Positions 1 to 64,000 are shown, numbered from the stretch's first letter. The stretch: 64,000 bases of DNA from Sulfolobus acidocaldarius SUSAZ (GCA_000508305.1 CP006977.1:372001-436000), one strand, 5' to 3'. Notes: generated by a model not told the origin, from the letters alone. Numbers and translations are program-made.

Positions 1-617
1 TTGGATCCTCATTTATGGGAGATATGAGAGTACTTAATTTCTGGATTAGAAACGGATTCTACCCTGTTCATGTTTCGCCCAAGAAGAATGAAAAACTTGG
101 GGATTACCCTGTAATAGTAATAAAGCCTATAAGTGAAATTGCAACTAAGGCAGTAAGAGTAGCAGCATATGTATTGAAGGAAAAATTACTTAACACCTTA
201 CATGATGTGTACTTTTCCATGGACCCGGAAATTGCCCAAATAATCCTCAGTGGTATAAAAGTTCATAAAGAAGTTAAGATAAACCCAATATACGTAGATA
301 AAGCGGTAGCATTTCTTCAAGGAGTGAGCCCATATGAATCCTCAGCCGACGGGATTCACTTATTAACGTTAAAATATTTTTGGGATGCTAAAAGGGAATG
401 GTCCTTAGAGCCTGAACAAGAAATTTTACTAATAGCCAAAATACTGCAAGGTAGACCATGGAGATTCACTTCAGCCTCACTAAATTCGAATAGAACCGGA
501 GTTAATGAAATGTTATATCAGGCTGTTGCCGAATTATTATACAGGTACTATTCCTTAAATAGTGAAACAAAAGTAGGAATTAGCTTAGATAAATTGGATG
601 ATGACCAAATAGACTGA
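1..617 (+). CDS. tmcA: tRNA(Met) cytidine acetyltransferase TmcA, C-terminal part (5' end outside window)
   Basis: The reading frame is open from base 3, so only the last ~205 codons are present. The visible part starts inside the GNAT acetyltransferase domain (FWIRNGFYPVHVS at the start, then VIVIKPIS) and continues through the C-terminal tRNA-binding region (GRPWRFTSASLN, then NEMLYQAVAELLYRYY). Known family role: ATP- and acetyl-CoA-dependent N4-acetylation of cytidine in tRNA and, in thermophilic archaea, other RNAs. An internal ATG at base 15 is not the true start. It is followed by a convergent gene 26 bases away. Confidence 0.8.
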   Translation, partial: GSSFMGDMRVLNFWIRNGFYPVHVSPKKNEKLGDYPVIVIKPISEIATKAVRVAAYVLKEKLLNTLHDVYFSMDPEIAQIILSGIKVHKEVKINPIYVDKAVAFLQGVSPYESSADGIHLLTLKYFWDAKREWSLEPEQEILLIAKILQGRPWRFTSASLNSNRTGVNEMLYQAVAELLYRYYSLNSETKVGISLDKLDDDQID

Positions 618-643
618 AAGATGAAGAAATGCACCTCAACTGA

Positions 644-1423
644 CTAAATGCTAAACATGACCAAAGATAATACAATTGCGATTGAGAACAGTTGATGCAG
701 TCCAATTACTATACCAGGCTTCTCAGGATTTCTGTTTATACCCCTGAACACTAGTAAACCCACTATGCCTTCTATCAGAGCTAGAGCCAATGGAATCCAC
801 AACTGTAATAAAATTAATGAAATAAAGAAGATTACTCCTGCTATACTGTGTACAATCCATATCCATTGTAATCTGTTCTTAGGCTTTCTAACGTCGCCTA
901 TACTGAACCTCATCTTCCTAGTTCCTGTTACCACACCGCCCATAAATATTACAAAATACAAAAAGTGTGGTGGAGTAATCGCGTCTATTATGAAACTAGT
1001 AAACCTGCTAGGATCAAAACCCATTGCTATTAAAAGATATATTACCATTGTAGTATAGGCTGCAATGTCATGAAAGCCTTGAAATATAGATGGTAATTTT
1101 CCTGCTAATACGTAGAGTGTTGCCATTCCAAGTAACGCTGTAAATATAACACTGATAAATCCGGCAATAGAGAGCAGGTTAAAATCAAGAATCAAAATAG
1201 CTAAGGAAAGTAAACCCACTAAAGTTGCAGATATTCTATGCATAGCCTCAGGATCTGCTTTTCTAACAGCAAGATGAACCATGTCTCTAGTATAAGGCCA
1301 TTTAGTACCTAAAGAAAGACCATAACCATAACCTTCAACTATACCCCCTAATACTATGGTCAACCCTGCTAGAAATGTGGTAGCTAAAGACAGTTCAATT
1401 ATCATATGAGATAATTTTCTCAT
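644..1423 (-). CDS. heme A synthase-like membrane protein (CtaA/COX15 family)
   Basis: A 259-residue integral membrane protein with about eight hydrophobic segments (near residues 7-29, 62-83, 86-107, 117-135, 148-166 and three more to the C terminus). Histidines lie at membrane edges in the pattern of heme A synthases: MVHLA then EAMHR before the second helix, FHDIA, WIVHS and GLHQL. Family role: oxidation of heme O to heme A for terminal oxidases. It is short for the family but similar to compact archaeal members. No oxidase subunit is next to it. Assignment rests on His placement and topology, so a related cytochrome-assembly role is possible. Confidence 0.65.
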   Translation of the reverse strand: MRKLSHMIIELSLATTFLAGLTIVLGGIVEGYGYGLSLGTKWPYTRDMVHLAVRKADPEAMHRISATLVGLLSLAILILDFNLLSIAGFISVIFTALLGMATLYVLAGKLPSIFQGFHDIAAYTTMVIYLLIAMGFDPSRFTSFIIDAITPPHFLYFVIFMGGVVTGTRKMRFSIGDVRKPKNRLQWIWIVHSIAGVIFFISLILLQLWIPLALALIEGIVGLLVFRGINRNPEKPGIVIGLHQLFSIAIVLSLVMFSI

Positions 1424-1674
1424 ATGTTTAAAAAATTCATGTCAATGAAAATAGTTCAGAATTAAGATGTATTTTCACGACCTATAAGTTTGGAAATTAT
1501 AATTAAACGACATGATGGAAACTCTAGCGCAATTCACATCTAATATGGTTTCATGATACTGTTCGGGAGTAGACTTTATACAATTTGTCCTGAGGTAAAG
1601 ATAATTCTAGAAAATTAAGATAATTTCTTTTTGGTGTAAAACTTAATCTAACATAGATAAATGTTATATTCCTG

Positions 1675-2013
1675 TTGGTTTATGAACTTATTATGAGCCT
1701 AATAGATATAATGTGGAAGCTAGTTAATTATAGTATACCTCTTGCAAATGATGATTTTGAAACGTATTTAACGAAAGATGGTACCATAACTGAGGAAGGT
1801 ATAAATTTGTGGAAAGATGCAATAAAAGCTATTAGAGAAGCATATAGCAAATTAGATAAGGGAGATAAGCAGAGTAGTTTTAAATTGTTAAGTCAAGCTT
1901 TAGAAAAGCTAAATTCCATAAAATCGAACAAACCCTTACCTCCGGACGCTAAAGTGAGATTCGAAGAAGTAAAAAATGATGTTTCAAAGGCAATAGAATT
2001 ATTGAAGTCCTAA
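1675..2013 (+). CDS. small helical hypothetical protein
   Basis: Unrecognised protein of 112 residues from a TTG at 1675, or 106 from the ATG at 1693. The ATG start seems equally likely. The sequence is charged and mostly helical, with repeated Lys/Glu-rich stretches (IKAIREAYSKLDKGDKQ, LLSQALEKLN, VKNDVSKAIELLKS). It has no membrane segment, no Cys and no known catalytic motif. It stands alone, transcribed toward the permease 200 bases downstream. Codon use fits its neighbours. Confidence 0.55.
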   Translation: MVYELIMSLIDIMWKLVNYSIPLANDDFETYLTKDGTITEEGINLWKDAIKAIREAYSKLDKGDKQSSFKLLSQALEKLNSIKSNKPLPPDAKVRFEEVKNDVSKAIELLKS

Positions 2014-2123
2014 TTTTAAACATGATTTTTATACTATATTTGAAAATCATTTATCTCAACGACCTTAATGATTAGTATTATATATTTTACCTATAAGCCA
2101 TTTTTTATACTTTTCAAGGAGAA

Positions 2124-2205
2124 CTCCCTTTAAGCTTTCATGAAACTAACGGGGGCAAACTAGGAAAACTTTTTAAAACTTTAGGACAGTAAAGCTTAAA
2201 GGGAG
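2124..2205 (+). promoter_or_regulatory. promoter region with a perfect 14-bp spaced inverted repeat
   Basis: CTCCCTTTAAGCTT at 2124-2137 and its exact reverse complement AAGCTTAAAGGGAG at 2192-2205 are separated by 54 bases. A TATA-like box (CTTTTTAAAA, about 2169-2178) lies between them, so the right arm sits at the expected transcription start and covers the ribosome-binding region GGGAG. Placement suggests a two-site operator for the permease gene starting at 2213. A long-range RNA hairpin is excluded for the left arm if the TATA prediction is right. Confidence 0.5.
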
Positions 2206-2212
2206 ATGTAGT

Positions 2213-3613
2213 ATGCAACTTTCAAAAGGTTCTTTATCGATAAGAGAATCATATGGGCAAGCAATGGCTGTAACTGCACCATTAGGAAGCGTTGTATCCA
2301 CAACAACTGCAGCAATAGCTTATGCAGGAAAATCAGTCTTGTTTGCAACACTCCTAGCCTTTTTGGCGAGTTTGCTTTGGATGTTCACTTTGACAAAATA
2401 TACTAAGAAAATTGCCTCTCCAGGAGGGTACTATACATTCGGATCAGCTGCATGGAGAAACAAGACCGTAGCCTACTATGAAGCTATAACTGAAGTAATA
2501 GCATACTCTTCACTAAACGCAGTAAATTCCTTCTCAGTTTACCTATTACTGAAAGTAACTTTTCAAATGTTAAATCTTGAATTGCCCGGCTATGTTCTCC
2601 CTCTCTCCCTTGTGATAGGACTAATTTATCCCACGCTCTCTTCAGTAATTCTACACATTAGAAAAGTGTTAGGATACATAGTTAGTATAAGTGCTACATT
2701 AGAAGTAATATTCTTATACGTTCTTTTCGGCTATGCAGTAGCCACGAGAGGATTTGATATAACATATTTATCCCCTATTGGAACGAATTTTAATAGTTTA
2801 GGTACCGCGATGGTTCTAACAATTGTCAGTATAGCAGGTGCAGGGGCTGCAACTTACTTAGGAGAGGAAACCAAAAAGCCTACCTCAACTATTACCACTG
2901 GAATAAAAATTGCTTATATCGTAGGAGGAGGAGCAATTTTAGCAGGTACTTATGCGTTAGTAGCCCTATGGAATGGACCTATACAGACCATCCAAAATTC
3001 ACCACAACCCTTAATTCAGGAGTTATATCCAATTAGTTTCATCGTAATGCTCATCAGTCTAATATTATCTATAAACAGTTTACTTGCTTCAAACATAGGA
3101 ACAACAGTAGGTGCTGCAAGAATCTTATTTAACCTTGCAAGAGAGAAGGCTATGCCAAAAGTATTTTCTAGATTAAACTCTGAGCGAGAGCCGCTTATAG
3201 CTACAGTGGTGGTCGGTTTAATTTCTGCTATATTTGCCCTTTCCTCTTTAACTTATACTGGATCAGCTGATGTAGCATTCACAGAGATTAGCTTCATATC
3301 AAGCTTATTCTGGTTAGCTGGAAGGATAGTTGATAATCTAGGTGCACCAGTGTTTTATTGGAGATTAAGAGAGTTAACTCCAAGAATATTAATCGTATTC
3401 CTAGGCTCCATTACTATTAACTTAGTTGGTATGATTGGATCTTTACAAGCACCAGACATGTTCCAGGCTGTTTACTTAATTTCCGTATTGGCTGCAGCTA
3501 CGCTATGGTATATAGTTAAAGCCAGAAAAGGTATAGCAGGTAAATATCTTGTGGACGAAAATAATCAGTTGATCACAATGGAAGAGTACTTTGCAAAAGC
3601 GAGAAGCAAATAG
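2213..3613 (+). CDS. APC-superfamily amino acid permease
   Basis: A 466-residue transporter with about 12 hydrophobic segments. The N-terminal region has the APC hallmark of small residues in the first helix (AMAVTAPLGSVVSTTTAAIAYAG), and a Gly/Ala-rich helix is followed by GEETKKP near residue 220, as in amino acid/polyamine antiporters. The cytoplasmic sequence ARILFNLAREKAMPKVFSRLN is also typical of the family. Probable role: proton-coupled uptake or exchange of an amino acid; the substrate cannot be told. Monocistronic, ATG start eight bases after GGGAG, preceded by the paired inverted repeat. Confidence 0.85.
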   Translation: MQLSKGSLSIRESYGQAMAVTAPLGSVVSTTTAAIAYAGKSVLFATLLAFLASLLWMFTLTKYTKKIASPGGYYTFGSAAWRNKTVAYYEAITEVIAYSSLNAVNSFSVYLLLKVTFQMLNLELPGYVLPLSLVIGLIYPTLSSVILHIRKVLGYIVSISATLEVIFLYVLFGYAVATRGFDITYLSPIGTNFNSLGTAMVLTIVSIAGAGAATYLGEETKKPTSTITTGIKIAYIVGGGAILAGTYALVALWNGPIQTIQNSPQPLIQELYPISFIVMLISLILSINSLLASNIGTTVGAARILFNLAREKAMPKVFSRLNSEREPLIATVVVGLISAIFALSSLTYTGSADVAFTEISFISSLFWLAGRIVDNLGAPVFYWRLRELTPRILIVFLGSITINLVGMIGSLQAPDMFQAVYLISVLAAATLWYIVKARKGIAGKYLVDENNQLITMEEYFAKARSK

Positions 3614-3729
3614 TTTTTAGTATCTGATCACTTATTTTAATCTCAACAATATTTTGGTTAAATGACCTTTTGTAGTAGAATAAAGAAAAACATACTCTTC
3701 ACATTAAAACCTAAGCTTGTCTATTTATA

Positions 3730-3909
3730 TTACATTTTTTCACCTAAGTATTCAATTATACTTCTTATCCCAACCAATGCTCCAGCAATAGCCATAGCCA
3801 TTGAAAGTACAAGTATCCATATGTTTTGAAATGATGAACCCAAATAATCAAACAAAATAGCCATAAATATAATACCCACCGCAAAAACAATCCTCTGTTT
3901 AGAGTTCAT
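3730..3909 (-). CDS. small two-helix membrane protein
   Basis: A 59-residue ORF (MNSKQRIVFAVGIIFMAILF at the start, GEKM at the end) with two hydrophobic segments near residues 8-20 and 27-47. It lies 57 bases downstream of the ABC transporter operon on the same strand, so it may be its last gene or have its own start. No family is recognised. Hydrophobic periodicity and a charged C-terminal tail support a real protein. Confidence 0.45.
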   Translation of the reverse strand: MNSKQRIVFAVGIIFMAILFDYLGSSFQNIWILVLSMAMAIAGALVGIRSIIEYLGEKM

Positions 3910-3966
3910 TAGTTAATAATCAATGAATAGTAGAATATTAATTTATGTGTGGAAAAAGGGGTTAAA

Positions 3967-4944
3967 CTAATGTAGCCAGCATGCTACGTAATGACCCTCT
4001 TCCACTTCTTTAAGCTTAGGCTCTTCCTCTTTACACTTAGATAAGACAAAAGGACATCTAGGATAGAATACACATCCCTTCTCTGGTCTAATTAATTCTA
4101 CCTTTACTTTAATTTCCTTTAGTTTACCTCTTAGGGATGGATCAATCTTAGGATATGCCTCTATAAGAGCTTGAGTATACGGATGTAATGGATTTCTGAA
4201 AATATCGCTTGCAGATCCGATTTCCATTATCTTACCTAGGTAAAGTATAGTTATCCTATCAGAGATTATCTTTGCTATCGGAAGCTCATGGGTAATCAGC
4301 ATGAATGAAATATTCTTCCTTTCCCTCGCGTCCTTGATTATCTTTAGTATTTCCCCTTTGAGAGAGGCATCTAACATTGTAGTTGGTTCATCGGCTACAA
4401 TATACTTAGGATTTAGTGCTATAGCTCTGGCTATACTAAGTCTTTGCCTCTGACCACCAGAAAGTTGATACACTCTATTCTCTAGTAATTCTAGGGGAAG
4501 CTCCACTAGATTCATTGCATCAGTAATACGCTTATCAATATCATCAATCTTTCTATATCTCAGAGGCATAGCTAACACATCATATACTCTCATTATAGGA
4601 TCTATAGAAGAGTATGGATCTTGATATATCATTTGAACGTATCTACTAATTTCCTTAAACTTAGTCTTACTAAGCCTAAGCTCTTTATCATCAACTCTCA
4701 ACTTGACTTCTCCTTCAGTAGGTTTTTGTAATCCAGTAGTTACTCTTCCTAACGTTGTCTTGCCTGATCCGCTTTCTCCAACTACTCCCATTATTTCCCT
4801 TTCCCTGATATTCATCGTTACATCGTCTAATGCCTTTACTAGGTTCTTCTTTCCAAATAATGATGACCTCTTAGTAAAGTATACTTTCAAGTTATTTATT
4901 TCAATAACACTATTAGTATAACCAGCAGGCAACCTCATCACCAT
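3967..4944 (-). CDS. oligopeptide/sugar-type ABC transporter ATP-binding protein (OppF-like)
   Basis: ABC ATPase of the Opp/Dpp class. Visible motifs, numbered from the chosen start: Walker A GESGSGKTT (56-64), Q-loop QMIYQDPYSS, signature LSGGQRQR (about 161) and Walker B IVADEP. The C-terminal oligo_HPY extension ends with CVFYPRCPF and C-x-ACWLH. The frame is open to an ATG at 4995, but that start would give an 83-base overlap with the upstream gene. ATG codons at 4944 or 4938, or a TTG at 4932, give the normal short lead before IEINNLKVYF. Partner of the OppD-like ATPase upstream. Opp-type transporters in Sulfolobus carry peptides or oligosaccharides. Confidence 0.85.
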   Translation of the reverse strand: MVMRLPAGYTNSVIEINNLKVYFTKRSSLFGKKNLVKALDDVTMNIREREIMGVVGESGSGKTTLGRVTTGLQKPTEGEVKLRVDDKELRLSKTKFKEISRYVQMIYQDPYSSIDPIMRVYDVLAMPLRYRKIDDIDKRITDAMNLVELPLELLENRVYQLSGGQRQRLSIARAIALNPKYIVADEPTTMLDASLKGEILKIIKDARERKNISFMLITHELPIAKIISDRITILYLGKIMEIGSASDIFRNPLHPYTQALIEAYPKIDPSLRGKLKEIKVKVELIRPEKGCVFYPRCPFVLSKCKEEEPKLKEVEEGHYVACWLH

Positions 4945-5857
4945 CTTGAAAAGTTGTGAATTTTGGTTCTTGCTTAAAACATATTTCTTTTGCAAAAGGA
5001 CATCGTGTATTAAATCTGCATCCGGTTGGTGGATTAGATAAATCTGGCATATATCCTGGTATACCGTTTATCATATCCTTATCCAATGTAGCTATAGAAT
5101 TAACAAGTAATTGAGTATAAGGATGACGTGGTCTCTTAAAAATAACCTCTGAAGAACCACTTTCCATCATTTTACCTGCATATAATATGTAAAGTTTATC
5201 AGATATTTCTGATAGGAGAGCTAGATCGTGAGTTATAAAAATAATAGACAAATTATAATCTTTCCTTAACTGCTTCAATAAATTCACTATATACTCTTGC
5301 ACAATAACATCAAGAGCTGTGGTAGGTTCATCCGCAATTACCAATTCAGGATTCAACGCTAAAGCCATAGCTATAAACGCCCTCTGCTTCTGACCACCTG
5401 ATAGCTCATGAGGGTACTTCTCGGCAAGTATGGGATCCATGTTTACCATTCTGAAAAGCTCTTTCACTCTCTCTTCATAATCACCGTTCCAATTATGCAA
5501 CTTTAGAACTTCAATTATCTGATCTTTAATCTTAAAAACTGGTGTAAATCCTGACATTGAGCCTTGAAATATCATCGAAATCTTCTTCCACCTATAATTT
5601 CTCCTGAAAGAGTCCTGATCTAATACAACAATATCTTCTCCGTTGTATAAAATCTGTCCTCCTGCAATAGCTCCTGGAGGTGGAACTAGTCTTATTATTG
5701 CGTAACCTATAGTACTTTTCCCTGAACCACTTTCACCTGCTAAACCAACTACTTCTCCCTTTTCCACATCAATTGATACGTCATCTACAGCCTTTATTAT
5801 ACCTCTTTTTGTATAGTAATACACCTTAAGACCCTTTACCTGTAGTAGAGGCGACAC
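4913..5857 (-). CDS. oligopeptide/sugar-type ABC transporter ATP-binding protein (OppD-like)
   Basis: A 314-residue ABC ATPase. Walker A GESGSGKST is at 41-49, the Q-loop MIFQGSMSG near 96, LSGGQKQR at 152-159, Walker B LVIADEP near 172-178 and the H-loop FITHDLAL further on. The C terminus carries the Opp-family Cys-rich motif (GCRFNTRCPFAKEIC). It is the first of two ATPases expected to form a heterodimer with the OppF-like protein. The ATG overlaps the stop of the upstream OppC-like gene by one base, so translation is coupled. Confidence 0.88.
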   Translation of the reverse strand: MSPLLQVKGLKVYYYTKRGIIKAVDDVSIDVEKGEVVGLAGESGSGKSTIGYAIIRLVPPPGAIAGGQILYNGEDIVVLDQDSFRRNYRWKKISMIFQGSMSGFTPVFKIKDQIIEVLKLHNWNGDYEERVKELFRMVNMDPILAEKYPHELSGGQKQRAFIAMALALNPELVIADEPTTALDVIVQEYIVNLLKQLRKDYNLSIIFITHDLALLSEISDKLYILYAGKMMESGSSEVIFKRPRHPYTQLLVNSIATLDKDMINGIPGYMPDLSNPPTGCRFNTRCPFAKEICFKQEPKFTTFQDGDEVACWLY

Positions 5858-7215
5858 TACCTCTCACCCAGAGATAATCTCTCAATCGCAAAACCAATTA
5901 AAACGAAAGGTACGGCAACAATAACTATCATTGCGCCTGGGAATATAACCCACCACCACCATCCATTAACTTGAGCCTGATACGTATAGGCATCATCCAG
6001 CATACCTCCCCACGTTATCAATCCAGGTGGTGCTATTCCTAAAAATGCAAGCGTTTGCTCTAGCAGAACACCTGCAGGAACCCCCAATGCCATATATGCT
6101 ATTGTGATCGGGACTAATCTAGGTAAAAAGTGGGTAAAGAATACTCTATATGATGGAATTCCTAATAACTTATCAACTTCAACGTAGCTATTTGACTTTA
6201 TAGAGAGAGCAACTGATCTAGCGATTATTGCATAAAAAGGCCATGATAAAAACGCTATTAGTAATGCCTCTAATTCTATACTAGGTCTTGAAACGAAAGA
6301 CACAGCTACGAGGAAAGGCAGTGCGGGTAGGGCTAAGAACACTAAAGTGACCCACTGTATAACAGAATCCTTATTTCCACCAAGGTAACCAGAGAGACCT
6401 CCCACTATAATTCCTATCAGTACAGAGATAACAGCTGTTAAAGCACCTATTTCTAAGGCATTTGGTAATCCAAGTAGAATGCCTAAGTCTAATGGTCTTC
6501 CAAAATAATCAGTCCCCATAAGACCATATGAATTCCCTAGCAGAGTTATTTTGCTATTTGAAGTGTTCATAGGTGATTTAGAAACCATGTAAACAACTAC
6601 ATTATACTTACCATTCTCCACGGCTGTAAAGTTAGTTTTGGCTGAATCAAATAGAGCTGTCACTAAAACATAAGTTGCTATCTTTTCCGGTACGGTACCT
6701 GACTTGGAAGATATGTAATTAATGATCGAATCCTTTATAGGTATTAGATCGAAGGGAACATTATAATACCCACTAGGTACGTTTATTTGAATTTTGTCAC
6801 CATCTGGTTTTATCCAATACAACGACATAGAGAGAGGAGAGGAATTTGAAGAAATTATAAAATAAACGTCATTTGGAATTACCGACTTAGACCATTCAAA
6901 ACTGAAATTAAGTTCAGTAATATAATACTGCCCTCCAGCGTAAGACACACTATTACTACTTGTAATTTGCTGAGTAGTAAAATATTGTCCAGAAAAGTAA
7001 GATAACCATGAAGGTGGAACATCAGGTGGATTTTGAGACCATACAGCAGGGTTAAACCATGAGTTATATACGTTAGATGGAACTGTTAAAGCAATGCCTG
7101 TAAAAACTAGTAAGACAGCTAGTATAATTAATCCTGCTAGCCCTATCTTGATCTTCAAGAACTCCTTTAAATAATAACTTAAACCCCTACTCTTCTGACT
7201 CAAATTATTCACCAA
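5857..7215 (-). CDS. ABC transporter permease, OppC-like, with a large external insert
   Basis: A 452-residue permease, about 150 residues longer than usual. Helix 1 (near 25-48) is followed by a ~200-residue polar, Ser/Tyr/Asn-rich region facing outside. The five-helix binding-protein-dependent transport domain begins near residue 250 (GALTAVISVLIGIIVGGLSG). The EAA-like coupling loop is visible as VDKLLGIPSYRVFFTHFLP. The large loop may contact the membrane-anchored binding protein encoded first in the operon. It overlaps the OppB-like gene by 11 bases. Confidence 0.85.
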   Translation of the reverse strand: MVNNLSQKSRGLSYYLKEFLKIKIGLAGLIILAVLLVFTGIALTVPSNVYNSWFNPAVWSQNPPDVPPSWLSYFSGQYFTTQQITSSNSVSYAGGQYYITELNFSFEWSKSVIPNDVYFIISSNSSPLSMSLYWIKPDGDKIQINVPSGYYNVPFDLIPIKDSIINYISSKSGTVPEKIATYVLVTALFDSAKTNFTAVENGKYNVVVYMVSKSPMNTSNSKITLLGNSYGLMGTDYFGRPLDLGILLGLPNALEIGALTAVISVLIGIIVGGLSGYLGGNKDSVIQWVTLVFLALPALPFLVAVSFVSRPSIELEALLIAFLSWPFYAIIARSVALSIKSNSYVEVDKLLGIPSYRVFFTHFLPRLVPITIAYMALGVPAGVLLEQTLAFLGIAPPGLITWGGMLDDAYTYQAQVNGWWWWVIFPGAMIVIVAVPFVLIGFAIERLSLGER

Positions 7216-8251
7216 CCTTTATCCTAGGATCTAGAATTCCATATACTAATTCCCCTAAAAATAATCCTAATAGTAGGACAATGGTTAAAACAAATGTAAC
7301 ACCTAATATAACAGGAATATCCTGCTGAAAGATAGCCTCATAGGTTAATAGACCAACACCAGGCCACTGGAAAACCACTTCCGTGGTTAAGCCGCCTGCA
7401 AATGACCCAGCAACTGCGAGTATCGATTGAGTTGCAATTGATGGGGAAGCCGTTCTTAACACATGCTTGAACAGTATTTTAGAGTTTGGGATGCCTCTTG
7501 CCTTTGCGGTTACCACGAAATCCTCCTTAAGCGTAGATGTGACTAAACTTCTTACTATGTACGCGAACCCTCCCACATTTACTATAAATACTGCTAACAT
7601 AGGCAAAACCATATGATATAATACGTCTATTCCGTAAGAAAATGGATCTTTAGGAGGAGGAATAGAGTTCATTCCACCTGGAGGAAAAGCCTTTATACCA
7701 TAAGCTAATCCAGCAATCAGGAGAAAACCTAACCACCACGTGGGTAGGCTTGAATGAATTACAGCTATAAACCCTATTATTTTTTCCCAAAATCTAGATT
7801 TAGCAGATAATAAGCCTATTAGGGTTCCTACGAAAATAAATATTAGAGTAGACGACGTAAATAACAATATTGTATTAGGTAAGTAATAGAATATTATATC
7901 ACTTACTTGAGTGGATCCCGATGGAGCCTGCAAGAAATACGCTCTACCAAAATTAAAGGTCATAAGCTGATACATCTGTATGAAATATTTGGATATTATA
8001 GGCTGATTTAAGCCATAAGCTGCTATCAAACTATCTTTATACTGATCTACAGCCTGTCTTATCTGGCTTTGACTAAGATCATGAGAATATTTTACTAAAG
8101 TTTGCTGAAAAGTTGCTACCTCAGCATTTATGTTTTTAATTAAAACCTGCTGAATAACAGGGAATGTGAATATGTAGAGAATAGATAACGTTGCAATCAG
8201 AACTGAAAAATAAATTAATACCTTTTTAACCACGTAGGTTCCAAAACCCAT
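7205..8251 (-). CDS. ABC transporter permease, OppB-like
   Basis: A 348-residue permease with an N-terminal helix (residues 9-30), an external loop of roughly 80 residues and a C-terminal permease core. The coupling loop is TAKARGIPNSKILFKHVLRTA, followed by the family sequence VFQWPGVGLLTYEAIFQQDIP. It ends with the OppB-typical DPRIKVGE. The stop/start junction with the binding-protein gene upstream has no gap, consistent with a single transcript. Confidence 0.88.
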   Translation of the reverse strand: MGFGTYVVKKVLIYFSVLIATLSILYIFTFPVIQQVLIKNINAEVATFQQTLVKYSHDLSQSQIRQAVDQYKDSLIAAYGLNQPIISKYFIQMYQLMTFNFGRAYFLQAPSGSTQVSDIIFYYLPNTILLFTSSTLIFIFVGTLIGLLSAKSRFWEKIIGFIAVIHSSLPTWWLGFLLIAGLAYGIKAFPPGGMNSIPPPKDPFSYGIDVLYHMVLPMLAVFIVNVGGFAYIVRSLVTSTLKEDFVVTAKARGIPNSKILFKHVLRTASPSIATQSILAVAGSFAGGLTTEVVFQWPGVGLLTYEAIFQQDIPVILGVTFVLTIVLLLGLFLGELVYGILDPRIKVGE

Positions 8252-10912
8252 TTACCTTCTCCTCAAAAGTACTACTGCTACAACAATAATTATTATCACT
8301 ATTATTATGATACCGGCTATTAATAAGGTATTAGTGCCTCCTGCTGCAGTTGATGAAGACGGACTGGTTGATGATGAAGTAGAGGATGAAGTACTTGAAG
8401 ACGTAGATGAACTTGTTGATGATGAAGTAGAGGATGAAGAGGGAGTAACAACAGCAGTATATGATGACGGAGATATTAAGATAGAGGTATTACTAAATGC
8501 AGTTACAGATATTGTATAAGCGCCTGGTTTTAGATTTGGAGGCAGCGTAAACGAGAAGCTTCCATCTGATCCAGAAGTTACGTTAGTCGTATATACCATC
8601 GTGCCGTTTGGTGCTAATACATTGATTATAACATTAACACCTGGAGCTGGGCTAGATGTGGTGGAACCTGAACTAACTGCTGTTACTGTTCCCGTCAACT
8701 GCTGACCTGGGCTTAATATGGGTGGTAATTGCAAATTCAAACTATATGAAACTGGTAAAGCGAATACTTGAGCTGGTAATTGCATATTGAAGTATGGACT
8801 TCTAACAATCTTAGCATAAGGTGGAGAGGAACTTGGATTCCATGCCACCAATATGAATGGTCCATCTCCTATTAAGGCATTACCATAAGTGTTTATGAAG
8901 TTAATAGCAGCAGTATACCCTGCCCTAGCAGTCTGATTATTAACTAAACTTACACCACTAAGGTTCTGCACTTTCAATAGATCCTGAGGTATGTAAGACA
9001 TTTGCGCATAGCTGGACAACGCAGAGGATATATATCCTATATCAGTAGGATTAGTTAAATCTAACCAATCAATCCCTTTATTATTTGAGATTTGCCTAGA
9101 CCATGCAGCTTTTCCGTCTGCTACTACCTTAGCCATAGCTACATATAACTGCCATGGGAAATATCCTTCTCCTTGACTAGCTCCAGCATAGCCCAACGTG
9201 TTAAATGAAGAAAATATACCTTCCGCTTCGACTACAGGGTCAAAGAACCAACCGTTACCCCATATCTCTATGGATGTAGAGTTAATCACCTTAAATCCTT
9301 TTATCAACTGAAGGGCTGGTCCATATACAGTGCCAGTTGCTGGATCATATATCGGGTTACTTGAATTTAATGACATTTCACAGGCAACAATGTACTGATA
9401 TATTATATCTGCTAATGTTACAGGTTGTCCATCAGCCCATTTAGTACCATTCAATAACGGTGCTAAGTTGTAGATAACCGCAACTTGAGAGGTTGTATTT
9501 GGTGGTACATGACCTATGCTTTGAGTTGCAGGGTTCCACCATAAAGCATTAGTAGGAACTTCCACTATTTGGCTTGGAGATGAATTGACTATTTTATATG
9601 TGTACATAATTGGTATAGGATAGCCTGATCCAGGGACATACAAGAACTGAGGAGTGAACAGAGCAGCAGCTATCTCAACACTATATGCATCAGTAAAACC
9701 GGCTCCGGGATTTAGAGAACCTTGCGCTAAATATCGTACACCCACAGTAATATTAGGATATGAACCGTTCTTAATTGCTATATAAGTCTGGAAATTCAGG
9801 AGAGTGTTCTGGGCATAGCTTGGATATATACCAGTTATCTGTGGCTGGGCATATACTGGGATTGTACCTATTGCTATGGTCAATCTCACAGCCATCTGTA
9901 TCCCTAGATTAACCAGTTCATTCTCTAATTGATAGTACTGCTGTTTACTGCTGAAGTTGGAGTTTATTAACTGCAACGAAATTTGATCTATTTCATTTGC
10001 CATTTTTGTTAAATCAGGAGATTGATATCGTGAATCATTAAAGGCACCGAATGAGGGATTATAAATTGAGGTAAAAGGCATATCACCACCAAATCCTGAA
10101 TAAAGACCCTCACCTAATCCTGCATCATAATATGAGTATACTCCTCCCCATGCCTCTACTATTAAGTTCCATGTGGAGTTAGCAGGATCACTTCCATAAA
10201 CGACAGTATTTTGTTTTGTCAGATCTCCCTCAATTCTTTGAACAGTAAAACCTAGTTTTTGTAGCTGACTAATTAAGTAATTCGAATATTGAGTTCTTAC
10301 AACATCATCAGTTCTTACGAAAACATAAATCGTGATAGGCTTCCCCTTATAGTACCATTGACCATTTATATATTGTGCACCATGAGAAGTTAGAACTCTG
10401 TATATAGTCTCATTCGCATATGTGAAATTATAATGTACATTAGCGTATTGAGATAATGTAGGTTGTAAATATAGAGAGTCAGGTTCACCTACATATAGAC
10501 TTAGACCAGGAATTCCATAACCACCCAGCACGTTATCTACGAAGTAACTTCTATTTAATATATAGTTTAGGGCAAACCTCACTTGTGTAAATTGGAATGG
10601 ATTAAAGCCAAATGTAGTATTCAATGGGTTTATCAGTAATGTGTATAGAGTAGAGGGTTCTACATATGGTTTGGAACCAGAGGGCACAGTCTTGTAGAGT
10701 GATAATGGTATAGAAAATCCATAAAATCCTATCTGACCATTACCAAAAGCAACTGCACCATTTGCGTCGTTTCCCTGAAATGATATAAATGTTATAGATT
10801 CTGATTGCGGTGAGGAATATGTTTGCTGGGAAAAAGATACTAAAGTGAACAGAAAAGACGCTAAAAATACTGTTACTAAAACAAGACTTATACTCTTTCG
10901 CAAATTTTTCAT
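8252..10912 (-). CDS. extracellular solute-binding protein (family 5) with C-terminal membrane anchor
   Basis: An 886-residue protein: hydrophobic signal segment (about 9-28), a large family-5 binding domain (NYILNRSYFVDNVLGGYGIPG is family-like), an Ig-like/CNA-type region near 745-820 (GVNVIINVLAPNGTMV), a Ser/Thr-only linker (TSSS repeats, about 825-855) and a terminal transmembrane helix ending RRR. This architecture, with binding protein tethered through a glycosylatable ST linker, is known for Sulfolobus Opp-type sugar and peptide transporters. Many N-x-S/T sites are present. First gene of the operon, with SD-like AAAGGTG eight bases before ATG. The substrate is not deducible. Confidence 0.88.
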   Translation of the reverse strand: MKNLRKSISLVLVTVFLASFLFTLVSFSQQTYSSPQSESITFISFQGNDANGAVAFGNGQIGFYGFSIPLSLYKTVPSGSKPYVEPSTLYTLLINPLNTTFGFNPFQFTQVRFALNYILNRSYFVDNVLGGYGIPGLSLYVGEPDSLYLQPTLSQYANVHYNFTYANETIYRVLTSHGAQYINGQWYYKGKPITIYVFVRTDDVVRTQYSNYLISQLQKLGFTVQRIEGDLTKQNTVVYGSDPANSTWNLIVEAWGGVYSYYDAGLGEGLYSGFGGDMPFTSIYNPSFGAFNDSRYQSPDLTKMANEIDQISLQLINSNFSSKQQYYQLENELVNLGIQMAVRLTIAIGTIPVYAQPQITGIYPSYAQNTLLNFQTYIAIKNGSYPNITVGVRYLAQGSLNPGAGFTDAYSVEIAAALFTPQFLYVPGSGYPIPIMYTYKIVNSSPSQIVEVPTNALWWNPATQSIGHVPPNTTSQVAVIYNLAPLLNGTKWADGQPVTLADIIYQYIVACEMSLNSSNPIYDPATGTVYGPALQLIKGFKVINSTSIEIWGNGWFFDPVVEAEGIFSSFNTLGYAGASQGEGYFPWQLYVAMAKVVADGKAAWSRQISNNKGIDWLDLTNPTDIGYISSALSSYAQMSYIPQDLLKVQNLSGVSLVNNQTARAGYTAAINFINTYGNALIGDGPFILVAWNPSSSPPYAKIVRSPYFNMQLPAQVFALPVSYSLNLQLPPILSPGQQLTGTVTAVSSGSTTSSPAPGVNVIINVLAPNGTMVYTTNVTSGSDGSFSFTLPPNLKPGAYTISVTAFSNTSILISPSSYTAVVTPSSSSTSSSTSSSTSSSTSSSTSSSTSPSSSTAAGGTNTLLIAGIIIIVIIIIVVAVVLLRRR

Positions 10913-10918
10913 AAATAC

Positions 10919-10961
10919 TTCACCTTTAGTTTTACATTTACGATGATATATATAAATATTT
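10919..10961 (-). promoter_or_regulatory. promoter and ribosome-binding site of the ABC transporter operon
   Basis: On the minus strand, AATATTTATATATA (about 10946-10961) is a strong TATA-like box. Transcription would start near 10929, giving a short leader with AAAGGTG (10921-10927) placed eight bases before the ATG of the binding-protein gene. Confidence 0.55.
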
Positions 10962-11650
<689 letters not shown>

Positions 11651-11692
11651 CCCTCAATTTAATCTCACGTTCTAGATAAGTAAGATTTCTCG

Positions 11693-12343
11693 CTAATACC
11701 AAAATCCGCATAATCCCCTCAGTCGTGTAAAATATACGTCCATTACCTTAGTTATCACAGGAGAACCAGTTTCTCCCTTATATATCCTGTACAACCCTTG
11801 TCTTTTTTCATTATCAGAAATTGGCACAACCATAATTCCTTTTTCCTTCATCTGTTGATACAGAACATATGGAAAAGTAGGTGAAGATGCCCAAACTATG
11901 ATCTTATCATATGGGGATCCTGAAATGTAACCAAGGCTTCCGTCTCCAAAAATCAAATGAATACCATGGTACTCCTTAAGATTATTCTTTGCTAAATTGT
12001 ACGCCTCCTCATCAAACTCAATTGTATATAGATTTTCCGCCCCTACTATCTCAGCCATTAATGCAGTATAATATCCACTCCCTGTACCAATCTCTAAGAC
12101 CTTATCACTCTTCTTCAATTCTAAAAGATCCACCATTTTCACTCCTAATCCTAATGCAGTAGTATTATAATTTTTAGTAATTTGGATAGGCTGATCTATA
12201 TGCTTGGGAGAATAAGCTATATCTGAATACTTAGCAGGAAGAAACTTCCTCCTGTCAAGTTTCATGAAAGCCTCCAGTACATCTGAATTTACAACTATAG
12301 TTGAGAGGTATTTTAGTATAGCTTCTTTTTCACTCGTACTCAT
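11693..12343 (-). CDS. pcm: protein-L-isoaspartate O-methyltransferase
   Basis: A 216-residue SAM-dependent methyltransferase of the PCMT family. SAM motif I is [14 protein letters not shown] (81-94), preceded by the PCMT signature (RKFLPAKY, then HIDQPIQI). GDGSLGY and the C-terminal VYFTRLRG fit too. Function: repair of isoaspartyl residues in aged proteins, useful at high temperature. It overlaps the end of the HerA-like gene by four bases (ATGA type), so the two are probably co-transcribed. Confidence 0.9.
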
Positions 12344-14097
12344 GTATACCTCTTCAAGTTTTCTTTTAATTCTTGTACATTGTTCTCAGCTTTAAACATT
12401 ACTGGAATATCCTCCTTTAGCGCAGCCTTAAAACTAATCAATAGCCATTGACCTATATCGAAATTTAACGTCCTGTCTACTAGAGAATCTGATATACCAA
12501 ATGTATCGGATATCAGTTGCCTATCATAGGGTCTTGGCAAGGTGCTCACGAAATAGGTGTGTATCTGTTGTAGTACGTTTGTATTAAGGTAAGCCAATCT
12601 CTGCGTGCTTATCAAAGCGTGAAGATGATACTTTCTACCATGTCTAAGTAATTTTTCAACAGAGGACGAGGACTGCTCTGCGTAGTCTTTTTGTCTAGTC
12701 TCAAACGGTATAAATTCCTGAGCTTCGTCTAATACAAAAAGGATTACGGGTAAGGAAGAGTAAGCTCTCTTCCTCCTCATATATATATTTTCAATCAACA
12801 AATGGGTAACTAATCTAGCATCGTCTATATTAGGTGTCTCTACCACAAATAGCCTTGGTGAAGAGGGGTCTTGATCCAATATTTCAATAGCTAAGCTCTC
12901 TATATCGTACTCTTCCACCTCTGATGGTTTAACCTGGATATATGTCTTTATGGAAGATAAGAAGGTGAATATCACTGAGCCGTCTCTGACTCCTGCTTCT
13001 CTTGCTTTCTCTTCAGATTCTCTGAGCAGTGGGTTAATTGTCTCGTCTACAATATCGTCTTTAGTTAATTTACGTTCTCTCATAAGGTTATCGAGAGATT
13101 GAAGGAGAGCCATAAAGAGAGGCTTCTGGGATGTGGAAACATATTTGTCTTCTATCTGTGAACGTATCATTTCAATTAATGTACCATAATTAAGATAACT
13201 TATCCCCTGTGGGGGAATATATAGTCTTCTTAGTTTTTGGTCAGTATATAATTTGATAAAGCCTTTCCTTATAGATTCACGAACGTCCTCTAATTCTTCA
13301 GGTAAAACATGTGTCCTTAACAGCCTTTTTCCGGCATCTAATTCATTAGATGGTAACCTATCCAGGGTAACTAGTCTTGAATTTAAGGAGAGTAACTCAT
13401 CTAAAAGAAGAATAGAATACTCCATTGAAACGTCTATTATTATGACTTTAAGGTCCTTGTATTTGTTTAAAGCCCTCCTAACTATTAATGAGGTTAAATT
13501 CGACTTACCTGATCCCGTGTATGCAAAAACCCCTATGTGGTAATTTATAGCCTTTAATAAGTTTACTTTAAGATCTATCTCCTCATTCACTGATTTACCT
13601 AATATTGTCCCTTCAGGATAAAATATGAATTTCTCTAGAGCTTCTGATGTGAAAAGTTTCACTTTTGAAGCAGGCAAGGGGGGTACATAGCCCTTTTTAA
13701 ACTCAATCTTTCCATCCTCTTCCTTCATTATGTAACCAACAGGTGTTGCTATAACGTCAATCCAAGCTTGATTTGTATTCCACGTTTCCTCTATCCTTCT
13801 CATTATTTCGTTTCTTAACTCTGGGGGAATGGTACCATCTAGGTTTATCATCCCGAAATGTTGAGGAATGTAGTCAGTTATTTCTAAAATTAAATAAACA
13901 CCTTTCCTTATGGTCTCTACAAGCAAAAGTTTTCCTACATCAATCTGTGTATCTGATGAGAAGGGAATCTCCACCATAAACGTTTTGAACGTTATAGTAC
14001 CTCTTCCGTCTGCTGTTGGTCTTGTTATAGTTTTTATTTCCCTTAGCCTTCCATTAAGTTCTTTAAACAACATAATTATCCCTTTTTCCTTTTCCAC
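12340..14097 (-). CDS. HerA-like hexameric ATPase (DUF87/FtsK-HerA superfamily)
   Basis: A 585-residue ATPase. An N-terminal beta-rich domain (HAS-barrel-like, ~1-140) precedes Walker [10 protein letters not shown] (192-200) and Walker [13 protein letters not shown] (roughly 455). The C-terminal part has the HerA-type [18 protein letters not shown]. HerA translocates DNA and works with the NurA nuclease in end resection. The gene just upstream encodes a NurA-like protein and overlaps by 22 bases, supporting a HerA-NurA pair. It is not next to mre11 or rad50, so it is probably a paralog of the canonical HerA. Confidence 0.8.
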
Positions 14098-14774
14098 TCA
14101 ATAAAACTTCTGAATTCCCTGTAATTATTATAATTGTGAGCGATCAAATTTAGCGCTTTACTACCTTTATCCCTATAATATTTAGCAACCTTATCCACCA
14201 AGAATAATATATAATTGTATCCTAAAGCCTCTGGAATGGGCTCTTTGCCCAAAACATACAATAATGATAAAATATTTTGCCAGCTCCAATCTACTGTAAC
14301 TTCCACAAGGAAAACCCAAGAAAAGCTAAATAGCTTAAAATATCCTCCTCTGATACCATCTCGTTCATAAGAGGATACGAGCCAAGGTGTTTCATGATTA
14401 ATGTTGGGCACATTGGCGGGATCCTTTGCGATACTTATGATATTTTTACCTGTAAATTTATCAAATGTTAGCTTCCTATCTAGAAATATGAGATCGACAT
14501 CTAATTTCTGAGCCTCATCATATTCCATTTTCCTCATAACATCTTCAGGATTACAGTCTTCGCATATGTTATCCTTGTACGAAATCTCCTTCACATTATA
14601 TTCATTACCGCAAATTTCACCTTTTACTATACCCACTACAATGTAAGAAAGGTTTGCGACAGTATGGAAGCTACCGTCTATAGCCTTATAAGTTCCACAC
14701 CAATTATTTTTTCCAAAAGTAGTATAAAGTACTGTGGCTGAATCACCATTATCAATCATCGCAGACGATCTCAT
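14076..14774 (-). CDS. NurA-like nuclease
   Basis: A compact 232-residue protein. The NurA motif I is visible as [20 protein letters not shown] (Asp near residue 32), and [14 protein letters not shown] resembles the second acidic motif. NurA proteins are Mn-dependent 5'-3' exonucleases loaded by HerA. This one is shorter than the usual 330-450 residues, so it is either a minimal variant or lacks part of the fold. Possible starts are ATG 14774 or ATG 14759. No start exists further downstream that would keep motif I, so it overlaps the divergent ThiR-like gene at the 5' end. Confidence 0.6.
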
Positions 14775-15657
14775 TCCTGTAATTAGAGTATTCGTAGCTA
14801 AAAAACTTAGAGAGAGGGGTATGACACAGTCCAGGATAGCTACACTATTAGGTGTTAGTCAGCCAGCAATAAAGCAATACCTTGATGAGGATGAACAAGA
14901 GGAAGTTAACAAGATAAGGAAGATGGGATTAAATGAAGAGGAACTTTATGACGTCGTTAATAATGTAGTTGAACTTCTATTGAGGAATAACACTAAGTCT
15001 GCTATGTATTACATAACGGACTTTGGTTTAAGAGTATTAAATGAATTAAAACTGTGTAAATACCATAGAGAAATAAATAATCTAATACCGCAAGACTGTG
15101 ACATATGCAAATTATTCTATCATAGTTCAGATGAAGAAATTATGGATATCGCAATTTCATTGATTCAAAATCCGATAGTAGCTCCCCTTATACCTCAGGT
15201 TCTAAGTAATATTGCCTATGCAGAACAGAATGCTAAGAACGAAGACGATGTAATTGCAATTCCTGGTAGAATCACAAGAGTTCTGGGAGTACCTACACCT
15301 GCCTCAAAACCAATGAGGGGAGCTAGTAAGCATTTATCTAGAATTCTCTTGGGTATAATAAGAAAAAGAGGAGAGATAAGGGCTGTAATGAACATAAAAT
15401 ACGATGAGACCTTGAAAACTGTTTTCGGTCAACTAAAGCTTAAAGTAGTTTACGTTGGACCTCATGATTACGCTACAAATGAAGATATAACAAAGGAAAT
15501 TGTAGACGCATTTACTGATGATGCTGACTGTGTAGTTCATTTAGGAGGAAAAAATATTGAGGCTAATACTTATGTCTTTGGACGAGATCCTATCGATGTG
15601 ACAAAAAAAGTTCTTAATATCGCAAGGAAGTACAGGGAATTAACTGAAAATGAATAA
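14734..15657 (+). CDS. ThiR-like transcriptional regulator (HTH plus ThiN domain)
   Basis: A 307-residue protein with an N-terminal helix-turn-helix (MTQSRIATLLGVSQPAIKQYL, about 30-50), a middle linker with paired Cys (CKYHREINNLIPQDCDIC), and a C-terminal ThiN-like domain. Visible ThiN features are DADCVVHLGGKNIEAN and VFGRDPIDVTKKVLNIA. Archaeal ThiR regulators of this architecture sense thiamine phosphate and repress thiamine genes. The GTG at 14734 is the only start that keeps the whole HTH. The promoter therefore lies inside the NurA-like coding region. Confidence 0.75.
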   Translation: MAESPLSIIADDLIPVIRVFVAKKLRERGMTQSRIATLLGVSQPAIKQYLDEDEQEEVNKIRKMGLNEEELYDVVNNVVELLLRNNTKSAMYYITDFGLRVLNELKLCKYHREINNLIPQDCDICKLFYHSSDEEIMDIAISLIQNPIVAPLIPQVLSNIAYAEQNAKNEDDVIAIPGRITRVLGVPTPASKPMRGASKHLSRILLGIIRKRGEIRAVMNIKYDETLKTVFGQLKLKVVYVGPHDYATNEDITKEIVDAFTDDADCVVHLGGKNIEANTYVFGRDPIDVTKKVLNIARKYRELTENE

Positions 15658-15722
15658 TGTTGGAGTAATACCACGTCTTATGTACGTACTGCTTAATTAT
15701 TACTCAAAAGGAAAGAGTCAAT

Positions 15723-15890
15723 ATGTCACAGCTTAAAGATGCTGTTAAAATGTTGGAGGAAATTGAAAGAATAATAAAGAACTCGGATATAAAAGAAGGG
15801 GATGATAGTAAAGTTTTAGAAGAGATTCTCCTGAGAAATATGAATATAGAGGCTGAAATTTACGCAAGATATTTTAAAAAGCAAGAATGA
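15723..15890 (+). CDS. small hypothetical protein (55 aa)
   Basis: Charged, helical 55-residue ORF ([20 protein letters not shown] at the start, YFKKQE at the end). Its stop overlaps the ATG of the next gene as ATGA, a strong sign of translational coupling. GGAAAGAG lies shortly upstream of its ATG. No family recognised. It may form a coiled coil and act with the following protein. Confidence 0.6.
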
Positions 15891-16489
15891 AGTTTGATTT
15901 TGTGTTTGATGTTTATGTAAATCAATTAAGAGGAGACTTCAAAATATTAAGTAATGACAACGTGATCATAGGTCTAAACCGGAATGTAATTTCTGAATTA
16001 GATAAGGTAGGACTTCCATATAAAATATTCGTAGACAATCTCTCAGATTTTATACTTAACAAAGATCATATAAGGACTTTCTACCTTGTTGGGAAGAAGC
16101 AAGGAGAAAACAGGGGAACTGCGTTTAACTTAACTGTTCATACTAATATTGACGAGGAAGATAACATTTTCTTTCTCGTTATAAATCAGGATGGGAATGT
16201 TCAAGTTAACTTTGCTAAAAATAATTATATAAATGAGAGCATATATAGAGCTACAGAAAAATTATTAAATACCGACAGATTAGAGTTCTCATTGCCTTAT
16301 TTATATAGATTTGTAATATTTGAAGCTTTCAATTCATTCAAAAAGCTTACAAACACGATTTTTGAAGGGATAGTAGATGAAAAATTAATAGTTATAGATG
16401 ACAGGAATAGGGGGCTAATATGGGAGGTCGATAATCTAAGTTTCATCTATTCCTCTGACATATCAACTCTATTTCCTCGAAAAGTTTAG
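15887..16489 (+). CDS. hypothetical protein (200 aa)
   Basis: Soluble, mixed alpha/beta protein with no recognised motif, signal or membrane segment and no Cys. The start is coupled to the 55-residue ORF by a four-base overlap. It follows the ThiR-like regulator on the same strand but is separated from it by a 65-base gap. It appears lineage-specific. Confidence 0.6.
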
Positions 16490-16544
16490 GATTATTAAGG
16501 AATAAATATTTTAAACATAGAATTAACTAACTTTAGGATATACT

Positions 16545-17159
16545 TTGAGTAACTTACTAAATGAACTTGAATGGAGATTTAGGAATCTGAATGAAGGCTT
16601 AGCGTTTCTTTTAGCGATACTGTCCATAGCCATAGCGTATATAAGACCATATTCGTTGACCTATGATCCCTTAGTCTATTTAGTATTTCCGATCGTAACC
16701 GCAACAATAGCCATAGTTCCGCATGAAATAGCACATAGACAAATTGCTAGGAGGTATGGTTCATATTCAAGATTTGCCCTGAGTTTCACAGGATTTCTAA
16801 TAACATTATTAGTTAATCTGATAAGTGCCTTTGGAATATCTCCATTTGTAATATTTGCGTCGGGTTATACATTGATTTTGGGTAGATTTGGTGTGCCTAC
16901 CCAAGAGGTTGAAGGAAAAATATCTTTTGGAGGACCAGCTGTTAACCTTGCAGTGAGTATAGTTTCATTCATTATTGCTGGCTTTACATCAAATCCTCTT
17001 GTATACATTTTCTTTGCAGAGCTTTATAGTTTTAATGCATGGGTAGCATTCTTTAACCTGTTACCTATTCCTCCCCTAGATGGATTCAAGGTATTCAGAT
17101 GGAATAAGACACTGTGGATAATAGGTCTCATAGTATCTTTAGCTCTTGTAATATTATGA
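16545..17159 (+). CDS. site-2-protease-like membrane metallopeptidase (M50 family)
   Basis: A 204-residue protein with about five membrane helices. The zinc motif HEIAH (His60, Glu61, His64) is in the second or third helix, and the second metal motif appears as NLLPIPPLDGFKVF near 170-182 with Asp as third ligand. Such proteases cut transmembrane substrates. The start is TTG at 16545, with TATA-like TATTTTAAA about 30 bases upstream, hence almost leaderless. The next gene is a rhomboid, so two intramembrane proteases lie in tandem. Confidence 0.85.
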   Translation: MSNLLNELEWRFRNLNEGLAFLLAILSIAIAYIRPYSLTYDPLVYLVFPIVTATIAIVPHEIAHRQIARRYGSYSRFALSFTGFLITLLVNLISAFGISPFVIFASGYTLILGRFGVPTQEVEGKISFGGPAVNLAVSIVSFIIAGFTSNPLVYIFFAELYSFNAWVAFFNLLPIPPLDGFKVFRWNKTLWIIGLIVSLALVIL

Positions 17160-17172
17160 GATGTGAAACTTA

Positions 17173-17739
17173 ATGTCTAATTTAATAAGAAATGCTACCT
17201 TTTTTATAATGGTATTAATTACCATAGGATTTATAGTGGGTCTAATACTTGAATTTGTAAATCCTTTTCTGTTATTTTTATTAATTCAATATAATAGACT
17301 AGTGATAGATTACCACTTTTATTGGCAATTACTAACCTCTATATTTGTTACTCCTTCAATATTGGATTGGTTATTTAACACCGCAGCTTTGTATTTCATG
17401 TATTGGTTATATAAAAGTAGGTCAGCAAAACTAGAAGTACCTATCTTTTTAGTCTCAGGAATTATTGGTAATCTAGTATACTTATTATTTGATCCTAATG
17501 GACCTCCTTCAGCAGGTGCCTCAGGGGGTATATTTGGCTTGCTTTCTTTCTATGCATTGAACGATTATTTAGAGAAGAGAGAAAAGAATGGGCTTCTACT
17601 TCTCCTTCTCATATTTCTGCTTAGTAATTTGTTTCCTTTTCTTAATGTGAATGTTTATGCACACATAGGTGGGGTAATAGCGGGATTATTACTGTCTCTA
17701 ATTCTTTATAAAACTTTCAGAAGAGATTATTATATGTGA
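17173..17739 (+). CDS. rhomboid-family intramembrane serine protease
   Basis: A 188-residue protein with about six helices. Catalytic serine motif GASGGIFG (Ser118) and catalytic histidine in VYAHIGGVIAG (His164) are both present, as is the WQLLTSIFV segment typical of the L1 region. It starts 13 bases after the M50 peptidase gene and its stop overlaps the GTG of a small membrane-protein gene, indicating one transcript. Confidence 0.88.
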   Translation: MSNLIRNATFFIMVLITIGFIVGLILEFVNPFLLFLLIQYNRLVIDYHFYWQLLTSIFVTPSILDWLFNTAALYFMYWLYKSRSAKLEVPIFLVSGIIGNLVYLLFDPNGPPSAGASGGIFGLLSFYALNDYLEKREKNGLLLLLLIFLLSNLFPFLNVNVYAHIGGVIAGLLLSLILYKTFRRDYYM

Positions 17740-17903
17740 ATATAGTAGAACTCATTTTACTAATAGTAGGTATATGCATGTTTCCATATGGTATTTATGA
17801 GGTGTGGAAAGGGAATGGGGACAAGGATATTAAATTAGTTATTATAGGAATCTCCCTAGCCTTATTTATTGTAGAAACAGTTTTAGTCTTCATAACTAAG
17901 TAA
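17736..17903 (+). CDS. small two-helix membrane protein (55 aa)
   Basis: GTG start at 17736 overlaps the rhomboid stop (GTGA). Two hydrophobic helices (about residues 2-20 and 34-54) flank a polar hairpin with KGNGDKD. No family recognised. Coupling to the rhomboid suggests a partner or substrate role, which is inference. Confidence 0.55.
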
Positions 17904-17911
17904 TTAGAAGA

Positions 17912-18481
17912 ATGATTATAATCGTAACAGGGACACCAGGAACGGGAAAGACAACAGTTGCAGAGGCATTGTCTAAAAAATTAAACCTAAATTTTCTTCT
18001 TCTCTCGTCATTTATAATAGAAAATAAGGCTTACACAGAATATGATGATATCAGACAAAGCTATATCATTGATGAAGATAGAGTGACGGAATTGATAAAG
18101 AAATATATAGAGAATAATCCTAATGTTGTGATCGAGACAATTTACCCTTCTCTTGTGCCTAAAGCGGATAAGATCATAGTTCTAAAAAGGGATCCTTTCA
18201 TCTTGCATGAGGAGTTAAAAAAGAGAAATTGGAATGAATTAAAGATAGCGGAAAATTTAGAGGCTGAAATATTAGGTGTAATAGAAGCAGAAGCAATAGA
18301 AGCTTTTGGAAAAGATAAGGTATGTACAATAAACAATACAGGAAGGACAATTTCCCAGATATTAGAAAAGATAATTAAAAATGAATGTGAACAAATTGAT
18401 TGGTTAGATGATGAAAAAATTCAGAATTTCTTATTATCATTAGATAAGGTTATTAGTAAGTATGAAGATGAGAAAAGTTGA
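17912..18481 (+). CDS. Fap7/AK6-type adenylate kinase-like NTPase
   Basis: A 189-residue P-loop protein with Walker [10 protein letters not shown] (7-15). The AK6/Fap7 signature is VLKRDP, then [24 protein letters not shown]-type sequence near 88-118. Eukaryotic Fap7 and its archaeal counterparts bind ribosomal protein uS11 during small-subunit maturation and have weak adenylate kinase activity. It is nine bases after the small membrane ORF and twelve before mrp. Confidence 0.85.
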
Positions 18482-18493
18482 GAGTGAAAATTT

Positions 18494-19381
18494 TTGAGTG
18501 ATAATCCTTTCAGAATGTCTTCTCCTCAGCAACCCACAAAGCAACCCAGAGACCTAAGAAAGGTACAGCCACAAGCACCACAAGCAGTAGATATGAAGTT
18601 ACAGCTTAGAATGAAGAGGGTTAAGTATAAGATAGCTATTCTCAGTGGAAAAGGAGGTGTAGGAAAATCATTTGTATCGTCGAATTTAGCTATGGCGATA
18701 GCAGCTAGCGGAAGAAAAGTAGGTATAGTCGATGTAGACTTTCACGGTCCATCAGTTCCTAAAATGCTAGGAGTTAGAGGACAGTATTTAACTGCAGATG
18801 ATAATGGAATTAATCCAGTTACTGGACCATTCAACATAAAAGTAGTTTCCATTGATTTCCTCTTACCTAAAGACGATACGCCTGTTGTTTGGAGAGGAGC
18901 TATAAAACATACTGCAATTAGACAGTTTTTGGGAGATGTAAATTGGGGGGAACTAGATTACTTATTTATCGACATGCCACCGGGGACAGGAGACGAAGCA
19001 TTATCAATAGCCCAATTAATACCAAACCTTACAGGGATGGTTATAGTTACAATTCCGTCGGAAGTGTCAACACTAGCTGTCAAGAGATCTATAAATTTCG
19101 CAAAAACTGTTAATGCAAAGATTATAGGAGTAGTTGAAAACATGAGTCATTTCGTTTGCCCAGACTCCGGTAAGACTTACTTCATTTTTGGTGAAGGAAA
19201 AGGTAAGAAAATGGCAGATGAAATGGGAGTACCATTATTAGGTCAGGTACCATTAGATCCGATCATAGCTAAGGCTAATGATATGGGTGAACCATTCTTC
19301 GTAAAATATCCTGAGAGCCCTACTTCAAAAGAATTTATGAGTATAGCTCAAAAAATTATAAATAACGTAGAAGGAAACTAA
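18494..19381 (+). CDS. Mrp/NBP35-family ATP-binding iron-sulfur carrier
   Basis: A 295-residue SIMIBI ATPase. The deviant Walker A GKGGVGKS is at 52-59, followed by VGIVDVDFHGPS and IDMPPGTGDEALS. The C-terminal VCPDSGKTYFIFGEGKG replaces the usual CxxC by a single Cys, so cluster binding may differ from classical ApbC/Nbp35. The start is TTG at 18494. It converges with a small HTH gene, overlapping four bases. Confidence 0.85.
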   Translation: MSDNPFRMSSPQQPTKQPRDLRKVQPQAPQAVDMKLQLRMKRVKYKIAILSGKGGVGKSFVSSNLAMAIAASGRKVGIVDVDFHGPSVPKMLGVRGQYLTADDNGINPVTGPFNIKVVSIDFLLPKDDTPVVWRGAIKHTAIRQFLGDVNWGELDYLFIDMPPGTGDEALSIAQLIPNLTGMVIVTIPSEVSTLAVKRSINFAKTVNAKIIGVVENMSHFVCPDSGKTYFIFGEGKGKKMADEMGVPLLGQVPLDPIIAKANDMGEPFFVKYPESPTSKEFMSIAQKIINNVEGN

Positions 19382-19602
19382 ATTTTAAATAAAAACTTCT
19401 TCTTTTCATAGTCTGGTTCCTTCTTGATTTTTCCTTCTCTAACCAAATCCGCCAATATTTCTCTGAATTCTACCATATTAAATTGTATTCCTCTCTCCAT
19501 GAGGATATCACGAATTTGGGTGGAGGTAATACCCTGTCTATTCTCTTCAATAATCTTTAGGATTTCTGCCTTTAAATCTTCCTTTCCCATTGCATAATAC
19601 AA
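19378..19602 (-). CDS. small winged-helix DNA-binding protein
   Basis: 74 residues, or 70 from Met5. The sequence KAEILKIIEENRQGITSTQIRDILMERGIQFNMVEFREILADLVREGKI is a compact winged helix-turn-helix with no other domain. Likely a chromatin-associated or transcription factor of the small Sulfolobus type. Its target is unknown. Confidence 0.65.
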   Translation of the reverse strand: MYYAMGKEDLKAEILKIIEENRQGITSTQIRDILMERGIQFNMVEFREILADLVREGKIKKEPDYEKKKFLFKI

Positions 19603-19691
19603 TTAGTTTTAAAAGATAAAAAGTATAAAGATAGTAGTAGTAAGATTTAAAAAAACATACTAAGATATAAATTAAGAAAGGCGAGATTAAA

Positions 19692-20042
19692 ATGAGTATT
19701 GAAATTACTGAAAAATATGTAATTTTAAAAAGATTCTTATCAGTAGCCTATGGTCTTTCTGAATCAGAAATAGACACATTTCTAAGGATACTAGAAAGCA
19801 AAGAAGGTAAGGATATTGATGCAATATCTGCAGAACTAAAAATTAGTAAAAGTAGAACAAGCATAATATTAAAGAAGCTTTCAGATGCAGGATTAGTTGA
19901 TAAGGAAAAAGGAGATAACATGAAGGGAGGAAGACCCAAATATGTCTATAGTGTAAATAAGGAAGAACTCAAAAATAGATTAATAACTAAGTCCGAAGAA
20001 TTATGCAAAGAACTAAACCAAGTTATTAAGTCTTTTATTTAA
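19692..20042 (+). CDS. TrmB/MarR-like winged-helix transcriptional regulator
   Basis: A 116-residue protein: N-terminal helix, HTH with [30 protein letters not shown] (about 46-75) and wing [10 protein letters not shown]. The C-terminal helix [16 protein letters not shown] probably dimerises. It lacks a ligand domain. The gene ends inside the 3' end of the convergent cyclo-ligase gene with a 30-base overlap. Confidence 0.7.
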
Positions 20043-20741
20043 ATACTCCTTCAAAAAAGGAGTATTCTCTATCTTTTTCGTCGTTAGATATTCTATGTAA
20101 ATACCCTTTGGCTTTTCTCTCTTATTTGTTGTATATACTACTTTGGTGGGTGTCACTATAATATCAACAGGAACGTCAAATACCTCTGTTGGAATCTCGT
20201 CAACTATTTGTATGTCATGAATAGTTGTTACCACTGGAGTTGTTTCATCAACCTTTCCAATTTCCCTAAGTATAGCATACTCCAGCTCACTATAGCCTTC
20301 ACCCTTTCCAACCCTATCTCCTCTCAAGGTTAAAGCCACTGAGCCTACTACTACTAGATCTACTTTGGGAATAGAATAAATGTCTACTAACTCCCCTAAG
20401 TATGTGAAACCTGATATGGTTGAGGCTTTCTTATAATCACTGATTTTCGACGGATCTAAAATATAGAAACCACCCTTCAGTCTAGGTGTAGGTACTAACA
20501 CAGTTTTACCGTCCATTAAGGCAAATTCTCTCACCCATCTTTGAGGAGAATCAGGATTTACCTTGAGTATTTTGGATTTCCTGTATTCTACTATCTCTCT
20601 TAATCTCAGCGCAGCCTCTTTAGACCCTTTAAAATTAGGAATTCTACCAAAAACAGGTCTCGGGAAAGCTGCAATGTTTTTATCCTCCAGCAGACTCCAA
20701 ATTTTCTCTCTTATTTCAGCCTTAGATAAAATAATGAACAC
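20013..20741 (-). CDS. 5-formyltetrahydrofolate cyclo-ligase family protein
   Basis: A 242-residue protein with the MTHFS-type glycine loop [19 protein letters not shown] (about 142-160) and [11 protein letters not shown]. In bacteria the family converts 5-formyl-THF to 5,10-methenyl-THF with ATP. Archaeal homologs are of less certain substrate, since Sulfolobus uses modified folates. The Lys residues of the P-loop-like K-GEG region are kept. The start overlaps the end of the LysE-type gene by 20 bases. Confidence 0.75.
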
Positions 20742-21285
20742 CCTGATATAGTATGTATGCGCCGAAAATAAGTAAAATGGTGAAGGAAAATATTTTTACG
20801 TATTTTACATATCTTTGCTCTATCCTGTTTATTAAGAACGGAAAGGCTAATATCCATATTAAAATTCCTATAAAGAAACCTGGTGCTACTATCACAGAGA
20901 ATTGATTAAGCATGGAAATCCCGAATGTAAGCCACCAGCTTATTTGATAAGGATTAACTATAGCCACTGAAAGACCTTTAACATAACTACCGCCTGTACT
21001 AGATGATACTTGCTTTGCTCTAAGAACACTATAAGATAAGTATAACATGTACACTCCCCCTACTATGTAGAAAACAAACAGAATATTTGATGGTATAATA
21101 GACTTAAACAGGTATGTGATCCAAAAGAATACAAAATCTGCAGTCATAGCGCCTGCGCCTACTGCGATTCCATTTAAAAATGATCTAGTGGACTCATTAG
21201 CCATCATTGCATTTATAGGACCAGGAGGAGCAGCAATCGATAAACCCATTAAAATTCCAGTAGCAAGAGAATAAACTTCACTCAT
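20722..21285 (-). CDS. LysE/RhtB-family amino acid exporter
   Basis: A 187-residue membrane protein with about six helices. The family motif PPGPIN is at residues 20-25, followed by a helix with [16 protein letters not shown]. The [13 protein letters not shown] stretch is also characteristic. Likely exports an amino acid or related compound; the substrate cannot be assigned. It is first in a two-gene unit with the cyclo-ligase family gene. Confidence 0.8.
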
Positions 21286-21443
21286 AAATATTCTTAACCC
21301 TATTGATAACTTAAATTTTAAAGTACATTTTGTTGTACTCTAAAAGATCTTTGGCTATACGATGTAAGAATACATCATTAACATGTTTAAGCGAATATGA
21401 AAGATAATTACACTTATACAATCTGGTTTCAAATTTAATTCAA

Positions 21444-21932
21444 ATGAAGTTTAACAATACAAAGATTGGGAAAAAATTTATTTTAAAGAATGTAGATAGC
21501 TCAATTATGACTGAAGCATCCGTAGATGAGTTGAAAAGATTATATAATCAAGGAAAGTCCATGAAGAGTATAGCTAGAGAATTAGGAATTAGTTATACCA
21601 AAGTGAGAAATATTCTCTTAAATGCAGGAGTTAATATAAGAAAGAAGAGGATTAATGAGCAGGAAGTGGTCGAGCTAGCTAAACAAGGTCATAGTGCAAG
21701 ATATATTAGTAAGATGTTAAAAATAAGCGAATCTTCAGCACTACGAATACTGAAAAAGCATAACGTGGGAAGAAAAATAAAGAAGCTAAGTGATGACGAT
21801 ATAAATAAAATTAAGGAAATGTATCTTAAGGGAGAATCGATCTATAGAATTGCAAAGACTCTAGGTAAGTCCACTAACTTGGTAGTATATCATTTGAAGA
21901 GATTAGGAGTGTATAAAAGAGGTTATACATGA
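21444..21932 (+). CDS. triple helix-turn-helix DNA-binding protein
   Basis: A 162-residue basic protein made almost entirely of three tandem Hin/resolvase-type HTH units: DELKRLYNQGKSMKSIAREL (27-46), EQEVVELAKQGHSARYISKM (74-93) and KIKEMYLKGESIYRIAKTLG (123-142). Each is followed by a recognition helix. No catalytic or ligand domain is present. Start is ATG 21444, or possibly ATG 21507. It could be a transcription factor or a tamed recombinase DNA-binding part. Confidence 0.7.
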   Translation: MKFNNTKIGKKFILKNVDSSIMTEASVDELKRLYNQGKSMKSIARELGISYTKVRNILLNAGVNIRKKRINEQEVVELAKQGHSARYISKMLKISESSALRILKKHNVGRKIKKLSDDDINKIKEMYLKGESIYRIAKTLGKSTNLVVYHLKRLGVYKRGYT

Positions 21933-23068
21933 ATTCTTTTCCACATATCTCTTGCTAAATCTCCATCAAATTTGAATACGTTAACTAAATCTTTAGCCTT
22001 CTCCCTTTTTTCTCTATGTTCTTCCAGGAATGCATCAAGCTTGTCTACCAAAATTTGCTTAAGTTCTCCTGTAAGCATAGCACCAGACCTATAATCTTCC
22101 TCAATCTTTCTTATCCGCTGATCATCAGGTTCAAAGAACATGTAGAGCCACTGAAAAGCAACGTCTATATCTGGATTTCCGCCGTATTTCCTGTGAAGTT
22201 CCACTGTAGCTTGCCCACCAGAAAATGCGTATTTCATTATTTTTCTCTCAACAGTTTTAGGATCATCTGTAAGATATATAGCCGTTTCAGGCTGTGAGGA
22301 ACTCATCTTTCCTTCTGGTCCTGTAAGAGGAGGGAGGAACTTACTATGTATTTGGGCAGCCTTGAAGTACCCTAAGCTTTCAGCTATATCTCTTTGTAAT
22401 CTCCAATAAGGATCTTGATCAATACCTGCAGGAATCAAACATCTCCTTTTCTCGAACATTGTAGGGACTATCTGTAAAGCAGGATAGAATATAATACCTA
22501 TATTGGAGGAAGTATCAAGTCCAAATGTAGCTCTCACTTCATTAAAAGTTAGTTTTTTAGCAACTTTTACGGACAGTGGGTACATATTTTTAATGTACTC
22601 AGTGTCCTGGAATATGAATGTTTTATTGGGATCGAACCCAACAGCTATTATATCTAAGATATTCTCATATGACCATTCCTTTGTCTGATCCAATGTATAA
22701 TCCACGTTCCTTAGGAATTTTTCGTCATCGGTTATTTCAATATATACATTTACCTTAAACTTCTCCTGTAACCACTTAGTAAATATGAAAGGAATCAAAT
22801 GACCGATATGCATTCCTAATGAAGGTGCTCTACCAGTATACAGAAAGAAACCATTACCCTTTTCATAATCATTTAGAATCAAATCAAAGTCCCTGTGTGA
22901 GAAAAATACGTCTCTCCTTAGCATTACGTGTAGTTCGTCATTTATAGCTCTCTTTGCCCTCTCTTTGAGTTCACTAGTCATTTTCTGTGTACCAAATTGC
23001 ACAATTAATTTATCATAATCTACTTTCCCTTTAACTTCCCAAGGTGTTACAGTAAAATCTTGTGCCAT
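21923..23068 (-). CDS. trpS: tryptophanyl-tRNA synthetase
   Basis: A 381-residue class I synthetase. The HIGH motif appears as MHIGH (86-90) after TGRAPSLG, and KMSSS is clear in GPEGKMSSSQPETAIYL. The archaeal/eukaryotic TrpRS features PALQIVPTMF and PAGIDQDPYWRL are present. It charges tRNA-Trp. It converges with the triple-HTH gene (10-base overlap) and lies 58 bases downstream of the cdvB paralog on the same strand. Confidence 0.95.
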   Translation of the reverse strand: MAQDFTVTPWEVKGKVDYDKLIVQFGTQKMTSELKERAKRAINDELHVMLRRDVFFSHRDFDLILNDYEKGNGFFLYTGRAPSLGMHIGHLIPFIFTKWLQEKFKVNVYIEITDDEKFLRNVDYTLDQTKEWSYENILDIIAVGFDPNKTFIFQDTEYIKNMYPLSVKVAKKLTFNEVRATFGLDTSSNIGIIFYPALQIVPTMFEKRRCLIPAGIDQDPYWRLQRDIAESLGYFKAAQIHSKFLPPLTGPEGKMSSSQPETAIYLTDDPKTVERKIMKYAFSGGQATVELHRKYGGNPDIDVAFQWLYMFFEPDDQRIRKIEEDYRSGAMLTGELKQILVDKLDAFLEEHREKREKAKDLVNVFKFDGDLARDMWKRIHV

Positions 23069-23126
23069 ATAAAAGGAGTGAGAAAATTACAAATAAAAGC
23101 TTTAAAAATGGTAAGGGAGGAGAAAA

Positions 23127-23747
23127 TTAGCTTTTTTGTTGCTGTGTAATTCCTGCAGTAGGTAGAGATGGGAACTTCTCCTTCATCCTCTGTTCCGCAA
23201 CTACGGAAGCTTCCTCCAATATCTGTCTTGCCTCTGGTGAATATGTTGCACTTATACCACTTACACCACTGAATTCGCCAGCTTCAATTACTATTTCTTG
23301 TAAACCTTCACCCAATTCACCTAATTCTATAGAGAGTTCAGGCATTACGCCCTTTAAGGAAGTCTTTAACTCGTTAATTACACCCATTACGGGTATCAAG
23401 TTAGCGAATATATCACCGAGCTCAGTTACAGTCTCTAACCTTAGAGAGACTTGCTCCAATGCTATCTGGGTTGTCAATAATTGTTTTGTGATCTTCCTTA
23501 TTTCTGCTAATTCGTTAGCATACATTGCAGCCCTAGACTGATCTTTGCTCATCTGTGACTCTACAACTCTCTCAAATAGTACTTTGTCTCTCTCCTGCAT
23601 CCTTCCTATATAAACGTCAAGTCTACTAACCATGGATCTTACTCTATACTGAGCCTGGACAAGTCTGTACTTGAGAGGATCTTTACTCTTGGGAATCTTT
23701 ACTTTTTGATTCCCCTCCCATATCTTTTGGAACTCTTTGCTTATCAT
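23127..23747 (-). CDS. ESCRT-III-like cell division protein, CdvB1/CdvB2 type
   Basis: Snf7-like core of about 200 residues: basic N-terminal helix ([27 protein letters not shown]), helical coiled region ([20 protein letters not shown], then [32 protein letters not shown]) and an acidic C-terminal part ([21 protein letters not shown]). CdvB paralogs form the constricting ESCRT-III ring after CdvB removal by the proteasome. The frame opens at ATG 23771, but a TATA-like TTTATAAG just upstream of that codon favours ATG 23747. I favour CdvB1, with CdvB2 possible. Confidence 0.85.
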
Positions 23748-23846
23748 GGTCAATATATATATTGCGATCATACCTCTTATAAAACAGAAGGTGCGATATT
23801 ATACTACTAAAAATTAATATAAAAGAGAAGAAGTAGAATAAAGTCA

Positions 23847-24551
23847 ATGAACCAAAAAATATATCTTTCTGATTGCTACGTAAAAGAATTTAGAGCAAAA
23901 ATATTAAAAATTAGTCCTCAGGGGATAGTTCTAGATAAAACCGCTTTCTATCCTGGAGGCGGGGGAGTAGAAAATGATACAGGATATTTTGTAATAGACG
24001 ACAAAAAATATAAGGTAACATCTGTTAAAGAAATAAATCACGAAATATACCATGAAGTCGAGAATTCTCAAGAGTTAAAAGAAGGACAGGAAATTAAAGG
24101 AGAGATTGACTGGGAAAGGCGTTATAGAATGATGAGATTACACACAGCGTCACATGTTGTTGCGTCCATAGCCTTTACTAAATATAACTCCAAGATTACT
24201 GGAGGTAACATTTCTCCTGAATATGCAAAAGACGATTTCGATGTAGATGATAAAAATAAATTAATAGAGATAATAGATGAAGCAAATCAGGTAATTAAGA
24301 AAAATATTCCGGTAAAAATTTACTTTCTAAAGCGAGACGAGGCAATGAAAATACCAGGAATAGTGAAATTAGCCGAGAGAATGCCCCCAAATGTAGATAC
24401 TTGGAGGATAGTAGAAATAGAGGGAATAGATATTCAAGCCGATGGAGGACCCCATGTCTCAAACACAAAAGAAATAGGTGAAATTAAAATTATCAAGGTC
24501 GAGAATAGAGGGAAAGGCAGAAAACGAATATATTATACTGTTTCACCTTAG
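23847..24551 (+). CDS. AlaX-type alanyl-tRNA editing protein
   Basis: A 234-residue free-standing editing domain. The first metal motif HTASH is near residue 97-101. The second motif reads QADGGPHVSNTKEIG near 203-217, where AlaX and AlaRS usually have C-GGTH, so the Cys ligand is replaced by Asp. The N-terminal part (YPGGGGVENDTGY) is the conserved Gly-rich loop. Function: hydrolysis of Ser- or Gly-tRNA-Ala. Confidence 0.85.
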   Translation: MNQKIYLSDCYVKEFRAKILKISPQGIVLDKTAFYPGGGGVENDTGYFVIDDKKYKVTSVKEINHEIYHEVENSQELKEGQEIKGEIDWERRYRMMRLHTASHVVASIAFTKYNSKITGGNISPEYAKDDFDVDDKNKLIEIIDEANQVIKKNIPVKIYFLKRDEAMKIPGIVKLAERMPPNVDTWRIVEIEGIDIQADGGPHVSNTKEIGEIKIIKVENRGKGRKRIYYTVSP

Positions 24552-24631
24552 GTACTTAGTACGTTAATAATTTTTTAAAGTCTAATTACAATGAAGTGCT
24601 CTAACTATTCTTCGATCAAGAAGTTCAAAGT

Positions 24632-25063
24632 TTAGCCCCAAACATACTTGAGGCTTAAAATAAATCTTACTCCAAAACCCCCTACAATACCTATGAAATT
24701 TATTGCTGCAAGATAAATTGATGAAAGTTTCAGTGAGGAAAAAAATAGTAAAAACAGTAATTCAGTTAAATTCGAGTAATTCACAAATAAGATGACTAAT
24801 CCTATAACTATCACATATTGTACTGCTCCACCTACAAGCGAAGATAAATGAAATCTTAGTAACCTACCACCAATACTACCAACTCGGCTATCCCTGAAAG
24901 TCCATATATCATTTAGAATAAAATTCGAGAGGATAGAGAATTCTATGGCAAGTGCAAGACCAACAGTAAGAGGTAAATAGTCACGGAATAGTAACAAGAC
25001 TCCTTCATTAACAACAACGCCTAGTGCACCTACTAGTGAATATTTCAGGAACCTCCCGAACAT
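24632..25063 (-). CDS. GtrA-family membrane protein
   Basis: 143 residues with four helices. The first carries FLKYSLVGALGVVVNEG, and SNFILNDIWTFRDS after helix two is the GtrA/DPMS signature. Family members act in transfer of lipid-linked sugars and cell-surface glycan synthesis, probably as flippase-like subunits. No glycosyltransferase gene is next to it. Confidence 0.8.
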   Translation of the reverse strand: MFGRFLKYSLVGALGVVVNEGVLLLFRDYLPLTVGLALAIEFSILSNFILNDIWTFRDSRVGSIGGRLLRFHLSSLVGGAVQYVIVIGLVILFVNYSNLTELLFLLFFSSLKLSSIYLAAINFIGIVGGFGVRFILSLKYVWG

Positions 25064-25122
25064 ACGATAATAAAATGAACCCTGTGTTATTAAATTTTCT
25101 CACAAGTATTTTTAACCCTTAT

Positions 25123-26076
25123 TTATTGAACACTTACTAAATCATTTATCTTTTTGAATAGAACATTAGTGTTATGTTTTACAGCTACCCTCCCATAAAA
25201 TTCATTTAGCCCTTTAAATCCCTCTGAATCCCTTATTTGATAACCCAATGGTCTTAGCATCTGATTAACCCTTGTGGCAGGTATAGGAAATTTAACCAAA
25301 ACGAATGGTGCTACCGTTTTGTACATTTTAAACTGAGAAGATAAACCAGATATTAGACCACTTAGATAATCCTTGCTTCTTCTAAAGAAATTCCTAACTT
25401 CCTTTGCATGAAGATTAGAAAATACATAATAGGCTATACTATTTAGCCTCCAAGGTGGAGATTTATCTTCAAGCTCCTTAGAGCTCTTACCTATTGTAAA
25501 ACCTATCCTTAGACCTGGTATTGCTAAAGACTTGGTAAAAGACGAAATAAAAAGTAAATTATCAAACTCACTTGCTAAGTCGTAATTAGGTTCAATTAAA
25601 CTAATATCTGCAAAGGACTCGTCTAGGATAAGCTTGCCCCCATTGGATAGGAAGTCGATTATCCTTTCTCTCTCTACAAAAGATCCAGTGGGATTTACAG
25701 GATTGCTTGTAATTACACAGTTACCCTCTAAAGAGTAAATAAAAATATCGTCTAACTCCATTGCATAATAACTTCCTGCCCTTTTGTACTCAGAATAATT
25801 AGGCTCTGGTACGTTACATGGTTCCAACAACGAAATTACTTCTGATGCTCCGTTGAAAATTCCCACAAGCGAAATGTCAACGTTATACAGATCAGCAATG
25901 AACTCCTTTATATCTCTTAGTTGCAACGGCGGATAATACGAATACACTTTATTCATTAAGGCGTCTCTTATGAGTTCCTCGACGAATTCTGGTGTACCTA
26001 GAGGATTCAGATTAACACTGAAATCATCTATTTTAAGTGGTCTTCCATGAACCCATTCCACGCCACCATGTCTCAT
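25123..26076 (-). CDS. CobD-like PLP-dependent aminotransferase-fold enzyme
   Basis: A 317-residue fold-type I PLP enzyme. The CobD-like N terminus (MRHGG, then DDFSVNLNPLGTPEF) matches L-threonine-O-3-phosphate decarboxylases, and the Schiff-base lysine lies in SSFTKSLAIPGLRIGF. Asp of DESFAD binds the pyridine nitrogen, and NPVNPTG is the usual substrate loop. Likely role: aminopropanol phosphate for the cobalamin side chain. A histidinol-phosphate aminotransferase-like activity is the main alternative. No cob genes are adjacent. Four-base overlap with the upstream regulator gene. Confidence 0.75.
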   Translation of the reverse strand: MRHGGVEWVHGRPLKIDDFSVNLNPLGTPEFVEELIRDALMNKVYSYYPPLQLRDIKEFIADLYNVDISLVGIFNGASEVISLLEPCNVPEPNYSEYKRAGSYYAMELDDIFIYSLEGNCVITSNPVNPTGSFVERERIIDFLSNGGKLILDESFADISLIEPNYDLASEFDNLLFISSFTKSLAIPGLRIGFTIGKSSKELEDKSPPWRLNSIAYYVFSNLHAKEVRNFFRRSKDYLSGLISGLSSQFKMYKTVAPFVLVKFPIPATRVNQMLRPLGYQIRDSEGFKGLNEFYGRVAVKHNTNVLFKKINDLVSVQ

Positions 26077-26660
26077 AAGTCTCTCTCCCTTAGAAATGCT
26101 TCAATTATATTTCTCTCTGCTCTTCTAATAATTTCAGCAAGTGTAGATGTACTAATGTTTAATTTCTTTGATAACTCATTCAGCCTAATTCTTCTGGGAA
26201 AGTCAAAGTACCCTAACTCTAATGCGATCTTCAGAATTTGCTCCTGTCTCCCTGTAATTATTGAAGATGGTTTAGCCTTTAGAACCTTGAGAATTTTAAC
26301 GTCTATCTTACTATCAATAAAGTCTCTTAACAATTTTCTTAGTTCTGTATATCCGTTAAGAACTACAACCCATACAACAGAGTCATTGCTTACTGTTCCA
26401 TTAATTATAGAGTAATTACCTAAGACTCTTATAACTCCACTAGACCTTACTTTGATGATTCCCATATAAGTATCCTTAGATACCTTTGAAAAGGACTCCT
26501 TATATGTATCAGGAGGATTCCCTTTGAGTTCTATTAAAAGTCTGTAGGTAGAGAAATTTTCCTCAGGTTTAATATCTAGAATCGTAAAAGAATTTCTTGT
26601 CCAATCCATATTTGTTATCCATTCGTCAAGAGGAGTAAGAAGCGTTACGTATAATAGCAT
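26073..26660 (-). CDS. bacterio-opsin activator-type HTH regulator
   Basis: 195 residues. The C-terminal HTH_10 domain is clear: ITGRQEQILKIALELGYFDFPRR and LNELSKKLNISTSTLAEIIRRAERNI. The N-terminal ~130 residues form a beta-rich sensing region typical of archaeal Bat-like regulators. ATGA-type coupling with the cobD-like gene suggests joint expression. It is divergent from the zinc ferredoxin gene with a 63-base shared promoter region. Confidence 0.8.
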   Translation of the reverse strand: MLLYVTLLTPLDEWITNMDWTRNSFTILDIKPEENFSTYRLLIELKGNPPDTYKESFSKVSKDTYMGIIKVRSSGVIRVLGNYSIINGTVSNDSVVWVVVLNGYTELRKLLRDFIDSKIDVKILKVLKAKPSSIITGRQEQILKIALELGYFDFPRRIRLNELSKKLNISTSTLAEIIRRAERNIIEAFLRERDL

Positions 26661-26669
26661 CCCGAATAG

Positions 26670-27038
<369 letters not shown>

Positions 27039-27284
27039 GAAGCTAAGAATTTTATTTTTCCGACCTTATTTTAATATTAAGATTATAGAATTATTTCGGA
27101 TTAAGCTGTAGGTTATATCGAGAATTATAAATGAAAATAGAAGACAAAGAGCTATTTTTACATATATAAGTATATCAAATCACACTAATCCAGATAGAAT
27201 TCCTTTCTTGTTTTTCTAGTTCTAGAATATTGCGCATAAAATCGGCAATCAGTGAGATTACCCGAGCCAAAAACACATAAAAAG

Positions 27285-27360
27285 GGCTCGGGCCGGGACT
27301 TGAACCCGGGACCTATGGGTCCACAGCCCATCGCTCTAACCAGGCTGAGCTACCCGAGCC
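27285..27360 (-). tRNA. tRNA-His (GTG)
   Basis: Cloverleaf on the minus strand with anticodon loop CTGTGGA and T-loop TTCAAGT. T8/A9 place the acceptor as GCTCGGG/CCCGAGC. This leaves an encoded G at position -1 (27360) opposite C73, the identity element of tRNA-His. No intron. A second copy of TACCCGAGCCAAA lies at 27260-27272, 3' of the gene. Confidence 0.95.
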
Positions 27361-27398
27361 AAACTACTAGACAATAAATTCATGCAAAGAATTTAAAC

Positions 27399-28628
27399 TT
27401 AAACCTTTCTACTTACTTCGTATTTAACGATATCTAACAATTCTCTAGCTATAATTGTCTTATAGTTCTTTTCTAGCTTCCTAACGAAAGAATTTCCTAT
27501 AACTATAACCTCGTTATATTCTGAGGAAAAGCCTATGTCCTTTCTCTTCACGTTATTTGCAACTATTATATCAAATTTATGCCTTTCTTTTTTCATCTTT
27601 GCCTTCTCAATCAGCTCTTCATCACTATTTACGGTTTCAGCAGAAAATCCCACCAGTAGTGGACGATAGATTGACAATTTTGAGGAAATTTTAGGAGTCG
27701 TCTCTAATTCAACTTTAGGAACTTCTGAATGACTATCTATTTTACTTGAAGCGGCATTCTTGGGCTTAAAATCAGCTGGCGCACCGGCTAATATAACTAT
27801 ACCGTATTTCTCGTCTCTAACCAATTTTTCTACATTTTCAGCCATCTCTTGCGTAGTATCAACCCTGATTCTTTTAGTGTATGGCTTAACGCTTGAGGAT
27901 AATGGACCGTGAACTAGGATAACGTCTGCGCCCCTGAAATAGGCTTCATTAGCTATCGACACACCCATAGTACCACTACTCGAATTTGAGATAAACCTGA
28001 CTGGGTCAATGTATTCTCTAGTGGGACCAGCAGTCACCACTATTTTATATCCTTTAAGATCTTTTCCCCTGAGAAGAAAAGATGTGATATAACTAGAGAG
28101 GTATTCAATATCTGGGTAATGAGCTACATCCCTGGTAATTTCTGGATTAATTATTTCAATGCCCTGTTTGACAAGTTTTTCTATATTCTCTTTAAACTGA
28201 GGAGCCTCATACATTGTCAGGTGCATTGCAGGTACCAAAATAACAGGTTTCTTAATTCCAACAAAGTTCAGTGCAGTCAATGTTATAGAAGTGTCTGCTA
28301 TTCCGTTGGCTAATTTAGAAATTGTATTAGCTGTAGATGGTGCTATAACTAGTGCATCATATTCTTCAGCAAGCTCGACATGTTCTATTTCTCCTCCTAC
28401 GCTTACTACAGGCTCTTCCCCTGTAGCCCAATGGAACATCATCGGATTAATCAATTTAGTTGAATCCTTACTCATTATGACCCTAACATTTGCCCCCCTT
28501 CTCATCAATGCTCTGACTAAATCGAGGCTTTTGTAAACTGATACACTGGCTGTTACTCCAACCAGTATCTTTTTATTTAGTAGTTCTCTAGAAACCTCTC
28601 CTATGATTTTTTTTGATGGGTGTACCAT
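27399..28628 (-). CDS. coaBC: bifunctional phosphopantothenoylcysteine decarboxylase/phosphopantothenate-cysteine ligase
   Basis: 409 residues in the standard CoaBC order. The N-terminal flavoprotein CoaC half has VGVTASVSVYKSLDLVRAL and the PAMHLTMYEAP segment. The C-terminal CoaB half begins near 190 with VVTAGPTREYIDPVRFISN(S)SG and contains the NTP-binding AGAPADFKPK. It makes 4'-phosphopantetheine for CoA. Divergent from ard1 with a 43-base gap. Confidence 0.95.
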   Translation of the reverse strand: MVHPSKKIIGEVSRELLNKKILVGVTASVSVYKSLDLVRALMRRGANVRVIMSKDSTKLINPMMFHWATGEEPVVSVGGEIEHVELAEEYDALVIAPSTANTISKLANGIADTSITLTALNFVGIKKPVILVPAMHLTMYEAPQFKENIEKLVKQGIEIINPEITRDVAHYPDIEYLSSYITSFLLRGKDLKGYKIVVTAGPTREYIDPVRFISNSSSGTMGVSIANEAYFRGADVILVHGPLSSSVKPYTKRIRVDTTQEMAENVEKLVRDEKYGIVILAGAPADFKPKNAASSKIDSHSEVPKVELETTPKISSKLSIYRPLLVGFSAETVNSDEELIEKAKMKKERHKFDIIVANNVKRKDIGFSSEYNEVIVIGNSFVRKLEKNYKTIIARELLDIVKYEVSRKV

Positions 28629-28671
28629 ATGACCAAATATAAATTTAAGTGATCACTAAAAACCTTATACT

Positions 28672-29178
28672 ATGGAAATAACCGAGGATAGTAAGAGGAA
28701 AATCAATTATCAAATCAGGCTTGCGACATTATCGGACATAGACCAAATAATTAGGATAAATAGATCTGCACTACCTGAAAATTATCCATATTATTTTTTT
28801 GTTGAACACTTAAAGGAATATGGACAAGCATTTTATGTAGCTGACCTAGAAGGTGAGGTTGTTGGATATGTCATGCCGAGGATAGAATGGGGATTTAGTA
28901 ATCTTAAACACATTCCGTCTCTAGTAAGAAAGGGTCATATAGTGTCTATTGCTGTTCTTGAACCCTTCAGAAAGATAGGTGTCGGCACATCCCTTTTACA
29001 AAACTCTCTCAGAGCCATGAAAGATACATATAATGCTGAGGAAGTATATCTAGAAGTAAGAGTTACAAACTATCCTGCAATATCGCTGTACAAAAAATTC
29101 AATTTCAAAGAAGTTAAACTCCTTAAACACTATTATGCAGACGGAGAAGATGCGTACCTAATGGCTGCTCCTCTTTAA
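28672..29178 (+). CDS. ard1: protein N-terminal acetyltransferase Ard1 (NatA-like)
   Basis: A 168-residue GNAT enzyme close to the characterised S. solfataricus Ard1. Visible parts: substrate loop LPENYPYYFFVEHLKEYG, acetyl-CoA motif VLEPFRKIGVGTSLL (R-x-x-G-x-G/A pattern kept) and VRVTNYPAISLYKKFNF. It acetylates N-terminal Ser/Ala/Met, including that of Alba. The 3' end overlaps the convergent phosphoesterase gene by 21 bases. Confidence 0.92.
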   Translation: MEITEDSKRKINYQIRLATLSDIDQIIRINRSALPENYPYYFFVEHLKEYGQAFYVADLEGEVVGYVMPRIEWGFSNLKHIPSLVRKGHIVSIAVLEPFRKIGVGTSLLQNSLRAMKDTYNAEEVYLEVRVTNYPAISLYKKFNFKEVKLLKHYYADGEDAYLMAAPL

Positions 29179-29631
29179 AATAATCTCGTTCGTATTAGAA
29201 TCGTATATGACATAATACCCTTTTTCTGCGCTTCCAATAGATACTATTTTAGTTAAACCTATATTGTATATGTTCTGAGCTTCAGAGTGGCCATGAAATA
29301 CCATCTTTGGGCTATTGGTAAGTATTTGGTTTCTAACCATTAACGATCCGTACTCTAATCTAGGAGGAAAATGTGTAATAGTTATATTGGAAAAGTTAGT
29401 ACTAAAAGCAAGGAAGGAAGACTCTATTAATTTACCTGTATTTTTCAAATACTTCATTGTAGTTATGTTGTCCATCTCCCCTAAAATACCATAAAAATCT
29501 CTTAAAAATTGCGGACACTCTACATCACCTAAACCAACAACATAGTCCACATCCAGACTGTTTATTTTATCTATTAAGGAATTTTCACACGGAAGTCTGG
29601 TTATAAGTGCCATTATCGCCATAAAGAACAC
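29158..29631 (-). CDS. degenerate metallophosphoesterase
   Basis: 157 residues. Motifs II-V of the calcineurin-like fold can be seen: GLGDVECP, GEMDN (in place of GNHD), THFPPR and FHGHSEAQ. The N-terminal D-x-H motif, which supplies metal-1 ligands, is missing: the protein begins MFFMAIMALITRLPC. It is last in the CitG operon, and its 5' 47 bases overlap the CitG gene. Either an altered enzyme or an inactive regulator. Confidence 0.6.
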   Translation of the reverse strand: MFFMAIMALITRLPCENSLIDKINSLDVDYVVGLGDVECPQFLRDFYGILGEMDNITTMKYLKNTGKLIESSFLAFSTNFSNITITHFPPRLEYGSLMVRNQILTNSPKMVFHGHSEAQNIYNIGLTKIVSIGSAEKGYYVIYDSNTNEIILKRSSH

Positions 29632-30457
29632 CCAATCCGTGAATAGCTATACCCACTGCAACTATATCTGCCGTAGAGCCAGGATTATATCCCCTAGAGA
29701 CCAAATATTCGTCTAAAATACTCACCAATTTTTCATTACTTAAACATTGGCAAGCCAGTTTTGATACTTCCATGGCTATTCTTCCACCGTTTCTCCTAAA
29801 TATTAACCCATCTGGTAATTCACATAAAACCTTTAAAAATCCCAAAAGAATCCCTCTATCATACCCCTCCTGTTCAATGAGTTTTGCAACCCACAGAGAA
29901 TATTTATAGCCATCTAACATATTTCTAACTGCACTATCAAAGGCTGATATCTTAAGAATTTCAAATAGAGAGAGATTATCATCTTGCTCTCTATAATCAT
30001 ATCCCCTGTCTAATTTACCCAAATAGCTTAGTTGCAATATTTCCAGAGTCATCTTAAAATACCTAGATTCAATACTATCCAATGACCTAATTAGCTGTGT
30101 CGCTCTAAAAATAAGCTGACCAATGGAGTCAGTTGAAGAGGAAGAATATGCTAAGGGTAGAAGTTGCATAGCAGTACCTAATATGGAAAAATTAACGTGC
30201 AGCGTTTTACTAATTTTAGCCATCATGTACAAAAGATCATACAATGGCTTTTCCTGTGAGCTACCCCTTATACAAGCGGTTTTATAATAATTTGTTGAAA
30301 GTAATGCAGACTTTACAAGGTCTGAGAACTTGACACCTTTAATATCTCTTGTTCTTGAAGCGTTTCCAGGTTTGTAATGTAATGCTTCTAAGACAGTGGC
30401 GTTAGAAAGGATAAATGCTACTTTCTCACAGTATTCTCCTGACTCTCCCTCCAACAT
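29585..30457 (-). CDS. CitG/MdcB-like triphosphoribosyl-dephospho-CoA synthase family protein
   Basis: A 290-residue helical protein. Similarity to CitG/MdcB shows at LEALHYKPGNASRTRD (PKPG-type loop), PDGLIFRRNGG (matching D-T-N-x-x-H-R-G-G) and YNPGSTADIVAV near the C terminus. CitG joins ATP and dephospho-CoA to make the citrate lyase prosthetic-group precursor. No citrate lyase or malonate decarboxylase gene is in the window, so the product and acceptor are unknown. It overlaps the nucleotidyltransferase gene by 32 bases. Confidence 0.7.
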   Translation of the reverse strand: MLEGESGEYCEKVAFILSNATVLEALHYKPGNASRTRDIKGVKFSDLVKSALLSTNYYKTACIRGSSQEKPLYDLLYMMAKISKTLHVNFSILGTAMQLLPLAYSSSSTDSIGQLIFRATQLIRSLDSIESRYFKMTLEILQLSYLGKLDRGYDYREQDDNLSLFEILKISAFDSAVRNMLDGYKYSLWVAKLIEQEGYDRGILLGFLKVLCELPDGLIFRRNGGRIAMEVSKLACQCLSNEKLVSILDEYLVSRGYNPGSTADIVAVGIAIHGLGVLYGDNGTYNQTSV

Positions 30458-31340
30458 TTCTATCGCCCACTATTACTTGATTGGAATTTTCACATTTCAC
30501 GAGTAAGCCATCAACTTCTATTTTTCTCGAGGAGTATAATAGATAAGAATATATGCCCTCATATGAAACTAAATAGTCTACTTTTTCATCGCCTTCCACA
30601 TGATATAGACTCACTTTAGAAGGGTAAAATAATGCTTTGCAATCAGGTTCTATTTCAGCCTTAATTTTAACTCTTTTACGAGTAGGAAGACACACATCTT
30701 CACAATATCTTTGAGGTTTGTCATCTACAAATAAAATAGAATATTTTACGTTATTGTAATATTTGCCCCTAATTTTTCTAGTATATAATTTTTTAACCAA
30801 GTCTAATTCTAAGCCGTAATTCTTACTGGTTTCATAAATCCATTCCTCATCATCATTAAAACCTTCAAAACTTTCAATCACATCTAATGATTCTTTACAT
30901 CCATATATTACGATATCTAGATCAGAGAGTTCATGATAGGTGTTTGTAAGTAAACTGCCAGAGACTCCTAATCTAGATGTATGAATGTACTGCATTATTT
31001 CGAGGAGTGTAAGCTCTTGCTTACTCTGTGAGGGATGCTTTAATATTTCCCTTATTTTCTCTTCAGGCTTGAGGTGATTAGAAATTGCTGATTTTCTTAA
31101 TATAGGAAAACTAACACCATAACAACACTCATGGATAAACTCCTGTTTTACTTTTAGGACGTTATGAATTCCATAATATTTTAAAGCTCTCTCATATCCT
31201 TTCCATAATCCCTTACCAGTAAAAACGTACTTCAATATCGCGTAAATATATCCAAAGGGATTAATATTACTGTACACGTAGTATATGTTATTATCTCTGT
31301 CTAGTACTAGATCCTTGTCAAGGAAATAATCTCTTCCCAT
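30426..31340 (-). CDS. predicted nucleotidyltransferase (pol beta-like fold)
   Basis: 304 residues. The nucleotidyltransferase motif GVSGSLLTNTYHELSDLDIVIYG is at about 121-143, with GS followed by D-L-D metal ligands; a later Asp (LELDLVKKLY) may be the third. The N-terminal part and a long C-terminal domain are unfamiliar, close to the archaeal COG1665 type. In the CitG context it might play the part CitX or MdcG plays in bacteria, which is inference. Overlaps the DUF1464 gene by 34 bases. Confidence 0.65.
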   Translation of the reverse strand: MGRDYFLDKDLVLDRDNNIYYVYSNINPFGYIYAILKYVFTGKGLWKGYERALKYYGIHNVLKVKQEFIHECCYGVSFPILRKSAISNHLKPEEKIREILKHPSQSKQELTLLEIMQYIHTSRLGVSGSLLTNTYHELSDLDIVIYGCKESLDVIESFEGFNDDEEWIYETSKNYGLELDLVKKLYTRKIRGKYYNNVKYSILFVDDKPQRYCEDVCLPTRKRVKIKAEIEPDCKALFYPSKVSLYHVEGDEKVDYLVSYEGIYSYLLYSSRKIEVDGLLVKCENSNQVIVGDRNVGGRVRRIL

Positions 31341-32209
31341 CCCTTTAGCCTCACATGTGATAATGGAGTACCTGCACTTTTAAGGAAATCTATATATTTC
31401 CTGTAGATTCCACCATAGAGAGAATTTGCTATGTAAGCTGAACCAATTGCTGATTCTTTAAAAGAAAAAGAAAATTTCTTACCAAAATCTACATCCCACT
31501 TTCTCTTGCCAGAAACTATTATTGGGAGATTGTATTTAGATGAATACCATTCAGAAATTATCCTGATTATTTCTACTCCTCTTTCCCAGTTACCTCCTGA
31601 ATAAATTGTCTCCTTTGAAATTTTAGCGTACTTGCATAATAAGTATGCGATTTCTCCGTCTAAAAAACCAGCAGAGGAGAAACCAGGTAGTATAGTCCCC
31701 CCAAACCCATCTGTAATCTCGCCATTTCGAACTACCAGTATAGAGGAGAAATTAGAACCAATTTCTACTAGCACAAAATTATCGTACATTGTCCTGTAAA
31801 AGAACGCTGAGGCTACCTTATCTGCTGTTCCCATATCTATTACGTTTATCTTTCTATATACAGGTACTGAGTCTAACTCTATCACTCCTGGGATTGTAAA
31901 CCCATTGAAAATATATGCTTTTGAGGATCTTATGAAGTTCCTTAAGTGTCCCTCTTTCTCAGGATCAGCAAGTGTTAATAGAAAAATTTCCTTATCAGTG
32001 AGATCAGTAATTTTCTTAAACGGTAAGCCATGACCCGATGGCATTGCAACAGCTACAGGTCTTTCATCTAACAAATATCTAAGCAGAGAATAAGAAGCAT
32101 GCTTCACTAAGTCTGTAGGTATCTCAATTTTCCTGGAAATATTTCCGGTTTCGGTTACAGATATGGCTTCATAAGTCCTACTCCCGGGGTCAATTCCAGT
32201 AAAAATCAT
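31307..32209 (-). CDS. DUF1464 ASKHA-fold protein (kinase-like)
   Basis: A 300-residue protein of the acetate kinase/Hsp70/actin fold. Phosphate 1 loop FTGIDPGSRTYEAISV, a second Gly/Asp motif INVIDMGTADKVASAFF (about 119-135), VLVEIGSNFSSILVV and the adenosine motif IIVSGKR are seen. DUF1464 proteins are archaeal and have been guessed to be acyl kinases; no function is established. Four-base overlap with the gene upstream. Confidence 0.75.
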   Translation of the reverse strand: MIFTGIDPGSRTYEAISVTETGNISRKIEIPTDLVKHASYSLLRYLLDERPVAVAMPSGHGLPFKKITDLTDKEIFLLTLADPEKEGHLRNFIRSSKAYIFNGFTIPGVIELDSVPVYRKINVIDMGTADKVASAFFYRTMYDNFVLVEIGSNFSSILVVRNGEITDGFGGTILPGFSSAGFLDGEIAYLLCKYAKISKETIYSGGNWERGVEIIRIISEWYSSKYNLPIIVSGKRKWDVDFGKKFSFSFKESAIGSAYIANSLYGGIYRKYIDFLKSAGTPLSHVRLKGWEEIISLTRI

Positions 32210-32730
32210 GATACTTCTTGTATTTTTACCACCAATAAGTCCTTAATAATCCTTAGTTTCAAATTAAGTTCCGATGACACAATTTTAAATACCTGTTCAA
32301 AGTATTTTGCTTGTTCTTCGTTGTTAAACATCACATTAACCAGCTCAGGGTCTTTACCATGAAGATTTAGGAAAACCACCTTACCATCTAACAGTTTCAC
32401 TATGATATTAAGTATAAAGATAAATTCTGGTCTCTTAGAATCTACAATTCCCTCCGATTTAAGGTAATTGGAAATACTAATTCCTATTAACTTAGGATCA
32501 TATTTCTGGAACTCTATTTTTATAAAATCCCTGATGATAACATAAAATTTAATCTCTTCCATGAAGAAATTCATATTATCTATTCCTATTTTTTCGTAAA
32601 CTTTCTCTAATAGATCAATTGAATAGTTAGTAAGTTCATAAATAGATTTACCTGTAACTGTTGATAAATTTCTAATAAATTGATACTTCTCGTCAGACAT
32701 AAAGCAAGGTCGTCTACCCATTATATACAT
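32206..32730 (-). CDS. hypothetical protein (174 aa), CitG operon
   Basis: Unrecognised soluble protein. N-terminal region GRRPCFMSDEKYQFIRNLSTVTGKSIYELTNYSIDLLEKVY resembles a small basic RHH-like or helical domain. The rest is mixed alpha/beta with no catalytic motif. The start is Met1 or Met4. It overlaps the DUF1464 gene by four bases, tying it to that operon. Confidence 0.55.
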   Translation of the reverse strand: MYIMGRRPCFMSDEKYQFIRNLSTVTGKSIYELTNYSIDLLEKVYEKIGIDNMNFFMEEIKFYVIIRDFIKIEFQKYDPKLIGISISNYLKSEGIVDSKRPEFIFILNIIVKLLDGKVVFLNLHGKDPELVNVMFNNEEQAKYFEQVFKIVSSELNLKLRIIKDLLVVKIQEVS

Positions 32731-32770
32731 TACGGTTAATTCAATTATAAAAGATTTATCAATATAGAAC

Positions 32771-33427
32771 TTATATTCTTTTTACTACTATCTTAATCAA
32801 TTGTTCACTAGCAGATTTACCAATTATCTCAAAATTTAATTGATAGAAAAAGCTTTCTAAAGCATCTAACAATATATCATTTAAGTCCTTCGTCGCGCCC
32901 TGAATACTTATAGCCAAATCAAAGTTTGAACCATTTTTTGACACAATAACTATGGGATTGAGCCTAGATATATAAGGACCAAATTTTATAATAGTTTCTA
33001 AATCCTTCTCAGTCTCTATAACGTAATTCATGTTCTTTAGTATCCTTGAGAAGTTAAGAATTGATATTTTAATTGATTGATGTATATAATCTCTCAACTG
33101 TTGATTACTCTTCAATAACTCATTTACAGAAGTCAAAGGTATTGGAATATTACCACCCGGTGCATTTTCAGACGTGTAAGAAAAGTAAACTAAGGATATG
33201 AAATTAAACACTTCCGCGTCCTTGGATATTTTTAGAATGTCTACTACGTTCCATAAAATTTCCTCTAGTCCTTCTTTCCACCTATCCTCTGCCCTGAAAT
33301 TTCCATCCAAAGAAGTTGATCTAATAATCATCAATCTCAATAACTCAGATCTTAAAGTATCTATCAGTTCCTCTGATAACGGAACAACTTTCTTACTCTT
33401 TTTTCTCTCTTCCGCTCTCTTAACCAC
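32771..33427 (-). CDS. hypothetical protein (218 aa), first gene of CitG operon
   Basis: Unrecognised. Very basic N terminus (VKRAEERKKSKKVV), a helical middle section and a beta-rich C-terminal domain (RLNPIVIVSKNGSNFDLAISIQG). It resembles its downstream neighbour in general layout and could be a distant paralog, though I cannot align them with confidence. 40-base gap to the next gene. Confidence 0.55.
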   Translation of the reverse strand: MVKRAEERKKSKKVVPLSEELIDTLRSELLRLMIIRSTSLDGNFRAEDRWKEGLEEILWNVVDILKISKDAEVFNFISLVYFSYTSENAPGGNIPIPLTSVNELLKSNQQLRDYIHQSIKISILNFSRILKNMNYVIETEKDLETIIKFGPYISRLNPIVIVSKNGSNFDLAISIQGATKDLNDILLDALESFFYQLNFEIIGKSASEQLIKIVVKRI

Positions 33428-33721
33428 AAAAATAGATTGGGGTTATGATATATATGTTCTCTATCAGTGGCTGCCCACAAAATTAGATGTCACTCATCCA
33501 TTCGGCTCTTTGTCATCATCAAACATATATCACCACAAAATTATTTAAATTAAACCTAGTGGGCAAAACAGAGAAAAATTACCTGATAAATTCTGAGCTC
33601 ATCTACTTAATTAAGATAATGATTGATACAAAGTATAATAACACTATAATATAGAAGAAGATCCACATTTAAATACTTATACAATTTTTATATAAGAAAA
33701 ACTACTATCGAATACACAATA

Positions 33722-34096
33722 CTATAATGTTATAATATTTATTCCAGTAATTTTCTTTATATCTTCAAAGTCTTTATCATAAGTTATCAAAACCTCATTA
33801 TTAGACTTGACAATAGAAGCTATCAGAACATCAATATCTTCTTTTATCTTGCCCCGTGAAGCGAGTTCTCGATATATATCTGATGCAATCAAAGCTTCAC
33901 TAGCTGTAAAAGGATATATAACCATTTTTTCAATATGCTCTCTAACCTTATATCCAAACTTAGATCTTAGAATCTCATAGACGTTAAACACCGTTGTAGC
34001 TATCGTATCTTGAAACTCCTCAACTACTTTAAATGTGTTTTCGTCTCCTCTCATTACTCTTATTATAACATTCGAGTCAAGTATCACCATTTTCAA
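33722..34096 (-). CDS. VapC-type PIN-domain toxin ribonuclease
   Basis: A 124-residue PIN domain with all four acidic positions visible: Asp in VILDSNVII (residue 7), Glu in VFNVYEILRSK (about 42), Asp in EDIDVLIAS (about 94) and Asp in TYDKDFEDI (about 110). VapC toxins cleave tRNA or rRNA. It overlaps the antitoxin gene by 20 bases, the usual order. Confidence 0.85.
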   Translation of the reverse strand: MKMVILDSNVIIRVMRGDENTFKVVEEFQDTIATTVFNVYEILRSKFGYKVREHIEKMVIYPFTASEALIASDIYRELASRGKIKEDIDVLIASIVKSNNEVLITYDKDFEDIKKITGINIITL

Positions 34097-34325
34097 TAGC
34101 CCTAAACCTAAAACTCTTTCTGATATTCAATGTCTCATTAGCCATTTCCGTAGCCTCCTCCTCATTAAGAATTCCAAACATTTGGAGTAAAACATCTTTA
34201 TTCCCCTTTTTATTCTTGTTATAGAACTCAATTAGCTCATTTATAGTTTCACTGAAAGACCTACCCTTCTTTAATTTTGACAATTTATCATAAACATCAT
34301 CTGATATTGTAATGACTTTAGGCAT
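34077..34325 (-). CDS. VapB-type antitoxin
   Basis: 82 residues from ATG 34325 (MPKVITISDDVYDKLSKLKKGRSFSETINELIEFY), the DUF217-type archaeal VapB sequence, with a C-terminal toxin-binding tail rich in Glu and Asn. An ATG at 34349 is in frame, but a TATA-like TTAATATA about 27 bases before 34325 argues for leaderless use of the internal ATG. Confidence 0.8.
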   Translation of the reverse strand: MPKVITISDDVYDKLSKLKKGRSFSETINELIEFYNKNKKGNKDVLLQMFGILNEEEATEMANETLNIRKSFRFRAIENGDT

Positions 34326-34483
34326 AAATATATTTATACATGCATACATATATTAACTTTCGCCTAAAGTAAACTACGATCACTCTACTGTGTAGTAACA
34401 AAATTCTCTATTAGAGAGGGAGGATTAATAGCAATACAATATTTATCAGTGTATTTATGAGCAAAGTTTAGAGCTTATTATCA
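34326..34483. other. intergenic, no gene seen
   Basis: AT-rich sequence upstream of the vapBC unit. It holds the likely vapB promoter (minus strand, near 34345-34356) and otherwise no recognisable feature before the IS-end hairpin. Confidence 0.5.
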
Positions 34484-34532
34484 CCTGACTTCCTCCCCGC
34501 CTTGAAAGTCGAGGCTTTCCTCATCTTGTAAA
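34484..34532. repeat. IS200/IS605-type end hairpin, copy 2
   Basis: CTGACTTCCTCCCCGCCTTG then AAAGTCGAGGCTTTCCTC is a diverged copy of the block at 11601. The central hairpin has lost pairing (GCCTT/AAAGTC), indicating decay. It lies 200 bases before tRNA-Glu. Confidence 0.5.
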
Positions 34533-34738
34533 CAGGCTAAAGGAAGCCTTTGCTCGATATACTGGTTAGAACTGTTTCAGATCACTAAACGTAACTCTTA
34601 ATTAGTAATTTAAGAGTCGAATTTATTAATGAAATGTTTGCCTATAACAAATTTATGGAGAGAATGTAGAAGTTATTTATATCCAAACCTTTAACATAGC
34701 TTTAAATATCCCTTCTGAAATTTTATGATTTAGATTAC

Positions 34739-34829
34739 GCCGCGGTAGTATAGCCCGGTCAAGTGTAATGCGCCGATAGTATGCGGGCCTTTCGAGCCCG
34801 TGACCCGGGTTCAAATCCCGGCCGCGGCA
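34739..34829 (+). tRNA. tRNA-Glu (TTC) with a 16-nt D-arm insertion (probable non-canonical intron)
   Basis: Acceptor GCCGCGG/CCGCGGC, anticodon stem CGGGC/GCCCG with loop CTTTCGA and T-loop TTCAAAT are intact. Between D-loop ...GGTCAA and the 3' D-stem strand GTATG there are 16 extra bases, GTGTAATGCGCCGATA. A two-base GT ambiguity allows junctions from 21/22 to 23/24. Removing them restores a perfect cloverleaf. Crenarchaeal tRNAs are known to carry such introns outside 37/38. Confidence 0.9.
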
Positions 34830-35017
34830 CTACTTTTACATGAATTGAAAGTAATTCTCTCTTTATAGAACTTGACATAGGTAAATTTAACCAGTTAGAG
34901 TTGCAACTATTCGCTTTAAGGCAAAAATTATTAACCTCGGATTTACTCCATCAGCCAGACCAACAACCTGCCCAGTAAGCTATCTTAATTCTTCCTAAAC
35001 TTTCCTTAGCCTTCTTA

Positions 35018-35523
35018 TTAGATTTCAAAACCCTCAAATAAGCTTCCCTCTATCATCGTATATACTTTCGCATCACTAAACGCTTCTATAAGCTTCTTAT
35101 CATGGCTCACTATTATTCCTTCCTTTACGTTCTCCTTAATCACCTTAATTACATTTTCTCTTTTTCGTAGGTCCACATTCTCTATAGGCTCATCAAGAGT
35201 ACAGACTGTGGGTCTTGTAAAGAGAGCTAGAGCTAATGTAACTAGGGATCTTTGCCCTGTTGATAGCTTATATATATATGCTTATAAACCACTTTCTTGC
35301 TTTCTAAGGCTAACTTTTCCAGCAGTTCTAAAAAGTCTTTTAGATAGCCTTTCTTAAGCTCTGCAACTATCTTAGCAGTATCGAGAACTGTATTTCCTAT
35401 AGTGTAAACATCGGGTAAATTCATTGAGTACTCTAAGAGATTCCTTGCAGTTCTGACTTCTTTACCGTTTATTTTTATTGATCCACTATATGGGATTATA
35501 CCGGATATTGCCTTAAGCGGCAT
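35018..35523 (-). pseudogene. truncated, frameshifted ABC transporter ATPase
   Basis: Read on the minus strand the protein begins just after a lost Walker A (PLKAISGIIPYSGSIKINGKEV), continues to about 35262, then shifts frame at an AT-dinucleotide run. The second part has signature LSTGQRS, Walker B-like TVCTLDEPIENVD and the H-loop IIVSHDKKL, ending at 35018. The 5' third of the gene is absent. No promoter or start is evident. Confidence 0.7.
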
Positions 35524-35559
35524 AGTTTTTTATGTGAAATCAGTGGAATATTATTATGA

Positions 35560-35825
35560 ATGTCCTTAATCTTATGGTTCTTTTTATCCCACAACAACAT
35601 CCAAGCTAACATGATAGCGGAGCGAGCTAAGCTAATCTTTATTAGAGTGTAGACTGAACTTCTCTTTGAGCACTTGATAAGTAGCCTTGTGGACTTCTTT
35701 TACTAGTCCCTTTTCTGGCTTATTTTCCTTTAACCACTCAAGGACATAACGTAGACCCCTCTCATACCCCTCAACTAGAGTGAATAGGGATGGAGTAGTG
35801 GGGGAACCATAAGGGTGAATGTAAC
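35560..35825 (-). pseudogene. decayed N-terminal fragment of an IS200/IS605 TnpB
   Basis: On the minus strand the frame gives HPYGSPTTPSLFTLVEGYER and YVLEWLKENKPEKGLVKEVH, then YQVLKEKFSLHS, a pattern seen at the start of Sulfolobus TnpB/OrfB proteins. A stop follows at 35632, and after a frame change KISLARSAIMLAWMLLWD continues the likeness. There is no catalytic RuvC part. The IS-end-like hairpin at 35901 lies on its 5' side. Confidence 0.5.
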
Positions 35826-35900
35826 TCTGATTCCTAACCCACCTTTAGTAGCTCCCCTACCCACAGGTAGAAGGTATTTGGGCGACTTAAAAACCTTTTA

Positions 35901-35944
35901 TCATCCCCGCCCTGAAGGGCGAGTCTTTCCTCAATTTGTAAAAT
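35901..35944. repeat. IS200/IS605-type end hairpin, copy 3
   Basis: CCCCGCCCTGAAGGGCGAG with the following CTTTCCTCAATTTGTAAA matches the other two copies. The hairpin core is intact. Located between the TnpB relic and the ATPase gene. Confidence 0.55.
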
Positions 35945-36023
35945 GTTGGCATTACCCATATGCATCATTTAGGTTTAGCATAACGAACTTCTTGTTGCCA
36001 TGTCATTCATGTTCTGAGTAAGC

Positions 36024-37385
36024 TCAATAACCTTGTTTTATCCTAAGTGTTTGTGTTAATTTGTTAAGATCAAATACAACGTCGGCGTTACAGTTCTTAA
36101 ATGATTTAGCAAAAATTCCGTAGTACTCGTTCTTTTTCCCTTCTTCGTTCAATTTACTAATGATTCTTCTCATCTTATTAATCAGTGGCTTACAGTCCAC
36201 ATTATCTGACCATTTTACTTCTGCCATAAACAAGGCGTCTTTTCCCTCAGCTATTATGTCGACTTCCTCTCCCTTATGCAAATACTTGCTTACATATTCA
36301 TATTTAAATGGTAAAGGTATCGTCTTATTTCTTATTAACTCCCTTATCAGCTTTTCAAACTTTAGAGAGAAATACTGTTCTAAGTTGACCCTTTTCATCA
36401 CCTCTTCAACCCTATCGATCTCAAGGTCGCTGACGTTCTCATATACAAATCTAAACCAGAAGTCAAAGAAGTTATCCTTAATTTCCCACCAACCTCTCTT
36501 CATCCCATATGGTATAACCCTTTCTACTATCTCGTTCTCCTCTAACCTGTCTAGATAGCTTGTTAGATTACCCTTATCTAAACCCGTTACTTCTGATATT
36601 TTGCTCACTGTATTATAGCCTTGTGAAATAGCCCTTAATATGCTGAGGTAGACCCTTTGTTCCTTAAACTCCTCCCTGAGAATGTAAAGGGGTTCGTCGT
36701 ATAGTACATTCCCCTTCTTCATTATTTTGTACTTTATATTTTCCTCTACACTTAGTCTAGGGTCGAGTTGAAGAATGTAAAAGGGTATTCCGTCCATAAC
36801 ACTCCAAATCTTTATCAGTTCTCCTATATCCTTATTATGGAAAAAACTGGAGAGGGACGGAAACGGTAGTGTAGTTAACTTCCAACTCCCTGTCCTTCTT
36901 CCATAAAGGGGCGATTTCGTAGATAACACCTCATTCTCCATCATCCCTACACTAGATCCTGTGATTAGCAGGTAGATTTTAGTTGACCTTAACTTTTCGT
37001 CCCATGCCCTCTGTACTTGGGAAATTACGCTTCTGTCAGCCTCAATTAGGTATTGGAATTCGTCTATCGCCAGGATAACCCTTTTATCGCCAATTTCGTC
37101 CTCAAAGTAGATTAACAAGTCGTCTAATGAGACGTTAAGTGATCTGAAGTAGTTTTTACCAGTGAAGCGAGCAAAGGTTTCTTTAAGTCTATTAACGTTA
37201 TTTTGTATCCCGTCGGTAGTAGACAAATGATATATTGCTTCTTTATCTTTGATAAATTGCTTAACTAACTCAGTCTTTCCTATTCTCCTTCTTCCGTAAA
37301 GTATAATGAATTGAGCTTTATCCTCCTTGTATTTCTCTTCAAGAAACTCCAGCTCCCTTTCTCTGTCAATAAATTGTTGTATCAC
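36024..37385 (-). CDS. archaeal ATPase (PF01637 type) fused to DUF234 nuclease-like domain
   Basis: A 453-residue STAND-like ATPase. Walker A GRRRIGKTEL is at 31-40, Walker B VILAIDEFQYL near 99-109, and sensor LLITGSSVG near 144. A winged-helix follows (YNTVSKISEVTGLDKGNLTSYLDRLEENEIVERV, about 275-308). The C-terminal DUF234 region has the PD-(D/E)xK-like pattern GEEVDIIAEGKDALFMAEVKW. Such proteins are variable between archaeal genomes and have unknown roles. Here it sits inside the tRNA-Glu-bounded segment, consistent with mobile-element cargo. Confidence 0.85.
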   Translation of the reverse strand: MIQQFIDRERELEFLEEKYKEDKAQFIILYGRRRIGKTELVKQFIKDKEAIYHLSTTDGIQNNVNRLKETFARFTGKNYFRSLNVSLDDLLIYFEDEIGDKRVILAIDEFQYLIEADRSVISQVQRAWDEKLRSTKIYLLITGSSVGMMENEVLSTKSPLYGRRTGSWKLTTLPFPSLSSFFHNKDIGELIKIWSVMDGIPFYILQLDPRLSVEENIKYKIMKKGNVLYDEPLYILREEFKEQRVYLSILRAISQGYNTVSKISEVTGLDKGNLTSYLDRLEENEIVERVIPYGMKRGWWEIKDNFFDFWFRFVYENVSDLEIDRVEEVMKRVNLEQYFSLKFEKLIRELIRNKTIPLPFKYEYVSKYLHKGEEVDIIAEGKDALFMAEVKWSDNVDCKPLINKMRRIISKLNEEGKKNEYYGIFAKSFKNCNADVVFDLNKLTQTLRIKQGY

Positions 37386-37487
37386 AAAAATTATAATTCA
37401 GGTACAACTTTATTAGTTTATATTTTGTGTTATAACTTCATAGAAGGCTCGCTGAGATTGAATTTATTAAAACTACAACAACTTGCT

Positions 37488-37595
37488 ATGGATTTTACGA
37501 GACTGGCTGAAAGGGGAATCCAAATGCTAAAGAGGATTCTTAGAAGTAAAGATTTACATGGGGCAATCTTAATTACTGAGAGACTTATCGATTAA
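37488..37595 (+). other. possible 35-aa ORF
   Basis: MDFTRLAERGIQMLKRILRS and a short helical tail. It reads like a small helical peptide or the relic of a HEPN-type gene, but length alone cannot decide. Lies between the ATPase gene and the decayed tRNA-Glu copy. Confidence 0.2.
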
Positions 37596-37628
37596 AACAT
37601 TCCTTAAAAATTATAAGATTTATAAAAC

Positions 37629-37720
37629 ATCACGATAGTATAGCTCAGGCAAACGGGATATGCAAAGAGTACCTGTACCTTTCCGAGCCCTTAACTCGGG
37701 TTCAAATCCCGAATGCCGCA
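37629..37720 (+). pseudogene. decayed tRNA-Glu copy
   Basis: Aligned with the intact tRNA-Glu at a constant offset of 2890-2891 bases: TAGTATAGC, CCTTTCCGAGCCC, GGGTTCAAATCCCG and the 3' flank CTACTTTTACATGAATTGAA (20 of 20 identical) match. The D-arm insertion length is kept, but its sequence has drifted. The 5' acceptor strand no longer pairs. The T-stem still pairs through a compensated TCGGG/CCCGA. The upstream AT-rich motif ATTATAAGATTTA resembles that of tRNA-Asp. Confidence 0.75.
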
Positions 37721-37740
37721 CTACTTTTACATGAATTGAA

Positions 37741-38372
37741 GGGAGTTCTCCCTCCATAGATTTTTGCGTGAGTAACGGCTGATGGAACTGTTGGTAACGC
37801 ATATATACTAAAGGTTAATAATGTAAAATATAGAATTAATAAAGAAAAAGGAGAGAATTAGTAAAGAGGACATTAGAGTTACTAGGTTAGCCAGAACTCA
37901 CTCAGATTACTAATAGTATCTAAACTGGTTAACATCTATATACCTTCTTAATAACGTGGTGATAGTTTGGTTGAGGGTGAGGAAATAAACTCTATTTAAG
38001 TTTACTCATCTCCATAAAATAATCCTCACCCTAAAAACACTTATTTTTGACCTCAAAAAGGGGAAAAATCAATTTATATTAAAATAGCAAAATTGTTGCC
38101 AACATATTTTCCTAAAATAAGAATAAATATAATCCTTTTTCAAACGATTAGCTGATTCAGTATTTGTTAATAAAAACGTAACGGAGACTAAGAAAGATCA
38201 TGATATGTCAAACTATAATATTTGGTATAACTAAAGAAGAAATCTCTAATGTATACGTGATTTTATAACAAAAATAATTAATAAAAACTACATAAAACCT
38301 CTTATCACTCTCGTTGACGAATTTTAAAAATGTATGTGAGGTGGTGGCGGGGGATGTAATGTAGGGAAGCAT
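37741..38372. other. 632-bp intergenic region, one long-range inverted repeat, no gene seen
   Basis: No ORF with coding character. AGGGTGAGGA (37974-37983) and TCCTCACCCT (38023-38032) are perfect inverted repeats with a 39-base loop. The loop itself holds TAAACT/AGTTTA (37986-37991 and 37999-38004). The sequence could be a structured RNA or an element end. The last part pairs with the tRNA-iMet region. Confidence 0.45.
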
Positions 38373-38446
38373 TAGCGGCGCCTGGATTTGAACCAGGGAC
38401 CTCAGGGTTATGAGCCCTGCGGGATACCAGGCTTCCCTACGCCGCT
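38373..38446 (-). tRNA. initiator tRNA-Met (CAT)
   Basis: Acceptor AGCGGCG/CGCCGCT has the A1:U72 pair of archaeal initiators. The anticodon stem carries three consecutive G:C pairs before loop CTCATAA. T-loop TTCAAAT. No intron. Its 3' trailer contains GCTTCCCTAC, complementary to GTAGGGAAGC in its own D-arm, and the leader TGGCGGGG can pair with trailer CCCCGCCA. Confidence 0.95.
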
Positions 38447-38577
38447 ATTTTACCCCGCCATTTTTCTAATTCAACTTAAATCTAATTAAAACTTTCTACC
38501 CATATTACGTCACGTTAATTATAGGCATAAGCAAGTAAAATTTAAATTATAAGATTTACAATACTAAATTGCCGCGT

Positions 38578-38650
<73 letters not shown>

Positions 38651-38865
38651 TTACTTTACAGATTCAATGTTCGGTCTCTTCAACACATTACTTCGGTTGA
38701 GCAGAAAATCAAAAAGGAAATTAAAATAAAATATATAGTTTCAAAAATTTTGTCATAAATTCATTTACTCAAATTTTAGCTTTGTAAATGTTAAACAGTT
38801 TTTCATTAGTGCCAAATCGATGATAATCGTTATATAGAGAATCACTTTCAATTAATCTAAAAATA

Positions 38866-38941
<76 letters not shown>

Positions 38942-39056
38942 AGGCAGATATACTATATAGTCATTTAAATTATAAATTTTTCCGCGTTAGCCCTGAGTTA
39001 AAATATATAAGGTAAGATGAAGACCAAAGGTTAAAAAATAATCTTATTTTAGATAA

Positions 39057-39461
39057 TTAGATCGTTGGATTACCGTTTATCACTATTTGTATAGGCCCCT
39101 TGAAATCAGACATTGGAGCAGTTATGGTTACATTAACCAACATATAACTTCCACTCTTTATGTCAAATGGTGTAGGTGGATTTGTAGAAAATACCTGAAA
39201 TGGTGAGGACACTGTTATACTACTTATTTCTGTAGTAACTATTCCAGATGATATATTAAGTGTTATAGTAAATTTTTGTCCACCATGAAGATTTATAGTG
39301 CTGTTAGAATAGTTTGTTTTAATATACTTTATAAGTAAATTATTTTGATAAGTAACATATACACCGGTAACAGTTACACTATAAAAATAACCACTAAAAT
39401 ATAGGTATGCCACCGCTGCTATCAATATAATTGCTATTACTGCAATTACAGCTCCTTTCAT
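39057..39461 (-). CDS. membrane-anchored small extracellular protein
   Basis: 134 residues: one N-terminal membrane helix (4-24, AVIAVIAIILIAAVAYLYF) and an exported beta-rich domain with several N-x-S/T sites (NYSNST, NISSG, NVTIT). No Cys. It resembles the many Sulfolobus single-helix surface proteins of unknown function. It is not adjacent to pilus or secretion genes. Confidence 0.6.
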   Translation of the reverse strand: MKGAVIAVIAIILIAAVAYLYFSGYFYSVTVTGVYVTYQNNLLIKYIKTNYSNSTINLHGGQKFTITLNISSGIVTTEISSITVSSPFQVFSTNPPTPFDIKSGSYMLVNVTITAPMSDFKGPIQIVINGNPTI

Positions 39462-39522
39462 TTAATATTTCTTTATATGTAAAAATATTTAAAACTATTC
39501 CATACATCTATCTGTAAGTTAC

Positions 39523-40605
39523 CTATTTTCCCAGCATTCTCCGTATATTTTTATCGAAAGGAGGATAGATAATTCCATACTCTGTTATTATTGCAGAAAC
39601 ATATTTAGGTGGTGTTACGTCAAAGACCGGGTTGTAAACTTTTACTTCTTTGGGGCTAATATAGACTCCCTTTATGCTTCTAACCTCATCTGGACTACGC
39701 TCCTCTATTTTCACCTGATCTGCTGTACTTATCATATCAAAGGTTGAAGAGGGAGCTAGAGCATAAAATGGTATGCCAAGTTCATGAGCTATAACAGCTT
39801 CTTTAAATGTCCCAATTTTATTGAAAACATGCCCATCAGACAGTATCCTATCTGCACCAACCATAACACTATTTACCATTTTCTTAAACATAACTAAACC
39901 TACAGCTGTATCTGCAATTAATGTTACAGGTATATTCTCCTCCATGAGTTCATAAACAGTTAGTCTACTTCCCTGAAGCCACGGTCTCGTCTCAGGTGCA
40001 ATAACAGATACTTTAATTCCTAGAGCATTGGCTAATTTTGCTGGGGCTAGAGCAGTGCCTAATCCAGTTCCAGTAGCTAAACCGCCTGCGTTACATTGTG
40101 TGAGTATTGTATCACCATCATTTACCTTTTCTATACCGTATAGTCCTATCTTTAATTCAGCCTCATATTCTTCTTCAAATATTTTATTTGCTTCAATCTC
40201 TAGCAGTTCTTTAAGTTCTTTGACACTCCTTGCATTTCCCTGCTCCACTAGATCCTTAGCTTTATTAAGCATCCTAGAGGTAGCCCACATTAAGTTTACT
40301 GCAGTAGGCCTTGATTCGTCTAATATTTTTTTAGCTTTTGTCAGATCATGTATGGCTTTTTCCAGTGAGATACTATCTTGAATAGCTAATACCATACCAT
40401 AACCAGCGGTAATTCCTATTGCTGGTGCTCCTCTGACTTTCATAGTTCTAATGGCATCTGAAACCTCCTCTACCTTAGTTACATCCACATAGATCTTCTC
40501 AAAGGGCAGACGCGACTGATCGAGGAGTGTTAACTTAGTTTTATTCCAGATTATTGGAAGTAATTTAGGTTTGAATATTTGCTTTATCTCCTCTAACTTT
40601 ACCAT
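39523..40605 (-). CDS. mtnA: methylthioribose-1-phosphate isomerase / ribose-1,5-bisphosphate isomerase family
   Basis: About 360 residues of the eIF2B-related aldose-ketose isomerase family. Family motifs [34 protein letters not shown] (catalytic Cys) and VMVGADRI (catalytic Asp) are all present. Most likely acts in methionine salvage from methylthioadenosine. The frame opens at ATG 40626, but an A/T-rich TATA-like element about 30 bases before 40605 favours the internal ATG (MVKLEEI). Confidence 0.88.
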
Positions 40606-40697
40606 TGGTATTAAAGGAAAATGCAAAAATATTAAACTTGTCTATAGAATTGAAGATGAAAGAAAGCTTTTTAGTTAAATTTCAGCAAAGTATATTT

Positions 40698-40770
40698 AGC
40701 CGGGTCGTCTAGCGGTCAAGGATCCAGGGCTCTGGCCCCTGGGACCAGGGTTCGAGTCCCTGCCCGGCTA
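40698..40770 (+). tRNA. tRNA-Gln (CTG)
   Basis: Acceptor AGCCGGG/CCCGGCT, so the first pair is A-U, typical for Gln. Anticodon stem CAGGG/CCCTG around CTCTGGC, T-loop TTCGAGT, discriminator A. No intron. A decayed coding fragment on the minus strand abuts its 3' end. Confidence 0.93.
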
Positions 40771-41134
40771 CCTTTGAAAGGTTAGGGGGATGAACCCTAA
40801 TACTCCCACTTCTATCTTTCAATTTCAAGTAAGTTTTAACCGTGTAAACCAAAACACTAACGTAAGTCTCCTTCATCTTACCATCTTGCCTCTTCTTGAT
40901 AAAGTAAACATAATACAGCCCATAGACTTACCTTATTCTTATATCACAAAATCAAAAAGACCTATTACCCAATATGTTTTTATCAAACCTGCCTTCTTTA
41001 AGACTTGATAATTATCAAATCTCATGTAGAGTTGAAAGCTTATGATAAAAATCCTGTACAGCCCAGCATTTTATTCCATTAAGTATAATGAACTAAAATC
41101 AGGCCGGTTTATAGCCTACTAAATCCGGTAAACT
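40771..41134 (-). other. gap with a decayed coding fragment
   Basis: No intact gene. On the minus strand, about 40780-40930, the sequence reads YGLYYVYFIKKRQDGKMKET then YVSVLVYTVKTYLKLKDRSG and RVHPPN, bounded by stops. Tyr/Lys-rich composition suggests the relic of a transposase or element-encoded protein; I do not recognise it with certainty. The remaining ~200 bases hold nothing I can name. Confidence 0.35.
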
Positions 41135-42115
41135 TTACTTTAGCTGCTCTTTCTGATGTTTCCCATACTCAACAAATCCCACTTCTTTAATAACATTCCT
41201 GACTATGCTAGAGGCCCAATCTAGCATGGGTTTTCTATATCCGATCTTGTTCAATAATTTTCTCCAAAAAGGCGCATTTAGTCCTGCACCAGCAGCCAGA
41301 GGATGACCTCCGCCACCTAACTTTTCAGCGAATCTTCTTATATCTATAACGTTACTTCTGAATGATATTGATTTACCATTAACTGAGGCGAAGACTATTG
41401 AGCTGTATCTGTTCATTAGATACTGTGACGCATAGCTAATATCTGGTGGACCTTTCCACCTCACAGCTACTATAACCTTTCTTCCATCTATTTCTAATAC
41501 TCTTACGTGTTTGTGCAACCTAGAGTATCCATTAATTTCTTTATCTACCTGGTCTTCAAGTATTTTTTCAAATTCCTCATCCCAAATGACTCCGTTGTAA
41601 AATTTGTTGATTAGATATTCCTTCCACTTAAAATCTTTGTTAGATTCAACTATTCTTCTAAGCTTTTCACCTAAGGGATCATCGTGAAGCCAAATATCAA
41701 CAGCACAATCCGCTTTGGCAAGCTTTGATGATACCTCATCATCTGGATTCAAATTCTTATTAATAACTCCTGCACCGCATGTTGTCACATCATGATATAC
41801 TGTAACGCCAATTTCTCTAAGTTTGGTCTTCCATTCATCTTTCCAGACATGATGATCGAACCACTCAATCTCTGCACCCTCTGTCTGTAGTCTATTTAAT
41901 TGAGTCAGAATTTCATTTAACGTAGATTGGTTTATACCTATGTCCGCAATCATGATCTTCTTTATTCCTCTTAACTCTAACGATTTCAGAAGATTGTGTA
42001 TTTTCGTAGGTTCGGTAAAGAATATTTTGGTTGGTAATGATCCGACAGCTCGTGCATAAACTGCCGCAGAAGCAGTACCGTCAAAATCGTTGTGAACTAT
42101 AGCGTAATAATCCAT
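41135..42115 (-). CDS. DHH-family phosphoesterase
   Basis: 326 residues. DHH-domain metal motifs: HNDFDGTASA (residues 8-17), MIADIG (about 75-80), IEWFDHH (about 98-104). DHHA1-type C-terminal GGGGHPLAAGAG (about 283-294). Members degrade short oligonucleotides or cyclic dinucleotides, and some are RecJ-like. Substrate unknown. It is separated from pncA by 16 bases. Confidence 0.85.
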   Translation of the reverse strand: MDYYAIVHNDFDGTASAAVYARAVGSLPTKIFFTEPTKIHNLLKSLELRGIKKIMIADIGINQSTLNEILTQLNRLQTEGAEIEWFDHHVWKDEWKTKLREIGVTVYHDVTTCGAGVINKNLNPDDEVSSKLAKADCAVDIWLHDDPLGEKLRRIVESNKDFKWKEYLINKFYNGVIWDEEFEKILEDQVDKEINGYSRLHKHVRVLEIDGRKVIVAVRWKGPPDISYASQYLMNRYSSIVFASVNGKSISFRSNVIDIRRFAEKLGGGGHPLAAGAGLNAPFWRKLLNKIGYRKPMLDWASSIVRNVIKEVGFVEYGKHQKEQLK

Positions 42116-42131
42116 ACTACTGTTATTTTCG

Positions 42132-42734
42132 TCATAAATTAGTAATAAATTTAATTGAGTCAGAATTTCCTATCCTGCCTTTATATAAGAAATTGACTTG
42201 TCTAAGAGTAGAATAGTAATCAAAATCTGTAATTGCAGATATTCCATCCTTAACCAAAGCCACATTATACCATCTAAGTGCAGCACTGCCTGCAGTATGA
42301 AGAACACATATATTAGCCACTGTACCAGTTATTACAACGTTCTTTATTCCCTTAACCCTTAATATATAATCTAAAGGACTTTCAAAAAATGCGTCATATC
42401 TATATTTTCTCACTATAAAGTCTTCTTTATCTGGTGTTAATTCCTCAATTATCTCAGCTCCCCATGATCCAGCTAATGCATGTTCCCCCCAGATTTTAAA
42501 CTCTGGATCATCTTTCATGTGCCAATCCTGTGTGTATATTATCAAAGAGCCTGAATCCCTAGCCTTATAAATTAAGCTCCTTATTGGATTGATTGTAGAC
42601 TCAGCATTTGGTACATATAATTTACCTTCTCTTCTTACAAAATCGTTTTGCATATCAACGATTATCAAAGCAGTGGTTTTTGGGTCTAACTCTATAACCT
42701 TTTCCTCAGGGATGTCTGGGACATCTATTTTCAT
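42132..42734 (-). CDS. pncA: nicotinamidase (isochorismatase-like hydrolase)
   Basis: 200 residues. The catalytic triad is visible: Asp in LIIVDMQNDF (residue 27), Lys in IVRKYRYDAFFESPL (about 109-111), Cys in TGTVANICVLH. Metal-site HMKDDPEF with D and H is present. Hydrolyses nicotinamide to nicotinate for NAD salvage, complementing nadB and nadC in this window. Part of a minus-strand run with the DHH and endonuclease V genes. Confidence 0.85.
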   Translation of the reverse strand: MKIDVPDIPEEKVIELDPKTTALIIVDMQNDFVRREGKLYVPNAESTINPIRSLIYKARDSGSLIIYTQDWHMKDDPEFKIWGEHALAGSWGAEIIEELTPDKEDFIVRKYRYDAFFESPLDYILRVKGIKNVVITGTVANICVLHTAGSAALRWYNVALVKDGISAITDFDYYSTLRQVNFLYKGRIGNSDSIKFITNL

Positions 42735-42759
42735 ATATTATAATACGAACACATGTTTT

Positions 42760-43350
42760 TTATTCTTTTTTCTTTAGCTCTTTTGATAGTTTATCAGCTA
42801 ATGCGAGAACTTTTGGGTAGCCCTTCCTTGATAGTTCTATAACATCGTATACATCTACTTTATTTCCTATACTATAATAATATTTTCCTACTTTAACTCC
42901 GACCTTATCACCATTAACAACTATAAAGTTTGTAGAACCCTCCTCTATTATCTCGCCATAAAGTTTTGATTTAGCAACACCTATAGTGGGTTTGTCTAGT
43001 ATTACGCCTATTACACTTGCAATACCACTTTTCCTAGGATGAGCCATACCATGACCATCAATTAATATTAGATCACATTGGAAGCTCTCTACAGCTTTGA
43101 TCATCAAAGGTGCTTCTCTCATAAACAGATATCCAGGTATATATGGGAAATCCACTTTTCCTTTAACATATTTATGAAAATAGTCTTTCCCATCAAACAT
43201 CACCGACACAGCATACCCTATGTTTCCCTTATAAGCTATATCAACACCGCATAAATTCTTTATATTTTCTATACCTAATCTTTTGACGGTTATGTTTTTT
43301 GATATAAATATCTGGAGCTTAGAAAGAAATTCTATCATAAAATCTTCCAT
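42760..43350 (-). CDS. nfi: endonuclease V
   Basis: 196 residues. Active-site Asp lies in CGVDIAYKG (residue 37); [23 protein letters not shown] (about 94-116) carries the second Asp and the His/Arg of the inosine pocket. The wedge sequence [13 protein letters not shown] is conserved. It cuts one base 3' to deoxyinosine, and RNA inosine in some species. Start overlaps the phosphatase gene by 16 bases. Confidence 0.92.
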
Positions 43351-43802
43351 TTATCTTTCATCTTTTCTACTTTAAATACAAAAAGTTCTTGCTCATAAGT
43401 TTGAACTGCTCCAGGTCTCACTCTTCTAACTTCTTCAATAGCCTCTTCTGCACTCATATTCTCCTCTAAAACTAGATAACTGGCTAGGATTGTTCCGGTT
43501 CTTCCTATGCCCCCAACACAATGAACTAAGTTTCCTTTATCTTTTCGTAACCATTTGTAGATCTCAAGAAACTGATTTTCATTAGGAGCACGTCCATCTG
43601 GAATAGAAGAGTATAGATATTCTATATTAAAGCTCTTAAGTACTGAAATATAGTACTCTAGGCTACCCCATGCTTCATCAATCTCAAATTCTTCCGGCAA
43701 TACTAAGACTCTTTTGACACCCTCATTTATCCATCCAATTATTTCATCCTGTGTATAAGGAATTGCTGATCCGCCTATAACATACTTTTTTACCCAATAC
43801 AT
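43335..43802 (-). CDS. dual-specificity/tyrosine protein phosphatase (SsoPTP type)
   Basis: 155 residues. P-loop [10 protein letters not shown] with Cys95 and Arg101, general acid Asp69 in SIPDGRAP. Size and residue positions match the characterised S. solfataricus PTP. It removes phosphate from Tyr, and also Ser/Thr, and affects archaellum and attachment regulation in S. acidocaldarius. Confidence 0.9.
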
Positions 43803-43872
43803 ATCTTCATCACTCTGAAGATCCGCTGTTCTTCATCTGTGTTTTTAATGTAACAAGAGTTAATATAAATTT

Positions 43873-44658
43873 GTGACAAGATTATCAACAGGTATATATG
43901 AGTTCGACAAGCTTATTGAAGGAGGAATACCTCAAGGTTTTTTTGTAGCTCTGACTGGTGAGCCTGGAACTGGTAAGACAATATTTTCTCTTCATTTCGT
44001 TGCTCAAGGATTAAAGGAAGGAAATCCCTGTGTTTATGTGACAACAGAGGAAAGTAGAGATTCTATAGTAAAGCAGGCTAAGCAATTCGGCTGGGACTTT
44101 GAAGAACACTTGGATAAAAAGCTGATAATAATTGATGCATTAATGAAGGAAAAAGATGATGAATGGTCGCTTACAGAATTGACAGCTGAAGAACTCATAA
44201 ATAAAGTGATTTTGGCTAAGCAAAAATTAGGTCATGGGTATGCAAGGCTAGTAATAGACTCAGTTAGTGCACTATTCTTAGATAAACCTGCTCTTGCAAG
44301 AAAGATTAGTTATTATTTAAAAAGGGTACTAAACAAGTGGAAGTTTACCATCTACGCTACGTCACAATACGCCATAACAACATCCCAAGCCTTTGGATTT
44401 GGTGTCGAACATGTTGCCGATGGTATAATTAGGTTTCGTAGAAGTGTAAAGGATGGAATGCTACGTAGATATATCCTTATCGAGAAAATGAGACAGACTA
44501 ATCATGATAAGTATATATGGGAAATAGATATTAGGGAAGGGAAAGGAATAGTTTTAATTGGAAAACTAGACCTGAGGCGGGAAGACACATCTTTACCCAA
44601 AAAAGTAATGGATAAAATTAAGGAAGCTGAATCAAGGAAAGATATGGAATTAAGTTAA
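43873..44658 (+). CDS. KaiC-like RecA-superfamily ATPase
   Basis: 261 residues, a single KaiC domain. Walker A GEPGTGKT (29-36), the Glu pair in [10 protein letters not shown], and Walker [12 protein letters not shown] (about 127-137). GTG start at 43873; TTTTTAAT lies about 27 bases upstream, so probably leaderless. Single-domain archaeal KaiC-like proteins are phosphorylation-linked signalling ATPases, in some cases tied to the archaellum. Ends inside the convergent nadC gene by nine bases. Confidence 0.85.
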
Positions 44659-45486
44659 TTTCTCTACATCCATCGATAAATCTAAGGATCTCACGCTATG
44701 GGTTAAATACCCACTGGAAATTATATCAACGCCAGTTTCTGCATATTCCTTTACATTTTCGGGGGTTACCCTACCGGAGGCTTCCAATAACACTTTACCC
44801 TTTAACAGTTTAACCACCTCCTTTACTTCCTGAGGACTAAAGTTATCTAACATTATTATGTCTGCACCAGCTTTGTATGCCTCAATTGCATCGTTAATAT
44901 TAGAGACTTCAACCTCTATCTTCTTTGAGAAACTTGTGATCTCTTTGGCTCGCTTTATAGCATCCTTGATGTTTCCTATGATAGAAATGTGATTGTCTTT
45001 TATTAGTACCATATCATATAATGAATACCTATGAGGATCCCCGCCACCTATCTCTATGGCGTATTTCTCAAAAATTCTTAGACCAGGCGTAGTTTTTCTT
45101 GTCCCAGCAATTATGACTTTAGGATTTATCTCCCTGGCTACATTTACCATCTTTCTGGTCTCTGTAGCTATAGCTGAGAGCCTACTCAACATGTTTAAAA
45201 CCAGTCTCTCTACTCCTAATACGGCTTCAGCATCTCCTTGGAAAATCAGTATGTTCTCCCCTTTACTAAATAATTCTCCATCTTTTCTATAATAATCTAC
45301 CTTTAAACCTAAATACTCTAGGAATGGTATTATAAACTTGTTGCCTGCTAGGATGCTGTTATTCTCCTTCGAAAATATTATTCCTTTTACTTTCACACCT
45401 CTAATTACTCTACTTGTAATATCCTCAGGATAGAGATCTTCCTCAAGTAACTGCAAAAGCCTATTTATGACTAATTTTTCAATCAT
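44650..45486 (-). CDS. nadC: nicotinate-nucleotide pyrophosphorylase (quinolinate phosphoribosyltransferase)
   Basis: 278 residues. Motifs [37 protein letters not shown]-type active-site loop, [15 protein letters not shown], then VEVSNINDA and the C-terminal [19 protein letters not shown] phosphate site. Converts quinolinate and PRPP to nicotinate mononucleotide. Its start touches the guaA glutaminase stop by one base. Confidence 0.95.
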
Positions 45487-46052
45487 TATTTCCTACATAT
45501 CTTAATGAAGTTTTTAAATACTTCAATTCCTTTTTCAGTATGTTTTACTTCAGGGTGAAACTGTACTCCAAAAATTGAGTTGTCACTATTTACCATCGCT
45601 TGAACTTTGGCGTTCTCACTACTAGCCAGAATTCTGAAACCTGATGGAGGACTCACAACTTCATCATTATGACTTTCCCATGCTTTTATACTAGGTTTTA
45701 ATCCTCTAAGTATTGTATCTTCGTCCACTATATTAACTGTGGTTAGTCCATACTCTGGTTTATTGGCTTTCTTAACTTCGCCACCTAGAGCCCTTGCTAT
45801 TAGTTGATGACCTAGACATATTCCCAACTTCGGCACATTCAGACTTTTAACATAATCTGGTGCAAATCCCATCTTATCTAACTCATTAATAACTGAATAG
45901 GGACCTCCTCCAAATACAACAGAATCAAATTCCTTCAATTCTTCAACGGATTTATCAGGAGTTATTGCTACTGCTTCTAATCCGAGATATTTCAGGTCTT
46001 TTACTATTAAATGGTTGTATTGACCACCAAAATATATTACAGCAACTTTCAC
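45486..46052 (-). CDS. guaA: GMP synthase glutamine amidotransferase subunit
   Basis: 188-residue class I glutaminase: nucleophile Cys79 in GICLGHQL, and His/Glu in [10 protein letters not shown]. As in most archaea it is a separate subunit from the ATP-pyrophosphatase, which is not in the window. The gene is divergent from nadB with a 66-base spacer and coupled to nadC. Confidence 0.88.
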
Positions 46053-46079
46053 GGTCTATTAATTTCTTGCTAAAATTAA

Positions 46080-48024
<1,945 letters not shown>

Positions 48025-48045
48025 ATCCGTTCCGTCGACCATTCA

Positions 48046-49404
48046 TCATTTCAATAATAGATTCTCATATTCCTTTACATATTTTACGCTTCTCTTACTA
48101 TCACTAAATAATTTTGCAACTTCTTCTATGTCTTCAGATTTAATACTCTCCCTCCCTTTCCTTTGGGCTACAATATAAGCTGGTTCTATAAGTTGAACCG
48201 CATATCTTAAACTGTTTTCTACTCCTAACTTTGTTAACAATACAATTGCATCCTCATCAAGTTTTACGTCTATTTCATTAGCCCTGATCTTTACTATTTC
48301 TCTTATCTCACTCTCATTGTACGGTCTGGTCTGAATAATCAATAATCTATCCAGTAGATCTAACGGAATTCCGTGAGGAGATTCTATATCTGTGCCCCTT
48401 ATCTTTGTTATACCTCTGTTAGTAGCTAGTATTAGTATTGGAGCTAATTCTGACTCCAAGGTCTTCGTTAAGAACGAGAACGCTTCTATATCGAGCATAT
48501 GAGCATCGTCAATGAATAGTACTCCGGGTACCAACTCTGCATCTCCTCTGTTTACCATATCTTTAACAAGCCTATCGACTTGCTTTCTTATATCTTGGTT
48601 TATCTCCCTCTCAGTGAAAAAGCTAAATAATGCGGTAATTGAAATTGATTGCGCAGCTAGATTAAGATCTAAATCATGAAGAGTCACTGTAATAGTTATA
48701 TCCTTTTCCTTCTTAATAGAGCCTGTAGGAATATCTACTTGTCTAGCCACTTCAATATCATAGCTCTTTGCACCTTCAAACCCCTTGGCTCTTCCTACCT
48801 TTGTAACTTCACCGGTTTCAGCATCTATCCATATTACATCACCTTTCTTTACATTCAATTTCATGAGCTGTTCAGCAATCGCATCACCAACATTCAAGGT
48901 TCGTTCATCGTCCTTAGTACTTAAAACGATCTGCGCTTCTCTCGGAGAAACGTAATATGGATTATATCTACTTCTGGCTACCTTAAGTTTGATATCCTTA
49001 ACTACACCTTCATACACTATTCTTTTCTGCTTTATCCTAACTCCCATGGACTTTCTAATAACTTGCGTTAGTATCTCAGTTTTCTTTAGTTCTGTAGAAT
49101 AAACCTCAGCGGCATTTATAGTGGTAAATGGAGTGTCCTCTCCTAGCTCTTTTGCAATGGCTACAGCTAATGCTGTCTTTCCGGTTCCTGGTGGACCTAT
49201 GAAAAGTATTCCCTTACCTGCCATTTTACCTTGTCTGATTAACTGAACCACTATACCAGATGCCTCTCTTGCTTCAACTTGTCCTACTAGACCATCTGCA
49301 ATGAACTTTGCTTTACCTTTCTCATCTAAACCTAAACCAGTTATATGGCTGTGTATACTTGCTTTTTCCCTTTCTATTTTCTTAATCTCTCTTATCTGGG
49401 CCAT
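48046..49404 (-). CDS. RuvB-like (TIP49/RuvBL) AAA+ ATPase
   Basis: 452 residues. Walker [21 protein letters not shown] (69-88), an OB-fold-like insertion (about 125-250), Walker [21 protein letters not shown], sensor 1 ILATNRG and IPLDLLDR box. Eukaryotic RuvBL1/2 act in chromatin remodelling and RNP assembly. The archaeal role is unknown but includes presence in C/D RNP-containing lineages. Divergent from a C/D sRNA gene 40 bases away. Confidence 0.92.
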
Positions 49405-49443
49405 TCCATAAATTATATAAAAGAGTGGATTTTTGAAATTTAC

Positions 49444-49500
49444 TTAAGTGATGACGATCTTTGGGTCTGAATTGTGAGGATGTGGCGGCTAACTGAGAGG
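49444..49500 (+). ncRNA. C/D box sRNA in the leader of the PfkB gene
   Basis: C box GTGATGA (49448-49454), 12-nt guide CGATCTTTGGGT, D' CTGA (49467-49470), spacer ATT, C' GTGAGGA (49474-49480), 12-nt guide TGTGGCGGCTAA, D CTGA (49493-49496). All boxes are canonical except one C' base. Guides would pair with ACCCAAAGAUCG and UUAGCCGCCACA. The D box ends 13 bases before the PfkB ATG, so RNA and mRNA may share a transcript. Confidence 0.85.
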
Positions 49501-49509
49501 TAGGTAGGG

Positions 49510-50373
49510 ATGAAACCACTTCACTTGTCAGTAGGTAGGATAAACATTGATATTATAGCTAAGATTAACAAAATACCTGATATCGATGAGTTTGAAACAA
49601 CAGACACACTAGAAATTTTACCAGGTGGAGCAGCAGTTAATTACGCTGTAGCTATAAATAAATTTGGTCACAGTATTAAGATTTTATCTAAGATAGGCAA
49701 AGATTCACTTGTCTCTTATGTACTAGAAAGGATAGCAGAAATGGGAGTAGGACTTGATTACGTAGAGGAAACAAACTTACCACAGAGCATGGCATTAATA
49801 TTTTTGAGAGATAACGGAAGCATTTCAATGGTCAGGAAGCTAGGTTCTTCAATTCTCCTTGATAAAGAGGATATAAAGAAAGTCTTCGGGTTATTTGATG
49901 TTATACATTTCGCTTCAATTTCTCCGGATATCGTTGTTAGGGATCCTTACGCTAAGCTTATAACTTATGATCCAGGTCCAAATAGTTCAAAAATTCCTGA
50001 AAATTTTGGGAATGCAGATATAATATATTTGAACGAGAGGGAGAGCACTAGGGTCAAGATAGAAAGTCTTAAGGCACGACTGATCGTAATAAAAATGGGA
50101 TCGAAGGGAGCTAAGGTGATATCAGAAAATGAAGAGTGTTATTGCGAGCCATATAAAGTTCAAACTGTTTTGGATACAACTGGTGCTGGAGATGTTTTTG
50201 ACGCTGCATTTAATTATGCGTATATGCAGGGACACTCAATAGAGGATACTCTTAGATTCGCTGTAACTGCCTCTGCATTAAAAGTAACGAGAATAGGAGG
50301 GATAAATTCTCCAACTAGAGAGGAAGTTATGAATGCCTTAAATGCTTATACACCAAATACTAAATGTAAATGA
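49510..50373 (+). CDS. PfkB-family carbohydrate/nucleoside kinase
   Basis: 287-residue ribokinase fold. N-terminal LSVGRINIDIIAKI and LPGGAAVNYAVAINKFG; anion-hole and catalytic base DTTGAGDVFDAAFNYAY (about 222-238, Asp of GAGD). The substrate is not evident, with ribokinase, adenosine kinase or KDG kinase types possible. AGGTAGGG precedes the ATG. Overlaps dbh by four bases. Confidence 0.85.
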   Translation: MKPLHLSVGRINIDIIAKINKIPDIDEFETTDTLEILPGGAAVNYAVAINKFGHSIKILSKIGKDSLVSYVLERIAEMGVGLDYVEETNLPQSMALIFLRDNGSISMVRKLGSSILLDKEDIKKVFGLFDVIHFASISPDIVVRDPYAKLITYDPGPNSSKIPENFGNADIIYLNERESTRVKIESLKARLIVIKMGSKGAKVISENEECYCEPYKVQTVLDTTGAGDVFDAAFNYAYMQGHSIEDTLRFAVTASALKVTRIGGINSPTREEVMNALNAYTPNTKCK

Positions 50374-51434
50374 TAGTGATATTCGTTGATTTTGATTATT
50401 TCTTCGCACAAGTAGAGGAAGTATTAAACCCACAGTATAAGGGAAAACCACTGGTAGTTTGCGTATATTCGGGTAGAACCAAAACGAGTGGGGCTGTAGC
50501 CACCGCGAATTATGAGGCAAGAAAGTTAGGAGTAAAAGCAGGAATGCCTATCATAAAAGCTATGGAGATTGCACCTAATGCAGTATATTTACCTATGAGA
50601 AAACCGGTTTATGAGGCTTTTTCAAATAGGATAATGAACTTGTTGAACAAATATGCTGATAAAATTGAAATAGCCAGTATAGATGAGGCTTACTTAGACG
50701 TAACCAATAAAGTACAAGGAAATTTTGAACTTGGAGTAGAATTAGCTAGGAAAATAAAGCAAGAGATACTTGAGAAAGAAAAAATAACAGTCACTGTCGG
50801 AGTTACTCCTAACAAAATTTTAGCAAAAATAATTGCTGACAAAAGCAAACCTAATGGTCTCGGTGTAATTAGACCGACAGAAGTACAAGATTTTTTGAAT
50901 GAATTAGATATTGACGAAATTCCGGGAATAGGAAGTGTTTTGGCTAGGAGACTAAATGAATTAGGTATACATAAATTGAGAGATATTCTAAGTAAAAATT
51001 ACAATGAACTTGAGAAGATTACGGGAAAAGCAAAAGCCTTATATCTACTAAAGTTAGCTGAGAATAAATATAGTGAACCTGTAGAAAATAAAAGTAAAAT
51101 TCCTCATGGAAGATATTTAACTTTACCCTATAACACAAGAGATGTAAAGGTTATATTACCTTACCTAAAGAAGGCTATAAATGAGGCATACAATAAGGTT
51201 AATGGTATTCCAATGAGAATAACTGTTGTAGCTATTATGGAAGATCTAGATATTCTGAGCAAGGGAAAGAAGTTTAAGCATGGAATATCTATAGATAACG
51301 CTTATAAAGTTGCTGAGGACTTACTTAGAGAGTTGTTGATTAGGGATAAAAGAAGGAATATACGAAGAATAGGAGTAAAATTAGATAACATAATTATCAA
51401 TAAGACAAATTTATCTGATTTCTTCGACATTTAA
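50370..51434 (+). CDS. dbh: Y-family translesion DNA polymerase Dbh (DinB)
   Basis: 354 residues. Catalytic carboxylates Asp7 (VDFDYFF), and SIDEAYLD (Asp105, Glu106). Helix-hairpin-helix thumb EIPGIGSVLARRL (about 178-190), little-finger domain with HGRYLTLPYNTRD. The C-terminal NLSDFFDI may act as the PCNA-binding tail. From memory it is almost the S. acidocaldarius Dbh with a few changes (e.g. QGNFELGVEL). Bypasses lesions and makes single-base deletions. Confidence 0.96.
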   Translation: MIVIFVDFDYFFAQVEEVLNPQYKGKPLVVCVYSGRTKTSGAVATANYEARKLGVKAGMPIIKAMEIAPNAVYLPMRKPVYEAFSNRIMNLLNKYADKIEIASIDEAYLDVTNKVQGNFELGVELARKIKQEILEKEKITVTVGVTPNKILAKIIADKSKPNGLGVIRPTEVQDFLNELDIDEIPGIGSVLARRLNELGIHKLRDILSKNYNELEKITGKAKALYLLKLAENKYSEPVENKSKIPHGRYLTLPYNTRDVKVILPYLKKAINEAYNKVNGIPMRITVVAIMEDLDILSKGKKFKHGISIDNAYKVAEDLLRELLIRDKRRNIRRIGVKLDNIIINKTNLSDFFDI

Positions 51435-51851
51435 TTGCAACGAGTTGAGGATTTTGCTTAAATCAGGCTTTCCATACGCGTGAACGTAGTTTATAAAACC
51501 TCTTACTCCCCTTTGAGAAGTATCAACGTCCTTTAATATCTCTATATCGAAGTAAATTGGTATCCTATCCGTAACTGACCTATTATCTATGTGTATTATC
51601 TTTGATAGTTTATCCATATCTTCTTTAATGCCACTTGCTTCAACCACTGCCTTCTTTCCTTTAATAGCAGTTATATCATTCATTATCTCATTATATTTAT
51701 CCAATACCAATACAATTCTAACCATTCGTCCTCCTAGAACATCTTCATAAAAATTTAGTGATAGTAGATACTCTCTATTTCTAGTTATAGGCAATATTAT
51801 TAATTCCTCTACTCCTAGTACGTTCACGACAGGTTTTATTTTCACATTCAT
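51411..51851 (-). CDS. hypothetical protein (146 aa)
   Basis: Unrecognised alpha/beta protein, no Cys. Its 3' end overlaps dbh by 24 bases (convergent), and it is divergent from rtcA with 14 bases between starts, leaving very little room for two promoters. The N-terminal [23 protein letters not shown] is hydrophobic but not membrane-spanning. Confidence 0.6.
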
Positions 51852-51865
51852 TATTATTCACCTCA

Positions 51866-52873
51866 ATGATAGAGATAGATGGTTCCTTTGGAGAGGGTGG
51901 TGGACAGATACTTAGAACCTCATTAACTTTATCATCCCTTACTAAAAAACCCTTCAGAATATATAATATTAGGGCTAACAGACCTAAACCGGGCTTACAA
52001 AGACAACATTTAACTGCAGTAAATGCTGTAAAAATATTAACAAATGCCACGGTAAAAGGAGATTACGTAGGCTCAACAGAGCTAATATTTAATCCTGGTG
52101 ACATACAAGAAAAGGGAGACTTCGTCTTTGATGTAGGCACTGCGGGAAGTACGACATTAATACTTCAAACAATCCTACCACTCCTTTTGAACAGGAAACT
52201 TACTGTAACAATTAAAGGTGGTACAGATGTACCAAAATCACCCTCAATTGATTACATAAGGTTAGTGTTCAGTAAAGTTTTAGAAAAAATTGGTATAAGT
52301 TTCGATCTAGAGTTAATAAAAAGAGGACATTATCCAGAGGGAGGAGGAGAAATCAGAATAAGTAACGTAAAGGGAGAGCCACAACGCTTTTCTATAACTG
52401 AATTTGGACAATTGGAAGGATTTGTAGGCATATCTCATGTTTCATCGTTACCTGGACATATAGCAGAGAGGCAAAAATCATCTGCGGAGAAAATCCTGAG
52501 AAGACTTAAGGATAAAATAGATATTCGGTCAGATGTTAGAGAAGGTGAAATAAGTAAAGGGAGTGGTATATGTCTATCTGCAATAGGTAAGTACGGGATA
52601 ATTGGGGCTGATGCGTTAGGTGAGAAGAGTAAAAGAGCAGAAACTGTAGGAGAAGAAGCTGCTCTAAAACTTTTAGAGGAGCTTAAGACCAGTGCAGCCT
52701 TCGATAGCCATATGGGTGACATGTTAATGCTGTATGCCAGTCTATATCAAGGCGAATATACGGCATCAAAATTAACCTCACATTCAATAACGAATGAGAC
52801 AGTCATAAGAAAATTCATTGATATTAAAGACGAAATAAAGGGAAGCAGCCCCTTCCTTTTTAGGGTACAATAA
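51866..52873 (+). CDS. rtcA: RNA 3'-terminal phosphate cyclase
   Basis: 335 residues. [18 protein letters not shown] (6-23) is the RTC N-terminal signature; [27 protein letters not shown]-like GTDVP loop, [11 protein letters not shown], and catalytic His in [14 protein letters not shown] near 278. Converts RNA 3'-phosphate to a 2',3'-cyclic phosphate with ATP. Archease elsewhere in the window belongs to the related RNA-ligation chemistry. Overlaps the dehydrogenase gene by 14 bases. Confidence 0.95.
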
Positions 52874-53864
52874 CTGCCCTTCCTATTACCTTACCTTCAG
52901 TTACATCAGTAATAGCGTCATTTATATCCTCTAGCTTATACACCGTGGTAAGTGTATCAATCTTACCCTTTAAATAAATATCTAAAATATGTTCTAGATC
53001 TTGAAGGCTACCATAAAGTATCCCTCGTATTCTCAAACCTCTAAGGACTAATAATTGTTCTTCCACTCTAAGGACTCCACCAAATTCCCCAATTATTCTT
53101 AATTCGCCTTTTTTGTTCAAGAGCCAGGGTGATTCAGCTAAGGTTCTCATTGAGCCTACATAATCTAAAATATAATCAAATTTCTTCCCTGGGAGCAAAG
53201 AAAGATAACTCTCCTCTTCTCGCTTGATTGATATAACTTCGTCTGCACCTAATTTTTCTGCCCTATCAAGTTTTAGTTGATTCTCACCAATTACTGTAAC
53301 ATCCACATTTTTTAGCTTTAACAACTGTAAAGCTATCAATGCTACTGCACCAGTTCCTATTATCAGGACTTTAGAATTCTCTTCCAAATCCTTAACACTA
53401 TTATAAGCAGTCAACCCAGCATCAGCAAGAGGTGCTAACTTTATTGGATCTGAGGTGTTAACCCTAATTAGATTGCCGCCATCAGGAATTTTGACATATT
53501 CAGCAAATCCTCCGTCAAGGTTTACTCCTATAACTTTCACTTTTTCACAAAATTGATACTCTTTAAATTTACAGTATTTACAATTTTTACAACCAAAGGC
53601 GTTATATACTAAAACCAGATCATTTTTCTTAATTTTATCATGGTTGCTTTGAATTACTTTTCCAACAACTTCATGACCAAGTATTATGGGAAGATTTATC
53701 TGAATCTGAGAATCCCATTCTCCCATAGCTATATGTATATCTCCATGGCATAGTCCCGTTGCGGTCACTTGTAATAAAACTTCAGAGCTCCCATTTATTG
53801 AAGGAGAGGTAATTTCTGATATTCTCAGTGGTTTTTTGTATTCTTCAAGAATTGCTGCCCTCAT
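52860..53864 (-). CDS. zinc-dependent medium-chain alcohol dehydrogenase
   Basis: 334 residues. Catalytic zinc ligands Cys and neighbours in [15 protein letters not shown] (His-Glu); structural zinc Cys cluster [15 protein letters not shown] (about 92-106). Nucleotide loop [17 protein letters not shown]. Similar to Sulfolobus NAD-dependent ADHs. Substrate unclear. It follows the glutamine synthetase-like gene by five bases, so the two are likely linked. Confidence 0.9.
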
Positions 53865-53869
53865 TTATT

Positions 53870-55153
53870 TTACCAACCAGACTTAAGATACGCATTAATT
53901 TCCCAATCAGTAATTTCGCCCTCGTAATCCTCTATCTCTTTGTTCTTTAATTCAATGAACATATTTATAATCTCCTGACCTAGATTATATTTCAATTTTG
54001 TATCTTTATCTAAACTCTTTACTGCTTCCCTTAAACTCGTAGGAAGTGCACCAAGGCTTTGATTTACTTCCACATCCAAGTTTCTCTCTATCCCATCTAT
54101 ACCCGAAAATATTAGGGACGATAGTAATAGATAAGGATTCGCTAAAGGATCTGCTAGCCTAAACTCTATAATACCATAATCCTTGTATGTCACTGGTATC
54201 CTTAGAACGAAGTGTCTTTCTGTGCCTACTCCCATAATTGTAGGAGTAACTACCTCTTTAAACCTCTTATAGGAATTGATGGTAGGTGAAGCTATAGCAA
54301 TTATGGATGGTAAGTGTTCTATTATACCTGCAATGAAATTATATAATATCTTACTTAATCCTAGACCTTTACTATCATTTGCGTCAACTCCCACCGGATT
54401 ATTATCCTTGTCTAATATTTTAAGGAAAATATCCATGCTACTGCTAGGATAGTTCCTAAATGGTTTTGGCATGAATGTTGAATAAGCGTTATACAATCTA
54501 GCTGTGTCTCTTATGGTCTCTCTTGCGAATATTAAAGAGTCTGCAGCTTCCAATACATCGCTCAATGAAAATGTGATTTCGTATTGACCAGGACCATAAT
54601 GTTTATTTACTGATTGTACTTTTATATTACTACTTTCGAGATTTTTTATGAGATCTTTTAACAGATTTTGTTCCTCCATTAAGCCTTCTAAGGAGAATGC
54701 TCTAGCTTCGTCTGCGGGAAATGCTCTACTATCCTTAAACTTTATCAGATAGAAAGTTGGCTCGAATGCGACTTGTAACTTTAAACCTACTTCCTCCAAC
54801 TTTTGTATTCCCTTAATTAATAAGGATCTTGAGCATAACGGATGAGGGGATCCATCGATTTGTGTTAGATAGCTTAATACTCTACCTGTTCTTTCTAAAT
54901 AAGGAATTACACTAAATGTGGCTAAATCTGCCTGCGCAAACATATCCGCATATGTTGATCTTATAGGTTCATCTCTGTAGTCAAGTAGAATCAATGATTC
55001 AGAGTATTCGACTCCCCTCTCATTTAGAACTTTTTCAAATTCTGCTCTTCTTAGGGAGCGACCCCTTACATTTCCAAGTATATCTACAAACACCACTCTA
55101 ACATAATCTATTCTTCCAGATTTAAGTAGCTCCAATATTTCATCCTTAAGCAA
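53870..55153 (-). CDS. glutamine synthetase-like protein lacking canonical active-site residues
   Basis: 427 residues with full GlnA length and fold: N-terminal beta-grasp ([19 protein letters not shown]), then the catalytic barrel. Key positions differ: E-P-E of the metal site reads [11 protein letters not shown] reads [11 protein letters not shown], and GSGMHxH reads [11 protein letters not shown]. NPTxNSYKR is [10 protein letters not shown]. Substitution at these sites suggests a non-GS enzyme (e.g. gamma-glutamyl-amide type) or a pseudoenzyme. ATG start; upstream 50 bases include a TATA-like stretch. Confidence 0.8.
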
Positions 55154-55208
55154 TCTGATCGGATTTAAATAAGACTATACATATAAAAATGTTTAAGATA
55201 AGCATAAT

Positions 55209-55985
55209 TTACTTTCTAATATCTAGGACAACATGATAGGTCTTTGGATTAACGCTTCTTACAACTCTTGCGAATTCGACATTAGGGTACTTTCGTTTAG
55301 CTATTTCCACAGGATCTTCGTTTTCGTTAACTGACACCTCGTCATACAAATGCAGAACACCATCCTTCCTAAGCCTTTCGATAGCTACTTTGTAAGCTTC
55401 ATAAGACTTTTCAGGCAATGGAGATATTATTCTATCTGCAACTGGTAACGAATAAATTTTCTTAAAAGCATCTCCATAAATTGGTATTACATTAAATGTT
55501 TTGTTCAAGTCTATATTAACCATCATATAATAGTAAGCATAAGGATTAATATCTATAGAATAAACTACACTGGGTTTCCCTAAAATACTCGAGATAATTG
55601 AAAAAGGACCGAATCCTGAAAACATGTTTATAATTGTTTCACCCGGCTTTACCAACCTCGCAACTCGCAAATGCTCGTAGGATAATTTAGAGGAGAAGAA
55701 TACCTTCGTCACGTCAAGAGCGAATTTACAACCGTTCTCCCTGTATATCGTCTCACTTCGTCTTTCACCTGCTAAATGAATGGTCGTCGATAACCTATAA
55801 TCTCCATTTATATCTCTGTATTTACCCCAGACGCTTTTCACATAATTAATATTCTGCATAATTTGCTCTGCATATTTCTTGACTTCCTCCAGATTTTCGT
55901 TAAACGGAATTCCAATTAAGGCTATATCTCCTAAGATCTCAACTTTTTTCCAAACTCCTAAGTCTCTCGCCAACTTTTTTATCAA
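55209..55985 (-). CDS. Trm5/TYW2-family tRNA methyltransferase
   Basis: 258 residues. The SAM-binding domain shows [47 protein letters not shown] and the NPP-like [11 protein letters not shown] (catalytic N of NLP replaced by S). The N-terminal D2-type domain is partly present. Methylates G37 (m1G) or acts in wyosine formation. It overlaps the amidohydrolase gene by 47 bases, so the true start may be internal. Confidence 0.8.
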
Positions 55986-57087
55986 TTTCTTCGACCCTCT
56001 TTATGGCTTCTTCTACATCCTTTAAACCTACATTTAACGGCACACCGCCATCTAAAACTGCCTCACCATTCACGAAAACTGTCTCAATATTATAGCCACC
56101 GTAAACTAGATTATCATATGGAGACGCATAATCTAATGGGAATGAGGGTGGCTCCCTGAATTCAAGCACAACTATATCTGCCGACGAATCTTTCACAAAT
56201 ACTCCTGCGTTTATATTCAATTGCTTATAACCCCATTCAGTTACAGCCTTAAATGCCTCTTCAGAAGTAAGTAATAATCTATTGACTGCAACGGACATTT
56301 CATGCCTTAAATCGAAATTTGGAACTAAGTCTAAAGCCATAGAAGGTTTAAGTTCACTGAGTGGAAATATGGACGTTTCAAACGATGGAGTGAAACTTAA
56401 TTTCAGATTATTGTTTTTAACTGTGTCAAAATCTCCTCTCCCACCTCCTCCTAGTGCTATGACTGTATTTGGGATATCCTTGAATTGACTTAAATCTACG
56501 TGTCTGTCAACGAGTACAGGTATCTTATATTCTCTAGCTATTTCAAAGACTTCAATTGAATCCTGAGGTTCACATAAACGTAATATAACGTTATTTGAAC
56601 CTTCGTGACTCCATCTATTATATAATATCCTGAACTCTTTTTCCCAATTTTCAGGCGAGTTGTTACAGCCAACAGGAACTGCGATTATAGGCTTTAGTCC
56701 TACATTTATCACAGCCCTTGCAACATTATCATTATATCTATCACTAAATACAACTGTTGTAACCCCTGTTCTCATTAAATGATATGCACCAAGTAATGCA
56801 AAATAATATACATCAGACTGAGACATTGTAGACATTAGACTGTTAGCATTCATCTTGCCAGAGAATATCCTGTATCTAAACGGATATAAAGAAATGTAAG
56901 TATGCAAAGTAATGAAACCTGGTGCAACTAACCTATCCCATCCTCCCACATTCAACTCCGCGTCCTCATAACCAATGGGCTCCTCTTGACTTACAACATC
57001 TATCTTTGATCTATCCACACCTATGTAAATCTTCTTTAAAGGTTTTTCAGCACCTAGTACTATTCCTCCCCTTATTATGGTCTTCAT
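55939..57087 (-). CDS. amidohydrolase-superfamily protein with altered metal motif
   Basis: 382 residues. The composite-domain layout is typical: IIRGGIVLG at the start, [12 protein letters not shown] instead of PGFVNxHTH, and DLVV-like ADIVVLEF near the C terminus. VDRHVDLS and [10 protein letters not shown] are in places of the other ligands, so metal binding is doubtful. Nearest well-known relatives are MTA/SAH deaminases. Two-gene unit with the Trm5-like methyltransferase. Confidence 0.7.
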
Positions 57088-57166
57088 ATTTTAAAACTTC
57101 ATAAAGGAGATATTAAAAAGTGATTAGAAACAGTAAATACCCTTATCCCATCTAGAGAAGTATAAT

Positions 57167-57257
57167 TGCGGCCGCCGGGATTCGAACCCGGGATTGCTGG
57201 CTTTCCACTCTAAAGAATGGGAGGCCAGCGTCCTAATCCAGACTAGACGACGGCCGC
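57167..57257 (-). tRNA. tRNA-Gly (CCC) with a 15-nt intron
   Basis: Acceptor GCGGCCG/CGGCCGC, D-stem GTCT/GGAC, anticodon stem CTGGC/GCCAG. The loop is CTCCCA then a 15-base insert TTCTTTAGAGTGGAA then A, i.e. a canonical 37/38 intron. Anticodon CCC. T-loop TTCGAAT. Confidence 0.92.
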
Positions 57258-57289
57258 AATATTAATATCTTTTTCAAGCCTATTTAACC

Positions 57290-57346
57290 TTTAATGATGA
57301 AAAGAGGGTCGCATGATAGATGATGACCGCTGGAAATACTGAAATA
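57290..57346 (+). ncRNA. C/D box sRNA
   Basis: C box ATGATGA (57294-57300), 12-nt guide AAAGAGGGTCGC, D' ATGA (degenerate, 57313-57316), spacer TAG, C' ATGATGA (57320-57326), 12-nt guide CCGCTGGAAATA, D CTGA (57339-57342). Guides would pair with GCGACCCUCUUU and UAUUUCCAGCGG. TATA-like CTATTTAACC lies 15-25 bases upstream. Located between two intron-containing tRNA genes on the other strand. Confidence 0.8.
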
Positions 57347-57372
57347 AGTATGTAATAAAGTATAAGCCGTGA

Positions 57373-57464
57373 TGCCGCCGCGGGGACTTGAACCCCGGAC
57401 AACCCGGTCACTGCGAGTATTAAAAACTTCAGCCGGGCGCTCTCCCGGGCTGAGCTACGGCGGC
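57373..57464 (-). tRNA. tRNA-Phe (GAA) with an 18-nt intron
   Basis: Acceptor GCCGCCG/CGGCGGC, anticodon stem CCCGG/CCGGG, loop CTGAAG | TTTTTAATACTCGCAGTG | A, a 37/38 intron. T-loop TTCAAGT, discriminator A. The gene is 115 bases from tRNA-Gly(CCC), same strand. Confidence 0.93.
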
Positions 57465-57519
57465 ATAATTATTATTTACATATGACTTTATAGGTTTATT
57501 GGTTATTATTTTATCTTAA

Positions 57520-57600
57520 GGGGTCGGGCGACACCCTATAGAGATTCCCTAATCATGGGATTACAGTGAAATAGGGTCTCCAGAGGCCCCTACACTAATT
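57520..57600 (+). ncRNA. H/ACA-like guide RNA candidate
   Basis: Lower stem GGGGTC (57520-57525)/GGCCCC (57585-57590), then an internal loop of GGGCGAC and CTCCAGA (7+7 nt), upper stem ACCCTAT (57533-57539)/ATAGGGT (57571-57577), and an apical part with GAGA/GTGA elements that could form a K-turn. ACA follows the lower stem after one base (57592-57594), then a T-run. TATA-like CTTTATAGG lies ~30 bases before 57520. The predicted target around pseudouridine is UCUGGAG-UN-GUCGCCC; target not identified. Confidence 0.6.
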
Positions 57601-57650
57601 TTTTAAGTAATTATTTGAATACCTTTTTAACCAGATTCTAGGTGCTCAGC

Positions 57651-58184
57651 GTGTATAAAGTTTTGCTAATTAGACTTACCAACCTAGATAATCTGATAGT
57701 AAATAGTGTAAGAACACATTTAATGAATATGGGATTTGAGGTTGAAGTAAATGAGGAAATTTTTCATTTGAATGCTGAGTTATTTAATTGGGAAAGATGG
57801 CAGTATAATGCTGATAAATTATTACAGTTAGTTAAACTAGCCTTTGAGAGATACCCTTATGATGCGATTATAGGTATAGGAGAAGCAGATGGTTTTTCAG
57901 ATGGTCTTAATTTTGTCTTTGGCCTTTCTACAAAAAAATATGGTTTAGTTTTTCTATCCAGATTAAAGGAGGAATTTTATGGTAGAGTAATTAACTCAAG
58001 TCTATATATAGAGAGAACTTTAAAGGAAGTTACACATGAATTAGGTCATACCTTAGGATTAGGTCATTGTAATAATAAGGCATGTGTTATGAACTTCAGT
58101 GTTTCAGTAGAGGATGTAGATAAAAAAAGCAAATACTTTTGCACATCGTGTTCCGACAAGTTAAATATCAACAACAAATCTTAA
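57651..58184 (+). CDS. archaemetzincin (zinc metalloprotease)
   Basis: About 177 residues from GTG 57651, with a further in-frame GTG at 57642. TATA-like TTTTTAA at about 57624-57630 makes 57651 leaderless. The zinc motif HELGHTLGLGHC is followed by a Cys-rich site (CNNKACVMNFS, YFCTSCSDKL) that fits the archaemetzincin structural zinc site. Physiological substrate unknown. Ends 24 bases inside the convergent archease gene. Confidence 0.9.
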   Translation: MYKVLLIRLTNLDNLIVNSVRTHLMNMGFEVEVNEEIFHLNAELFNWERWQYNADKLLQLVKLAFERYPYDAIIGIGEADGFSDGLNFVFGLSTKKYGLVFLSRLKEEFYGRVINSSLYIERTLKEVTHELGHTLGLGHCNNKACVMNFSVSVEDVDKKSKYFCTSCSDKLNINNKS

Positions 58185-58580
58185 AATATAAGTTCCATCG
58201 TTCTGACTTATCAGCATCTCATGATATGTCATTGCTTTCACTACAGTTCTCCTTTCATGTTTTTCAGGATTGAACTTTTCACCATATGCTTTACCCTTAA
58301 GGGTCATAGTGTTTAAGTCTATATTAACTTTAAATTTACCAAATAAAAGTAAATCTGAATCATAATATACAAGTAAACTTTCTATCCATTTATATAATAA
58401 GTTCTCTAAATCAGAACCGATCTCCTCTATCTCTACCTCCACCTTATATTCTATTTTACTCGTATCAGTCATAACTTCAAAAACGGCCAGTGCTGCACTT
58501 TCGAATGCCTCCTCTAAACTTCTACCATATGCTATTATTCCTATATCTGCAGTGTGATCAAAGAACTCGAAACGAGTCAT
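58161..58580 (-). CDS. archease
   Basis: 139 residues. MTRFEFFDHTADIGIIAYG (Asp8/His-Thr-Ala-Asp pocket), conserved WIESLLVYYDSD and C-terminal acidic calcium site VKAMTYHEMLI. Activates the tRNA-splicing ligase RtcB, which joins exons of intron-containing tRNAs like those at 57.2-57.5 kb. rtcB itself is not in the window. Confidence 0.95.
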   Translation of the reverse strand: MTRFEFFDHTADIGIIAYGRSLEEAFESAALAVFEVMTDTSKIEYKVEVEIEEIGSDLENLLYKWIESLLVYYDSDLLLFGKFKVNIDLNTMTLKGKAYGEKFNPEKHERRTVVKAMTYHEMLISQNDGTYILRFVVDI

Positions 58581-58623
58581 AAATTATATAAACTTTATAT
58601 GCATTTAACATTATCGAGGAAAT

Positions 58624-58693
<70 letters not shown>

Positions 58694-58722
<29 letters not shown>

Positions 58723-58852
58723 TTTTTACGACTATATAAATTATAACAGCTACAGTTATACCACTTACTAAAATTTGAATGTTTTTAGTGTAAATATATA
58801 CTAATATTGAATTTAAAAGTAACAATATACTGACTAAAAGATAAGACTTCAT
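58694..58852 (-). CDS. small two-helix membrane protein, CedA2 candidate
   Basis: 52 residues (MKSYLLVSILLLLNSILVYI at start) with helices near 4-20 and 28-45 and a short basic tail. Located 15 bases after cedA on the same strand. The Ced system of S. acidocaldarius is known to include two small two-helix proteins beside CedA, so position and topology fit CedA2; this is an inference. Confidence 0.6.
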
Positions 58853-58867
58853 TGTTCTCACCGTCTC

Positions 58868-59650
58868 TTAAAATACGTCAATTATTAATGGTAATCTACT
58901 ACCATAGCCTGATACTAGACTAGCAACGCCCATACTAAAGCCTACTAGTATAAAAATATAAATAACGGGACCTATTATGAGAGATGTAATGATAGATGGT
59001 ACTACGTGTACATAATAATCGATAATTGCACTAGCATTCTGTGGAGGAGTATTCAATTCTTGTGTAGGGAGCATTTGGAAAGCTGCTAGAAATTGAGGCA
59101 AATATGGTAAACCTACATAAAAGACTATACCACTTCCTATAAAGGCACCACCTACACTTCTTCCTATTCTAAATGGTATGGACAAAAATAATACTCCTGT
59201 CGCAATAAACACAGCCACGTATTGATATACTATTTTAGAGACCGCTATAAGCGTTGTAGTAAATGTTAGTGCAGAAGTGATTACAGTTAAAAGAGCACCA
59301 AACGGTACTACTTGAATTAAAGCTGAAACTTCAGGTACTGCATTACTGGCAGTCAATATTGTTTTAACCATTAGATAGAGGGATTGTTCTATATACAGAA
59401 TATTATTTAACCAACTAAAATAGCCGTCCCAGGTAACACCGAGAAGAGAGAGTAATTCCCCAAGGAACAATAGCACACCTAGATATATAGAATTCCATAC
59501 AACTACGTAAATTGAGTCAGTAATCAATTTAGGTGCCCATTTTTTTACACCATATACAGGTACTGGTAATGCGTAAATTGTAGCACCAATAAAATAAGTC
59601 AATGACGCTAATAACTGTGAATAAAATAAAAGTTGAAACGGATTTAGCAT
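58868..59650 (-). CDS. cedA: CedA, membrane channel component of crenarchaeal DNA import
   Basis: 260 residues with about 6-7 membrane helices (first near 9-28; others near 50-70, 110-135, 140-160, 170-190, 225-248). Soluble loops are few. Gene order matches the ced locus of S. acidocaldarius: small pilin-like gene upstream, small two-helix gene downstream. CedA with the CedB ATPase (not in this window) imports DNA after UV damage and pilus-mediated aggregation. Related to VirB6-type subunits of type IV secretion. Confidence 0.85.
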   Translation of the reverse strand: MLNPFQLLFYSQLLASLTYFIGATIYALPVPVYGVKKWAPKLITDSIYVVVWNSIYLGVLLFLGELLSLLGVTWDGYFSWLNNILYIEQSLYLMVKTILTASNAVPEVSALIQVVPFGALLTVITSALTFTTTLIAVSKIVYQYVAVFIATGVLFLSIPFRIGRSVGGAFIGSGIVFYVGLPYLPQFLAAFQMLPTQELNTPPQNASAIIDYYVHVVPSIITSLIIGPVIYIFILVGFSMGVASLVSGYGSRLPLIIDVF

Positions 59651-59887
59651 TCATGACACCTGAGAAGCTATATAAGATATTAGATAGAATATCGTACTTC
59701 CTATAGCGAGGAAGAACGCAGCTATTATAGCATCTTCTAATAAGTCTTGTCCTCCTCTTTTTATCCTGAAAATAGGTATAGGCGATCCTCTAAGAGCCCA
59801 ACCTATAGCCCATGCCAATATAAATAAACTCCAACCTATCTCTGTAACTGTACTTGTTAAATTTTCAATAAAGGTTACAAGGGTCAT
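59651..59887 (-). CDS. cedA1: CedA1, VirB2-like small membrane protein
   Basis: 78 residues with two helices (about 15-32 and 49-72) joined by a short basic loop (FRIKRGG), the size and topology of the T4SS pilin VirB2. Ends directly at the cedA start, so the genes are translationally coupled. CedA1 of another crenarchaeon has been shown to form a conjugation-like pilus. No cleaved signal is obvious. Confidence 0.8.
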   Translation of the reverse strand: MTLVTFIENLTSTVTEIGWSLFILAWAIGWALRGSPIPIFRIKRGGQDLLEDAIIAAFFLAIGSTIFYLISYIASQVS

Positions 59888-59915
59888 TTATCATTCAGGA
59901 TAAATATTCAATAAA

Positions 59916-60464
59916 TCAATGGGACAGAGCCGAGTGTAAGTTTTTACGTGAGATAACTCCTAATATGATATCTGCCACATCCTCCGGTAATAGATAGCTT
60001 GTATTTATTACTAGGTCGAAAACCGACAAGTCTAATATGTCTATACCATAATATCTCAAAAACCTTTCTCTGTGACTCCTCTCACGTTTTATAATTTGAA
60101 TTATTGCCTCGTCTTCAGAAATATGATCTCTGCTAGCTATTCTCTTGGTTCTAACATCTAAAGGAGCCCTCAAATATATAGAGAGATCAGATAAGTTATG
60201 AAATAGCCAACCCCCTATGTGGGACTCGATTATTACATTGTCTTGGCTTTTAATTAATTTGAACATCTCTAAATCTATTTTTTTATCTATTTCAAAATCG
60301 TCCTCAGCCAACTTATTTAATTTTACAATATCTATATTCATCCGCTTAGCTAAGTCTCTAAAAATTAAACCCGCTGATACGTATTTAATTGAAAGCTTTG
60401 ATGATAATATTTTTGCTACAGATGATTTACCGCTACCAGGCGGACCACTTATTATAATTTTCAT
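59916..60464 (-). CDS. cmk: cytidylate kinase
   Basis: 182 residues. P-loop [10 protein letters not shown] (6-15), Cmk-specific [15 protein letters not shown] and [15 protein letters not shown]-type [10 protein letters not shown]. Phosphorylates CMP/dCMP. Overlaps rpl34e by four bases; upstream genes of the same strand are ribosomal and secretory, so it belongs to that cluster. Confidence 0.9.
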
Positions 60465-60724
60465 GAAATCCCTCTTATAGTCATTTTAATTAGAGATTCT
60501 AGGCATTTATGGCATAGATATCCACCATAAACCCTTTCTGGTCTTTTCTCTGTCTTGCTATATTTATGCGTATAATTATTTTTCACACCGTTTAATGGTT
60601 TCTTACACATACCACAGCGTGCAATATTGCCCTTTCTTCTTTCATAATGTATTGTTGATTTCCCAGAAGGTAACTTAACAAAGACTTTCCTAAAAGACCC
60701 TGATCTTTGTTGTGGCGTAGGCAT
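60461..60724 (-). CDS. rpl34e: ribosomal protein L34e
   Basis: 87 residues, highly basic. Zinc ribbon [10 protein letters not shown] and YGGYLCHKC give four Cys ligands. Archaeal/eukaryotic 50S protein. Four-base ATGA-type overlap with cmk, a conserved archaeal arrangement. Confidence 0.95.
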
Positions 60725-60746
60725 AATAAAATGTTCAGATTATAGC

Positions 60747-61181
60747 TTAAATAAGCTTTGGTCTTCTCAGCGATAGAGGGGTAAATACCAAAAATGATAC
60801 TATGTAGACGATCAATGTACTTATAGCTGGTTTACCACCTACAGCAGCTGTTAATGGTGACTCATAGGGAAAATATACATATGGTGGCACTATCAAATAT
60901 AAAATAAGGAATAAACCCACTATGTAAGTAGCCATCATAAGCATAGATTGCATAAACATATAGCCACGAAGCTTAGATTCGTATACGTTTAATTCTTTTG
61001 AAACACTCTTCATAGCTTTATTTCTCCTTTTAGGAGAAGAAATGGAAGAAATTCTTTGTTCATACTTCTTAATATATTCAATAGTACTCTTCATCCTCGA
61101 TTGAAGATAAAACCTATATGCCAAATAGACCATCATGTTTAAAACGAAAGATATACCAATTATGTAAAAAATTGTTATCAT
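60747..61181 (-). CDS. DUF106 membrane protein (YidC/EMC3-like)
   Basis: 144 residues. Helix 1 (3-24), a charged coiled-coil (KKYEQRISSISSPKRRNKAMKSVSKELN, about 39-68), then helices near 80-100 and 122-138. DUF106 proteins are archaeal relatives of the Oxa1/YidC/EMC3 insertase family. The location between adk/secY and ribosomal genes supports a membrane-insertion role. Confidence 0.85.
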   Translation of the reverse strand: MITIFYIIGISFVLNMMVYLAYRFYLQSRMKSTIEYIKKYEQRISSISSPKRRNKAMKSVSKELNVYESKLRGYMFMQSMLMMATYIVGLFLILYLIVPPYVYFPYESPLTAAVGGKPAISTLIVYIVSFLVFTPLSLRRPKLI

Positions 61182-61195
61182 AGAAGTTCACACAA

Positions 61196-61783
<588 letters not shown>

Positions 61784-63175
61784 TTACTCACCCACAATTC
61801 TCTTTAACAATGGATACATCTCTAATGTTCTCTCGTACGCTAACAAGTTATAGTACTGCATAGCTATGGTAATAGCTAACAATAGACCTACACCTGTACC
61901 ATAAGTACCTAGGAAAGTTGCTATCACAGCAATTAAACCTACAATTAAAGAACTAAAGAAGCCCAATGCATATATATACTTACTTAATATTCCCTCGATT
62001 ATCTTTGAATTAGTTCTCATCCCAGGTATTTCTATACCAGATCTAATCATTTGCTCAGCCTGTGTCTTAGGATCTAATCCTGCAACATCTATCCATAACA
62101 TACCGAAAACTATTGAAAGAACAATAAATACTGCAGCATATATTGCCGCTCCTACGGGATCTACTACTAAAGCATATACACTATGAGGAACACCCTGTGG
62201 CGGAAAGAAAAATGCATTAGCAATATCTGTAAGTATTCCTGAAGCTGAATTTGAAATGGAATTTGCTAAGGATGCAAAAAGCTGAATATCAGCACCTAAC
62301 ACGCTTACAAATATAACAGGTATGCTACTTACATAAAGAAAGTTCAATGGAACTGTTGTTCTTATTCCCCTTAATCTTTGAGTTGTAACGGGGATGTAAA
62401 TGTTAGTATTAACCAAATACACTATCAGGATAGTTAAACCAATAGTAGCTATTAAACCAATTAAATCTGGTTGATATGGAGTTGTAGAGCTTGTATTTAG
62501 GACTATTTCTTGTAAGTTCCTTCCCGATGTGATATAACTTACTAATACAGGGAAGAAACCTACAGGTAAGTTCTGACTCTGTACGGAGACTATTCCAAAC
62601 ATATTCCAAAATATTACTTTCATAATTCCTGCCATTATGAACAAACTTACACCAGATCCTAGTCCCCAGCCTTTTTGTATCATCTCGTCAAGCAAGAGTA
62701 TAATGTAGCTTGCAATTATTAGCTGGACAACCACTATTATAGGTAGTAATATATTACTTGTAGCCCTAGTAAAAACATATCCAAATAAAGAAGACTCAAC
62801 TATAATAAAAATTAGCGCCAATGCTTTTTCTGCCTGTGTAAATTTAGATTTCCCTTCTTGAGTTGTTAAATCTACATTTATTAGTTTAGAACCAACTAGT
62901 ATCTGCATTATTAAACCTGAAGTAATTACAGGACCTATTCCCAGTTGCGCAAGTGTACCCTGTGATGAGGCAAAAATTATCTGTTGTGCTAAAAAGTTAC
63001 TTAGAAAAGAATTAGAAGAGGTAACACCATATAAAGGAATTGAAGCCATCAACAAGTATACTATCAATCCTATAAATGTCCATAAAAGTTTTCTAGTTAA
63101 TGTAGGCTTATCTTTTGGTTTAGTAACCGCTGGAAGGTTTTCTCCCATCTTGGCTAGAAAGTCCATGAAACCCAT
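61784..63175 (-). CDS. secY: preprotein translocase subunit SecY
   Basis: 463 residues, ten helices. The plug-containing N-terminal half (SIPLYGVTSSNS, then ASSQGTLAQLGIGPVITSGLIMQIL) and the cytoplasmic loop between helices 8 and 9 (WIDVAGLDPKTQAEQMIRSGIEIPGMRTN) are typical. Sec61-alpha homolog. Starts 17 bases after rpl15. Confidence 0.96.
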   Translation of the reverse strand: MGFMDFLAKMGENLPAVTKPKDKPTLTRKLLWTFIGLIVYLLMASIPLYGVTSSNSFLSNFLAQQIIFASSQGTLAQLGIGPVITSGLIMQILVGSKLINVDLTTQEGKSKFTQAEKALALIFIIVESSLFGYVFTRATSNILLPIIVVVQLIIASYIILLLDEMIQKGWGLGSGVSLFIMAGIMKVIFWNMFGIVSVQSQNLPVGFFPVLVSYITSGRNLQEIVLNTSSTTPYQPDLIGLIATIGLTILIVYLVNTNIYIPVTTQRLRGIRTTVPLNFLYVSSIPVIFVSVLGADIQLFASLANSISNSASGILTDIANAFFFPPQGVPHSVYALVVDPVGAAIYAAVFIVLSIVFGMLWIDVAGLDPKTQAEQMIRSGIEIPGMRTNSKIIEGILSKYIYALGFFSSLIVGLIAVIATFLGTYGTGVGLLLAITIAMQYYNLLAYERTLEMYPLLKRIVGE

Positions 63176-63191
63176 TATAATCTAAAAAAGC

Positions 63192-63626
63192 CTATTCACT
63201 TGAGGTTAATATAATTTCTCCTCCGATTTCTTTCACTCTTTCTTTAGCTTTTTCAGTGGCCTTAGCGACTTTTATAACTAGCGGTAACCTTAAAGTGCCT
63301 CCTCCTAACAATTTATCGTAGCCATATTTGGCTAAATCAATTACCTTCTTACCATTTTCTTCTTCTATTTTAATTTTATCATTATCTATGTACTCTTGTA
63401 ACTTTCTAAGACCAATAGCATTAACCAACTTCGAGGTTGGATTCCTAAATCCATGCTTACCATACCAGCCCTCTCCAAACTTTACTGTCCATGACCACTT
63501 CTCCTTATGCATTCCAATTTGCCTACCTCCCTGAGCGCCTCTATCTCTGTGCTGACCCTTGGTTCCCCAACCATGATTTCTATAACCCCTATATTTCCTG
63601 CTCTTCTTCTCTTTTCTTACTACCAT
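63192..63626 (-). CDS. rpl15: ribosomal protein uL15
   Basis: 144 residues. The N-terminal Gly/His/Arg-rich tail (SRKYRGYRNHGWGTKGQHRD, GGRQIGMHKEKWSW) contacts 23S rRNA; C-terminal KATEKAKERVKEIGGEI is conserved. One base separates it from rpl30. Confidence 0.96.
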   Translation of the reverse strand: MVVRKEKKSRKYRGYRNHGWGTKGQHRDRGAQGGRQIGMHKEKWSWTVKFGEGWYGKHGFRNPTSKLVNAIGLRKLQEYIDNDKIKIEEENGKKVIDLAKYGYDKLLGGGTLRLPLVIKVAKATEKAKERVKEIGGEIILTSSE

Positions 63627-63627
63627 A

Positions 63628-64000
63628 TCATACCATCCTCCTAATCAGCTCATTAATTTTATCTCCTCTATATCCAAACTCTCCTCCAGCTCTAAAAGGT
63701 CTGCTTACTTTACCTTTAAATCCACCCTTAGGTGGATGAAGCCTTATAGGTAGACTAAATGTTTCGTTAAGCTTGTTCAATCTAAGCTTACCGTCTTTTA
63801 TACTCTCTACGAAGCTTTGAAAATCTACATTTAGTTTATCCTTTACATACTCTTCATTAACTTTCTTACCTTTAGAGATCTCCAGCTTAGATACCAATAA
63901 ACGTAATCCTTCGTCATTAAGCTCTCCCCATGTAACGTATGACGAAACTAAATTTAGCATACCTTGTATAGATGAATCTTTAGGATATATCATCGCATTA
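63628..64000 (-). CDS. rpl30: ribosomal protein uL30, N-terminal part outside window
   Basis: C-terminal ~124 residues. The frame is open to the window edge (N-A before MIYPKD), so the ATG at 63993 is internal; the full protein is about 155 residues. Family residues: MLNLVSSYVTWGELND, FSLPIRLHPPKGGFKG-type region and GEFGYRGDKINELIRRM. Part of the spc-like ribosomal cluster. Confidence 0.92.
   Translation of the reverse strand, partial: NAMIYPKDSSIQGMLNLVSSYVTWGELNDEGLRLLVSKLEISKGKKVNEEYVKDKLNVDFQSFVESIKDGKLRLNKLNETFSLPIRLHPPKGGFKGKVSRPFRAGGEFGYRGDKINELIRRMV

Follow-up and report, generated by a model that had tools for sequence, protein, structure and literature searches.

Methanopterin carries one-carbon units in methanogenesis and in a large part of the C1 metabolism of archaea and methylotrophs, and beta-RFAP synthase (TIGR00144) is the first committed enzyme of its biosynthesis. 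As a chemical compound, the modified folate of Sulfolobus has been known for a long time. Sulfolobus uses it in the form of sulfopterin (PMC3697235), and the RFAP synthase homologues of Sulfolobus group with those of methanogens (PMC6787355). A review of 2011 counted at least nine steps in the non-pterin part of methanopterin and gave an enzyme for the first of them alone (PMC3087415). In the open-access literature we found no gene set for the side chain of the Sulfolobus modified folate, and nothing on DUF1464, on archaeal CitG proteins or on the assignment of genes to steps, although an earlier assignment elsewhere is possible.

Here we describe a six-gene operon of Sulfolobus acidocaldarius SUSAZ, located in a 64,000-nucleotide stretch of DNA (the window). 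We put at about 0.75 the probability that this operon carries the side-chain (non-pterin) steps of the modified folate of Sulfolobales, sulfopterin, a C1 carrier of the tetrahydromethanopterin type. Together with its relatives, it offers a short list of candidates for the missing side-chain enzymes, in a genetically tractable organism.

Results

Six genes on the minus strand occupy positions 29158-33427 of the window, and all of the reading frames proposed there in an earlier note on this DNA were recovered. The first gene (33427-32771) encodes an unannotated protein of 218 aa and is followed, after a gap of 40 bases, by the gene for a 174-aa protein (32730-32206) with an N-terminus that looks ribbon-helix-helix-like by eye. 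Neither protein matches a family in Pfam or NCBIfam, in agreement with the earlier description of two unknown proteins in front. The remaining four junctions are overlaps, of 4, 34, 32 and 47 bases. They lead through the genes for a DUF1464 protein, which is ASKHA kinase-like (300 aa; 32209-31307; PF07318, E=3.4e-119, 398 bits), a pol-beta-type nucleotidyltransferase, NTase, of type A (304 aa; 31340-30426; PF01909, E=9e-8) and a CitG-family protein (290 aa; 30457-29585; PF01874, E=4.9e-40). The profile search thus upheld the identities given earlier to these three proteins. The operon ends with a GTG-started gene (29631-29158) for a 157-aa calcineurin-like phosphoesterase, which had rightly been called degenerate: its PF12850/PF14582 matches (Metallophos_2/3, E ~4e-5) lie under the cut-offs, and part of the motifs is gone. 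As had also been noted, the ORFs surrounding the operon include no gene for citrate lyase or malonate decarboxylase.

Profile search of 41 related genomes found CitG and the NTase in 38 each and DUF1464 in 36; of 38 relatives with genomes of good quality, 37 have a single CitG copy. When the neighbourhoods of Sulfolobaceae were compared as stretches of ~20 kb, the order DUF1464-NTase-CitG-phosphoesterase was found to recur across them with the genes overlapping. Since these core four recur in the same order and with the overlaps in nearly all Sulfolobaceae stretches, the reading frames of the operon are not due to chance. The linkage of the core is kept throughout the family; the earlier note had let its reading depend on the 290-aa protein being CitG-like and on its neighbours being conserved together in relatives, and both are what we observed. 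A GNAT gene and CoaBC usually adjoin the core, and the operon itself contains no canonical gene of the methanopterin pathway in Sulfolobaceae. A link to cobalamin through a CobD-like aminotransferase gene (25123-26076) was considered and rejected, as this gene adjoins the operon in the same genus only.

The outer genes behave differently. As far as could be seen from the family alignment and distribution, the 174-aa protein is confined to Sulfolobaceae, where it is found in most stretches, sometimes divergent from the operon; the 218-aa protein was seen in part of the family only, in fewer stretches. In some genera ribosomal genes lie upstream of the core in place of the front genes. This patchy distribution, and the replacement by other genes, mark the two front genes as accessory; they are family-restricted and dispensable. 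A profile comparison of the 174-aa with the 218-aa protein found no relation between them; the former may be a regulator, judging from the appearance of its first residues. The 157-aa phosphoesterase-like gene closes the operon in most Sulfolobaceae. Its product keeps GD, H and HGH motifs, but the N-terminal DxH and the GNH are missing, which leaves it without the full set of calcineurin-like metal ligands (DxH, GDxxD, GNH, H, GHxH). Because the metal site is partly lost, a role as a phosphatase is doubtful. A methanopterin-type pathway does not in general include the front genes or the phosphoesterase-like gene.

The CitG-family protein matches PF01874 over residues 17-273 with 138 bits (cut-off 27), and it retains the residues typical of the family (E..KPGN and NPG.TAD) as E24, K29, PGN and NPGSTAD. 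On the CitG tree the window copy clusters with all other copies of Sulfolobales and with those of Vulcanisaeta, whereas a copy linked to malonate decarboxylase (beside MdcE, locus L217) forms with its kin a long separate branch elsewhere. Searching the PDB by sequence with this protein gave a single match, 3h9p, a putative CitG-type structure. For most archaeal CitG proteins, database names such as 'triphosphoribosyl-dephospho-CoA synthase' probably mislead, as the operon and its relatives suggest.

Among 66 homologues of the NTase, G128, S129 and D140 are invariant and D142 is present in 65; with the GS and DxD motifs kept nearly always, these NTases are probably active enzymes. Profile scores separate two main kinds. 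The window copy is of type A, and so are the NTases that adjoin CitG in Vulcanisaeta and Ignisphaera, although in a quick tree, in which many forks were left open, type-A rows fall on both sides of the midpoint root. The second NTase of the window genome (G000:186377-187114) is of type B. Two or more paralogues per genome are usual, so that one simple step does not account for both. Pfam and NCBIfam scans of the window NTase gave no match to the CitX or MdcG families, only to generic nucleotidyltransferase models. The DUF1464 protein, which is placed in the ASKHA kinase superfamily, keeps the DPG and SGG-type glycine motifs that it shares with bacterial homologues; there was no match to it in any of the methanogen controls. 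A PDB sequence search with the NTase and with DUF1464 returned nothing significant, and their AlphaFold models, built without a deep alignment, have mean pLDDT values of 50 and 46, respectively, too low for the models to be of use.

We then compared gene contents across 111 genomes of Thermoproteota (completeness at least 85%; RFAP synthase counted at E up to 1e-10). CitG was present in 48 genomes, RFAP synthase in 43, the NTase in 54 and DUF1464 in 33; 57 genomes had none of the four. Every genome with CitG had the NTase (48/48), as did every genome with RFAP synthase (43/43), and RFAP synthase was present in all 33 genomes with DUF1464. This constant company of RFAP synthase suggests that DUF1464 is probably a kinase or ligase of the side chain. 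Fisher tests of co-occurrence gave p values of 1e-12 to 1e-25 in this panel of genomes that are related to each other; for that reason more weight belongs to the neighbourhoods, which are independent across families. In 16 genomes of 7 families CitG and the NTase are neighbours whose profile matches lie 16-149 bases from each other, and RFAP synthase adjoins DUF1464 in 11 genomes of 6 families, while the chance of a neighbourhood within 500 bases is ~0.003 per genome. There were exceptions in the panel: eight genomes with CitG and the NTase lacked RFAP synthase at the threshold used, and three had RFAP synthase without CitG. The NTase was also found without a detected CitG in Methanobrevibacter, Ferroglobus and a Methanomethylicota MAG, and Haloferax volcanii, despite being held to use folate (PMC8305020), matches the profiles of CitG, RFAP synthase and DUF447.

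The same distribution bears on a role in CoA metabolism, in which the CitG-like protein would act on dephospho-CoA and the operon would make a CoA-derived cofactor or tune CoA metabolism. The conserved CoaBC and GNAT neighbours in most Sulfolobaceae stretches speak for such a role, and both genes also lie near CitG in another locus (L031), where the gene after CoaBC is presumably a GHMP pantoate-kinase-like one. CoA is universal, yet CitG is absent from 63 of the 111 Thermoproteota and follows the genes of methanopterin synthesis instead; moreover, CoaBC is not beside CitG in most of the other lineages that we read. We consider this explanation improbable.

The window genome encodes an RFAP synthase (G000:C1:1222314-1223141; 227 bits combined, against 113.5), a DHPS-like protein of TIGR00284 (E=2e-145) and a DUF447 protein (E=2e-28). 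Among the 41 genomes, RFAP synthase directly adjoins DUF1464 in several families outside Sulfolobaceae. The fullest arrangement, in another family of the same order (L071), holds in one run genes for Fae, the NTase, DUF447, DUF1464, MptD, a dihydromethanopterin-reductase-like (DmrX-like) flavoprotein, the DHPS-like protein, RFAP synthase, MptE and MptA, all assigned by Pfam or NCBIfam. A scan for Fae yielded 80 named loci. In Vulcanisaeta sp. JCM 14467 the order is Fae-MfnF-MfnE-MfnB-ATP-grasp-CitG-NTase-MptN (L117; MfnE- and MptN-like), and here the CitG-NTase overlap is 14 bases long, compared with 32 in the window; nearby on the same contig (L257) the other pathway genes are accompanied by DUF447, DUF1464 and a second NTase. 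Elsewhere, an NTase-NTase-CitG-DUF447 run faces MptA-MptE (L266), an NTase gene directly precedes that of RFAP synthase with DUF447 next to it (L262), and an NTase gene stands between a RimK/MptN-like gene and MfnB and MfnF (L098). The NTase adjoins CitG in Ignisphaera (L240), and in Methanosarcina CitG is near the gene for dihydromethanopterin reductase.

Two of these loci, L117 and L098, place the NTase among mfnB, mfnE-like and mfnF genes, as would be expected if the genes served the synthesis of methanofuran rather than of the pterin. Five others (L071, L266, L262, L076 and L079), however, connect the NTase, CitG, DUF447 and DUF1464, in varied combinations, to RFAP synthase, MptA or MptE with no Mfn genes in the stretch, and we know of no step in the furan pathway that needs a phosphoribosyl transfer. 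A methanofuran role is therefore a poor candidate, with little probability left to it. CitG, the NTase and DUF1464 occur together with beta-RFAP synthase and, in other lineages, sit in methanopterin or methanofuran clusters; they therefore very probably belong to the biosynthesis of a methanopterin-type modified folate. The idea of a cofactor pathway put forward in the earlier note is thus supported by co-occurrence and neighbourhoods alike. An undescribed pathway, which the note suggested as a possibility, finds no support, since the genes are tied to the known but incompletely solved pathway of methanopterin-type folates.

Bacterial gene clusters of C1 metabolism have the order RFAP synthase-mtdB-mch-RimK-CitG-fae. 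On Azospirillum and Azoarcus plasmids and in Methylobacterium, the CitG-family gene is flanked by a RimK-type gene and fae, and by gene order it is the Orf7 of mch-orf5-orf7-fae. Orf5 of methylotrophs had also been considered as the CitG protein, and was rejected, being the ATP-grasp protein MyfB. All 12 bacterial genomes reached through fae contain CitG and none contains the NTase; of 14 archaeal genomes, 10 contain CitG and 12 the NTase. Methylobacterium makes dephospho-H4MPT, without the phosphate and the hydroxyglutarate (PMC8141765). CitG without the NTase in bacteria is what one would expect if CitG adds the common ribose and the NTase makes a phosphodiester found in archaea only; the absence of the NTase is confounded with the boundary between the domains and is not decisive.

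Discussion

The operon is real and conserved, and it lies within a known pathway that has unassigned steps; it is not an unknown system of protein modification. Its assignment to the pathway is strong, and the individual steps are those that we infer as follows. In the cofactor the ribose is alpha-linked to ribitol, and CitG enzymes form alpha linkages. The role we favour for the CitG protein is the attachment of an alpha-(tri)phosphoribosyl unit: the enzyme would transfer ribose-phosphate, with ATP as the source of triphosphoribose or with PRPP, to the ribitol hydroxyl of a pterin-aryl-ribitol, in the alpha configuration. The NTase would then join a small hydroxy acid to the 5'-phosphate in a phosphodiester bond, with release of PPi; this partner would be 2-hydroxyglutarate in true methanopterin and another group in Sulfolobus. 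CitX and MdcG do the equivalent chemistry on a serine of a carrier protein, and by analogy with them the formation of a phosphodiester is a possible activity of the NTase, even though it falls outside those families. DUF1464 would phosphorylate or activate an intermediate of the side chain, a kinase or ligase role that is doubtful for any one named step. The phosphoesterase-like protein may remove a phosphate or only assist.

A more tentative proposal is that the two late enzymes still missing for methanopterin-type cofactors are CitG and the NTase, the first building an alpha-triphosphoribosyl (or phosphoribosyl) arm on the ribitol of the pterin and the second discharging it onto the hydroxy acid to give the phosphodiester. 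If this were true, the pair would amount to a version of the citrate-lyase prosthetic-group system that acts on a small molecule and is widespread in archaea, and the second NTase paralogue and DUF1464 would cover further steps. The acceptor that seemed to be missing from the locus is probably the pterin and not a protein. The earlier version, by contrast, in which a CitG/CitX-like system loads a nucleotide-derived prosthetic group onto a carrier protein still to be found, can be given very little credence, for although CitG and a pol-beta-type NTase, with their family motifs retained, are the enzyme pair of that chemistry, the neighbourhoods hold pterin and methanofuran genes with no conserved gene for a carrier protein, and the NTase has no CitX or MdcG family match.

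Of the described systems, the CitG/CitX and MdcB/MdcG pairs of citrate lyase and malonate decarboxylase resemble the operon in the CitG family match, the pol-beta-type NTase partner and, possibly, the same two-step chemistry. They differ from it in that the window has no carrier protein or lyase near the operon, the NTase is outside the CitX/MdcG families and the CitG tree separates the window copy from the MdcE-linked one. MfnF (COG1548) of methanofuran synthesis is, like DUF1464, an ASKHA-like protein within clusters for C1 cofactors, but DUF1464 is a separate family (PF07318), and Vulcanisaeta has both on one contig (L117, L257). The 'archaeal-like' C1 cluster of Methylobacterium and Azospirillum shares the CitG-family Orf7 beside fae, and differs in lacking the NTase and in a cofactor without phosphate and hydroxyglutarate (PMC8141765). 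The methanogen pathway to methanopterin, H4MPT (MptA, MptB, MptD, MptE, the DHPS-like MJ0107, RFAP synthase and MptN), lacks DUF1464 in the controls, and the Sulfolobus cofactor has a side chain of its own; with this pathway the window genome shares RFAP synthase, TIGR00284 and DUF447, and it is in clusters of this kind that the gene families of the operon lie in its relatives.

Neighbours of the operon and of the nucleotidyltransferases

In most Sulfolobaceae stretches the operon is adjoined by genes for CoaBC and a GNAT acetyltransferase (window 27399-29178), a conserved arrangement; in another stretch that we read (L031), CoaBC and GNAT genes also lie near CitG, and we read the gene that follows CoaBC there as GHMP pantoate-kinase-like. 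Immediately upstream of the operon we observed a VapBC-like toxin-antitoxin pair (33722-34349, minus strand), recognized from the translations as a PIN-domain protein and a small antitoxin.

The second nucleotidyltransferase gene of the window's genome, encoding type B, is overlapped by 4 bases by a MoaB-like molybdenum cofactor gene (L260:8372-9702, the stretch around it), and the nucleotidyltransferase gene of stretch L261 is likewise close to a MoaB-like gene. In three families (represented by L095, L096 and L101) both nucleotidyltransferase paralogues are encoded head to tail with overlapping ends, suggesting that they work together. One type B gene is split between frames (L071:6403-7402) and one DUF1464 gene, in genome G008, contains an internal TAA (C1:788212-788991); these interruptions may reflect sequencing errors or decay.

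CitG and DUF1464 in other lineages

DUF1464 genes also adjoin fae in bacteria, namely Anaerolineales and the planctomycete Tautonia (L149:8224-9321, L157:8375-9457 and L129:11491-12522), and the family is thus a member of bacterial C1 clusters too. In Methanosarcina (L245:7962-11607) the CitG gene overlaps one encoding a methanogenesis marker 9 protein, and a gene for dihydromethanopterin reductase comes after CitG. Haloferax volcanii, one of the control genomes, is held to use folate (PMC8305020); its genome carries CitG and DUF447 genes together with a homologue of RFAP synthase, suggesting that haloarchaea have retained a pterin pathway or altered it.
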